From a virus, in the IMG/VR virus record IMGVR_UViG_3300045885_000119, positions 1 to 35,675 of that record: a DNA stretch of 35,675 nucleotides; one strand, 5' to 3'. The notes below the pieces were generated by a model. The model was not told where the DNA came from. It saw nothing but the letters and a program-made list of their open reading frames with translations, and made no database searches. Below, one piece after another: positions 1-35,675 of this stretch. Within the stretch, counting starts at the first letter, position 1; every line of letters begins with the position of its first letter. The translations under genes and the position numbers were made by a program.

Positions 1-127
1 GGGGGAGGGGATACCGGGGTCGCGGTCGACCGAAGGTGACGCCGGCTGCGGTGGATCGGCCCGCGCCGGGACCCACGCCGGGTCCCCTCTCCCCGATATC
101 GAAGCCCTACTACGCCGTCACGGTGAG
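1..127. repeat. Terminal direct repeat (left copy), circular-genome overlap
   Basis: Bases 1-127 are identical to bases 35549-35675. An exact 127-base terminal repeat is what a de Bruijn assembler leaves when it closes a circle with a 127-mer, so this most likely reports a circular (or circularly permuted) genome rather than a biological terminal repeat. Genes and non-coding elements should be read across the junction: the pentamer array ending near 35539 continues directly into this leader. Confidence 0.9.
68..86 (+). terminator. GC hairpin in leader, possible terminator/attenuator
   Basis: A perfect 7-bp stem (GGGACCC at 68-74, GGGTCCC at 80-86) closes a 5-nt loop and is followed by a C/T-rich stretch without a true T-run. 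The segment 1-107 also contains the palindrome CGGTCGACCG at 23-32 and complementary G-rich (2-12) and C-rich (83-94) ends, so alternative folds are possible. It lies between the pentamer array and the first gene of the 0.1-8.4 kb block. It could be a terminator/attenuator or a structured leader RNA; the sequence alone does not decide. Confidence 0.4.
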
Positions 128-135
128 TTCCTCAC

Positions 136-228
136 GTGAGGTTCCTCGTCGCCTACTACGCCGCGCTCGGCCTGCTCCTGCTCGCGATCGTGCTGGGCGA
201 CGTCGCCAGGTGGTCGAGGCGCCGATGA
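136..228 (+). CDS. Small single-pass membrane protein (30 aa)
   Basis: A GTG-initiated frame of 30 codons encodes a short N-terminus, one hydrophobic segment (about residues 9-23, rich in Leu/Ala/Val) and a basic tail ending in three arginines. This is the layout of a small membrane protein with its positive end in the cytoplasm. Its stop overlaps the next ATG (ATGA at 225-228), typical of translational coupling in this genome. The start sits inside the 12-bp palindrome CCTCACGTGAGG (130-141). There is no clear Shine-Dalgarno. I do not recognise a family; the call rests on the hydrophobic segment and the overlap. Confidence 0.45.
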   Translation: MRFLVAYYAALGLLLLAIVLGDVARWSRRR

Positions 229-422
229 GCCCGCCGGTGAGGTTGGAGCTCCGCAAGTGGGCGACGGCCGGCGACGAGGTGCTCTTCCACATCTACGTGG
301 GGGAGCGGCGCGTCGGTTCTGGCGCGATGCGCTCGCGGGAATGGTTCGAGGTCGAGCGCGGCAACTTCGCGGTCGGGTTCGTCCGCCAGGGCATCGCGGT
401 GAGCCGGGAGGCGAGCGCATGA
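225..422 (+). CDS. Hypothetical protein (65 aa)
   Basis: The frame stays open upstream to a GTG at 36, but ATG 225 is preferred because it overlaps the stop of the small membrane gene and the upstream part reads as arginine/proline-rich shadow through the hairpin leader. The product is a small, mixed-charge, probably soluble protein with alternating hydrophobic residues suggesting beta strands (for example LFHIYVGERRVGSG). Its stop overlaps the next start (ATGA at 419-422). No family is recognised. Its position early in the cluster that carries the annealing and replication proteins is the only functional hint. Confidence 0.55.
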   Translation: MSPPVRLELRKWATAGDEVLFHIYVGERRVGSGAMRSREWFEVERGNFAVGFVRQGIAVSREASA

Positions 423-988
423 GCGCCGAGGTGATCCCGATCGCGGGGGAGCTCCCGGTCCGCACCTACATGCGCCGCTACCTCGGGGAGCCTCGGACGG
501 GGTTGTGCACCGACGAGGAACTGATCGAGGTCGCCCGGCGTGCCGCGGTGATGTTCCGCACGACCTTCGCCGGCGCCGACCTGATCCCCATCGTCGAGGC
601 CGTCAAGGGTTGGGGCATCCACGTCGAGGTCGGTCCGTCTGAGGTCGAGGTTGCCCCCAACGCATCGTCGCCTCCCGTTGGCGGGCCGGCCTCGGCTCCA
701 CCGCACCGCCCGCTCGGATGGCGGTATCAGGCCACGCCGGCGCCGCCCACGATCGACCCGACCGAACTGCTCGACTTCGAGCGCGATCACCCGCACGACA
801 CGGTCGCCAAGTGGCGCCAGGTCCGGGCGCTGTTCGGCCGGGCCCGCCCCGCCTACATGACGCGCCTGTGGGCCGTGTGCGAGACGCCCGAGGCCAAGGC
901 GAGCCATCCGGACGTCGTCGCCCGGGTGATGAGCCGGCGCGACGAGCTCCGGGCCCGTCGCGACCATCCTGCGGGGCACGGGCGATGA
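419..988 (+). CDS. Hypothetical early protein (189 aa)
   Basis: ATG 419 overlaps the preceding stop and the gene ends in ATGA overlap with the next at 985. The N-terminal 80 residues look folded (helical, with a GLCTDEELIEVARRAAVMF segment). A Pro/Ser/Ala-rich linker (about 80-105) leads to a C-terminal helical domain rich in Arg/Asp/His. The family is not recognised. It sits immediately before the RecT-like gene and is translationally coupled to it, so a role in phage DNA metabolism is plausible but unproven. An alternative longer start upstream (257) would read through the coupled gene and is rejected. Confidence 0.6.
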   Translation: MSAEVIPIAGELPVRTYMRRYLGEPRTGLCTDEELIEVARRAAVMFRTTFAGADLIPIVEAVKGWGIHVEVGPSEVEVAPNASSPPVGGPASAPPHRPLGWRYQATPAPPTIDPTELLDFERDHPHDTVAKWRQVRALFGRARPAYMTRLWAVCETPEAKASHPDVVARVMSRRDELRARRDHPAGHGR

Positions 989-1779
989 CGGCGCTCGCCA
1001 CGGTCGAGCGGACCGACGACGAGCTCAACACGCTCGGGCGCAACCTCGTCGCCTCGGGATGCTTCCCCGACACCTCAACCGCGGCTCAGGCGGTCGTCAA
1101 GATGCTCGCCGGCGCCGAGCTCGGCCTGGGCCCGATCGACGCGATGCGCTCGTTCCACGTGCTCACCGACGGGAAGATCGCGCCCTCGGCGGCGTTGCTC
1201 GCCCGCGCCGTGAAGGCGCACCCGCGCTACCACTACACGGTCGCCGAATTCACCGACGAGGCGTGCGAGCTCGTGTTCTGGGAGGACGGCGACGAGTCGG
1301 GCACGAGCCGATACACCCTCGACGATGCCCGACGCGCCGGCCTGATCCGTGACAAGTCGGCATGGGTGAAGCAACCGCGCAACATGCTGTTCAACCGGGC
1401 GATCACGAACGGCGTGGCATGGTTCGCGCCCGATGTGCTCACCCCTGTGGGATCGGGGGCCTCGGCGTGGTCAGTCTCCGTGTCACGCGAGCCCGAGGCG
1501 GTCGTGGACGCCGCTCCCGATCCCGACCCGTCCGGTGACGTCGGGCATTCCACCGACGCCCCGGTCGAGGCCGAACCCGACGAGGCACCCGCGTATGGGG
1601 AAGGCGCGAGTGGCTCCGAGGGGGAGGCCGAACCGGATGCGCCCGCGGGCGGGGACAGCGATCCCACGCCCGCGGCCGCGCCGGCCCACGACGGACCCCA
1701 CGACTGGCAGCCGTCGACGACGATGCCCGGTCACGACTACTGCGGCTTCCCCGACTGCCTGGCGACACGGAGGGGGTAG
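985..1779 (+). CDS. RecT-like single-strand annealing/recombination protein
   Basis: This 264-aa product has an N-terminal 165-residue domain resembling phage proteins annotated as RecT-like annealing factors: a Gln-Ala-Val-Val-Lys helix, ELGLGPIDAMRSFHVLTDGK, then PRNMLFNRAITNGVAWFAPDV. These proteins pair complementary single strands during phage recombination and replication. The C-terminal 95 residues are a low-complexity Asp/Glu/Pro/Ala tail ending in a small Cys/His motif (HDYCGFPDCLATRRG), unusual for the family and possibly a protein-interaction tip. ATG 985 is set by the 4-base overlap with the upstream gene. No exonuclease partner (RecE, lambda Exo or Cas4-like) is seen next to it. 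The assignment is from pattern memory and needs a profile search. Confidence 0.65.
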   Translation: MTALATVERTDDELNTLGRNLVASGCFPDTSTAAQAVVKMLAGAELGLGPIDAMRSFHVLTDGKIAPSAALLARAVKAHPRYHYTVAEFTDEACELVFWEDGDESGTSRYTLDDARRAGLIRDKSAWVKQPRNMLFNRAITNGVAWFAPDVLTPVGSGASAWSVSVSREPEAVVDAAPDPDPSGDVGHSTDAPVEAEPDEAPAYGEGASGSEGEAEPDAPAGGDSDPTPAAAPAHDGPHDWQPSTTMPGHDYCGFPDCLATRRG

Positions 1780-1781
1780 CG

Positions 1782-1961
1782 GTGGGCTCGTTGGAGTCGT
1801 GGTTGTTCCTGCTCGCGTGCTGGTTCCTGGCGATCCACGTCGTGCTCGTGTGCCTGCGGGTGTCGTTCCGCCCTCGTCCGCCGCGGGTCGACCGGATGGC
1901 CGAGACGTGGATCGAGCGTGAGCGTCTGCGGAGCTTGCGTGATCGGGACGGCGTCCGATGA
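1782..1961 (+). CDS. Small membrane protein (59 aa)
   Basis: GTG 1782 begins two bases after the preceding stop. The product has one strongly hydrophobic segment (about residues 6-27, with Trp, Phe, Leu and Cys), followed by a basic proline-rich stretch and an amphipathic Glu/Arg helix. This predicts a single-pass membrane protein with a cytoplasmic C-terminus. Its stop overlaps the next start (ATGATG at 1958). Function is unknown; early phage membrane microproteins often affect the host envelope or superinfection, which is only a possibility here. Confidence 0.6.
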   Translation: MGSLESWLFLLACWFLAIHVVLVCLRVSFRPRPPRVDRMAETWIERERLRSLRDRDGVR

Positions 1962-2146
1962 TGACCCGCGAGGTCGCGGCCGCGGTCGAGGACGACGAGA
2001 ACCTGACGCTCGCCCACGAGTGGGGCTTCCCGGTGATCGCGGTCGGCTACTTCGCGGCCGACGACTCCGACGTCGTGTGCGTGCACCGCCTCGACGACCT
2101 GATCGGGGCACGCATGTGCGCGAAGGCGCTCCGCGAAGAGCGATGA
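1958..2146 (+). CDS. Hypothetical protein (62 aa)
   Basis: A small acidic protein (N-terminal AVEDDENLTLAHEW segment) that starts in an ATGATG overlapping the previous stop and ends overlapping the start of the replication gene. It appears to be a small alpha/beta domain with no membrane segment. No family is recognised. Its coupling to the downstream initiator-like gene suggests they are made together. Confidence 0.6.
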   Translation: MMTREVAAAVEDDENLTLAHEWGFPVIAVGYFAADDSDVVCVHRLDDLIGARMCAKALREER

Positions 2147-2865
2147 GCGACAGGATCGAGCTCGGCGACGAACCGTGGAAGGCGATCCCTCGGCGCATCC
2201 TGCGCGACCCGAACCTGTCGCCTCGGGCCAAGGGCGGGCTCGTGTCGCTCCTGTCCCACGACGAGGGGTGGGTCCGCTCTGTGATCGGCACGCTCATGCG
2301 TGAGAACGATTGCGGCCGCGACCAGGCGCGGGCGATCGTGCGCGAGCTCGTCGATGCGGGGTACGCGGAGCAGTCGCAGGAGCGCGGCGCCGGCGGGCGG
2401 TTCCGCACGGCTTACATCGTGCACGCGCAGGCACGCCCACCCGCAGGTTCGAGGGCCTCAACCCGGCGTCCACGGGCTACTGGTACACCGTCGACGGTTC
2501 CACCGGGGGCGGTGTTCCCGTCGACAGTAGTAGAACCCACGGACGTAGAACCCACGGACGTGCTTCAAACCCTTGCGCCGAGCAAGTCGGCGCGAGAACG
2601 CGACCCGCTGTGGGACGTGCTCGTCGAGTGCTACGGCGAGCCGATGCGTAAGGCCAAGGGCGCGTGGAACAGCGCGGTCGGGGACCTGCGCGAGGTCGGC
2701 GCCGATCCCGACGAGCTCCGGGCGTTCATCCTGGCGTGCCGCGACACCGACAAGGCGTGGGCCACGGTGACTCCGACGGCCGCCGCGAAACACTTCGGCC
2801 AACGCAAGCTGCTAACCCGGCGCGCCGACGACCTGCGGGCCCGTGCCGAGAGGCTCATGGCGTGA
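2143..2865 (+). CDS. Putative replication initiator / HTH protein
   Basis: This 240-aa protein begins with a domain (residues 1-95) resembling winged-helix N-termini of phage replication initiators: a PWKAIPRRILRDPNLSPRAKG motif, then helices around VRSVIGTLMRENDCGRDQARAIVRELVDAGY. A low-complexity linker (about 100-145) follows, containing a tandem VEPTD repeat, then a C-terminal helical domain with a conserved-looking WNSAVGDLREVGADPDELRAF region. In lambda O and Gram-positive replisome organisers, this two-domain layout carries the origin in the DNA encoding the linker, and here the linker DNA has a tandem 15-mer and a palindrome. ATG 2143 overlaps the previous stop. The role as initiator is an inference from domain order and position. 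Confidence 0.6.
   Translation: MSDRIELGDEPWKAIPRRILRDPNLSPRAKGGLVSLLSHDEGWVRSVIGTLMRENDCGRDQARAIVRELVDAGYAEQSQERGAGGRFRTAYIVHAQARPPAGSRASTRRPRATGTPSTVPPGAVFPSTVVEPTDVEPTDVLQTLAPSKSARERDPLWDVLVECYGEPMRKAKGAWNSAVGDLREVGADPDELRAFILACRDTDKAWATVTPTAAAKHFGQRKLLTRRADDLRARAERLMA
2487..2560. other. Candidate replication origin inside the initiator gene
   Basis: The linker DNA holds a perfect 12-bp palindrome (ACCGTCGACGGT, 2487-2498), a second GTCGAC at 2519-2524, and two head-to-tail copies of the 15-mer TAGAACCCACGGACG (2531-2545 and 2546-2560). The 15-mers keep frame (VEPTD twice), so they are tolerated as coding sequence. Iterons inside the initiator gene are known from lambda-type origins. Two copies are fewer than usual, so this is a candidate only. 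Confidence 0.35.
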
Positions 2866-3467
2866 AGCGGACGGCCGCGCTCGACGCCGCGTCGACCCTG
2901 GGCCGCATGTTCGGCGCCGGTGCCGATCGGGTGGCCGAGCTCGCCTCGTGGATCGAGCGGCAGATGTCGTGCGAGTCGTGCCTGGCCGATGCGGTCGCCG
3001 AACTGCTCAAGCGCCTCGAACGGTTCCCCGCGCCGAAACAGGTGCTCGCGGCGTACCTCGACGTGAACCAGACGGCGGCCCACGCGGCTCACATGACGAC
3101 GTCGGCGCGCCAGGTCGAGGTCGGGCGGATCGAGGCGTTCTGGCGTCAAGAGGCGCCGCGGCTGATCGCGGCCCACGTGGACACCGATGCGCTCGCCTCG
3201 TGGATCGCGGCCGAGATGTGGGCATCGGGGACGGTCGAGGCGACGTCCGATGCGGTCGTGGCCGAGCTCGACGAGGGGCGCTCGGTGTTCGTCATCACGG
3301 CGCGGAGCCGGTCGGCCAAGAGCGGCGATCCAACGCCCGAGCAGGTCGGCGAGATGTTCTGGGCGGCGCGCCAGGCCGCCACGATCCCGCTGATCGAGCT
3401 CGACGAGGCCACGTGGAACGACCGCGTGGAGCGGATCGGGCAGGCGATGTCGTGGGGGCCGGCGTGA
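2862..3467 (+). CDS. Hypothetical protein downstream of initiator (201 aa)
   Basis: GTG 2862 overlaps the initiator stop, and the gene ends overlapping the HNH gene. The product is mostly alpha-helical: an N-terminal helical bundle with a CESC pair (near residues 37-40) and a KRLERFPAPKQVLAAYLD segment, followed by charged helices and a Ser/Arg-rich loop. The segment recalls small phage proteins located after the initiator in the helicase-loader position, but I cannot identify a loader motif. Function is unknown. Confidence 0.6.
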   Translation: MKRTAALDAASTLGRMFGAGADRVAELASWIERQMSCESCLADAVAELLKRLERFPAPKQVLAAYLDVNQTAAHAAHMTTSARQVEVGRIEAFWRQEAPRLIAAHVDTDALASWIAAEMWASGTVEATSDAVVAELDEGRSVFVITARSRSAKSGDPTPEQVGEMFWAARQAATIPLIELDEATWNDRVERIGQAMSWGPA

Positions 3468-3820
3468 GTACGGCGGTGAAGCGTCGAGGCCGACCCCGCG
3501 CCGAGCACGATCGCAAGGTGACGCGGCGCGGCTACGTGCTGGTCCGCACCGACGCGGGGTGGGAATACGAACACCGGCTCGTGATGGCCGCGGCGATCGG
3601 CCGCCCGCTCGATCGGCGCGACCGGGTTCGTCACCTCAATGGCGATCCGGCGGACAACCGACCTGAGAACCTCGAATTGGACGGAGCGTGCCCCAACTGC
3701 GGGGCCGTTCTCGGGTTTTCTCGACACATACAAGAAATGCAGGGGGGTCGGCGCGACCGGGGACACCGACCGGGCAAACAGCGGCCCGGCCAGGCGCGCC
3801 TATGGCGGGGCGCCCCATGA
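3464..3820 (+). CDS. HNH endonuclease (HNH_3-type), free-standing
   Basis: The 118-aa product has a basic N-terminus, then EHRLVMAAAIGRPLDRRD followed by VRHLNGDPADNRPENLEL, the signature of small HNH_3 nucleases: the first HNH histidine, then an N-G-D turn, then D-N-R-x-E-N-L. A CPNCG zinc-knuckle-like element follows. The C-terminal 40 residues are basic and low complexity. Such nucleases nick or cut DNA and often behave as selfish homing genes in phages. GTG 3464 overlaps the preceding stop. The first His of the usual VVHHIN is Arg here (VRHLN), but the catalytic His is kept. Confidence 0.8.
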   Translation: MSTAVKRRGRPRAEHDRKVTRRGYVLVRTDAGWEYEHRLVMAAAIGRPLDRRDRVRHLNGDPADNRPENLELDGACPNCGAVLGFSRHIQEMQGGRRDRGHRPGKQRPGQARLWRGAP

Positions 3821-4272
3821 GCACCGCGCCGGTGATCCAGACGTTCGGCCCGTGCCGCTGCTGGCATCCGGAATGCTCGGAGCTCGGTACGAAGCTCATG
3901 CGTCCGCTCAAGGGGGATCGGGTCGGGCACCTCGTCTCGTGTCAATGCCCGCGGCACCGCAACGCCGCGAACCGGCGTAGGGGCGCCCAGGCGGAGCAAC
4001 GGCGACACGAGGGGCTCGGCGGAACGGGCAAGGCTCCCGTCGACGAGCTCCGCACGTCCTACTCGATCAACGTCACGACCCAGGACAAGGCCGGCGCGCA
4101 GGTCCCGGCGTCGTTCGAGGCGTTCGTGGGCTCCGTGTGGTTCGGCAAGGCGCTCCGACAGGCCGAGGCGAAGATGGCGATCGGCTTCGACGCGCTCCCG
4201 GCCGTCTACGTCGAGCCGCCCTCCGGTGGCCGATGGCTCGTGGTCAAGGTGCCGGCGCGGGGGTTGCGGTGA
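3817..4272 (+). CDS. Hypothetical protein with N-terminal zinc-binding Cys/His cluster (151 aa)
   Basis: ATG 3817 overlaps the HNH stop. Residues 12-48 hold CRCWHPEC and CQCPRH, six Cys/His positions that could bind zinc. After a charged linker, a C-terminal domain of about 70 residues (SINVTTQDKAGAQVPASFEAF onwards) alternates hydrophobic and charged residues, as in a small beta domain. The family is not recognised. It is part of the coupled early gene string; nucleic-acid binding is a guess from the Cys/His cluster. Confidence 0.6.
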   Translation: MSTAPVIQTFGPCRCWHPECSELGTKLMRPLKGDRVGHLVSCQCPRHRNAANRRRGAQAEQRRHEGLGGTGKAPVDELRTSYSINVTTQDKAGAQVPASFEAFVGSVWFGKALRQAEAKMAIGFDALPAVYVEPPSGGRWLVVKVPARGLR

Positions 4273-4517
4273 GCGATTCACCGTTTATGAGCACCACCGG
4301 TCCAGCTGACGCGCCCGGGCTGCTCCTAGCCCGCGAGTGGCGGGACAAGGCCGAGGAATACCGTGCCGAACGTGATCGGCTGCTGCGCGCTGCGCTGGCC
4401 GGACTGTACGTGCACGTGACGGCGCCCGCTCCGGGCCATCGCGAGTGTTCGTGTGCCGCTATGGCGCGGATCGCCCTGTCGCCTGGGGGGGTGATGCCGC
4501 TAGACGCCTCCGCCTGA
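4269..4517 (+). CDS. Hypothetical protein (82 aa)
   Basis: GTG 4269 overlaps the previous stop. An internal ATG at residue 7 is an alternative start. The middle is an amphipathic Arg/Glu helix (LLAREWRDKAEEYRAERDRLL), followed by a hydrophobic helix and an HRECSC element. No family is recognised. A 50-bp gap with a hairpin follows, the first real break in this gene string, so it may end a transcription segment. Confidence 0.5.
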   Translation: MSDSPFMSTTGPADAPGLLLAREWRDKAEEYRAERDRLLRAALAGLYVHVTAPAPGHRECSCAAMARIALSPGGVMPLDASA

Positions 4518-4522
4518 CTCGA

Positions 4523-4541
4523 CCGCCCTCACGGTGGGCGG
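4523..4541 (+). terminator. Short GC hairpin before the transglycosylase gene
   Basis: CCGCCC (4523-4528) and GGGCGG (4536-4541) form a 6-bp stem with a 7-nt loop in the 50-bp gap between the 82-aa gene and the secreted lytic transglycosylase. There is no T-run after it. It may attenuate transcription or mark a boundary of an inserted gene. Confidence 0.35.
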
Positions 4542-4567
4542 CAACGGCCGACGGAAGGATCGAACCC

Positions 4568-5077
4568 ATGACGACACGACGCCTGATCGTGACCTTGTTC
4601 TGCACAGCCGCGATCGCCACCTCTTCGGGGGGGAGCGCGATCGCGGCGGGCACCGGCTCAGAAAGAACGGGCACCGTGCGAGTGATGTACCCGAAGGCGA
4701 AGGACCCAAACGCCGGCCGCTGGAACGGCCCATGTAGCGGATGGCGCTACGGGGAGTTTCACGAAACGGTGGAGCGGATGCGCCGATTGACGGCCTGCGT
4801 GTTCGGCCAGATCGCGCCGACCGAGGTGGACACGGCGCTCTACGTCGTTGGTCGCGAGAGCGGCTTCTTCTCGCACGCATACAACGCCTCGGGGTGTGCC
4901 GGCCTCATGCAACACATGCTCCGCTACTGGCCGGGGCGGGTGGCCTCGGTAGATAAGCCTTGGTTCCGGAGGTGGTTCAACCGAGGATGGGGCGACGTGT
5001 ACGACCCGATGATGAACCTGCTCGTCGGGGCGATCATGGTCCGCAACGATGGATGGGGCGCATGGTCGACCGCCTGA
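4568..5077 (+). CDS. Secreted lytic transglycosylase (SLT-like)
   Basis: This 169-aa protein starts with a basic n-region and a hydrophobic stretch followed by small residues (MTTRRLIVTLFCTAAIATSS, cleavage likely around residues 25-28), a Sec signal peptide. The mature part has GRESGFFSHAYNASGCAGLMQ, which matches the SLT-type core: catalytic Glu in R-E-S-x-F, then the G-L-M-Q motif. These enzymes cleave the glycan strand of peptidoglycan. ATG 4568 has a good GGAAGGA site. It is odd in an early DNA-metabolism block and away from the lysis genes: it may be a cell-wall-remodelling or superinfection factor, or a lysogenic-conversion gene. The end overlaps the HNH gene by 16 bases. Confidence 0.8.
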   Translation: MTTRRLIVTLFCTAAIATSSGGSAIAAGTGSERTGTVRVMYPKAKDPNAGRWNGPCSGWRYGEFHETVERMRRLTACVFGQIAPTEVDTALYVVGRESGFFSHAYNASGCAGLMQHMLRYWPGRVASVDKPWFRRWFNRGWGDVYDPMMNLLVGAIMVRNDGWGAWSTA

Positions 5078-5565
5078 TAGTGCCGAAGAACGCGCTCCAT
5101 GGGCGCTCCGTCGAAGCCCGGTTCCGGTTCTACGCGGACCGGCGCGGGCCAGACGAGTGTTGGCCTTGGGTCGGGCAGCGTAGCGCGAACGGCTACGGCT
5201 ATCTGTCCGTCGGAGGCCGCAAGGTCGTAGCGAGCCGCGTCTGCTGGGAGCTGGTTCACGGCCCGATCCCTGTCGGACTCCACGTATGCCATCGGTGCGA
5301 CAACCCACCGTGTGTGAACCCGGGGCATCTGTTCCTGGGCACCCCTCGCGATAACAGCGAGGACATGCGGCGGAAGGGGCGAGGCTCCCCGCCGCCGGTC
5401 CGGCGCGGCGCGGCCAACAGCAAGACGAAGCTCTCGGACGAGCAGGTGGCGGCGATCCGGCGACGGTGGGCAGCGGGTGGCATCACCAAGACCGCACTCG
5501 CCAGCCAGTTCGGTGTTCACCGGAGCCGCGTGTTCCAGCTCGTGAATCGTAAGGATTCCCGGTGA
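5062..5565 (+). CDS. HNH endonuclease with C-terminal HTH (homing-type)
   Basis: The 167-aa product matches the HNH_3/I-HmuI-like layout: CWPWVGQRSANGYGYLSV, then VCHRCDNPPCVNPGHLFLG (His-Cys-Asn core) and DNSEDMRRKGR. The C-terminal 45 residues (KLSDEQVAAIRRRWAAGGI, then ALASQFGVHRSRVFQLV) form a helix-turn-helix used by these nucleases for target recognition. It is the textbook architecture of a phage homing endonuclease, making a nick or break in intron-less alleles. ATG 5062 lies inside the preceding gene's end; invasion next to the transglycosylase could explain the 16-bp overlap. No intron is seen. Confidence 0.85.
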   Translation: MVDRLIVPKNALHGRSVEARFRFYADRRGPDECWPWVGQRSANGYGYLSVGGRKVVASRVCWELVHGPIPVGLHVCHRCDNPPCVNPGHLFLGTPRDNSEDMRRKGRGSPPPVRRGAANSKTKLSDEQVAAIRRRWAAGGITKTALASQFGVHRSRVFQLVNRKDSR

Positions 5566-6047
5566 TGGTTGGCTTGTCGGTCCTGTGCCCCGCATGTGCT
5601 CGGCGTGAGGTCGACACCGTCTCGGGGTTCTGCTCCGTGTGCGTGGTCGAGCAGGCCGCCGAACGGTACGCCCGCGACGATCAGGCCAGGGCGGAAGCGC
5701 GGATCGAGCGTTGGCGCCGCGAACGCGCCGCGACCCGCGTAGATGCGCGCCTGGCGACGCTCCGCCAACGTCGCAAGCGCCTATCGAAGCTGATCCAGCC
5801 GCGCCGACCCGCGACCCTGCTCGACCCCTGGGACATCGCCGCGGCCGCGATCGCCGAGGCGCGCCGCTTGCAGAAGCGGTACGCGGCGTCGCGCCCCGAG
5901 CTCGACGACATCGTCGAGGCGATCCGGCGCCTGGCCTGGGGCCTGGGCGATGACGAACCCGTGCCGGCGCATCGTCGGCGCAGGGTGCACGTGATGGACG
6001 GTCAATTGAGCCTGTGGGACGAACTAGCGGAGGTGGTCGCGGCATGA
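5562..6047 (+). CDS. Hypothetical protein with N-terminal zinc ribbon (161 aa)
   Basis: Starts at GTG 5562 (overlapping the HNH stop) or ATG 5565; an AAGGA at 5551-5555 suits either. Residues 9-27 hold CPAC and CSVC, a four-cysteine zinc ribbon, followed by a long Arg/Ala/Glu helix (about 30-90) likely to form a coiled coil. The C-terminal end, LSLWDELAEVVAA, resembles a short peptide tail such as a clamp- or partner-binding motif (QLSLWD is close to beta-clamp-binding QxxLF patterns, an inference only). Function is unknown. Confidence 0.6.
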   Translation: MMVGLSVLCPACARREVDTVSGFCSVCVVEQAAERYARDDQARAEARIERWRRERAATRVDARLATLRQRRKRLSKLIQPRRPATLLDPWDIAAAAIAEARRLQKRYAASRPELDDIVEAIRRLAWGLGDDEPVPAHRRRRVHVMDGQLSLWDELAEVVAA

Positions 6048-6343
6048 CGGACGATCAGAACCAACCCGAGGGGCAACCGTGGCAGGAGAACCCCGGCTTG
6101 AGCCGACCGGGTGAGCCGGCGTTCGCGTTCGGCGAGCTTGAGATCGCGCCCGGCGTGAAGATGGTCGCGCTCGTGATCAACGCGGGCGGCGTACAGATGC
6201 AGATCGTGCTCCGAGCGGACCTGGCACTCAACGTGGCCCGTCTGCTCGACGAGCAGGCCAAGCGCACACGATCGGGCCTCGTGATCGCGGGCAACGGGAA
6301 CATGCCGCCGGTCGGGGACATCCTCGGGAAGGGGCGCGGTTGA
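6044..6343 (+). CDS. Hypothetical protein (99 aa)
   Basis: ATG 6044 overlaps the preceding stop. An acidic, Gln/Pro-rich N-terminus leads to a compact domain: beta-strand-like VKMVALVINAGGVQMQIVL and a helix ADLALNVARLLDEQAKR. It resembles small phage proteins of unknown function. The next gene follows after 25 bp and begins within a 25-bp repeated leader (see repeat at 6349). Confidence 0.55.
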   Translation: MTDDQNQPEGQPWQENPGLSRPGEPAFAFGELEIAPGVKMVALVINAGGVQMQIVLRADLALNVARLLDEQAKRTRSGLVIAGNGNMPPVGDILGKGRG

Positions 6344-6348
6344 CCCGC

Positions 6349-6373
6349 CTCACCGAAGGAACAGAGAAGTGAG
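6349..6373 (+). repeat. Duplicated 25-bp leader with RBS, copy 1
   Basis: Bases 6349-6373 are identical to 6762-6786. The repeat begins CTCACCGAAGGAACAG and ends in AGTGAG, with the GTG start codon at its end. It carries an AAGGA-type Shine-Dalgarno and the start of two different small genes (6369 and 6782), so it looks like a shared translation-start or regulatory module rather than chance. Confidence 0.75.
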
Positions 6374-6560
6374 CTGGATGGAAGGGCCGTTGGTTCATGC
6401 GTTCCCCAACGGAACGGTGGCCGTGAAGATGCACAAGCGTAAGCGGCTGACGATGGTCGTTGCCCGCGAGGACCTGGAAGAGGTGCTGGTTGAACGCATC
6501 GAGGCACTCGAACACGAGAACCGCGTCCTTCGCCGCAGGATTTCGGAGCTGACCCAATGA
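6369..6560 (+). CDS. Small protein with C-terminal coiled coil (63 aa)
   Basis: GTG 6369 sits at the end of the duplicated leader and has a good AAGGA site. The N-terminal half is beta-like (FPNGTVAVKMHKRKRLTMVV) and the C-terminal half is a Leu/Glu/Arg heptad helix (VERIEALEHENRVLRRRISEL) suited to dimerisation. Its stop overlaps the next ATG at 6557. No family is recognised. Confidence 0.6.
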   Translation: MSWMEGPLVHAFPNGTVAVKMHKRKRLTMVVAREDLEEVLVERIEALEHENRVLRRRISELTQ

Positions 6561-6757
6561 CCGCGCTATGGCACTTGCGCCGCGTCTGGTTCTGGCGCAG
6601 GGACTGCCGAGGATGCGGTGAGAAGTGCGCGGGCGACTGGTATGCGGACGGTCCCATCTGCTCCTGCTGTCGGCGGTTGCTGGCTTCCTATCGAGGAGCG
6701 GCGGGTACGTTCTCGCACCTGCCCGCACCGACCGTCTGGACGAGTTCCGATGACTAG
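6557..6757 (+). CDS. Zinc-ribbon microprotein (66 aa)
   Basis: ATG 6557 overlaps the previous stop. A basic Trp/Arg-rich N-terminus is followed by CRGCGEKC and CSCC, spaced as a treble-clef or ribbon zinc site (residues 17-38). The last 20 residues are unstructured. One of several small Cys-rich proteins in this block; nucleic-acid or protein binding is likely but the partner is unknown. Confidence 0.6.
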   Translation: MTALWHLRRVWFWRRDCRGCGEKCAGDWYADGPICSCCRRLLASYRGAAGTFSHLPAPTVWTSSDD

Positions 6758-6761
6758 ACGG

Positions 6762-6786
6762 CTCACCGAAGGAACAGAGAAGTGAG
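6762..6786 (+). repeat. Duplicated 25-bp leader with RBS, copy 2
   Basis: Exact copy of 6349-6373, here placed before the 56-aa zinc-ribbon gene starting at 6782. The identical stretch covers the ribosome-binding site and start codon but not the following coding sequence, so only the expression signal was duplicated or conserved. Confidence 0.75.
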
Positions 6787-6952
6787 CCCGCTTGCCATCT
6801 TTCCCTGCGCGTACTGCGGGAAGCGGGACCGCATCCACGTCTCCACCATCTACGCGGAGTGTTGGGACTGCTGGCTCGCCATCACGGGCGGCCGGACCCG
6901 CCGCTTCGGCCGTCGCTGGCTCCTTCGGCGCTGGTTCGGGAGGAACCCATGA
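6782..6952 (+). CDS. Zinc-ribbon microprotein (56 aa)
   Basis: GTG 6782 lies at the end of the second copy of the 25-bp leader. The product has CAYCGK and CWDC (residues 9-14 and 27-30), a four-cysteine zinc ribbon, followed by a strongly basic Arg/Trp tail (RRFGRRWLLRRWFGRNP) that could bind nucleic acid or membrane. Its stop overlaps the next ATG at 6949. It is short but supported by the leader, the overlap and the zinc motif. Confidence 0.6.
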   Translation: MSPLAIFPCAYCGKRDRIHVSTIYAECWDCWLAITGGRTRRFGRRWLLRRWFGRNP

Positions 6953-7209
6953 CCACTGAACGGATACGTGAGGCGATCGAGCAGCTTGGGACGGGGCTCA
7001 CCGACGAGGACTACGACGCCGGGCGCTCCGAATCCGAGGTTGACGACGAACTGCGCTCCGCCGCCCTCGCTGAACTCGACCGTCTAGAGAAGGTTGTAGA
7101 GGCGCTGAGGGAGATTCAAGCGACGCACAAGGCTCGCGGCTACTGCCTGTGGGCGCAGGACATCGCTGAGGCCGCCCTCTCCGACCTAGAAGCTACCGAG
7201 GAGGAGTAG
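6949..7209 (+). CDS. Acidic helical protein (86 aa)
   Basis: ATG 6949 follows an AGGAA site and overlaps the preceding stop. The product is acidic and helical throughout (Glu/Asp-rich; ALAELDRLEKVVEALREI), with a short KARGYCLWAQDIAEAALSDL segment that resembles small phage proteins of unknown role. It ends directly before the next ATG, with GAGGAG in its tail serving as that gene's ribosome-binding site. Confidence 0.6.
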   Translation: MTTERIREAIEQLGTGLTDEDYDAGRSESEVDDELRSAALAELDRLEKVVEALREIQATHKARGYCLWAQDIAEAALSDLEATEEE

Positions 7210-7464
7210 ATGGCAACGCCGATGCAAGTCGTCTGTGAAATCTGCGCGGACTCGAACTACCGGGAGGACTTCCCGCCGAGGACGAGACCCGTTCATGCGA
7301 CCGCTCATGACCTTGCCGACATGCTCGTACATCACGCCGGGCTCCACGACGACCTGGGCCGCGTGGACTTCACGGTTTCGGTGGCTACCGAGGAGGAGAC
7401 ACGGCGTGCCGCGGCTCGTCGGCTGACGCAGCTATCGCAGGAGGTGGAAGGTGGCTACCGCTAG
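7210..7464 (+). CDS. Hypothetical protein (84 aa)
   Basis: Starts at the base after the previous stop, with GAGGAGGAG upstream. It has a CEIC pair near the N-terminus, then a His-rich segment (ATAHDLADMLVHHAGLHDD) that together could bind a metal as a C2H2-like site. The C-terminus is helical. It overlaps the next gene by 14 bases. No family is recognised. Confidence 0.6.
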   Translation: MATPMQVVCEICADSNYREDFPPRTRPVHATAHDLADMLVHHAGLHDDLGRVDFTVSVATEEETRRAAARRLTQLSQEVEGGYR

Positions 7465-7696
7465 GTCGATGGATGACGCACGGATCGTGAGACTGCATAA
7501 CCCGTCAGACTTGGCGGCGAACGCAGCACCGATCGCGTCCTGTCTCCTCTGCGGGCATGAGCAACCGCTGGCGGTCTACCGAGAAGGAACGACCACGGGT
7601 GTCTGCTCGGAGTGCCGCGACCTCGCGGCTCCGAACCGAGGGCCTTGCAGCCCCGCCCGCGACTGTGCCTGCTGGCATCGGTCGGTGTATCGATGA
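7451..7696 (+). CDS. Zinc-ribbon protein (81 aa)
   Basis: GTG 7451 is chosen because GGAGG sits 6-7 nt upstream, inside the end of the preceding gene. Residues 31-34 (CLLC) and 52-55 (CSEC) form a typical zinc ribbon. A second cluster, CSPARDCACWH, lies near the C-terminus. It overlaps the next ATG by 4 bases. This Cys-rich small protein is similar in style to the neighbours at 6557 and 6782, without obvious sequence homology. Confidence 0.6.
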   Translation: MATARSMDDARIVRLHNPSDLAANAAPIASCLLCGHEQPLAVYREGTTTGVCSECRDLAAPNRGPCSPARDCACWHRSVYR

Positions 7697-8202
7697 CCGA
7701 TGACGAACAGATCGTGAGGGAGGCGATGGGGCTGCTCGACGGCCGGGGGCGACTCTGCAACCTCGCGGACGAACCCGCGACCGAAACGGCGACGCCGACC
7801 TCGTTGCCGCACGTAGGTCCCCAAGCCCCGCTCACCCCCGCAACCCCCGACGAGGAAGCGACAGCACGCATCCTGGCCAGTCTAGCGGAAGTAGAGCGGG
7901 AACTCGCGCTAACGAAGGAGCGCCGCCGCGACGACCTCAGCCGGGAACGTGAACTGCAAGGTCAGGTCGAGCGTCTGATCGGGCTGCTCGATGCGGCTGG
8001 CAAGCGTCTAGCGGAAGTAGAGCGGGAACGTGACGAACGGGACCGTGCCGTAGCGGACGCGGCCATCGTGATCCGTGACCTCAAGGCCGAACGGGACCGC
8101 TACCGCTCCATCGACGCAGACGACCTGTTGGATCAGCTTCGCGCCACGTTCGATGCATGGACGTACGCGGCCCGCGGCGCCCTATCAAACGAAGGAGGGT
8201 AA
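7693..8202 (+). CDS. Coiled-coil protein with internal repeat (169 aa)
   Basis: ATG 7693 overlaps the preceding stop. After a Thr/Pro-rich segment (about 28-55), residues 60-140 form a long Glu/Arg/Leu coiled coil. A 24-bp stretch is repeated exactly within it (7880-7903 and 8006-8029), encoding the LAEVERE core twice, so part of the helix arose by duplication. The C-terminus (LLDQLRATFDAWTYAARGAL) is a separate helix. Function is unknown; a structural or scaffolding role would fit the shape. Confidence 0.6.
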   Translation: MTDDEQIVREAMGLLDGRGRLCNLADEPATETATPTSLPHVGPQAPLTPATPDEEATARILASLAEVERELALTKERRRDDLSRERELQGQVERLIGLLDAAGKRLAEVERERDERDRAVADAAIVIRDLKAERDRYRSIDADDLLDQLRATFDAWTYAARGALSNEGG

Positions 8203-8205
8203 CCC

Positions 8206-8430
8206 GTGATCAACACCGGCAACGATCGCGTCGAGGTGTACGAAGATGCCGAGGGTATGTGGCGATGGCGGCGCATCGACGGCGACAACGGCAAGATCGT
8301 GAGCGTGAGCGGCGAGGGCTACACCGATCGCGGGTACTGCATCGACGCGGCGATGGCGTACAACCGGCTACCGGGGTCGAGGACGAATGTGCGGTGGGAT
8401 CAGTTCCTCTCGGTCGAGGGTGATCGGTGA
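8206..8430 (+). CDS. DUF1508/YegP-like small protein
   Basis: GTG 8206 has a strong GAAGGAGGG site. The 74-aa product matches the single YegP/DUF1508 repeat pattern: VEVYEDAEGMWRWRRIDGDN, then GKIVSVSGEGYTDRGYCIDA, in which a W-R-W-R strand is followed by S-x-G-E-G-Y-x-x-R. These small beta-rich domains are widespread in bacteria and phages; their biochemical role is not settled. It overlaps the downstream HNH gene by 4 bases. Confidence 0.7.
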   Translation: MINTGNDRVEVYEDAEGMWRWRRIDGDNGKIVSVSGEGYTDRGYCIDAAMAYNRLPGSRTNVRWDQFLSVEGDR

Positions 8431-8819
8431 GGCCGAAGCGCCCGTGCCTCCGATGCGGCACCCCTACCCTCGGGCGCTACTGCTCACGGTGCGCGGTGCT
8501 CGCCCCGCCGGCCAACCGATCGTGGTCCGAGATGAAGCGTCGGCGTAGCGTGGTCGCGGCGTGGGTCGCGGCGAACGGGTGGGTCTGCCCGGGCTGGCGC
8601 ACCCCACCTCACCCCTCGACCGACCTCACCGCGGACCATGTGATACCCCGCGCAGATGGTGGCGAGGCGGGCCCGCTCCGGGTTCTGTGCCGATCGTGCA
8701 ACAGCCGGCGCGGGGTAGGGGGGGGTGGGGTCGGCGTCGAGAATTCACACGCGCAGCCGCTGCACCCCGCACCTCGCCGGGAAGAAAAGCTCGGGCCCGA
8801 CCTCGGCGGCGCGGCGTGA
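8427..8819 (+). CDS. HNH endonuclease next to the terminase (packaging-associated)
   Basis: The 130-aa product has an N-terminal zinc knuckle (CLRCG, then CSRC) and an HNH core: VCPGWRTPPHPSTDLTADHV (first His) with IPRADGG and VLCRSCNSRRG. HNH proteins encoded directly before the large terminase are known to be needed for terminase cleavage in HK97- and phi-SLT-like phages. GTG 8427 overlaps the DUF1508 stop, and the gene ends overlapping the terminase start. No separate small terminase subunit is recognisable upstream, so one of the small proteins above may fill that role. Confidence 0.85.
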   Translation: MRPKRPCLRCGTPTLGRYCSRCAVLAPPANRSWSEMKRRRSVVAAWVAANGWVCPGWRTPPHPSTDLTADHVIPRADGGEAGPLRVLCRSCNSRRGVGGGGVGVENSHAQPLHPAPRREEKLGPDLGGAA

Positions 8820-10276
8820 GCTCGGCGGCCTCGATCACCGTGCGCCGGCGCGGCCGGCCGAAGGGGTACAACCTCGCCGCGTTCGCCCGGTTCGTGACGA
8901 CGCTCGTGCCCGACACGGGCGGCCACATGCGGCTCGAACCGTTCGAGCGCCGGATGCTCCGCGAGTTCTTCGCCGGCGCCACCGAGACGGTGATCATCAT
9001 CCCGAAGAAGAACGGCAAGACGACGTTGCTCGCCGCGCTCGCCCTGTTCCACCTGCTCGTATGGCCCGACGCCGAGTGTGTGATCGGGGCAAGCTCGCGG
9101 GATCAGGCGACGATCCTGTTCACCCAGGCCGCCGGCCTCGTCGACCGGTCCGGGCTCGGGCACCTGTTCGACGTGAAGGGCGGCTACCGCCAGATCAGGC
9201 TCCGGGCGAACCCGGCGGCCCGCCTGCGGGTTCTGGCCGCCGACGCGAACACCGCCGACGGCGTGATCCCAACGTTGGCGCTCGTCGATGAGCTTCACCG
9301 GCACCCGAGCGCCGAGCTCTACGGCGTGTTCCGCGACGGCCTGGGCCCGCGTGACGGGCAGATGCTCACGATCAGCACCGCCGGCGCCACGCTCGACTCG
9401 CCGCTCGGGGTGCTCCGCACCTCGGCGCATCGCCTGCGCCGATTCGAGCGTGACGAGCGCGCCAAGTGGACCCACGCCGTGAGCGATGACGGGACGTTCG
9501 TGCTTCACGAATGGGCGCTCGCGCCCGACGACGACCCGCACGACCTGGCGCTCGTCAAGCGCGCCAACCCCGCGTCGTGGCAGACGGTGCGCCGGCTCCG
9601 AGCTCGGCACGACTCGCCCTCGACGACGCCGTGGCAATGGCTCCGGTTCGCCTGCGGCGTGTGGACCGAGGGCGAGGAACCGTGGATCGACCCGCGGGCG
9701 TGGGATCGCCTCGGCGTCGAGGCGCCGGCGGTCGCCGAGGGCTCGCCCGTGTGGCTCGCGGTCGACCTGGGGGTTCGCCACGACACGACCGCGATCGTGG
9801 TCGCCGGCCTGCCCGAGGCGCGCTCCGACGGCCGGATCGGCACCGCGGCCGTGATCCTGGCGCCGGGCGACACCGGGTTGGCGATCGCCCGCGTCGAGGC
9901 GACGCTGCGCGAGCTCGCCGGCCGCTACACGGTGCACGGCGTGGCCTATGACCCATGGTCGTTCCGGCGCTCCGCCGAGCTCCTGGGCGACGAGGGGTTG
10001 GAGATGGTCGAATTCCCGCAGTCGCCCGAGCGGATGTCGATCGCGAGCGCGGCGCTGTATCGGCTGATCGAGACGGAGGGGTTGGCTCACGACGGGGACC
10101 CGGTGCTCCGGGCCCAGGTGCTCGCCGGCGTGACCAAGGAAACCGAGCGCGGATGGCGGTTGCAGAAAGACCCGCGGTCGAAGCGACCGATCGACGCGTT
10201 GATCGCGCTCACGATGGCGGCGTACATGGCGAGCTCGAACGAGCGCCCGACGATGCCGCTCGTCGCGTTCGTCTAG
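8816..10276 (+). CDS. terL: Terminase large subunit
   Basis: This 486-aa protein carries the packaging motor signature. Its ATPase domain has a Walker A PKKNGKTT (residues 63-70) and a Walker B LVDE (156-159). The C-terminal RNase-H-like nuclease domain has acidic residues in VWLAVDLG (D317), AYDPWSF (D379) and KRPIDALIA (D460). It belongs to the Terminase_1 (HK97-type) family, which translocates DNA into the prohead and cuts it. GTG 8816 overlaps the HNH stop; a longer frame to 8561 would overlap the HNH gene fully and is rejected. A 108-bp structured gap follows. Confidence 0.95.
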   Translation: MSSAASITVRRRGRPKGYNLAAFARFVTTLVPDTGGHMRLEPFERRMLREFFAGATETVIIIPKKNGKTTLLAALALFHLLVWPDAECVIGASSRDQATILFTQAAGLVDRSGLGHLFDVKGGYRQIRLRANPAARLRVLAADANTADGVIPTLALVDELHRHPSAELYGVFRDGLGPRDGQMLTISTAGATLDSPLGVLRTSAHRLRRFERDERAKWTHAVSDDGTFVLHEWALAPDDDPHDLALVKRANPASWQTVRRLRARHDSPSTTPWQWLRFACGVWTEGEEPWIDPRAWDRLGVEAPAVAEGSPVWLAVDLGVRHDTTAIVVAGLPEARSDGRIGTAAVILAPGDTGLAIARVEATLRELAGRYTVHGVAYDPWSFRRSAELLGDEGLEMVEFPQSPERMSIASAALYRLIETEGLAHDGDPVLRAQVLAGVTKETERGWRLQKDPRSKRPIDALIALTMAAYMASSNERPTMPLVAFV

Positions 10277-10311
10277 ACTCGGTGTTCCCAGGCGTTCAAT
10301 AGCTCCGCGCC

Positions 10312-10354
10312 GCCGGCGTGCTCGCGGGGTGGGGCAGCGCCCAAGAGCGCCGGC
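10312..10354 (+). other. Long stem-loop between terminase and portal
   Basis: GCCGGCG (10312-10318) and CGCCGGC (10348-10354) form a perfect 7-bp stem, extendable by CTC/GAG after a 2-nt bulge, around a loop rich in G and C. It occupies the only sizeable gap in the head gene block and ends just upstream of the GTGACC element before the portal gene. It could terminate the early transcript and let the portal promoter take over. There is no T-run. Confidence 0.45.
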
Positions 10355-10359
10355 ACCTC

Positions 10360-10387
10360 GTGACCTCGCACGCATCATCGGGTCGTG
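10360..10387 (+). promoter_or_regulatory. GTGACC late-start element (portal)
   Basis: GTGACC begins exactly 25 nt before the portal GTG. With the four other sites it shares C at position 12, A at 15, T at 19, and G at 21 and 23 (counting G of GTGACC as 1). The A and T four bases apart, ending 6 nt before the start codon, could be a weak -10 (NANNNT) for a leaderless transcript. This is the only copy that is not next to an upstream stop codon. Confidence 0.55.
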
Positions 10388-11767
10388 GCCTTGTTCCGCC
10401 GCGCACCGCGTGAACACCTCGAAGAGCGGTACTCGTTCGCCGATTGGATGGCGGACCTACTCGTGTATGGCGGCAACGGCTACGCCGCGGCGCCTCGACA
10501 GACGCTCACCGGCTCCGACGAGCGGATCGAGGGAAACTTCGCCGGGCTCGTGCACGCGGCGTACAAGAACAACGGCGTCATCTTCGCGTGCATCCTCGTG
10601 CGACAATTGCTCTTCTCCGAGGCGCGGTTCCAGTTCCAGCGGATCAGGGCGGGCCGGCCCGGGGACCTGTTCGGTACGCCCGCGCTCGACCCGCTCGAGA
10701 CGCCGTGGCGGGGCGGGACCACCGGCGACCTGCTCACCCGGATGGAACAGGATGGCTCGATCGCCGGCAACGCGTTCATCCGCCGCAACGGCTCGCGGCT
10801 CGAGCGCCTGCGGCCGGATTGGGTGACGATCGTCGTCGGCTCGCGCAACGCGAACGCCCAGGTGTGGGACCTCGACACCGAGGTGATCGGCTACGTGTAT
10901 CAGCCGGGCGGCCCGAGCGGTGGGCGTGAGCCGATCGCGCTGCTCGCCGAGACGGTCGCGCACTACGCGCCGATCCCTGACCCGGTGTCGCCGTTCCGCG
11001 GGATGTCGTGGCTCCAAGCCGTGATCACCGAGACGGAGGCCGACTCCGCGGCGACCGAGCATAAGCGGGCGTTCTTCGCCAACGGCGCGACCGTGAATCA
11101 GGCGATCGTGCTCGATCCGACCGTGACCAAGGAGATGTTCGAGTACTTCAAGGACAAGTTCAACGAAGAGCACCAGGGCGTGACCAACGCGTACAAGACG
11201 GTGTTCCTCGGTGGCGGCGCCGACCTCAAGGTGCTCGGCTCGACGATGCAACAGATGGAATTCAAACAGACCCAGGGCGCCGGCGAGACGAGGATCGCGG
11301 CGGCCGCGGGCGTTCCGCCGGTGATCGTCGGCCTGTCGGAGGGGTTGCAGGCCGCGACGTACTCGAACTACGGGCAGGCCCGCCGGCGTTTCGCCGACGG
11401 GACCATGCGCCCGCTGTGGCGGCAGGCGTGCGGGGCGCTCGCGACGATCATCGACGTGCCCGCCGATGCGCGGTTGTGGTACGACGCCCGCGACATCGCG
11501 TTCTTGCAAGAGGATGAGAAGGACGAGGCCGACATCCAAGCGGTGCAAGCGCAGGCGATCGCGTCGCTCGTGACCGCCGGCTACACCGCGGATTCGGTCG
11601 TGGCCGCGGTGGTCGGTGGCGACCTCACGCTGCTCGAGCACTCGGGGCTATTCTCGGTGCAATTGAACCCGGCCGGCTCGACGCCGGCGCCCGCTGACGA
11701 GGCCGCTCGGGCGATCGCGAAGCTCGTCGCGCCGCATCTTGCCGACAAGGGCAACGGTTCGGCGTGA
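10385..11767 (+). CDS. Portal protein (HK97 family)
   Basis: The 460-aa product has the HK97-family portal layout: an N-terminal segment (NNGVIFACILVRQLLFSEAR), a central FANGATVNQAIVLDP region, and the hallmark GVPPVIVGLSEGLQAATYSN before the C-terminal domain. Twelve copies form the ring at the unique capsid vertex through which DNA passes and to which the tail joins. GTG 10385 sits exactly 25 nt after a GTGACC element. Its stop overlaps the start of the protease-capsid gene, so the two are translated together. Confidence 0.93.
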   Translation: MALFRRAPREHLEERYSFADWMADLLVYGGNGYAAAPRQTLTGSDERIEGNFAGLVHAAYKNNGVIFACILVRQLLFSEARFQFQRIRAGRPGDLFGTPALDPLETPWRGGTTGDLLTRMEQDGSIAGNAFIRRNGSRLERLRPDWVTIVVGSRNANAQVWDLDTEVIGYVYQPGGPSGGREPIALLAETVAHYAPIPDPVSPFRGMSWLQAVITETEADSAATEHKRAFFANGATVNQAIVLDPTVTKEMFEYFKDKFNEEHQGVTNAYKTVFLGGGADLKVLGSTMQQMEFKQTQGAGETRIAAAAGVPPVIVGLSEGLQAATYSNYGQARRRFADGTMRPLWRQACGALATIIDVPADARLWYDARDIAFLQEDEKDEADIQAVQAQAIASLVTAGYTADSVVAAVVGGDLTLLEHSGLFSVQLNPAGSTPAPADEAARAIAKLVAPHLADKGNGSA

Positions 11768-14145
11768 CGCGACCCGGAGAATCGGCGCAGATGGATACTC
11801 CGCGACTGCCGCGTGAGAACCTCGTGCGGATGATGGGTCGGGGCTCGATCGAGCTCCGACACGCCGAGGATGCCGCTGGCGACGCCTCGGGGATGCCGAC
11901 GATGACGGGACGCTTCGCCGTGTTCAACACGTGGGCCCGGATCGACTCGGTGTTCGAGGGGCGGTTCATGGAGCAGTTCGCCCCCGGCGCGTTCAAGAAG
12001 ACGTTCCGCGAGCGGCGCGATCAGATGCGGGTGACGTTCAACCACGGCCACGACCCGTCGCTCGGCGACAAGGTGCTCGGTCCGATCGACGAGCTCCGCG
12101 AGGATGAGGTCGGCGCGTTCTACGCCGTACCGCTGCTCGACACCGCGTACAACCGCGAGCTCGTGCCCGGGCTCGAGGCGGGCCTGTACGGGGCGTCGAT
12201 GCGCTTCGCCGTGCACCGCGAGCTCGTCGACGAGCGTCCCGAACCGTCCGACTACAACCCGGAGGGGTTGCCCGAGCGGACCGTCAAAGAGGCCGAGGTG
12301 TTTGAATTCGGCCCCGTGACGTTCCCGGCCTACGCCGACGCGACCGCTGGCGTGCGCTCGATCACCGACGAGGTCGTGTTCGAGCAGTTCACCGAGAACC
12401 CGGCGCGCCTGGCCGGCCTGATCGACACCGTGCGCGCATCCAAGAGCTTCAACGTGGGCTTCGCCTCCGTGTCGCCGACCGTGACCGTGGCGAGCTCGAG
12501 CAACACCGCGGCGGCGCCCATCACGAACACGACGAACACCGTCACGCTTCGCAACACTCCGACGCCGGCAGGAGCCACCTCGGAGCGGACCACGGAACCG
12601 GAAGAGCAGCGCAAGGGGGGAAGCATGTACGACATCGACCGATTCGACTCCGTGGAGCTCCTGACCGCCCGCAAGGGCGAGATCGAGACGCGGCGCGAGT
12701 ACCTCAACGCCGAGCACGGCGCCCGCGAGTTCACGCCCGAGGTCCGGGCGGAGTGGGACGAGCTCGGCGCCGAGCACAAGGCGATCCTCGAGCGGCTCAC
12801 GCACCTGGCCGAGCGCCAGGCCGTGATCGAGGCGCAGGCCAAGCGCCAGGCCGTGATCACCGAGCCGACGCCGGTGCGCGGCGGTTCCACGCCGCCGGGG
12901 ACGCGGCGCGGGCCCGACGACCCGCACGACCTGGCCGCGTACCGCGCAACGGCCTCGACGCCGGGCCAAGAGGCGCGGATGTTGCTGGACGGTGCGCGGC
13001 GCTCGATCGAGGTGACGGCGTTCCCCGAGCGGGCCGGCTTCGACGCCGACCGCCAGCGCGAGCTCGCCGAGCAAACGCTGCTCAAGCTCGAGCGGGGCGA
13101 CGAGGACAACGACGGGGCCGCCGGCGCGTTCGCCCGCTACATGCTGGCGGTGGGCTCGCCGAGCTACCGCCGGGCGTTCGGCAAGTTCGCGATGAGCTCG
13201 CCGGCGCCGGCCATGTTCTCGCCGCAGGAGTCGCTCGCGGTGGAACAGGCGCGACAGGTGGCAGAGCGTGCGTTCACCCTCGGCTCGACCGGCCTGCCGG
13301 TGCCGTATCAGCTCGACCCGACGATCATCCCCATCTCGAACGGGTCGGTGAACCCCTACCGCACCATCTCGCGGGTCGTCCAGACGACCGTCAACGAGTG
13401 GCGCGGGGCGACGTCGGCCGGCATCACGGCCGCGTACGCCGCGGAGGGCACCGAGGCGTCGGACAACACGCCGACGCTGACCCAACCGGTGATCCCGGCG
13501 GTGCGCGCTCAGGCGTTCGTGCCGTTCTCGATCGAGGTCGGCCAGGATTGGGGCTCGATCGAGGCCGAGATGACGCGTGAGGTCGGTGACGCCAAGGACG
13601 ACCTCGAGGCGACCAAGTTCACGCTCGGGACCGGGACGAACGAGCCGACGGGTCTGATCGTCGGCGCCTCGACCACGGTCGCCACGGCGACCACCGGGGC
13701 GTTCGTGATCGGCGACCTGTACAAGCTCGAGGAGGCGCTCCCGCCCAGGTTCCGCTCGAGGGCGTCGATCGTCGCGAACCGCTTCATCTACAACAAGGTG
13801 CGGCAGTTCGACACGGCCGGCGGCTCGGGCGTGTGGCTCGAGGGGTTGCAGCCGGGGCTCGCGAATCAGGTCCCGACGCCGGGCGCGATCGGCCAGCGGG
13901 TGCTCGGCTACCCGGCGTTCGAGGTGTCGGCGATGGACGCGGTGCTCACGACCGGGTCGGAGATCATGGTCGCGGGCGACTTCCGGTACTTCATCATCGT
14001 GGACCGGGTCGGCATGAGCGCAGACCTGATCCCGCACCTCGTGGGGACCAACCACCGGCCGACCGGCCAGCGTGGGCTCTACTTCTTCTGGCGCAACGGT
14101 GCGGAGGTCGTCAACGCGGCCGCGTTCCGCACCTTGCAGACGTAA
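11764..14145 (+). CDS. Fused prohead protease and major capsid protein
   Basis: One 793-codon frame encodes two normally separate proteins. Residues 30-205 are a U35-type (HK97) prohead protease: MTGRFAVFNTWARID, FNHGHDPSLG with the likely catalytic His, and LYGASMRFAV with the likely catalytic Ser145. A Thr/Ser/Asn-rich linker (about 235-287) leads to a coiled-coil scaffold-like part (288-365) and an HK97-fold capsid domain (about 430-793: NGSVNPYRTISRVVQTT, FSIEVGQDWGSIEAEM, TGTNEPTGL). The protease matures the prohead by removing the scaffold; the capsid domain builds the shell. GTG 11764 overlaps the portal stop. Codon 288 is a strong internal start (see next entry). Fusions of this kind are known but uncommon. 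Confidence 0.93.
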   Translation: MTRPGESAQMDTPRLPRENLVRMMGRGSIELRHAEDAAGDASGMPTMTGRFAVFNTWARIDSVFEGRFMEQFAPGAFKKTFRERRDQMRVTFNHGHDPSLGDKVLGPIDELREDEVGAFYAVPLLDTAYNRELVPGLEAGLYGASMRFAVHRELVDERPEPSDYNPEGLPERTVKEAEVFEFGPVTFPAYADATAGVRSITDEVVFEQFTENPARLAGLIDTVRASKSFNVGFASVSPTVTVASSSNTAAAPITNTTNTVTLRNTPTPAGATSERTTEPEEQRKGGSMYDIDRFDSVELLTARKGEIETRREYLNAEHGAREFTPEVRAEWDELGAEHKAILERLTHLAERQAVIEAQAKRQAVITEPTPVRGGSTPPGTRRGPDDPHDLAAYRATASTPGQEARMLLDGARRSIEVTAFPERAGFDADRQRELAEQTLLKLERGDEDNDGAAGAFARYMLAVGSPSYRRAFGKFAMSSPAPAMFSPQESLAVEQARQVAERAFTLGSTGLPVPYQLDPTIIPISNGSVNPYRTISRVVQTTVNEWRGATSAGITAAYAAEGTEASDNTPTLTQPVIPAVRAQAFVPFSIEVGQDWGSIEAEMTREVGDAKDDLEATKFTLGTGTNEPTGLIVGASTTVATATTGAFVIGDLYKLEEALPPRFRSRASIVANRFIYNKVRQFDTAGGSGVWLEGLQPGLANQVPTPGAIGQRVLGYPAFEVSAMDAVLTTGSEIMVAGDFRYFIIVDRVGMSADLIPHLVGTNHRPTGQRGLYFFWRNGAEVVNAAAFRTLQT
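12625..14145 (+). CDS. Nested major capsid protein from internal start
   Basis: ATG 12625 is codon 288 of the fusion gene, directly preceded by an A/G-rich AAGGGGGGAAGC Shine-Dalgarno-like stretch, the best ribosome-binding site within the gene. Translation here gives a 506-aa delta-domain/capsid protein without the protease. Phages need hundreds of capsid subunits but few proteases, so an internal start would supply the right ratio. This is an inference from the sequence; proteolysis at the linker is an alternative way to free the capsid protein. Confidence 0.6.
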   Translation: MYDIDRFDSVELLTARKGEIETRREYLNAEHGAREFTPEVRAEWDELGAEHKAILERLTHLAERQAVIEAQAKRQAVITEPTPVRGGSTPPGTRRGPDDPHDLAAYRATASTPGQEARMLLDGARRSIEVTAFPERAGFDADRQRELAEQTLLKLERGDEDNDGAAGAFARYMLAVGSPSYRRAFGKFAMSSPAPAMFSPQESLAVEQARQVAERAFTLGSTGLPVPYQLDPTIIPISNGSVNPYRTISRVVQTTVNEWRGATSAGITAAYAAEGTEASDNTPTLTQPVIPAVRAQAFVPFSIEVGQDWGSIEAEMTREVGDAKDDLEATKFTLGTGTNEPTGLIVGASTTVATATTGAFVIGDLYKLEEALPPRFRSRASIVANRFIYNKVRQFDTAGGSGVWLEGLQPGLANQVPTPGAIGQRVLGYPAFEVSAMDAVLTTGSEIMVAGDFRYFIIVDRVGMSADLIPHLVGTNHRPTGQRGLYFFWRNGAEVVNAAAFRTLQT

Positions 14146-14155
14146 CAGGCCGGAT

Positions 14156-14187
14156 GGGCCGAGGGGTGTCACGGCGCCCCTCGGCCC
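14156..14187 (+). terminator. Strong hairpin after the capsid gene
   Basis: GGGCCGAGGGG (14156-14166) and CCCCTCGGCCC (14177-14187) form a perfect 11-bp stem with a 10-nt loop in the 62-bp gap after the capsid gene. A T-run is absent, as is usual in GC-rich actinobacterial terminators. It is likely a partial terminator or mRNA stabiliser that keeps capsid message abundant relative to downstream genes. Confidence 0.7.
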
Positions 14188-14207
14188 GCCGGGGAGCGGG
14201 AGGCGAG

Positions 14208-14435
14208 ATGCCGGCAGCCAAGAAACCGACGGGGACGCTCCTGCGGGCGATCACGTCGGGCGCCTGGCAGGACCCGAAAACGATGGAGTCGTACTCGATC
14301 CGACAGGGCGAGCTCATCCGCTCGGATCACCCGGTCGCGAAGGCCGTGCCCGTGTGGTTCGAGCCGGCCGAGGACTTCGACCGGCCCGCGGTCGAGCAGG
14401 CCACGGCGGCGCCGGGCGAGAAGCGGGGCGCGTAG
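14208..14435 (+). CDS. Small head-region protein (75 aa)
   Basis: ATG 14208 has a GGGAGGCG site just upstream and follows the post-capsid hairpin. The N-terminus is basic (MPAAKKPTGTLLRAITS), the middle is beta-like and the C-terminus is acidic and Pro/Ala-rich. It ends one base before the next gene. Its position just after the capsid gene suits a head-assembly or head-tail adaptor protein, but no family is recognised. Confidence 0.55.
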   Translation: MPAAKKPTGTLLRAITSGAWQDPKTMESYSIRQGELIRSDHPVAKAVPVWFEPAEDFDRPAVEQATAAPGEKRGA

Positions 14436-15137
14436 ATGCCGGCCGGGCCGCGCACGATCCTCGGGACGAACCCGGCCGCGAACACGGAGTGTTCGGACAC
14501 CGTGCCCGGCGCGACGAACGAGGTGCAGACGATCACCGGCACGCCCTCGGACGTGTTCGGGCTGTCGATCCAAGGCGAGTCGGGCCCGGCCACGCTCGCG
14601 GTCGACGCTACCGCCGCGGCGGTACAGGCGTACCTCCGGGCGTTCTCGGTCATCGGGCCCGACGGCGTCACGTGCACCGGCGGCCCGCTCGCCTCGACGA
14701 TCACGTGCACGTTCGCCGGGCAATTGACGTCCGGTCGCAACATGGGGGCGCTCACGGTCACGGGCGGCGTGACGGGGCTCACCATCACGACGACGGTGGG
14801 CGGCGATGACGGCCGGCCGTGGTTGCTCTACTCCGTGTCGGTCGAGTGCGCCCAGGGCGCGACGCAGACGCCGTGGCCGTCGCTCGTGATCGACGACGGG
14901 ACCAACGTCCTGTTCCGGGGGTTCTCGGGCACGGCGGCGATGAGCGCGGCGACCACGACGCAGCACACGTGGGCGCCGGGCCTCCCGGCGGTCGGCTCGG
15001 CCGCCTCGGTCGCCAACACCGGGCCGCTCCCGCAAGGGCTCGTGCTCCCGCCCGGCTACCGCATCCGCACGCTCACGACCGGCATCGGCGCGAACACGAA
15101 CTACGGGGCGCCCGTTCTCATGGTGGCGGAGGTCTGA
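14436..15137 (+). CDS. Virion structural protein, probable head decoration (233 aa)
   Basis: ATG 14436 follows the previous stop directly. The 233-aa product is rich in Thr, Gly, Ser and Val, with alternating hydrophobic residues throughout, as in beta-sandwich virion proteins. No catalytic motif or membrane segment is seen. Its position between capsid and connector genes suggests capsid decoration or a head fibre. Its stop shares one base with the next start. Confidence 0.6.
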   Translation: MPAGPRTILGTNPAANTECSDTVPGATNEVQTITGTPSDVFGLSIQGESGPATLAVDATAAAVQAYLRAFSVIGPDGVTCTGGPLASTITCTFAGQLTSGRNMGALTVTGGVTGLTITTTVGGDDGRPWLLYSVSVECAQGATQTPWPSLVIDDGTNVLFRGFSGTAAMSAATTTQHTWAPGLPAVGSAASVANTGPLPQGLVLPPGYRIRTLTTGIGANTNYGAPVLMVAEV

Positions 15138-15490
15138 TGCTCAAGATCACGGTCGAGCTCGCACCGCACGGCGACGAGGCGGCCGCCGAGGTGATCGCGT
15201 TCGCGAAGGTGTGCAACCTGCGCCGGCACGAGCCCGGCTCCGAGCTCGGGAGCTATCACGCCTACTTCGAGGCGCACGAGGTGCCGCGCTCCGAGCCCGG
15301 GCCCTACATGCCCGACGATCCGCGGCGCACATACCACAAGGTCGGCGACGCGATCGTCGAGGACTACCCGCGCCGCGAGGGGTCCGTGTGGGACCTGATC
15401 GCGACGATGCTAGACGGCGCCGGTTTCGGCCGGCCCGATCAACCCGTCGTCCACGACGGGCTCAAGCTCTCGGCGATCGGGGGTAGGTGA
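15137..15490 (+). CDS. Hypothetical head-region protein (117 aa)
   Basis: ATG 15137 overlaps the previous stop by one base. A small protein with a beta-alpha N-terminus (MLKITVELAPHGDEAAAEVI) and a mixed C-terminus (SVWDLIATMLDGAGF). It contains CNLRRHEPGSELGSYHAYFEA, a short Arg/His/Tyr-rich stretch. The family is not recognised. It is coupled to its neighbours at both ends. Confidence 0.55.
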   Translation: MLKITVELAPHGDEAAAEVIAFAKVCNLRRHEPGSELGSYHAYFEAHEVPRSEPGPYMPDDPRRTYHKVGDAIVEDYPRREGSVWDLIATMLDGAGFGRPDQPVVHDGLKLSAIGGR

Positions 15491-15729
15491 TGGGACGTGA
15501 AAACGGCGCCTACGTCCGAGCTCGCACGGCGTTCGAGAAGGCGGGCAAGGACACGGCGCACCGGGCGAAGGCGGTCCCGTGCGGTCAGGTCGTCGACGGC
15601 GTGGCGTGCCCGGCGACGGGGTTGTACGTCGAGACGTTCCGCAAGGACCGCTACCACTTCAAGGGCACATGTGAGCTCGGCCACGTGACCGAGCGATACG
15701 GCTACGCGTCGCGAGAGGTGATCGACTGA
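15490..15729 (+). CDS. Small basic Cys/His protein (79 aa)
   Basis: ATG 15490 is preferred over GTG 15487 because it is better spaced from the GGGGG upstream; both are possible. The product is basic with three cysteines and two histidines arranged as CGQV-x4-ACPA, then YHFKGTCELGH, a possible zinc site. Its stop overlaps the next start by one base. Unknown function; lies in the head structural block. Confidence 0.55.
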   Translation: MGRENGAYVRARTAFEKAGKDTAHRAKAVPCGQVVDGVACPATGLYVETFRKDRYHFKGTCELGHVTERYGYASREVID

Positions 15730-16202
15730 TGTCGACCATGCAGCTATACGGCAAGCTCGGCGCCAACGTGTTCGGCGGCGAGGCGTCGGGCGACGCGGCG
15801 CAGATGGACTACCTGTCGGACGCGATGCGGTTCACGCTCCATACGAACACGTACTCGCCGAACATCGACACCAACGAGGCGTTCGCCGACGCCACGAACG
15901 AGCTCTCGACCGCCAACGGCTACACGGCGAACGGGATCGCGATCGGGACCAAGACGGTCAGCTACAACGCCACCGGCAACGTGACGACCTACGATATGGA
16001 CGACACGACCGTGACGTGGACCGCCTCGGGCGCCGGGCTCACGTTCCAGCACGCGGTGCTCCACGACGACACCGTGGCGACCGGCCCGCCGGCGAAGCCG
16101 CTCGTCGGCTACATCGACTGCGGCGCGCAGGTGATCACCGCCAGCAACACGTTCCTCATCACGACCGCGGCGACGGGGCTGTTCACGGCGACGGTCACCT
16201 GA
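15729..16202 (+). CDS. Virion structural protein of a common phage family (157 aa)
   Basis: The 157-aa product fits a very common phage family of unknown function: an N-terminal helix (LYGKLGANVFGGEASGDA), TLHTNTYSPNIDTNEAFADA, YTANGIAIGTKTVSYNA, and a C-terminal beta region with LVGYIDCGAQV. Members are usually encoded among head and tail genes and are thought to be minor virion components. ATG 15729 overlaps the preceding stop by one base. Confidence 0.7.
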   Translation: MSTMQLYGKLGANVFGGEASGDAAQMDYLSDAMRFTLHTNTYSPNIDTNEAFADATNELSTANGYTANGIAIGTKTVSYNATGNVTTYDMDDTTVTWTASGAGLTFQHAVLHDDTVATGPPAKPLVGYIDCGAQVITASNTFLITTAATGLFTATVT

Positions 16203-16211
16203 GCGTGCCCC

Positions 16212-16967
16212 GTGGCGCTCTCGACGCCGGTCAACCGCTCGCAGATCAACAGCACCACGAACACGAACACCTATGCGGGCTCGAGCGGGTCGCCCTCGGC
16301 CGACGCCTTGCTCGTCGCGATCGTCTCGGCGACCGACGACTCATCCCACAACCCCGACACCCCGACGGTCGTCAACACGCCGTGGGGACTGACCTGGGCC
16401 CGGGACTCCCGTGGCGACAACCTATGGACGACGACGGGCACCGTCCGCCGTGGTGGGTGGGTGTTCTACGCGATGACGACGACCGCGCCGGGGGCGGACA
16501 CGTTCGACGTGAACTTCGTTGACGCGGTCACGGGGTGCACGGCTGTGTGCGTTGAATACACGGGTGCGGACCTGTCGGGTGGTGCGTTGGCGGCGCTCGT
16601 GCAATGCACCGTCGGCGCAGGCTCGGGGACGACGTTCGCGCCGGCCACCCTGAACGCGGCAGGCCACGCGGACAACCGAGGGCTCGCGGCCTACGCGATG
16701 AACGTCACCTCGGCCACGGCGACGATCGACCACGACTCCGGCGGCGGTTGGTCCGAGCTCGTTGACCTGTCGCGAAGCACGCCGTCGCACGAGTACGCGG
16801 TCCATTACCACGGGACCGGCTTCGACACGACGCCGACGGCCACGCCCTCGGATGCGGCGTCGAAGGATTGGGGGGCGTGGGGTTTGGAGATCAAGGCCGC
16901 CGTCGCCGCCGCGGGCTCGCTCGTCGTCCCGACGGCTCGCGGCTTCCATCACTTGATGATCCGGTGA
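16212..16967 (+). CDS. Virion structural protein, beta-rich (251 aa)
   Basis: GTG 16212 lies 10 bases after the previous stop, with no clear Shine-Dalgarno. The 251-aa product is rich in Thr, Ala, Gly and Asp and shows repeated beta strands (DTFDVNFVDAVTGCTAVCVEYTG), similar in style to virion surface proteins with jelly-roll or Ig-like folds. No enzyme motif is visible. A surface or decoration role is inferred from composition and position. Confidence 0.6.
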   Translation: MALSTPVNRSQINSTTNTNTYAGSSGSPSADALLVAIVSATDDSSHNPDTPTVVNTPWGLTWARDSRGDNLWTTTGTVRRGGWVFYAMTTTAPGADTFDVNFVDAVTGCTAVCVEYTGADLSGGALAALVQCTVGAGSGTTFAPATLNAAGHADNRGLAAYAMNVTSATATIDHDSGGGWSELVDLSRSTPSHEYAVHYHGTGFDTTPTATPSDAASKDWGAWGLEIKAAVAAAGSLVVPTARGFHHLMIR

Positions 16968-16979
16968 GGGGGTAGAAGG

Positions 16980-17477
16980 ATGCCGAACACGTACACGGTC
17001 GAATTCAACGGGCAGGATCAGGCGGCCGCCGACGGCAACATGGATATGTTCGAGCTCCGTCCGAGCTCGTCGGCTGGCCTGTCGATCGCTCTCATCGGGG
17101 TGCACATCGACAACACCTCGGAGGTCGGGGACGCCGGCGAAGAGATGATCAGCTACTCGATCCTGCGGATGACCGGCGGCACGTTCTCGACGGGCACGGG
17201 TGGGACCACGCCGACGCCGGTCCCGGTCGAGCATGGCGCGATCGCGGCGAGCTTCGCGGCCGACGCGGTCAACGACGCCGTGGCGACCACGACGGGGACC
17301 ACCGTCACGGTCGTGTCGCGGGGGTTCAACGTGCGGACCGGGCTCGACCTGTGGTTGCCGCCCGAGTGCTACATCCGCTGCCCCGGCATCGCGAACGCGG
17401 CGATCCTCATGCGGTTCAACACGACGGTGGCCGATACCGTGACCTGGCAGGGTACGGCGTGGGTGATCGAGGGGTGA
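16980..17477 (+). CDS. Virion structural protein (165 aa)
   Basis: ATG 16980 is preceded by AGAAGGA, a good ribosome-binding site. The product is beta-rich, with an N-terminal segment YTVEFNGQDQAAADGNMDMFEL and a long central run of alternating hydrophobic residues. It contains a conserved-looking YIRCPGIANAAILMRFNTTV near the end. Its position suits a minor virion protein. No known family is recognised. Confidence 0.6.
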   Translation: MPNTYTVEFNGQDQAAADGNMDMFELRPSSSAGLSIALIGVHIDNTSEVGDAGEEMISYSILRMTGGTFSTGTGGTTPTPVPVEHGAIAASFAADAVNDAVATTTGTTVTVVSRGFNVRTGLDLWLPPECYIRCPGIANAAILMRFNTTVADTVTWQGTAWVIEG

Positions 17478-17482
17478 GGTGA

Positions 17483-18364
17483 ATGGCGGGCGTCTACCGC
17501 GTCCGCTGGCGTCGTCCGCCGCGTCCGCGGTTCGTCCCCACCGCGGTCGCCGGATCGGTCACGATCGTGGTCGACACCCCGGGCGCGCTCACGTTCTCGG
17601 GGCAGGCTCCGCCGCTCCGACTGACGATCGCGGCCACGCCCGGGGCGCTGACGTTCGCGGGTCAGACGATCGGGCTCACGAACGCCGTCACCCCGACCCC
17701 GGGCGCGATCACGTTCTCGGGTGGCACGGCCGAGCTCCGCACGACGCTCGTCGCGACCCCGGGTGCACTCACGTTCTCGGGCTCGAGCACGATCACGCTG
17801 CTCGTCGTCACGCTCGTGATGGTCGACACCCCTGGCGCCCTCACCCTCGCAGGTCAGACGGCGGGCCTGCGGACCACGATCGCGGCTACGCCCGGCGCGG
17901 TGACGTTCTCGGGCTCGACGATCGGGCTCACGCAGGCCATCACGCCCACGCCCGGCGCGGTGACGTTCTCGGGGCAGACGACGCCGCTTCGGCTGACGAT
18001 CACCACGGCGCCCGGCGCGATCGTGTTCTCGGGCTCGACGATCGAGCTCCGCGAGGTGCTCACCCCTACGCCGGGCGCCCTCACGCTCGCCGGCTCGACG
18101 ATCGGCCTGACCAACACGATCACGCCGGCGCCCGGGGTGCTCACCTTCGCCGGCGCCGGCGACATCGTGTTGCAGATCATCACGCCGGGGTTCCCGGTCA
18201 CGGTCCCCGGTGCGATCACGTTCTCGGGGGCGACCACGATCGGCCTGCGGATGATCCCCGGCGTGCACCTGGGCGACGCGGGGGCCCAAGGGCGGGGGGT
18301 CGAGATCGGGATGCAGGGGCGCGGCCGCGAGCACGACTCGGAGGCCGCGAGCATCGACGCGTGA
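17483..18364 (+). CDS. Repeat-rich virion protein, eleven ~20-residue repeats (293 aa)
   Basis: After a basic N-terminus (RVRWRRPPRPRF), residues 32-258 consist of eleven tandem repeats, nine of 19-20 residues and two of 24, each of the form T-P-G-A-L-T-F-S-G-x-T-x-x-L followed by a Thr/Val-rich half. The regular strand-turn-strand character suggests a beta-stack, as in phage fibres and head-decoration proteins with beta-prism or beta-solenoid folds. The C-terminal 35 residues are Gly/Asp/Glu-rich. The stop overlaps the GTGACC element before the next gene. Repeat number can change by recombination, a common way for surface proteins to diversify. Confidence 0.7.
   Translation: MAGVYRVRWRRPPRPRFVPTAVAGSVTIVVDTPGALTFSGQAPPLRLTIAATPGALTFAGQTIGLTNAVTPTPGAITFSGGTAELRTTLVATPGALTFSGSSTITLLVVTLVMVDTPGALTLAGQTAGLRTTIAATPGAVTFSGSTIGLTQAITPTPGAVTFSGQTTPLRLTITTAPGAIVFSGSTIELREVLTPTPGALTLAGSTIGLTNTITPAPGVLTFAGAGDIVLQIITPGFPVTVPGAITFSGATTIGLRMIPGVHLGDAGAQGRGVEIGMQGRGREHDSEAASIDA
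17576..18256 (+). repeat. Tandem 60-bp coding repeats
   Basis: Eleven tandem units encode residues 32-258 of the repeat-rich protein. Most are exactly 20 codons; units 4 and 10 are 24 codons and unit 11 is 19. Codons diverge between units while the amino-acid consensus persists, indicating old repeats under selection rather than a recent expansion. Confidence 0.85.
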
Positions 18365-18388
18365 CCGCTCGCGCATCCTGGGGCCGTG
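18361..18388 (+). promoter_or_regulatory. GTGACC late-start element (connector gene)
   Basis: GTGACC begins exactly 25 nt before GTG 18386 and carries the shared C12, A15, T19, G21 and G23. The TGA within it is the stop of the repeat-rich gene, leaving a 21-bp intergenic gap. Confidence 0.55.
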
Positions 18389-19216
18389 GATCGCATCCTC
18401 GCGGGCACGGCCGGCACGGTCGAGGTGCTCAATTACGATTCGGATGGCGCCCTCGCCAACGCCGGCGTTGGCGACGGGTCGGCCGCCGTCACCGATAGCG
18501 CCGGCGTCGCGATCGCGGGCTCGCCGTTCACGGCAACCAACGTCTCCACGGGGTTGTATCGGTTCCAGCTTCCGGCTGCGCTCACCACGCTCGACACCTA
18601 CTCCGTCGCGTGGACGATGCCGGACGCGACCACGCGGGCGAGCGAATTCGAGCTCGTGGGCTCGTTCATCTTCACGATCGCGAGCCTGCGGGCGTTCGAC
18701 ACCGCGCTCGCCAACGCCTCGACCTACCCGGCCGCCGCGATCCGCGACGCCCGCGAGCTCGTCGAGGACCGCTTCGAGCGGGCCGCCGGCGTCTCGTTCA
18801 CGCTCCGCGGCCGGCGCGAGGTGATCGACGGCTCGGGGCGCTCGACGCTTTGGCTCGACGAGCGCCTGATCTCCCGGCTCGTGCACGTGAAGGTGTCGGG
18901 CACCGTCCAGACGGGGGTCACGTTCGACGAGCATGGGAAGCTCACCGGGTCGTTCCCCGCGGGGGTTCGCAACGTCGAGGTGCTGTACGAGCACGGCCAC
19001 ATGCCGACGCCGGCGCCCATCCACGACGCCGCGAAGCGGTACGCTCGCGAGATGCTCGTCAAGGGCGCGTTCGACGACCTGTCGCGGGCCACCGGCATCC
19101 AAACCGAGCTCGGGTTCTACCGCATCACGCAGGCCGGCAAGGAACGGCCGACCGGCATCCCCGACGTCGACGCGGTGCTCGCAGCGTACGACCGCCACAT
19201 GCCCAACGTCGGATGA
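18386..19216 (+). CDS. Head-tail connector with N-terminal Ig-like domain (276 aa)
   Basis: Residues 1-90 look like an Ig-like/carboxypeptidase-regulatory beta-sandwich (GTVEVLNYDSDGALANAGVG, then TGLYRFQLP). Residues 100-276 resemble head-tail adaptor proteins of the gp6 type, with helices around LRAFDTALANASTYPAAAIRDARELVEDRFE and a C-terminal region IPDVDAVLAAYDRH. These sit between portal and tail. GTG 18386 is set by the element 25 nt upstream. Assignment of the C-terminal part rests on position and helical pattern. Confidence 0.6.
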   Translation: MDRILAGTAGTVEVLNYDSDGALANAGVGDGSAAVTDSAGVAIAGSPFTATNVSTGLYRFQLPAALTTLDTYSVAWTMPDATTRASEFELVGSFIFTIASLRAFDTALANASTYPAAAIRDARELVEDRFERAAGVSFTLRGRREVIDGSGRSTLWLDERLISRLVHVKVSGTVQTGVTFDEHGKLTGSFPAGVRNVEVLYEHGHMPTPAPIHDAAKRYAREMLVKGAFDDLSRATGIQTELGFYRITQAGKERPTGIPDVDAVLAAYDRHMPNVG

Positions 19217-19647
19217 GCACCTCGGCGCAGTCGGCGGTCGAGGACGCGCTCCTGGCGGCGTTGCAGGCCGACGGCACGCTCGCGGCGATCGCCGGCCCGC
19301 CGCAGCTGTTCGAGCCGTCCGACCCGCTCGACGAGCACGTGTGGATCGCCGAGGACGCCGAGCTCACGCAGGACGTGCACACGACCGGGAACGTGCCGAC
19401 GCGCCAAGAGGACTTCACGATCCGGGTCGTCGTGTTCGTCGTGATGACCGGCAACGACTACGCGGCGGTGCGGAACCGCGGCGTCGAGCTCGTGGCCGCG
19501 GTCGAGAACGTGGTTCGGACGAACTTCACGCTCACGGGCTCCGCGTTCTTCGCTGACGTCTCGAGCATCCGGCGGACCTCCGCGGGGTGGGACAAGCGGC
19601 GCGGCGTGGTGCACGAGGTCGCGATCCGGTGCCGAACCTACATCTAA
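19213..19647 (+). CDS. Tail terminator / head-tail joining protein (144 aa)
   Basis: ATG 19213 overlaps the connector stop. The 144-aa product begins with a helix (SAVEDALLAALQADGTLAA) followed by beta strands (EDFTIRVVVFVVM) and a C-terminal strand pair, the pattern of DUF3168/gp17-like neck and tail-terminator proteins that cap the tail tube. It ends with Thr-Tyr-Ile-stop just before a 27-bp gap holding the GTGACC element. Confidence 0.65.
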   Translation: MSTSAQSAVEDALLAALQADGTLAAIAGPPQLFEPSDPLDEHVWIAEDAELTQDVHTTGNVPTRQEDFTIRVVVFVVMTGNDYAAVRNRGVELVAAVENVVRTNFTLTGSAFFADVSSIRRTSAGWDKRRGVVHEVAIRCRTYI

Positions 19648-19649
19648 GC

Positions 19650-19677
19650 GTGACCGGACCCGGAGGATAGGGACGTG
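19650..19677 (+). promoter_or_regulatory. GTGACC late-start element (57-aa gene)
   Basis: GTGACC begins exactly 25 nt before GTG 19675, with the shared C12, A15, T19, G21 and G23. It also has a GGAGGA stretch that could be a normal Shine-Dalgarno, so this copy is less clearly leaderless than the others. Confidence 0.5.
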
Positions 19678-19848
19678 GCGACCAAGTACCACCTCGACGA
19701 CCCCGCAACGGTCGACCTCGACGACGGTCGGGTGGTCGCCAAGTTCGCCGCCGGCGACCGGACCCCGAAAGACGACGTCGAGGCCGAGGCGCTCGCCCAC
19801 CTCGTCGCGATCGGCGTCGCCTCCGTCGTGAGCTCGAAGGGGGACTAG
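19675..19848 (+). CDS. Small tail-region protein (57 aa)
   Basis: A 57-aa product starting at GTG 19675 and ending one base before the major tail gene. It is acidic at its N-terminus (YHLDDPATVDLDDGRVVAKF) with a beta-strand pair, then a helix (EAEALAHLVAIGVASVV). Small proteins at this position often accompany the tail tube protein, but no family is recognised. It is supported by the start element, the codon use and its tight fit between neighbours. Confidence 0.6.
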   Translation: MATKYHLDDPATVDLDDGRVVAKFAAGDRTPKDDVEAEALAHLVAIGVASVVSSKGD

Positions 19849-19849
19849 G

Positions 19850-20836
19850 GTGGCGCTCAACAAGAAGATCGCGCTCATCGGGATCGACCGCCAGGTGTCG
19901 GGCAAGGGCACACTCGCCGCCACGGCGACCTACGCGATGGGCCTGCGCTCGGGGACCGTGTTCGACGCGGGGATGGATCAGACGTACGAAGAGCTCACCA
20001 TCTCGGACCGCTTCCCGCCCTCGGCCTACCGCACCGCGTTCCACCCGCAAGTGGAATTCACGACCCGAGCGTGGCCGCGCTCGATCGGGCTGTTGCTGTA
20101 CGGGGCGCTCGGGTCCATCTCGACCTCCGGAGCGGGCGATCCGTGGACCCACACGATCACGCCGGGGGCGACGCCGCTGTACCTGACGGCGTTCGCGCAG
20201 TTGGACACGGAGTACCAACGCCTACGCGATTGCCGGATCGAAACGCTCGAATTCACCTGGGACAAGGCCGAGCCGCTCGAGGTCAACGTCCACATGCTCG
20301 GCACGATCCCGACCCTGTACCAGTCGGCGCCGACGGTCACGAACAACGACTCGGATCAGCAGTCGTTCTACCCGGCCGGCGGCACGTTCCAGTTGGACAC
20401 GGACTCGACGACGCCCGTCACCGCCGATGTCACGGGGGGCTCGATCAGCATCTCGAACCACCTGATCCCGATCGACCTGTCGCGGGCGCTCACGCCCGAT
20501 GACAACTGGCCGGGGCTTCACGAGATCACCGTGACGCTCCGTGTGATCCCGACCGACACGACGATGTTCCGCGAGATCGTGACGGGCTCGGGGGCGGGCA
20601 CCACGGTGTCGAACGCGCCCATCTACGGGTCGTTCCTGACCACGTTCGTGATCAACGCCGGCACGCGTGAGCTCACGATGACGGCGACGCGCATGGCGTG
20701 GACGACGGAGTACCCCGAGGCCGACCCGGCCGGTGGACCCGCCGAGCTCGAGATGACGGCGACCGTGCTCAAGCCGGCGGGCACGGCGTTCACCGCGACG
20801 CTCAAGAACCAGACGGCGTCTTACCCCGGGTCCTGA
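19850..20836 (+). CDS. Major tail (tube) protein
   Basis: The 328-aa product has the hallmarks of siphovirus tail tube subunits: an N-terminal AATATYAMGLRSGTVFDAG region, a central beta domain (QVEFTTRAWPRSIGLLLYGALG, with TPLYLTAFAQLDTEYQRLRDC), and a C-terminal domain with ELTMTATRMAWTTEYP. Hexamers of this protein stack to form the tail tube. It is placed directly before the tail assembly chaperones, as in lambda-like gene order. GTG 19850 follows the previous stop by one base. Confidence 0.85.
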   Translation: MALNKKIALIGIDRQVSGKGTLAATATYAMGLRSGTVFDAGMDQTYEELTISDRFPPSAYRTAFHPQVEFTTRAWPRSIGLLLYGALGSISTSGAGDPWTHTITPGATPLYLTAFAQLDTEYQRLRDCRIETLEFTWDKAEPLEVNVHMLGTIPTLYQSAPTVTNNDSDQQSFYPAGGTFQLDTDSTTPVTADVTGGSISISNHLIPIDLSRALTPDDNWPGLHEITVTLRVIPTDTTMFREIVTGSGAGTTVSNAPIYGSFLTTFVINAGTRELTMTATRMAWTTEYPEADPAGGPAELEMTATVLKPAGTAFTATLKNQTASYPGS

Positions 20837-20837
20837 G

Positions 20838-21167
20838 ATGGCCGAGGACGTCGTCATCCGCCTCGACGAGCTCACCTGGGGCGAGCTCGAAGAGCTCGAA
20901 CGCCTCGCGGGCCCCGAGGCAACCGAGGCGCTCATGGCCGGCAACGTGCGCCCCTCCGCGATGGTGCCGCTCATGTGGATCACGATGCGCCGCGCCGACC
21001 CCGCCGTGACGATCGAGGCCGTGCGCCTCATGCCGATCACGACGCCGATCCGGGTCGAAGGGGAAGCGGCAAACCCTACGGTGGGCGGCGATCGAGCAAA
21101 CGGTCGGAAGCTCTCGCCGCCCTCTGCCACTTCTTCGGCTTCGGACCTAGTGAATTCAAGCGGATGA
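20838..21167 (+). CDS. Tail assembly chaperone, zero-frame product (109 aa)
   Basis: ATG 20838 begins a short acidic helical protein (LDELTWGELEELERLAGPEA, then VPLMWITMRRADPAVTIEAV) matching the G-type tail assembly chaperones that hold the tape measure before tube growth. Beyond about residue 70 the zero frame degenerates into Pro/Ser-rich sequence and stops at 21167, while the -1 frame continues as a clear helical domain. This is the classic G/GT arrangement of siphophages. Confidence 0.8.
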   Translation: MAEDVVIRLDELTWGELEELERLAGPEATEALMAGNVRPSAMVPLMWITMRRADPAVTIEAVRLMPITTPIRVEGEAANPTVGGDRANGRKLSPPSATSSASDLVNSSG

Positions 21168-21256
21168 CCCTCGCCGAGGTGTCGGCGTTCTCGGACTACA
21201 TGCGCGACTACCAGAAAGCGGTCGAGCGGGCGAACAAGCGGGCGGCACGCCGATGA
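20838..21256 (+). CDS. Tail assembly chaperone, -1 frameshift product (about 139 aa)
   Basis: The -1 frame between about 21060 and 21256 encodes KRSEALAALCHFFGFGPSEF and TLAEVSAFSDYMRDYQ, the second half typical of gpT-type chaperones, with no ribosome-binding site of its own. A -1 slip would join it to the upstream protein. The likeliest slip point is the GAA-GGG-GAA run at 21057-21065 (CGAAGGGGAAGC), but it is not a canonical X-XXY-YYZ heptamer, so the exact site is uncertain. The 4-bp overlap with the next gene at 21253 supports use of this frame. Confidence 0.75.
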
Positions 21257-21654
21257 CGGTCGCGAAGGTCGAGGTCGTGGGCCTCAAACAGTTCCGCGCC
21301 GACCTCAAGCGCGCCGGCTCGGAAGGACCGCGAGCGCTCGCGAAGGCGATCAAGGCCGGCGGCGAGCCCGTGCTCGAGGCGACCAAGGTCAAGGCGCAAC
21401 GGGCATCGCGCACCGGCCACCTCGCGGGTTCGTACGGGATCAAGGTGCGGACCACGACGGGCTCGATCACCTCCAAGGCCGACTACGCCGCCGGCGCCGA
21501 TTGGGGCAAGCGTGGCCGGTGGCGCGGGTTCTTCCGCTACGGCCAGCCGCCGCGGTTCGCCGGCGCGGCGCTCACGGAGAACGCCGAGCGCGTACAAGAC
21601 ATCATCACCAAGGGGCTCGACGACATCGTGACCGTGTACGGGTGGGCTAAGTGA
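21253..21654 (+). CDS. HK97 gp10-like tail-associated protein (133 aa)
   Basis: The 133-aa product starts VEVVGLKQFRADLKRAGSEG, then ALAKAIKAGGEPVLEATKVK and a C-terminal RFAGAALTENAERVQDIIT, matching the HK97 gp10/minor tail family usually found between head and tail genes. Here it lies between the tail chaperones and the tape measure, an unusual position. ATG 21253 overlaps the chaperone stop, and its stop overlaps the tape-measure start. Confidence 0.75.
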   Translation: MTVAKVEVVGLKQFRADLKRAGSEGPRALAKAIKAGGEPVLEATKVKAQRASRTGHLAGSYGIKVRTTTGSITSKADYAAGADWGKRGRWRGFFRYGQPPRFAGAALTENAERVQDIITKGLDDIVTVYGWAK

Positions 21655-23405
21655 GCTCCCGCGAGCTCAAGATCATCTACTCCGGCGACGCCTCGGGCGC
21701 GCTCAAGGCCGTGTCGGACATCGAGAAGGCCAACGCCGGCCTCGGCGACAAGATGAAGGCGGTCGGCTCGAAGATCGCCGGCGTCGGTAAGACGATGACG
21801 CTCGGCCTCACCCTGCCGCTCGTCGGGTTCGGCGCCAAGGCGGTCGCCGAATTCTCCGAGGCCGCCAAGGGGATCGCGCAGACCGAACAGGTGATCAAGT
21901 CGACCGGGGGCGCCGCGAACGTCACCGAGCGCGACATCGACAAGCTCACGGGCCGGCTCGGCGAGCTCGCCGTGGTCGATGACGACGTCGTGCGCTCGGG
22001 CGCCAACATGCTGCTCACGTTCACGAACATCCGCAACGAGGTCGGCAAGGGCAACAACATCTTCGACCAGGCGACCAAGATCGCGCTCGATATGTCGACG
22101 GCGCTCGGGACCGACCTGGCGAATCAGTCGATCCAAGTGGGCAAGGCGCTGAACGATCCGATCAAGGGCATCACCGCACTCTCGCGGGTCGGCGTGACGT
22201 TCACCGAGCAGCAAAAGAAACAGATCACCGCGATGGTCGAGGCCGGCGACACGATGGGCGCCCAAAAGCTCATCCTGGCCGAGCTCACGAAGGAATTCGG
22301 CGGGCAGGCCAAGGCCGCCGGCGAAGCGGCGAGCCCGATGCAACGCCTCGGCGTCGCGTTCGGCGACATCGCCGAGAAGGTCGGGGCGCTCCTGATCCCG
22401 TTCCTCGAGAAGCTCTCGGGCGTCGTGCAAAAGGTCGTGGGGTGGTTCGAGGGCCTGTCGCCCGAGGGGCAGAAACTTGCCGTGACCATCGGGTTGATCG
22501 CCGCCGCCGTCGGGCCGGCGCTGATCGTGTTCGGCAAGATGGTGACGGCGTTCGGCGCGATCACGCAGGCGTGGGACAAGCTCAAGCTCGCGTTCGCGGC
22601 GAACCCGTGGGTTCTCGTCGCGGCCGCGGTCGTCGCCCTCGTCGTGGTGATCGTCAAGAACTGGGACTCGATCAAGGAATTCCTGCTCAAGGTGTGGAAC
22701 GCGATCAAGCAAGCCGCCTCGACGGTGTGGAACGCGATCAAGGGCGTGCTCACCGGCGTGTGGGAAGCGATCAAGACGGCCATCACGACCTACATCGGGT
22801 TCTACAAGGCGCTGTTCACCGGCGCGTGGGAAGCGATCAAGACGGCGGCTCGAGCGGCGTGGGGCGTGATCAAGACGGTGATCATCGAACCGATCCAGGC
22901 GATCCGCGAGCGCATCGGCGACGTCCTGGGCACGATCAAGGAAGTGTGGTCACGGGTGTGGAACCGGCTCGAGGAGATCGGCACGGGCGTGTGGGCCGGG
23001 ATCACCGGCGCGGCCAAGACGGCGCTCAACGTCCTGATCGGGATCATGAACGGGCTCGTGATGGGTTGGAACGCGATGATCCGAGGCTTCAACGCGATCC
23101 CGCTCGTGCCCGACATCCCGACGATCCCGCACATCCCCTACCTCGCCCAGGGCACGCGGGCGTTCGCCGGCGGCCTGGCGATCGTGGGGGAGCTCGGGCC
23201 CGAGCTCGTGAACCTACCGCGGGGTGCCGATGTGCGATCCGCCGCCGAGACGAACCGGATGCTCGGGGCCACGTTCGTCACGAACGTGACCGTGAACGCC
23301 GGCTCGGTGATCGCCGAGCGCGACCTCATGCGCCAGGTCCGCAAGGCGGCCCAGGAGGGCGCCAACCGCAACGCTCGGCGCACCGGGTTCGGCTCCGCGG
23401 CGTGA
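21651..23405 (+). CDS. Tape measure protein
   Basis: This 584-aa protein is the longest alpha-helical product and follows the tail chaperones, as a tape measure should. It has an amphipathic N-terminal segment (SDIEKANAGLGDKMKAVGSK), two hydrophobic segments (about residues 278-300 and 320-340), then a run of short Trp-containing helices (VWNAIKQAAS, GVWEAIKTAI, AWEAIKTAAR, AAWGVIKTVI) and a C-terminal region LAIVGELGPELVNLPRGADV typical of tape measures. At roughly 1.5 angstrom per residue it predicts a tail of about 85-90 nm. GTG 21651 overlaps the upstream stop. Confidence 0.9.
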   Translation: MSSRELKIIYSGDASGALKAVSDIEKANAGLGDKMKAVGSKIAGVGKTMTLGLTLPLVGFGAKAVAEFSEAAKGIAQTEQVIKSTGGAANVTERDIDKLTGRLGELAVVDDDVVRSGANMLLTFTNIRNEVGKGNNIFDQATKIALDMSTALGTDLANQSIQVGKALNDPIKGITALSRVGVTFTEQQKKQITAMVEAGDTMGAQKLILAELTKEFGGQAKAAGEAASPMQRLGVAFGDIAEKVGALLIPFLEKLSGVVQKVVGWFEGLSPEGQKLAVTIGLIAAAVGPALIVFGKMVTAFGAITQAWDKLKLAFAANPWVLVAAAVVALVVVIVKNWDSIKEFLLKVWNAIKQAASTVWNAIKGVLTGVWEAIKTAITTYIGFYKALFTGAWEAIKTAARAAWGVIKTVIIEPIQAIRERIGDVLGTIKEVWSRVWNRLEEIGTGVWAGITGAAKTALNVLIGIMNGLVMGWNAMIRGFNAIPLVPDIPTIPHIPYLAQGTRAFAGGLAIVGELGPELVNLPRGADVRSAAETNRMLGATFVTNVTVNAGSVIAERDLMRQVRKAAQEGANRNARRTGFGSAA

Positions 23406-23429
23406 CCCCGACCCGACACTAGGGCCGTG
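23402..23429 (+). promoter_or_regulatory. GTGACC late-start element (tail-tip gene)
   Basis: GTGACC begins exactly 25 nt before GTG 23427, with the shared C12, A15, T19, G21 and G23. The TGA in it is the tape-measure stop, with a 21-bp gap as at 18361 and 30113. Confidence 0.55.
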
Positions 23430-23726
23430 GCCGTTCTCGACGTCGTGTGGTTCGGTCCGACCTCGGTCGGCAACGGCAACTACCTGTCGCTCCAACCGGC
23501 GGGCTCGACCGAGGTGGTGATCCACAACGTGCACGTGCCGGTCGACAAGGCCGTGCAATTCGTCGTGTGGGATGGGACGAACGAGATCGTGATCGACGAC
23601 GACGCCACCTATGCCGGCCGCCAGGGCGTGCAATGGCATTGCACCAACGCCAAGTATTACCGCGTCAAGAACGTCTCGGGGGCGCCCATCTTCCTCGCCG
23701 CCGACGGCGTCGTAACGAGGGCGTGA
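23427..23726 (+). CDS. Small beta-rich tail protein (99 aa)
   Basis: A 99-aa beta-rich product (VVWFGPTSVGNGNYLSLQPA, then VVIHNVHVPVDKAVQFVVWD) that follows the tape measure and precedes the tailspike. No enzyme motif or membrane segment is seen. Its place suits a tail-tip or fibre adaptor. GTG 23427 is set by the element 25 nt upstream and a 21-bp gap. Confidence 0.6.
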   Translation: MAVLDVVWFGPTSVGNGNYLSLQPAGSTEVVIHNVHVPVDKAVQFVVWDGTNEIVIDDDATYAGRQGVQWHCTNAKYYRVKNVSGAPIFLAADGVVTRA

Positions 23727-23730
23727 GCTC

Positions 23731-26223
23731 GTGGGGACCACGAGCTTCTACCTCTCGCCCAAGGACGTTCCCCGCGACGTGATCATGGCGGGCCTCGCCG
23801 CCGCCCGACCCGCGCCCGGCGCGGCGCTCCGCGGCGCGTTGTGGTTCTCGACCGACTCGTCGATCCTGTACCGCAACAGCGGCTCGGCGTGGGTCACGCT
23901 CGCCTCGCCGGGTGGCGCGGCCACGATCGCGATCGAAGAGGGCGACGTCGGCCTGGGGACCGCGGCGACGATCGACTTCGATGCCGCCGACTTCGCCATC
24001 TCGGTCGCGGCGTCCGAGGCCGAGGTCGCCATCGCGACGAACGCGATCACGAATGCGAAGCTCCGCCAGTCGGCCGGCCTGTCGGTGATCGGCCGCTCCG
24101 CGAGCACGACCGGCGACGTGGCCGACATCACGGCCGGCACCGACGCCCACGTTTTGCGCCGGTCGGGGACCGCGATCGGATTCGGTCAGGTCGACACGGG
24201 CGGGATCGCCGACGCGGCCGTGAGCTACGCGAAGATGCAGGACGTCTCCGCCATCTCGCGCCTGCTCGGGCGCGGTTCGGCGGCCGGGGTCGGGCCTCCG
24301 GTCGAGATCACCCTCGGGGCGAACCTGGCGATGACCGGAACCACGCTCTCGGCCACCGGCGGCGGCGGCGGCGGGATCAGCATCGTCGACCTCGCCTCCG
24401 CCTACGGCGTGACCGGGGACAACACCGGCAACCAGGCGACGGCGATCAACCAGGCGATCCTCGACGCCTCGGGCTCGACGGCCGCCGAGGGGCTCGGCTC
24501 GCTGCTGCTCCTGCCGCCCGGTCAGGTGCGGATCACGTCCTCGATCGAGATGCGGTCCCAGGTGTGGCTCATGGGGCACGGGATGGGCGCCACGCAGATC
24601 GAGGTCGTGGGCGCGTTCCACGCGATCGTATTGCAAGGTGCGCCGACCACGAACGAGCACATCCTGACCCAGGTCACGGACCTGCACATCGACTGCAACG
24701 GGCAGACGGGGACCAACGACGGCATCCATTACGACCAGACGGCCGGCGACAACAACTGGCCGATCACGGGCTCGGACCCGATCCACACGATCGAGCGGGT
24801 GCGCGTCACGGGCGCGAACGGCTACGGCATCCGCCTCATGGGGGAGGCGTCTCAGGAGGGGCGTGTTTTGTGGTGCTACGCCCGCGATTGCGATATCGCC
24901 GGGTTCTTCGCCGACTCGGGCGCCGACTGTTGGTTCATAAACTGCACCGCGAGCTCGGGCGCCGGGGTCGGCTTCCAGATCAGCGGCGGGAACAACCGCG
25001 TCGTCGGGTGCAAGGCGTTCTTCTGTGACACCGACGGGTTCGCGCTCTCGTCCTCACGCGGTGAGATCACGGGATGCGAGTCTCAGGACAACGGCCGTCA
25101 CGGCTTCAACATCACCGGTTCGGATTGGGCGGTGAGCGCCTGCGCGGCCGACTCCAACAACCGCCTCAACACGTCGGGCGACGGGTTCGTGATCGCCGGC
25201 GCCCGGACCGTTCTGTCGGGCATACAGGTCTACGGGCGGAACGGCGGCGACGGCGCGATCGCCCACGGGGGCTCGGGCTCGGGCGACGGGGTGCACCGCT
25301 ACGGGCTGAACATCACGGCGCAGAACATCTCGGTTCAGGGGCACATCAAGAATTGGATGACGACCGGGGCGGCGATCAACAACACGCAGTCGGCACAATC
25401 GATGTCGTTCGACGGCCTGACGTACTCGGGGATCGCCAACCGCTTCGCGATCACGTCGAACGCGAGCGCGAACGGCGGCACCGGGGGCGTTCAGGTGCTC
25501 TCGTCGTTCACGATCCCCGACAACGCGCTGTTCCTCGGCACGACGTATCGGTGGTGGGCCTCGGGCACGCAGACGCACGGCAACGTCGACGTCGTGCAGA
25601 CGTTCCGCCTCCGGATGCACAACGCGTTCGCGAACATCGTCACGCTCTACTCGACGGCTCACTCGCGCTCGGGCCTGAACCAAGGGGCGCTCCATGGGTC
25701 GAACACGACTCGGGTCGTATCGGGCGCGGGCGCCTCGACGAACATCACCGTGACCGGGATCGAGACGGCTGACGTCCTCGTCAAAGTGTTGCGGTTCACC
25801 ACGGCCGCGTCGATCGCGACGATGACTGACATCACCTCGACGTGCACGATCACGGCACAGAACACGATCCAGTCGAGCCTCAACACGACCGGCGATCAGC
25901 TGCTCGTCGAGTGGGGCCGTCAATTCGCCCCGAACGGGACGATCGCCACGGCGCGGGATTGGTTCGGGATGGGCGTCGTGACCGCCCGAACGGCGCCGAG
26001 CGCATCGCAGACGCTCATCGGAGGGGGTCACGTCCACTTCACCGGCACCGACCAGGGCGGCGTCCCCAACGCGTCGGGGGGGTTCGACACCGACGCGCAG
26101 AACACCGGGACGCTCGACGGCACCGCCGTCGTCACGCTCGACGCGTCCATCGAATTCGGGGCCGGCCGCACGTCGGCCGACATCTTCACGCTCGAGCAGT
26201 TCGTGGTAGAGCGGGTGGCGTAG
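23731..26223 (+). CDS. Tailspike/tail fibre with beta-helix (830 aa)
   Basis: The 830-aa product has an N-terminal virion-attachment part (residues 1-90, TTSFYLSPKDVPRDVIMAGL), a region of short repeated fibre-like segments (90-220), then a pectate-lyase-type right-handed beta-helix (about 225-560), seen as repeating IRLMGEASQEGRVLWCYARD and NNRVVGCKAFFCDTDGFALS coils. A C-terminal beta-sandwich (about 600-830) may bind the receptor. Such proteins recognise and often degrade surface polysaccharide. GTG 23731 is 4 bp after the previous stop. Whether the helix is catalytic cannot be decided by eye. Confidence 0.85.
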   Translation: MGTTSFYLSPKDVPRDVIMAGLAAARPAPGAALRGALWFSTDSSILYRNSGSAWVTLASPGGAATIAIEEGDVGLGTAATIDFDAADFAISVAASEAEVAIATNAITNAKLRQSAGLSVIGRSASTTGDVADITAGTDAHVLRRSGTAIGFGQVDTGGIADAAVSYAKMQDVSAISRLLGRGSAAGVGPPVEITLGANLAMTGTTLSATGGGGGGISIVDLASAYGVTGDNTGNQATAINQAILDASGSTAAEGLGSLLLLPPGQVRITSSIEMRSQVWLMGHGMGATQIEVVGAFHAIVLQGAPTTNEHILTQVTDLHIDCNGQTGTNDGIHYDQTAGDNNWPITGSDPIHTIERVRVTGANGYGIRLMGEASQEGRVLWCYARDCDIAGFFADSGADCWFINCTASSGAGVGFQISGGNNRVVGCKAFFCDTDGFALSSSRGEITGCESQDNGRHGFNITGSDWAVSACAADSNNRLNTSGDGFVIAGARTVLSGIQVYGRNGGDGAIAHGGSGSGDGVHRYGLNITAQNISVQGHIKNWMTTGAAINNTQSAQSMSFDGLTYSGIANRFAITSNASANGGTGGVQVLSSFTIPDNALFLGTTYRWWASGTQTHGNVDVVQTFRLRMHNAFANIVTLYSTAHSRSGLNQGALHGSNTTRVVSGAGASTNITVTGIETADVLVKVLRFTTAASIATMTDITSTCTITAQNTIQSSLNTTGDQLLVEWGRQFAPNGTIATARDWFGMGVVTARTAPSASQTLIGGGHVHFTGTDQGGVPNASGGFDTDAQNTGTLDGTAVVTLDASIEFGAGRTSADIFTLEQFVVERVA

Positions 26224-28281
26224 GTGGCCGGTCCGGTGTTCACGGTCGAGGCCGCGTTCACCACGCCGCCGCTCACCACACCGACGGCGGGCACGTCCAC
26301 GCAATCCCCCACCGGGCTCGGGCGGTTCGTGTCGGGTGGGATGACCGAGATCGGGCGGTTCGTCCGGGGCGGGATCGACGAGACGGGCCGGGAGTACCTG
26401 GCGACGAGCGAGGACTGGACCGACATCACGCCCTTCGTCCGCTCGGTCGAGATACGGCGAGGACGCGATCACGAGCTTGGTCAGACGCAGGCGGGCGAGT
26501 TGGGGTTGCGTCTGCGGAACACCGACCGGCGTTTCGACCCGACGAACGACGCCGGGCCGTACTGGCCGAACATCAAGCCGATGCGCCGGGTCCGGGTGCG
26601 GGCAACCTGGCAGTCGGTGACCTATGACCTGTTCACGGGGTTCGTGGAGAACTGGGGTCAGACGTGGCCGTCGCGGCCCGTGAAGGAGGCCGGGGACGCC
26701 GAGGTGACCCTCCAGGCGACCGACGCCTTCAAGCTCCTGACGCTGTTCGAGATCGGCCAGACCTACTCGGCCGCAGTCCTCGCCGACGAGCCGATCGGCT
26801 ATTGGAAGCTCGACGAGCCCGCAGGGTCCACGGCCGTCGCCGACCTCGGGAGCGGGAACAACGACCTGACCCCGACGGCGCTCACGCTCGGGACGTTCCC
26901 GAACCCGATGGCCGGGGGGCAGTACGCGGCCCGGTGGACCGACGGGGTGACCGGCTACGCGACGAACGCGGGGGTTCACGCCTCGCACCTGTCCTCGAGC
27001 GACCGCATCCTCGAGGCGTGGGTGTATCCGACCGGGGGCCCGACCGCTAACTGTTTCCTGTACGAGATCGACGACGCGGGCTCGGGGAGCCTGTGCCGCA
27101 TCTGGTACGAGTCGAGCGCGGGCACGATCAACGTCGTCACGTGGTCGGACCCGCCCTCCTTCGGCCTGGGTTCCTCGATCTCGTCGCCGGGCTTCCTGAC
27201 GCTCGACGAGTGGCAACACATCGTCATCCACATCCGGTGTCAGGGGATGAACGCCGTCGACCTGTATCGCAACGGCGCGTTCGTGGAACGCCTCGGGGTG
27301 AGCGGCCTCGGCACGCATACGTTCTTCACCAATCCGGCCGGGTCGCTCGACCTCATGGTTGGGAATACCCTCGGTGGCCCGACCGCCTCGCAGAACTGGC
27401 GCGGGATGCTCGCCCACGTCGCGGTCTACGTGGCCGACTACCCGTTCACCGACTACCCGGTGATCACGCCCGAGCGGGTCGCCCGGATCGTCGCTCACCA
27501 CAACGTGCAGATCGACGACTTCGCCCCGGCGCTCGCCGGTCAGATGCTCCACTACCTCCTCGACGGGATGGGGTGGCCCCCCTCCGAGCGGGCGATCGAC
27601 GCCGGGACCACGCTGATCCAAGAGATCGAACCGTTGGGATCGAACCTGAGCCTCATGTTGCAGATCGCCGAGGACACCGAACAAGGTCAGTTGTTCGTCG
27701 GCGGCGACGGGAAGATCGTGATGCACGAGCGGGCGACGACGCTCCCGGCGCCGGTGGCGATCTTCGGCGAGGACGGCGCGGAGGTGCCCTACGCCGAGCT
27801 CGTCATCCGCGACGACGACCAAGACCTTTGGTCGCGGGTCCTCGTGGACCGGGGGACCGGCCGCGTGTTCACGGCCGAAGATGCGGCGGCCCGTGAGGAG
27901 TTCGGTCCTCGCACGCTCCAGACGCGCTCGACGCTCCTCGCGCTCGACACACAAGCCGAGGACCTTGCCGCGGCGCTCCTCGCCCGCTACAAGGACCCGC
28001 ACGAGCGACCCGTGCAACTCGTCCTCTCGGGCGGGAACGAGGCCGCGCAGACACAGATGCTCGCCCTCGAGCTTGGTGATCGTGTGTCGATCATCCGCCG
28101 CCCCCCGCCCGCCGGGTCGGACCCGATCACGCTCGATGCCCGCGTCGAGGGGATCGCGCACCACATCGTCGGCGCGGAGGCGATGACCACGACGCTCGAC
28201 CTCGTGCCCGTGTTCGGCTACTGGATTCTCGAGGACTCCGTGTGGGGGTTGCTCGACGAGACGACGGTGGTGGGCTGGTGA
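26224..28281 (+). CDS. Tail hub/baseplate protein with inserted LamG-like domain (685 aa)
   Basis: Residues 1-170 and 420-685 form a phage minor-tail/hub framework (EIRRGRDHELGQTQAGELGL, RRFDPTNDAGPYWP, and later FEDGAEVPYAELV-like and LALELGDRVSIIRRP). Between them, residues about 185-410 are a concanavalin-like/LamG domain (DEPIGYWKLDEPAGSTAVAD and WRGMLAHVAVYVADYP), a carbohydrate-binding fold. This places a sugar-binding module at the tail tip. GTG 26224 follows the tailspike stop directly. The framework family is inferred from pattern. Confidence 0.8.
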   Translation: MAGPVFTVEAAFTTPPLTTPTAGTSTQSPTGLGRFVSGGMTEIGRFVRGGIDETGREYLATSEDWTDITPFVRSVEIRRGRDHELGQTQAGELGLRLRNTDRRFDPTNDAGPYWPNIKPMRRVRVRATWQSVTYDLFTGFVENWGQTWPSRPVKEAGDAEVTLQATDAFKLLTLFEIGQTYSAAVLADEPIGYWKLDEPAGSTAVADLGSGNNDLTPTALTLGTFPNPMAGGQYAARWTDGVTGYATNAGVHASHLSSSDRILEAWVYPTGGPTANCFLYEIDDAGSGSLCRIWYESSAGTINVVTWSDPPSFGLGSSISSPGFLTLDEWQHIVIHIRCQGMNAVDLYRNGAFVERLGVSGLGTHTFFTNPAGSLDLMVGNTLGGPTASQNWRGMLAHVAVYVADYPFTDYPVITPERVARIVAHHNVQIDDFAPALAGQMLHYLLDGMGWPPSERAIDAGTTLIQEIEPLGSNLSLMLQIAEDTEQGQLFVGGDGKIVMHERATTLPAPVAIFGEDGAEVPYAELVIRDDDQDLWSRVLVDRGTGRVFTAEDAAAREEFGPRTLQTRSTLLALDTQAEDLAAALLARYKDPHERPVQLVLSGGNEAAQTQMLALELGDRVSIIRRPPPAGSDPITLDARVEGIAHHIVGAEAMTTTLDLVPVFGYWILEDSVWGLLDETTVVGW

Positions 28282-29063
28282 ACCCGTTCACGACGCCACG
28301 CACGTGGACCCCTGGCGAGATGGCGACCGGGGCGATCCTCAACGCGCACATCCGCGACAACGAGCTTTGGTTGCAGATGGTGGCCGAACAGGCCGGGCGC
28401 GTCGGGTCCTACGTGGCCGAGGATTGTTACTTCGCGCCGGGCAACGGCACCTCGCCCTACCTCGCCGGCGGCGTGGCGGCCTCGCTCACGACCGGGACCG
28501 TGACGCCGCTCACCGGCACCTCGGTGGCCGCCGGGCATCCCGGTGTCGTCTCGGTGAACACCGGCACGTCAACGAGCGGCGCCGCCGGCCTGATCGGCGC
28601 GGCCGACCTGTTGTGGGGCAACGGGGTGTACGAGGTGTGGTTCGAGGTGATCCTCGGCCTGTCGTCGCTCTCGGACGGGACGAACCGCTACACGGTCCGC
28701 ACCGGGGTGGCCGACAGCGCCACCACCGAGCCGATCGACTTCGTCGGGTTCCGCTACGTCGACAACGTCAACAGCGGCGAGTGGGTCGCCGTGTGCCGAC
28801 AGAACAACACCGAGACGACGCTCGACACGAACGTGCTCGTCGCGACGCCGTTCGCCCGGCTCGGGTTCGTGATGAACGCGACGGGGACCTCGGTCACGTT
28901 CTACTCGGCCGACGCCGCGGTCGGCTCGATCACCACGAACATCCCGACGGCGCCCACGCGGGCGTTCTCGTTCATGCCCGGCTCGATCGTCAAGTCGCTC
29001 GGGACCACCTCGAGGTCGCTGTACGTCGACGCCTACAGCTACGCGCTCCCGTGTGCCCGATGA
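28278..29063 (+). CDS. Tail fibre/tip protein (261 aa)
   Basis: GTG 28278 overlaps the hub stop. The N-terminus, RTWTPGEMATGAILNAHIRD, is a motif seen at the start of many phage tail fibres (W-x-x-G-E-x-x-T-A-x-x-L-N-x-x-x-R-D), where it anchors the protein to the tail. The rest is a Thr/Gly-rich beta region with a strand-rich jelly-roll-like core. It is likely a receptor-binding or host-contact protein. Confidence 0.7.
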   Translation: MNPFTTPRTWTPGEMATGAILNAHIRDNELWLQMVAEQAGRVGSYVAEDCYFAPGNGTSPYLAGGVAASLTTGTVTPLTGTSVAAGHPGVVSVNTGTSTSGAAGLIGAADLLWGNGVYEVWFEVILGLSSLSDGTNRYTVRTGVADSATTEPIDFVGFRYVDNVNSGEWVAVCRQNNTETTLDTNVLVATPFARLGFVMNATGTSVTFYSADAAVGSITTNIPTAPTRAFSFMPGSIVKSLGTTSRSLYVDAYSYALPCAR

Positions 29064-29075
29064 AAGGATGAACCG

Positions 29076-30116
29076 ATGACGCTGATCGGCGGCTACCCCT
29101 ACGCACGTTTCGCGACCGAGATGGCCGAGGTCAGCACCGTGCCCCTCGATATGGATCGCATCTTCGTGCAAACCGACACCTGGGGCACCGGCGAGTGGAA
29201 CGACGTCGTCGCCTCGATCAACGCCGAGCGCACCGTGATCGTCTCGACCAAGCTCTCGGGAACGTGGGCGAATGCCGCCACCGGCTCGAACGACGCCCGC
29301 CTCGACGCCGTGGTGAACGGCCTCGTCGCGCTCGACGTCTCCGACCTGGCGGGGACGCCATGCCTGAGCTTCAACCACGAGCCCGAGAACGACGGGCCGT
29401 CGCCGGCCGACTACAACAAGATGTGGCGACACTTCGATCAGCGGTACGCGGCGAAGCTCCGCGCCGCGGGGTGGGACCTCGCCTACATCTTCATGGGCGG
29501 CACCTGGCGCGGGTGGACGCCATGGTCGATCGCGCAGCTTGAGCAGTCGATCGCGGGCACGTCGGTGACGAAGGTCTACGCCGACATCTACGAGAAACCG
29601 GGCACGCCGTGGGCGACAAAGGCGTGGACCGATCCCGACTCGACGAGCTCGCCGTTCCGCGCCTACGCCGACTGGTGCGAGGCGAAGGGGTACGAGGCGG
29701 GCCTGCCCGAGGTCGGGGTGAACCGCAAACAGGTCGATGACGGTTCTCAAGCCACGTTCCTCGACGCGCTCGCGAGCTCGAAGATCGCCGGCATGGCGGA
29801 CCTGTTCATCTACTACGATCGCGACGTCGGCGAGGGCGGGGCGACCTCGAACACGCGCCTACTCCGACCCGATGCGTTCGAGGCGTTCGGCGGGCTGTAC
29901 GATGCGGTCGTGACGCCTCCGCCGCCACCGAGCGGCGACTGTTCCGAGGTCGAGGCCGAGCTCGCGGCGACGAAGGCGACGCTCACGGCGACCGCGGCCG
30001 AGCTCGCGGCGACGAAGGCGGACCTCACCGAGGCGCTCGCGCACCTGGCGAGCACGACGAGCGAACGCGACGAGGCGCTCGCGAAGATCGACGCGGCCGT
30101 CGCGGTCCTGTCGTGA
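29076..30116 (+). CDS. Glycoside-hydrolase-like protein (GH26-like) with coiled-coil tail (346 aa)
   Basis: Residues 1-275 look like a TIM-barrel hydrolase of the GH26/mannanase type: HEPE at 101-104 (candidate acid/base Glu) after a beta strand TPCLSFN, and PEVGV with Glu212 as a candidate nucleophile. A proline linker (281-285) leads to a regular coiled coil (about 291-342) with repeated ELAATKA units that could trimerise or tether it. The enzyme is expected to cut a beta-mannan or similar polysaccharide. Position after the fibres and before the endolysin suggests a virion-attached capsule depolymerase. ATG 29076 has AAAGGAT upstream. GH26 is a best guess from pattern; other barrel families are possible. 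Confidence 0.65.
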   Translation: MTLIGGYPYARFATEMAEVSTVPLDMDRIFVQTDTWGTGEWNDVVASINAERTVIVSTKLSGTWANAATGSNDARLDAVVNGLVALDVSDLAGTPCLSFNHEPENDGPSPADYNKMWRHFDQRYAAKLRAAGWDLAYIFMGGTWRGWTPWSIAQLEQSIAGTSVTKVYADIYEKPGTPWATKAWTDPDSTSSPFRAYADWCEAKGYEAGLPEVGVNRKQVDDGSQATFLDALASSKIAGMADLFIYYDRDVGEGGATSNTRLLRPDAFEAFGGLYDAVVTPPPPPSGDCSEVEAELAATKATLTATAAELAATKADLTEALAHLASTTSERDEALAKIDAAVAVLS

Positions 30117-30140
30117 CCCCGACCGCACCCTTGAGGGGTG
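30113..30140 (+). promoter_or_regulatory. GTGACC late-start element (endolysin)
   Basis: GTGACC begins exactly 25 nt before GTG 30138, with the shared C12, A15, T19, G21 and G23. Its TGA is the stop of the hydrolase gene. The spacing favours GTG 30138 over the in-frame GTG two codons later as the endolysin start. Confidence 0.55.
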
Positions 30141-30800
30141 CTCGTGGCGCTGTTCCAAACGAACGAGGGGCGATGGTCCGACCCCGTGTTGCCGCAGGGC
30201 TACCGCCACGAGACGAGCTCGCGTCTGCGGTTGATCCGCGGCGAGCTCCATATCCGCGAGCCCGGTGGTGAATTCGGGCCGTACCGGCCGCGCCCCGAGG
30301 CGATCAGTCGGTTCGTCACGCGACTGACGGCGGCGAGCTCCCCGGGCCTGGCGCTGTTCATCGCCAACACCCGGGGCAAGGGCGTCCGAGCTCGAGTCGT
30401 GGAGCGCGATCAGCCGTTCGGCTACATCTACCCGACGGTCGGGGACTGCCGCGACAACTACCCGAACATGGTGGTCGAGCACAACCTGGCCGGCCAGATG
30501 GTCAAACTGCAATCGCCGGCGATGCTCGCCTACCACGAGGCCGAGCGCCTGTTGGGCCGCCCGATCCGGATCACCGGCATCGGGTGGCGCTCGTGCGCCT
30601 CTCAACGTGCGCTCTACGCGTCGGACCCCGGTCGCTTCGCCGACCCCGACTACTCGCGGCATTGCCGCGGGCTGGCGATCGACGTCGAGAACACGCCGGC
30701 CAACCTCAACAGTCGATCCCACAACGCGCTCGTCGCCGTCGGGTTCTGTTTCGGCGTGAGCGGGGAACCCTGGCACGCGGCGTATTCGGAGTGCGGGTGA
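30138..30800 (+). CDS. Endolysin: D,D-carboxypeptidase/VanY-like (M15)
   Basis: The 220-aa product ends in a peptidase M15/VanY domain: SQRALYASDPGRFADPDYSR with HCRGLAID (His175 and Asp182 as zinc ligands) and GEPWHAAY (Glu210 base, His213 zinc ligand). It cleaves peptide cross-links in peptidoglycan. No signal peptide is present, so release depends on the holins that follow. Its length matches the family's catalytic domain plus a roughly 100-residue N-terminal part of unclear function. It is followed by two overlapped membrane genes, making a lysis cassette. Confidence 0.85.
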   Translation: MLVALFQTNEGRWSDPVLPQGYRHETSSRLRLIRGELHIREPGGEFGPYRPRPEAISRFVTRLTAASSPGLALFIANTRGKGVRARVVERDQPFGYIYPTVGDCRDNYPNMVVEHNLAGQMVKLQSPAMLAYHEAERLLGRPIRITGIGWRSCASQRALYASDPGRFADPDYSRHCRGLAIDVENTPANLNSRSHNALVAVGFCFGVSGEPWHAAYSECG

Positions 30801-31000
30801 TCGCGGAGATCGACCACGAGGTGATCGTGGCGGCCATCGGTGCGATGGCCGTCATCGGTGCCGCTTTCACCACCGGCATGTTCGCCTACCTGGCGGCCAA
30901 GTTCCGCAACGGCAAGGCCGAGGTCGATCGGCGGCTGGACATCATCGAGCGCGAGATCGAGGCTCATCACCCCGAGCTCACGCGGAAGGGGGACGCATGA
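30797..31000 (+). CDS. Membrane protein, holin-like (67 aa)
   Basis: GTG 30797 overlaps the endolysin stop. Residues 10-32 form one hydrophobic helix (VIVAAIGAMAVIGAAFTTGM), followed by a charged helix (KAEVDRRLDIIEREIEAHH). The single-span, charged-tail form fits class III-type holins or holin partners. Its stop overlaps the start of the next membrane gene. Confidence 0.7.
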   Translation: MIAEIDHEVIVAAIGAMAVIGAAFTTGMFAYLAAKFRNGKAEVDRRLDIIEREIEAHHPELTRKGDA

Positions 31001-31215
31001 CCAGACCATCGGAGACGGTCACCGCCGCCGTGGGCTCGATCCTCGGCGCGTTGTTCGCGATCCTCGTCGCCTACGGGGTTGACATCCCCGACGGCGTACA
31101 GACGGCGGCCGTCGTGCTCGTCGCGTGGATCGCCACCGGCGTGACGTGGTTCTACGCCCGGCGCCAACGCGCCGGCGCGCTCGGCTCGGCGCCCGACGGC
31201 AAGGTCACCACGTGA
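30997..31215 (+). CDS. Holin-like membrane protein (72 aa)
   Basis: ATG 30997 overlaps the previous stop. Two hydrophobic helices (about 11-27, ILGALFAILVAYGV, and 36-53, AVVLVAWIATGVTWFYA) are joined by a short acidic turn and followed by a basic tail. That is the layout of a class II holin. Together with the 67-aa protein it forms a two-holin lysis pair, common in phages of actinobacteria. Confidence 0.75.
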   Translation: MTRPSETVTAAVGSILGALFAILVAYGVDIPDGVQTAAVVLVAWIATGVTWFYARRQRAGALGSAPDGKVTT

Positions 31216-31276
31216 GCGGAGGGGACGGCGTGACCCACGCGTCAAGCTGACTGGCGGGGTCCCTCCCCAATTGCGG

Positions 31277-31309
31277 GCGGCTCCTGGGCCTCAGGCACCC
31301 GGGGGCCGC
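31277..31309 (+). terminator. Hairpin terminator after the lysis genes
   Basis: A 12-bp stem (31277-31288 with 31298-31309, two G-U pairs) and a 9-nt loop lie 60 bp after the last holin. The G/C-rich stem lacks a T-run, as in many actinobacterial terminators. The 132-bp region 31216-31347 holds nothing else that I can support except a TACAAT box at 31325-31330. Confidence 0.6.
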
Positions 31310-31324
31310 TCGCATCATGTGCGC

Positions 31325-31330
31325 TACAAT
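31325..31330 (+). promoter_or_regulatory. Possible -10 box before the 55-aa gene
   Basis: TACAAT lies 18 bp upstream of ATG 31348 and just after the lysis terminator, so it could be the -10 of a small independent unit. No matching -35 is visible, so support is weak. Confidence 0.3.
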
Positions 31331-31347
31331 GGGTCCCGTGAGCCGCG

Positions 31348-31515
31348 ATGGGGGACGAACCGCGTAACTGTCGGTGGTGCTCGGCGCTACTCGGCGCCGG
31401 CGGGTTCTGCGCGCATTGTGACGGCCCGCCCCACGATCCCGCGACGTGTCCTCTGTGTGCGGCCGGCGATCGCGTGATGCGCGAGCTCGCCCGAACGATC
31501 CGGCGCCGCGGCTAG
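31348..31515 (+). CDS. Zinc-ribbon microprotein (55 aa)
   Basis: A 55-codon gene with three CxxC-type pairs (CRWC, CAHC, CPLC) arranged as a treble zinc ribbon, then a basic helix (RVMRELARTIRRRG). It sits alone after the lysis terminator and shares a CTAG with the stop of the opposite-strand secreted gene (stops overlap at 31512-31515). The dense Cys pattern makes it unlikely to be a random frame. Function is unknown. Confidence 0.55.
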   Translation: MGDEPRNCRWCSALLGAGGFCAHCDGPPHDPATCPLCAAGDRVMRELARTIRRRG

Positions 31516-31904
31516 GGCCAGCGAACCGTCACCGACTTGTACGTGCAGTCGAAATCGCCCGAGTGGCGCACCTTCACGATCGCGACCCCGCCGGCGCGGC
31601 GCTTGACGCTGATCGTCCGGCCCGTGCAATCGCCGGTCCCGAATGCCTTGGCTGACAGCGGCCCCGACCCGACGCCCTCGACCCGCACCGTGAACCACGC
31701 CCATCCGACGGCGTTGCCGATCGTCGCGCCATACGTCTCGACTTCGTAGTCGGCGTAGTCGTCGACGATCACATAGGCCAGGTCCGACGCGTCGTACCGC
31801 ACGATGTTGCGAGCGGCGTTCACGCTCACCTTGCCGGCCGACGCCGGACCTGCCAGCGCCAGCGTGAGCCCGACCGCCAGGCCGACCGCCAAGAACTTCC
31901 GCAT
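31512..31904 (-). CDS. Secreted small protein of the lysogeny operon (130 aa)
   Basis: The start at 31904 is chosen because GGAGGGAGGG lies just upstream and because residues 1-24 (RKFLAVGLAVGLTLALAGPA) are a Sec signal peptide with an AxA-like cleavage site. The mature part is a beta-rich protein with two cysteines (near GDCTGR and FDCTYK) and Asp/Tyr-rich strands (VIVDDYADYEVETYG). It is the last gene of the minus operon with repressor and integrase, so it should be made in the lysogen: a candidate lysogenic-conversion or superinfection-exclusion factor. No family is recognised. Confidence 0.7.
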   Translation of the reverse strand: MRKFLAVGLAVGLTLALAGPASAGKVSVNAARNIVRYDASDLAYVIVDDYADYEVETYGATIGNAVGWAWFTVRVEGVGSGPLSAKAFGTGDCTGRTISVKRRAGGVAIVKVRHSGDFDCTYKSVTVRWP

Positions 31905-31918
31905 GGTTTCCCTCCCTC

Positions 31919-32770
31919 CTATCCGGTGAGCGAGCGGCGGAACACCGCCGCCCGTCGTGCCGACTTCACCCGTGCGTATCGGTGGACGGTCGACAGGTTC
32001 GCGTGCCCGAGCGCCTCCATGGTCAAGAGCGGGTCCTGTGACCGCTCGTACACCTCGGTCCCGAACGTGTGCCGGGCCAGGTGCGGATGCCGCCGCCCCT
32101 CCGGAAGGCCAGCGTCGGTCGCGGCCTCGTGGAACCATCGCCAGATGGTCACCTTGTGGACGCCGATCAGCGGTCCCGTGGGCCTTGCCTCACGCAAGGC
32201 ATCGACCGCTCGCCGGGCAGCGGGGGTGAGCTCGACGGCGTAGGGGCGGTCGTTCTTGACGTAGCGGAAGTGCAGCATCCCTCCGTGGACGTCCCGCGCC
32301 TCGACGCCGGCAAGTGATCCGATGCGGGCACCCGTCTCGAACAGGAGCGTGATCGCGTGCACTCGCTCGGTCGGCCGCCGGCGGGCCGCGGCGGCGAGGA
32401 TGGCCCGGACCTCATGCGGCTCGAAGTAGTCGGGAGGCGGGTACTTCGGGCTCCGCGCCACGAGCTCGGTCGTCGGGTCCTGCTCCACGTACCCCCTCCG
32501 CTTCGCCCATCGGTAGAACCCTCGGAGCGCCGCGACGTACGCCTGACGGTTCGATCCCTTCGCGTTCACGGCGGCAAGGAACCGGTTGATCACGTCCTCG
32601 GTGACCGTCTCGGGGCTGGACCGGGTTCGGCGCAGGAACCGGAGCAGGTACGCCTCTCGCTGCTCGATCGTCGTGGAGCTCATCTCCCGGGCCGCCATCG
32701 CGTCGTGCCAACCGTCGAGCAACGCCCACAAGGCGTCCAGCGTCCCGGCGACGTGGAGGTGTGCGGGCAC
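31919..32770 (-). CDS. int: Tyrosine-family integrase
   Basis: The C-terminal domain holds the full tyrosine recombinase set: R149 in TGARIGSL, K172 in VKND, H230/R233 in HLARHTF, H256 in GHANLST and catalytic Y265 in HRYARV. The N-terminal part is a core-binding SAM-like domain (residues about 11-95). GTG 32770 is chosen because GGGGGAGGA is correctly spaced and it lies one base after the repressor stop; longer starts up to 32860 would run into the repressor gene. The protein integrates the phage genome at attP. No attP was identified with confidence. Confidence 0.9.
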   Translation of the reverse strand: MPAHLHVAGTLDALWALLDGWHDAMAAREMSSTTIEQREAYLLRFLRRTRSSPETVTEDVINRFLAAVNAKGSNRQAYVAALRGFYRWAKRRGYVEQDPTTELVARSPKYPPPDYFEPHEVRAILAAAARRRPTERVHAITLLFETGARIGSLAGVEARDVHGGMLHFRYVKNDRPYAVELTPAARRAVDALREARPTGPLIGVHKVTIWRWFHEAATDAGLPEGRRHPHLARHTFGTEVYERSQDPLLTMEALGHANLSTVHRYARVKSARRAAVFRRSLTG

Positions 32771-32771
32771 C

Positions 32772-33260
32772 TCATCCTCCCCCGCGCCCCCGGGTCCGGG
32801 GGGAAGGGCCATCGCAGACACTACGCCCGGATGATGCCCCCAGCCTGGCCCGGGACGCAAGCCGAGCCGGTCGGCGTAGGTCCGATGCCAGGTCGACAGA
32901 CGGATGGACCCGGCGCGGGGCCGGGTCCGGGTCGGTCAGGAACAGGAAACCCGGCGGGCCGTGAAGGTTGCGAGCGAGGTACGGGGGCGTATCGCTCGCG
33001 GGATCGTAGTCGTCCGCGATCAGCCTGTCGGCCCTCGTGCCCGTGCGGTTCGCGATCGCCTTCACCGTCGAGAGTCGGACGTCGTTCTTGGCGTTGAGGA
33101 TCGACCGCAACGTCTCCGGCGCGAGGCCGAAGGCGAACGCATAGCGGTCGGGGTTCCCGCCCCCGAGGCTCGTGATCAGCGCCGAGACGTTGCGGGCGAG
33201 TACCTCTTGAAGTGAGTGGTCCTTCGGCGCCTGTTCGAGCAGCGTACGGTCGATCGCCAT
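32772..33260 (-). CDS. Phage repressor (HTH)
   Basis: The 162-aa product has an N-terminal helix-turn-helix: LARNVSALITSLGGGNPDRY with FGLAPETLRSILNAKNDV and LSTVKAIANRTGTRADRLI. The C-terminal 60 residues are Pro/Arg-rich and low in complexity, so no typical cleavage domain of LexA/cI type is visible. It is placed divergent from an early operon and upstream of integrase, which fits the lysogeny repressor. ATG 33260 is chosen because it lies 7 nt after a -10 box (TAGCAT), suggesting a leaderless mRNA. In-frame ATGs at 33287 and 33296 lie upstream of that -10 and would not be transcribed from it. Confidence 0.8.
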   Translation of the reverse strand: MAIDRTLLEQAPKDHSLQEVLARNVSALITSLGGGNPDRYAFAFGLAPETLRSILNAKNDVRLSTVKAIANRTGTRADRLIADDYDPASDTPPYLARNLHGPPGFLFLTDPDPAPRRVHPSVDLASDLRRPARLASRARLGASSGRSVCDGPSPRTRGRGGG

Positions 33261-33267
33261 GCCCAGG

Positions 33268-33296
33268 ATGCTAGGGCTACGGAACATGGTTGACAA
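33268..33296 (-). promoter_or_regulatory. Repressor promoter (leaderless, minus strand)
   Basis: On the minus strand, TTGTCA (33296-33291) is followed by exactly 17 bp and TAGCAT (33273-33268), then 7 nt to the repressor ATG. Its -35 overlaps the -35 of the opposite early promoter, so one RNA polymerase binding excludes the other. Confidence 0.75.
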
Positions 33297-33316
33297 CCCT
33301 AGGGTTCTAGCCTAGA
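33270..33316. promoter_or_regulatory. Operator-like CTAG palindromes in the switch
   Basis: Three related sites occupy the switch: GCTAGGGCTA at 33270-33279, the perfect palindrome AACCCTAGGGTT at 33295-33306 (between -35 and -10 of the early promoter), and TCTAGCCTAGA at 33306-33316 (over the -10). Their shared CTAG core and overlap with both promoters suggest binding of the repressor or of the HTH protein at 33327. Confidence 0.6.
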
Positions 33317-33318
33317 TT
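33290..33318 (+). promoter_or_regulatory. Early rightward promoter (leaderless)
   Basis: A consensus TTGACA (33290-33295), an exact 17-bp spacer and TAGATT (33313-33318) precede ATG 33327 by 8 nt, so the transcript should begin at or next to the start codon. It should drive the early operon that runs through the array and across the circular junction. Confidence 0.8.
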
Positions 33319-33326
33319 CCTGGGCC

Positions 33327-33524
33327 ATGGGTTCTGGGGGAGCGGCGTACGGAGCGCGGCGCGGTCGGGGCGAGACGCGGGCGCTCGTGCTCGCACTCGC
33401 GCAGCAAGGGAAGACGGTCCGAGAGATCGCCCGCACGACGGACGTCTCCGAGGTCGCCGTGCGCAAGCACCTCCGATCGCTCCGCGACGCCGGCGAGCTC
33501 ACCGTCGAAGAGGGCGCGGCGTGA
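33327..33524 (+). CDS. Cro/excisionase-like HTH protein (65 aa)
   Basis: The first early gene. After a Gly/Arg-rich start, residues 20-60 form a helix-turn-helix (ALAQQGKTVREIARTTDVSE, then VRKHLRSLRDAGELTV), a winged-helix type. By position (opposite the repressor, first in the early operon) it may be Cro-like or an antirepressor. ATG 33327 fits the leaderless promoter. It overlaps the next GTG by 4 bases. Confidence 0.7.
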   Translation: MGSGGAAYGARRGRGETRALVLALAQQGKTVREIARTTDVSEVAVRKHLRSLRDAGELTVEEGAA

Positions 33525-33943
33525 ACGGCCAGGGCTCCATCTTCGACGCCGTCGACGACGAGCTCCGCGAACGCGACCTGATCCCCGACCCGGGCCGACC
33601 GGCACCCGGCGCCTGGCATCGCAACGGGACCGACACGGAGCGCGCCGCGGCGCTCGCGGCCATGCCGCGGAAGGGCTCGCAACGGGCGCGGGTGCTCGAA
33701 CGGTTCCAGAACGACCCCTACGGCTGGACCGATTACGAGCTCGGTGAGGCGCTCGGCATGTTCCGGTGGGTCGCTGGCACGCGGCGCGGGGAACTGATCC
33801 GCGACGGTTGGCCGATCGTCGACATCGGCGAGCGCCGGCCGACCGACACCGGGTCGAGCGCGATCGTGTGGGCGCTGCGGGAGCGCCCATGGACTGACGG
33901 AGGCACGAGGGGGAGGGAGAACCATGGCAACAAGAACAGCTAG
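33521..33943 (+). CDS. Winged-helix-like early protein (140 aa)
   Basis: GTG 33521 overlaps the HTH gene. Residues 50-105 form a winged-helix-like domain (RARVLERFQNDPYGWTDYEL, then LGMFRWVAGTRRGELIRDGW), seen in small phage DNA-binding proteins. The N- and C-terminal tails are charged and disordered. The end overlaps the next gene by 20 bases. DNA binding is likely; the target is unknown. Confidence 0.65.
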   Translation: MNGQGSIFDAVDDELRERDLIPDPGRPAPGAWHRNGTDTERAAALAAMPRKGSQRARVLERFQNDPYGWTDYELGEALGMFRWVAGTRRGELIRDGWPIVDIGERRPTDTGSSAIVWALRERPWTDGGTRGRENHGNKNS

Positions 33944-34460
33944 GACCGCGGACCCGCTGGACGAGGCCGCGTTCCTGTCGCTCGTCGGTGAACGCCTCAA
34001 GACGGGCGGAGCGGTAGGCGAGATCGTCGCCTCGGTGCTCGATGCGATGGCGCTGGCGCCCGCGTTCGAGGAGGAGCTGGTCCGCGTTGGTGCGGTCAAT
34101 GTGGCGCTGAAGGCGCTCAACCAGGCACCGCGCCGACACGCGTTGAGGACCGTCAAGGTGCGCTCACAGCGCGACGCGACCTCGGGGTACCGGTCGGTCG
34201 TGGTCCGCAGCGAACTGCGGGATTGGCCGCTCTCGACGGCGTCGGGACGCCGGGTGGAGTTGGCGACACCGGCCGAGGTGGACGCCGAACTGACCCACAT
34301 CGGCAACGTGATGGCAGGGCTCGCCTCGCACGCTCGCGTGCTTCGCAAGCTGCGAGACGAGGCGATCGCCGCGGGCGTCGCGACGTGCGGGGAACTGTCC
34401 GACGACGTACTTGAGGCGTGTCTGTGGGAGGGGGTCCGAGATGCCAGCAGCGAAGGGTAG
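33924..34460 (+). CDS. Hypothetical early protein (178 aa)
   Basis: ATG 33924 has GGGGGAGGGAG upstream, in the tail of the winged-helix gene. The protein is mostly helical (FLSLVGERLKTGGAVGEIVA, then VVRSELRDWPLSTASG and helices with AELTHIGNVMAGLASHARVL). The family is not recognised. It overlaps the next gene by 20 bases, so the two are coupled. A role in early DNA metabolism is inferred from position. Confidence 0.6.
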   Translation: MATRTARTADPLDEAAFLSLVGERLKTGGAVGEIVASVLDAMALAPAFEEELVRVGAVNVALKALNQAPRRHALRTVKVRSQRDATSGYRSVVVRSELRDWPLSTASGRRVELATPAEVDAELTHIGNVMAGLASHARVLRKLRDEAIAAGVATCGELSDDVLEACLWEGVRDASSEG

Positions 34461-35208
34461 GGCAGCACCGACCGTCCTCGAGGTGCCGTCGATCCAGACG
34501 GAAACGCTTGAGTTCGCGATCATCGGCACGGCACCGCTCGTCTACAACTCGATGAGCGAGAAGGCGAAGCGGGAGTTGATGCTTCCCGCGTCGCAGCAGG
34601 AGAAGAAGCAACGCAAGGCGCTCGGCGTGTTGAAGCATCACCCGAGGGAGGAGTACCGCAACTCAACCGTGCGCCTGGCCGAGGGCCCGACGCTGCTCGG
34701 GTTCCCCGCGCCGGCGTTCAAGGCCGCGATGATGGACGCCTCGGCCGACGCCGCGGCGTTCAAGACCGAGATCGCCCGGCTCGTGCGGGTGGACTTCTAC
34801 TCGATTCCCATCTGGGGCCTTCCGCGCCTGTTCATGGCCACGGTCAAGACCGCGGACCAGGCCAAGACGCCTGACATCCGCACACGAGCCATCCTGCCGG
34901 AATGGGCGACGACGATCCGCGTGACCTTCGTCGCCAACCGGCTTAACGCGCAGACGATCACCAACCTGCTGTCGATGGCCGGCGTTACGCAGGGGATCGG
35001 AGACTTCCGCCAGGGCAAGGGCAAGGGAAGCTTCGGCACCTTCGAGATCACCGACGCCGCATCACCGGCGTTCCACGCGATCCAGCAGCAGGGGCGCGAG
35101 GCTCAGGATGCGGCCATCGCCGACCCCGTGCCGTTCGACCTCGGGAGCGAGGAACTGCTCGCCTGGTGGGACGCCGAGGTTGATCGCCGGGGCGTGGACG
35201 TTGCATGA
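34441..35208 (+). CDS. Widespread uncharacterised phage protein (255 aa)
   Basis: The 255-aa product matches a family I recognise from many phages and prophages without known function: an N-terminal IIGTAPLVYNSMSEKAKREL, GFPAPAFKAAMMDASADAAA, then RTRAILPEWATTIRVTFVAN with LSMAGVTQGIGDFRQGKGKG and SFGTFEI. The glycine-rich turn before F-G-x-F is the strongest family mark. It is often near recombination genes. ATG 34441 is in the end of the upstream gene; an in-frame start at 34411 is less likely. It is the last gene before the pentamer array, and is co-transcribed with it. Confidence 0.75.
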   Translation: MPAAKGRAAPTVLEVPSIQTETLEFAIIGTAPLVYNSMSEKAKRELMLPASQQEKKQRKALGVLKHHPREEYRNSTVRLAEGPTLLGFPAPAFKAAMMDASADAAAFKTEIARLVRVDFYSIPIWGLPRLFMATVKTADQAKTPDIRTRAILPEWATTIRVTFVANRLNAQTITNLLSMAGVTQGIGDFRQGKGKGSFGTFEITDAASPAFHAIQQQGREAQDAAIADPVPFDLGSEELLAWWDAEVDRRGVDVA

Positions 35209-35219
35209 GTCTGCCTAGC

Positions 35220-35539
35220 GGTCATGGCGTGGCGTGGAGCGGCTGGGCCAGGCTCGGCGGGGCTCGGCATGGCGAGGCCTGGCGGTCGGGGCGGGGCGAG
35301 GCGCGGCGGGGCGAGGCCTGGCGGTCAGGGCTTGGCGGGGCGAGGCGCGGCGTGGCGTGGCGAGGCGCGGCGGTCGGGGCTAGGCGGGGCGAGGCCGGGC
35401 TGGGCACGGCATGGCGCGGCCGGGCGGTCATGGCGGGGCGGGGCGAGGCGCGCCTAGGCTTGGCGTGGCGCGGCACGGCTTGGCGGTCGAAACGAGGCAC
35501 GCCTAGGTTAGGCCGGGCAGGGCATGGCGAGGCCCGGTC
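35220..35539 (+). repeat. NNGGC pentamer array with GGTC punctuation
   Basis: The 340-bp stretch after 35208 has no gene. It reads as about 58 pentamers NNGGC, 53 of them exact, divided into blocks of 12, 7, 9, 10, 11 and 9 by GGTC at 35220, 35284, 35323, 35372, 35426, 35485 and 35536. Distances between GGTCs are 64, 39, 49, 54 and 59, each a multiple of 5 plus 4; the sixth block ends with two extra bases and decays. The first two bases of each pentamer vary, whereas GGC is fixed. A period of 5 excludes ordinary coding selection, and open frames here are artefacts of the missing stop codons. GG repeated every 5 nt with 3-nt loops could form two-tetrad G-quadruplexes on the plus strand/RNA. 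Function is unknown. Confidence 0.85.
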
Positions 35540-35548
35540 GTCTCTCGT

Positions 35549-35675
35549 GGGGGAGGGGATACCGGGGTCGCGGTCGACCGAAGGTGACGCCGGCTGCGGT
35601 GGATCGGCCCGCGCCGGGACCCACGCCGGGTCCCCTCTCCCCGATATCGAAGCCCTACTACGCCGTCACGGTGAG
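35549..35675. repeat. Terminal direct repeat (right copy)
   Basis: Identical to bases 1-127 (see left copy). It shows that the sequence closes into a circle, so the segment from 35209 through 35548 and on to 135 is one continuous intergenic region of about 475 bp holding the pentamer array and the hairpin leader. Confidence 0.9.

What the first reader, a model, noticed from the sequence alone, without database searches (positions are those of the whole stretch)
35220..35539. Punctuated NNGGC pentamer array, an undescribed-looking non-coding element
About 58 pentamers with fixed GGC and variable first two bases are set in blocks of 12, 7, 9, 10, 11 and 9, each opened by GGTC. All five intact block lengths (64, 39, 49, 54, 59) equal 5n+4. 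Simple slippage would copy the variable dinucleotides too; here they look scrambled while GGC and the GGTC punctuation are kept, which implies selection on a 5-nt rhythm. A period of 5 cannot be protein-coding selection. Runs of GG with 3-nt loops could stack as two-tetrad G-quadruplexes in DNA or RNA, or offer protein sites on every half helical turn. It lies inside the early operon, between a widespread unknown protein and the genes that follow. Possible roles are a replication or recombination site, an RNA decoy, a transcription pause region or a defence-evasion element; none is shown.
Basis: partly seen in the sequence, partly recalled or inferred. Interest (0 to 1): 0.9.

Follow-up and report, generated by a model that had tools for sequence, protein, structure and literature searches.

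The report
Phage guide-RNA array of a VIPR system

Summary
It is not an isolated oddity. That protein folds as a Csm3/Cas7-type RAMP (pLDDT 91.5) and its family profile finds PDB 36pp, "SUSP1 Vipr protein" (E 4e-40). So this is a VIPR system (PMC13142463, a 2026 preprint): the RNA carries GGY/NN repeats whose NN letters pair with DNA, skipping one base. I checked the rule on close cultured relatives: guides of Gordonia phages ODay and UmaThurman match integrated elements (18/18, 18/20 and 20/20 letters, best only with a 1-nt skip), two of them in a tape measure gene, and each match stops at the punctuation. Hence the phase breaks (mostly 5n+4) most likely delimit guides. No target of the window's own guides was found. 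A new member of a known kind; the punctuation is the added insight.

The parts
34441..35208 (+). vipr gene (255 aa, RAMP/Cas7-like, phrog_4652 family)
   Evidence: phrog_4652 E 1.3e-14; family profile hits PDB 36pp 'SUSP1 Vipr protein' E 3.9e-40; AF2 pLDDT 91.5; best PDB folds Csm3/Cmr/Cas7, Z about 10; SUSP1 gp39 hits the family HMM E 1.1e-52
35220..35539 (+). punctuated NNGGC guide (vrRNA) array
35224..35283 (+). guide block 1, 12 units (AT GT GT GC TG CA TC GG TC AT GA CT)
35288..35322 (+). guide block 2, 7 units (GG GG GA GC GG GA CT)
35327..35371 (+). guide block 3, 9 units (AG TT GG GA GC GT GT GA GC)
35376..35425 (+). guide block 4, 10 units (GG TA GG GA CG TG AC AT GC CG)
35430..35484 (+). 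guide block 5, 11 units (AT GG GG GA GC TA TT GT GC AC TT)
35489..35538 (+). guide block 6, 9-10 units (GA GA AC TA TA CG AG AT GA, then CC-GGT)
35220..35223 (+). punctuation word GGTC (first of seven; others start at 35284, 35323, 35372, 35426, 35485, 35536)
   Evidence: the same word separates blocks in L057
35540..35675 (+). sequence after the array up to the record end; no accessory gene visible and no unusual fold
   Evidence: RNA fold z -0.45; no Vap-like match in the window

Best explanation
A VIPR locus. The gene at 34441 makes a Vipr protein, a small Cas7-like RAMP. The array at 35220-35539 is transcribed with it into RNA carrying about six guides. Vipr subunits coat the RNA with one subunit per NNGGC unit; GGC is held by protein and NN pairs with target DNA, one DNA base being skipped per unit, mostly a codon wobble base. 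The RNP then represses the target gene of a competing phage, prophage or satellite. GGTC is 4 nt long, so it breaks the 5-nt register and marks the end of one guide and the start of the next. Shown here: family, fold, linkage, strand, phase breaks, and in close relatives the 1-nt-skip targets ending at the punctuation. Taken from the preprint: RNP formation, pairing rule, repression. Inferred: transcription and processing of this array, one subunit per unit here, the boundary role of GGTC itself, and what the window's guides aim at.
For: The family profile matches SUSP1 Vipr (PDB 36pp, E 3.9e-40) and SUSP1 gp39 (E 1.1e-52). The AF2 model (pLDDT 91.5) matches Csm3/Cmr/Cas7 chains. 85 of 120 array-bearing viral loci carry the gene, 54 of 65 where the main array has 20 or more units, and 85 of 87 genes are on the strand of the nearest array; 16 viral stretches fetched for other reasons (170 kb) carry none. 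Inter-block GGY distances are 4 mod 5 in 162 of 271 cases and 0 mod 5 in 23. In 301 Mycobacteriaceae genomes ODay guide 3 matches one contig at 18/18 letters and ODay guide 1 matches 3.5 kb away at 18/20, both in one tape measure gene. UmaThurman guide 6 then matches 20/20 in a region picked for another guide. In these regions skips of 0, 2 or 3 reach at most 15. None of the three matches continues into a neighbouring block. The window's NN letters fit codon positions 1+2 better than any other codon phase, as do the summed letters of 66 VIPR loci; swapping the NN letters removes this.
Against: No target of the window's own guides: exact or near-full patterns of blocks 1, 3, 4 and 5 found nothing in viral contigs, and block 1 found nothing in 399 Mycobacteriales genomes. 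The few block 5 matches look like chance. No tail or leader of the SUSP1 kind is seen between blocks. The accessory gene cannot be seen because the record ends. Block 2 (7 units) is shorter than the 9-16 repeats reported. The targets tested come from relatives whose punctuation is a single A or T, not GGTC.
Confidence: 0.93

Rival explanations
1. A plain short tandem repeat that grew by slippage, with no function.
For: GC-rich short-period array; GG-GA-GC runs recur in several blocks, so some copying took place.
Against: GGC is fixed while NN varies; the same unit with different punctuation words sits beside the same gene family on the same strand in many phages; guides of relatives match targets.
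Confidence: 0.02
2. A protein-coding repeat (open frames run through the array at 35205-35675 and 35224-35457).
For: Open frames exist, and similar ones are annotated as genes in Gordonia phages Pipp and UmaThurman.
Against: Period 5 gives the same pattern in all frames; the 4-nt words shift the frame every block; most loci use punctuation that breaks any frame.
Confidence: 0.01
3. A DNA site (replication or recombination locus, protein sites every half turn, G-quadruplexes).
For: GG runs at 5-nt spacing.
Against: Strand bias relative to the RAMP gene is nearly total; the RNA fold of the array is unremarkable, z -0.86; target matching explains why NN varies. G-quadruplex formation was not computed.
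Confidence: 0.02
4. A VIPR array in which GGTC is not a guide boundary but lies inside overlapping (staggered) guides, an architecture the preprint mentions.
For: The preprint reports staggered arrays with overlapping vrRNAs; its supplement could not be read, so GGTC-type arrays may be these.
Against: In ODay and UmaThurman, matches end at the phase break on every side tested.
Confidence: 0.2

Closest known systems
VIPR systems (Viral Interference Programmable Repeat), PMC13142463; SUSP1 and P. fulva, type II
   Same: Vipr RAMP protein homologous by sequence; flanking arrays of GGY/NN pentamers on the same strand; phage-borne; 1-nt-skip targets shown here for close relatives.
   Different: Many guides in one continuous array separated only by a 4-nt phase break, with no ~100-nt units carrying structured tails as in SUSP1; the accessory gene is beyond the record end; which of the seven types it belongs to was not determined.
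VIPR loci of Gordonia phages ODay, Ecliptus, Pipp, UmaThurman
   Same: Nearest cultured relatives of the protein (about 31-33% identity over three quarters of it); array directly after vipr; 4-nt steps between blocks.
   Different: Punctuation is a single A or T between GGY motifs, not GGTC; GGT is more frequent; a 140-aa gene follows the array.
Class 1 CRISPR RAMPs (Csm3, Cas7)
   Same: Fold; the RNA-coating role is inferred.
   Different: No CRISPR array or cas operon in the window; 5-nt instead of 6-nt rhythm; non-contiguous pairing.

Membership tests
VIPR system | Vipr protein: single-domain RAMP homologous to known Viprs | tested here: met
   PDB 36pp E 3.9e-40; SUSP1 gp39 E 1.1e-52; Csm3/Cas7 folds, Z about 10
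VIPR system | Glycine-rich loop of RAMPs | tested here: met
   In the 48-member alignment G185 and G199 are invariant and G181, G187 and R190 nearly so, within a G-x-G-D-x-R motif near the end; assignment as the G-loop is by sequence only
VIPR system | Flanking RNA array of alternating GGY and variable NN | tested here: met
   54 of 58 units end in GGY, NN varies; 12 nt after the vipr stop codon, same strand
VIPR system | 9-16 repeats per guide | tested here: inconclusive
   Blocks of 12, 7, 9, 10, 11 and 9-10; one is shorter. The range was given for type II
VIPR system | Structured invariable 3' tail (described for the SUSP1 clade) | tested here: inconclusive
   Only 4 nt between blocks; sequence after the last block folds no better than shuffles; the preprint says array architectures vary between types
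VIPR system | NN letters match DNA with a 1-nt skip | tested here: inconclusive
   Window: no target found. Relatives ODay and UmaThurman: met
VIPR system | Accessory vap gene | not testable with these tools
   Record ends 136 nt after the array; no Vap-like match elsewhere in the window
VIPR system | Carried by a phage or prophage | tested here: met
   Terminase, portal, fused protease-capsid and tape measure genes in the window; capsid closest to actinobacterial phages
VIPR system | Guide RNA expressed and bound by Vipr; target repressed | not testable with these tools
   needs experiment
CRISPR-Cas class 1 | Direct repeats of about 25-40 nt separated by unique spacers, with a cas operon | tested here: not met
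   No such repeat family near the gene; neighbouring genes have no cas match in Pfam or PHROGs

The most novel reading that the evidence does not exclude
The punctuation is a general rule: compact VIPR arrays carry many guides in one transcript and separate them by a phage-specific word whose length breaks the 5-nt register (most often 5n+4), which stops the Vipr filament and so sets guide ends without a tail, ribozyme or separate promoter. This would be a guide-processing logic not covered by the published array types.
Probability: 0.35. Interest if true: 0.7.

Novelty: new member of a known kind. Interest (0 to 1): 0.55.

Why it matters
VIPR was reported in April 2026 as RNA-guided DNA recognition older than CRISPR. 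They also extend the 1-nt-skip rule to cultured Gordonia phages, whose guides converge on small integrated elements carrying a tape measure gene, so a phage-host pair for direct testing already exists in a laboratory host.

Tried and rejected
(1) Exact patterns of window guides in viral contigs: blocks 5 (11 units), 4 (first 9 units), 1 (first 11 units, and an inner 9 units) and 3 gave nothing. (2) Eight units of block 5 gave 12 viral hits, four in one homologous head-closure (Hc3) gene with nine units matched; no other window block matches those phages, and about a dozen hits is what I would expect of a 16-letter pattern by chance in a collection of that size (no shuffled control scan was run), so not claimed. 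(3) Nine units of block 5 in genome contigs: two hits, one in an ordinary mycobacterial chromosome stretch (LmeA, PhoU and LytR neighbours), one in an unrelated gut bacterium; taken as chance. (4) Block 1 in 399 Mycobacteriales genomes: none. (5) A scan of all held arrays against the DNA held at that time gave no excess over shuffled guides. (6) Close relatives of the window's Vipr by peptide patterns: none found. (7) blastn of the array against phages: no match, as expected for low-complexity DNA. (8) Rfam: no family in 34000-35675. (9) Unusual RNA structure of the array or of the sequence after it: none. (10) First profile iterations were contaminated by translated arrays and were redone with the arrays masked.

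Full report
What is there. Window 35220-35539 holds 58 pentamers NNGGC in six blocks (12, 7, 9, 10, 11, 9), each opened by GGTC; block lengths 64, 39, 49, 54 and 59 are all 5n+4. GGC-NN-GGC occurs 44 times against 2.9 in shuffles, and only at periods 5 and 10, plus 9 across GGTC. The first two columns vary (1.7-2.0 bits) and the last three hardly do (0.1-0.3 bits). The array begins 12 nt after the stop codon of the gene at 34441, on the same strand. The record ends 136 nt after it.

How widespread. Many are long arrays with their own punctuation: GTTC (L009), ACCG (L032), ATCG (L087, L120), GGTC (L057), TACCTC (L090), GAGGAAC (L116) or a single A (many). Of 271 distances between neighbouring blocks, 162 are 4 mod 5 and only 23 are 0 mod 5, so the usual break shifts the register.

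The linked gene. A profile grown from the window's 34441 protein, with arrays masked, finds a homologue in 85 of 120 loci, and in 54 of 65 where the main array has 20 or more units; several of the 11 without lie at the end of the held DNA. 85 of 87 genes share the strand of the nearest array, usually within a few hundred bases. Sixteen viral stretches fetched for other reasons (170 kb) have none. The match pattern selected for arrays, not for the gene, so the linkage is not circular.

What the protein is. PHROGs has it as phrog_4652, unknown function; Pfam has nothing. An AF2 model from 48 family members has mean pLDDT 91.5; its best PDB matches are Csm3, Cmr and Cas7 subunits of CRISPR complexes (Foldseek E about 4e-5; VIA-align Z about 10 over about 150 residues). 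By sequence the family profile finds PDB 36pp, 'SUSP1 Vipr protein', E 3.9e-40, and SUSP1 gp39 scores 1.1e-52 against the family HMM.

The known system. PMC13142463 (bioRxiv, April 2026, read) describes VIPR: a Vipr RAMP and RNAs of alternating GGY and NN, where NN pairs with double-stranded DNA with one skipped base per unit, mostly the wobble base, repressing transcription; natural targets are satellites and prophages. The window meets the defining features that can be tested here.

Does the code work in this kind of array? The window's nearest cultured relatives are Gordonia phages. ODay, Ecliptus, Pipp and UmaThurman carry the array directly after vipr, in blocks set apart by GGY-A/T-GGY, a 4-nt step. 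In 301 genomes of the family of a Mycobacterium (Mycobacteriaceae in GTDB), ODay block 3 with a 1-nt skip matches G139:C10:93026 at 18/18 letters, and ODay block 1 matches G139:C10:89489 at 18/20; both lie in one 1802-aa frame that reads as a tape measure protein. The other regions fetched for ODay hits (G100 twice, G104, G114, G212) also carry homologous tape measure genes. In the G212 region, fetched for an ODay hit, UmaThurman block 6 matches 20/20; by my estimate chance would give about 2e-7 such matches in the roughly 120 kb searched. Its site is in a 73-codon frame near an excisionase-like gene of the same element. In these regions skips of 0, 2 or 3 reach at most 15 letters for these guides, and shuffled guides at most 17. 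ODay's own DNA around its vipr and the first half of its tape measure gene gives only chance scores. For all three sites the match ends with the block: neither neighbour continues it at any of six offsets (ODay block 1 could be tested on one side only). This is the main support for reading the phase break as a guide boundary.

The window's own guides. Their NN letters fit codon positions 1+2 of the window's genes (log-likelihood +8.3 against genome dinucleotides) and no other codon phase (-2 to -28). Over 66 VIPR loci the summed score is +81 for positions 1+2, negative for the other five phases, and -246 when the NN letters are swapped. This agrees with targets in coding sequence with the skip at the wobble base; it is indirect, since codon use is taken from the carrier, not the target. 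No convincing target was found (see Tried and rejected). The capsid is closest to phages of Mycobacterium, Gordonia and Rhodococcus (about 43%), so the host is probably an actinobacterium.

Verdict. Its suggested roles were wrong, and the element is no longer undescribed. What this analysis adds is that compact arrays separate guides with register-breaking words, that matches of relatives stop there, and that Gordonia phage guides aim at integrated elements with a tape measure gene.

Noticed in passing
L122:4623-4892 (Gordonia phage Pipp gp43); L171:4637-4960 (UmaThurman gp40): Annotated hypothetical proteins that are mistranslated VIPR guide arrays; similar Gly/Ala/Arg/Trp-rich 'proteins' in other phage records may be the same error.
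   Followed up: partly
window 35205-35675 and 35224-35457: Open frames through the array in the window itself, likely to be called as genes by annotation programs.
   Followed up: yes
L173/L174 (G139 C10), L177 (G212 C15): Integrated elements with an excisionase-like gene, small frames and a very large tape measure gene; they look like phage satellites that carry their own tape measure protein and are targeted by guides of Gordonia phages.
   Followed up: partly
L017:3755-4255, L058:4913-5419, L120:3425-3898 and about 20 more: A 140-aa protein family next to vipr and array in 24 of 86 loci (ODay gp20, Pipp gp44), probably an accessory (vap) gene.
   Followed up: partly
L172 block 3 and L123 block 2: Ecliptus and ODay share an identical seven-unit guide (GT TA AT AT GT TC GT) while other guides differ, a hint of guide turnover between related phages.
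   Followed up: no
L111, L048, L039: Arrays whose blocks are separated by about 16-27 nt AT-richer spacers, a different architecture from the short words.
   Followed up: no
window 17576-18105: Two 60-nt tandem repeat arrays inside a coding region just upstream of the tail genes.
   Followed up: no
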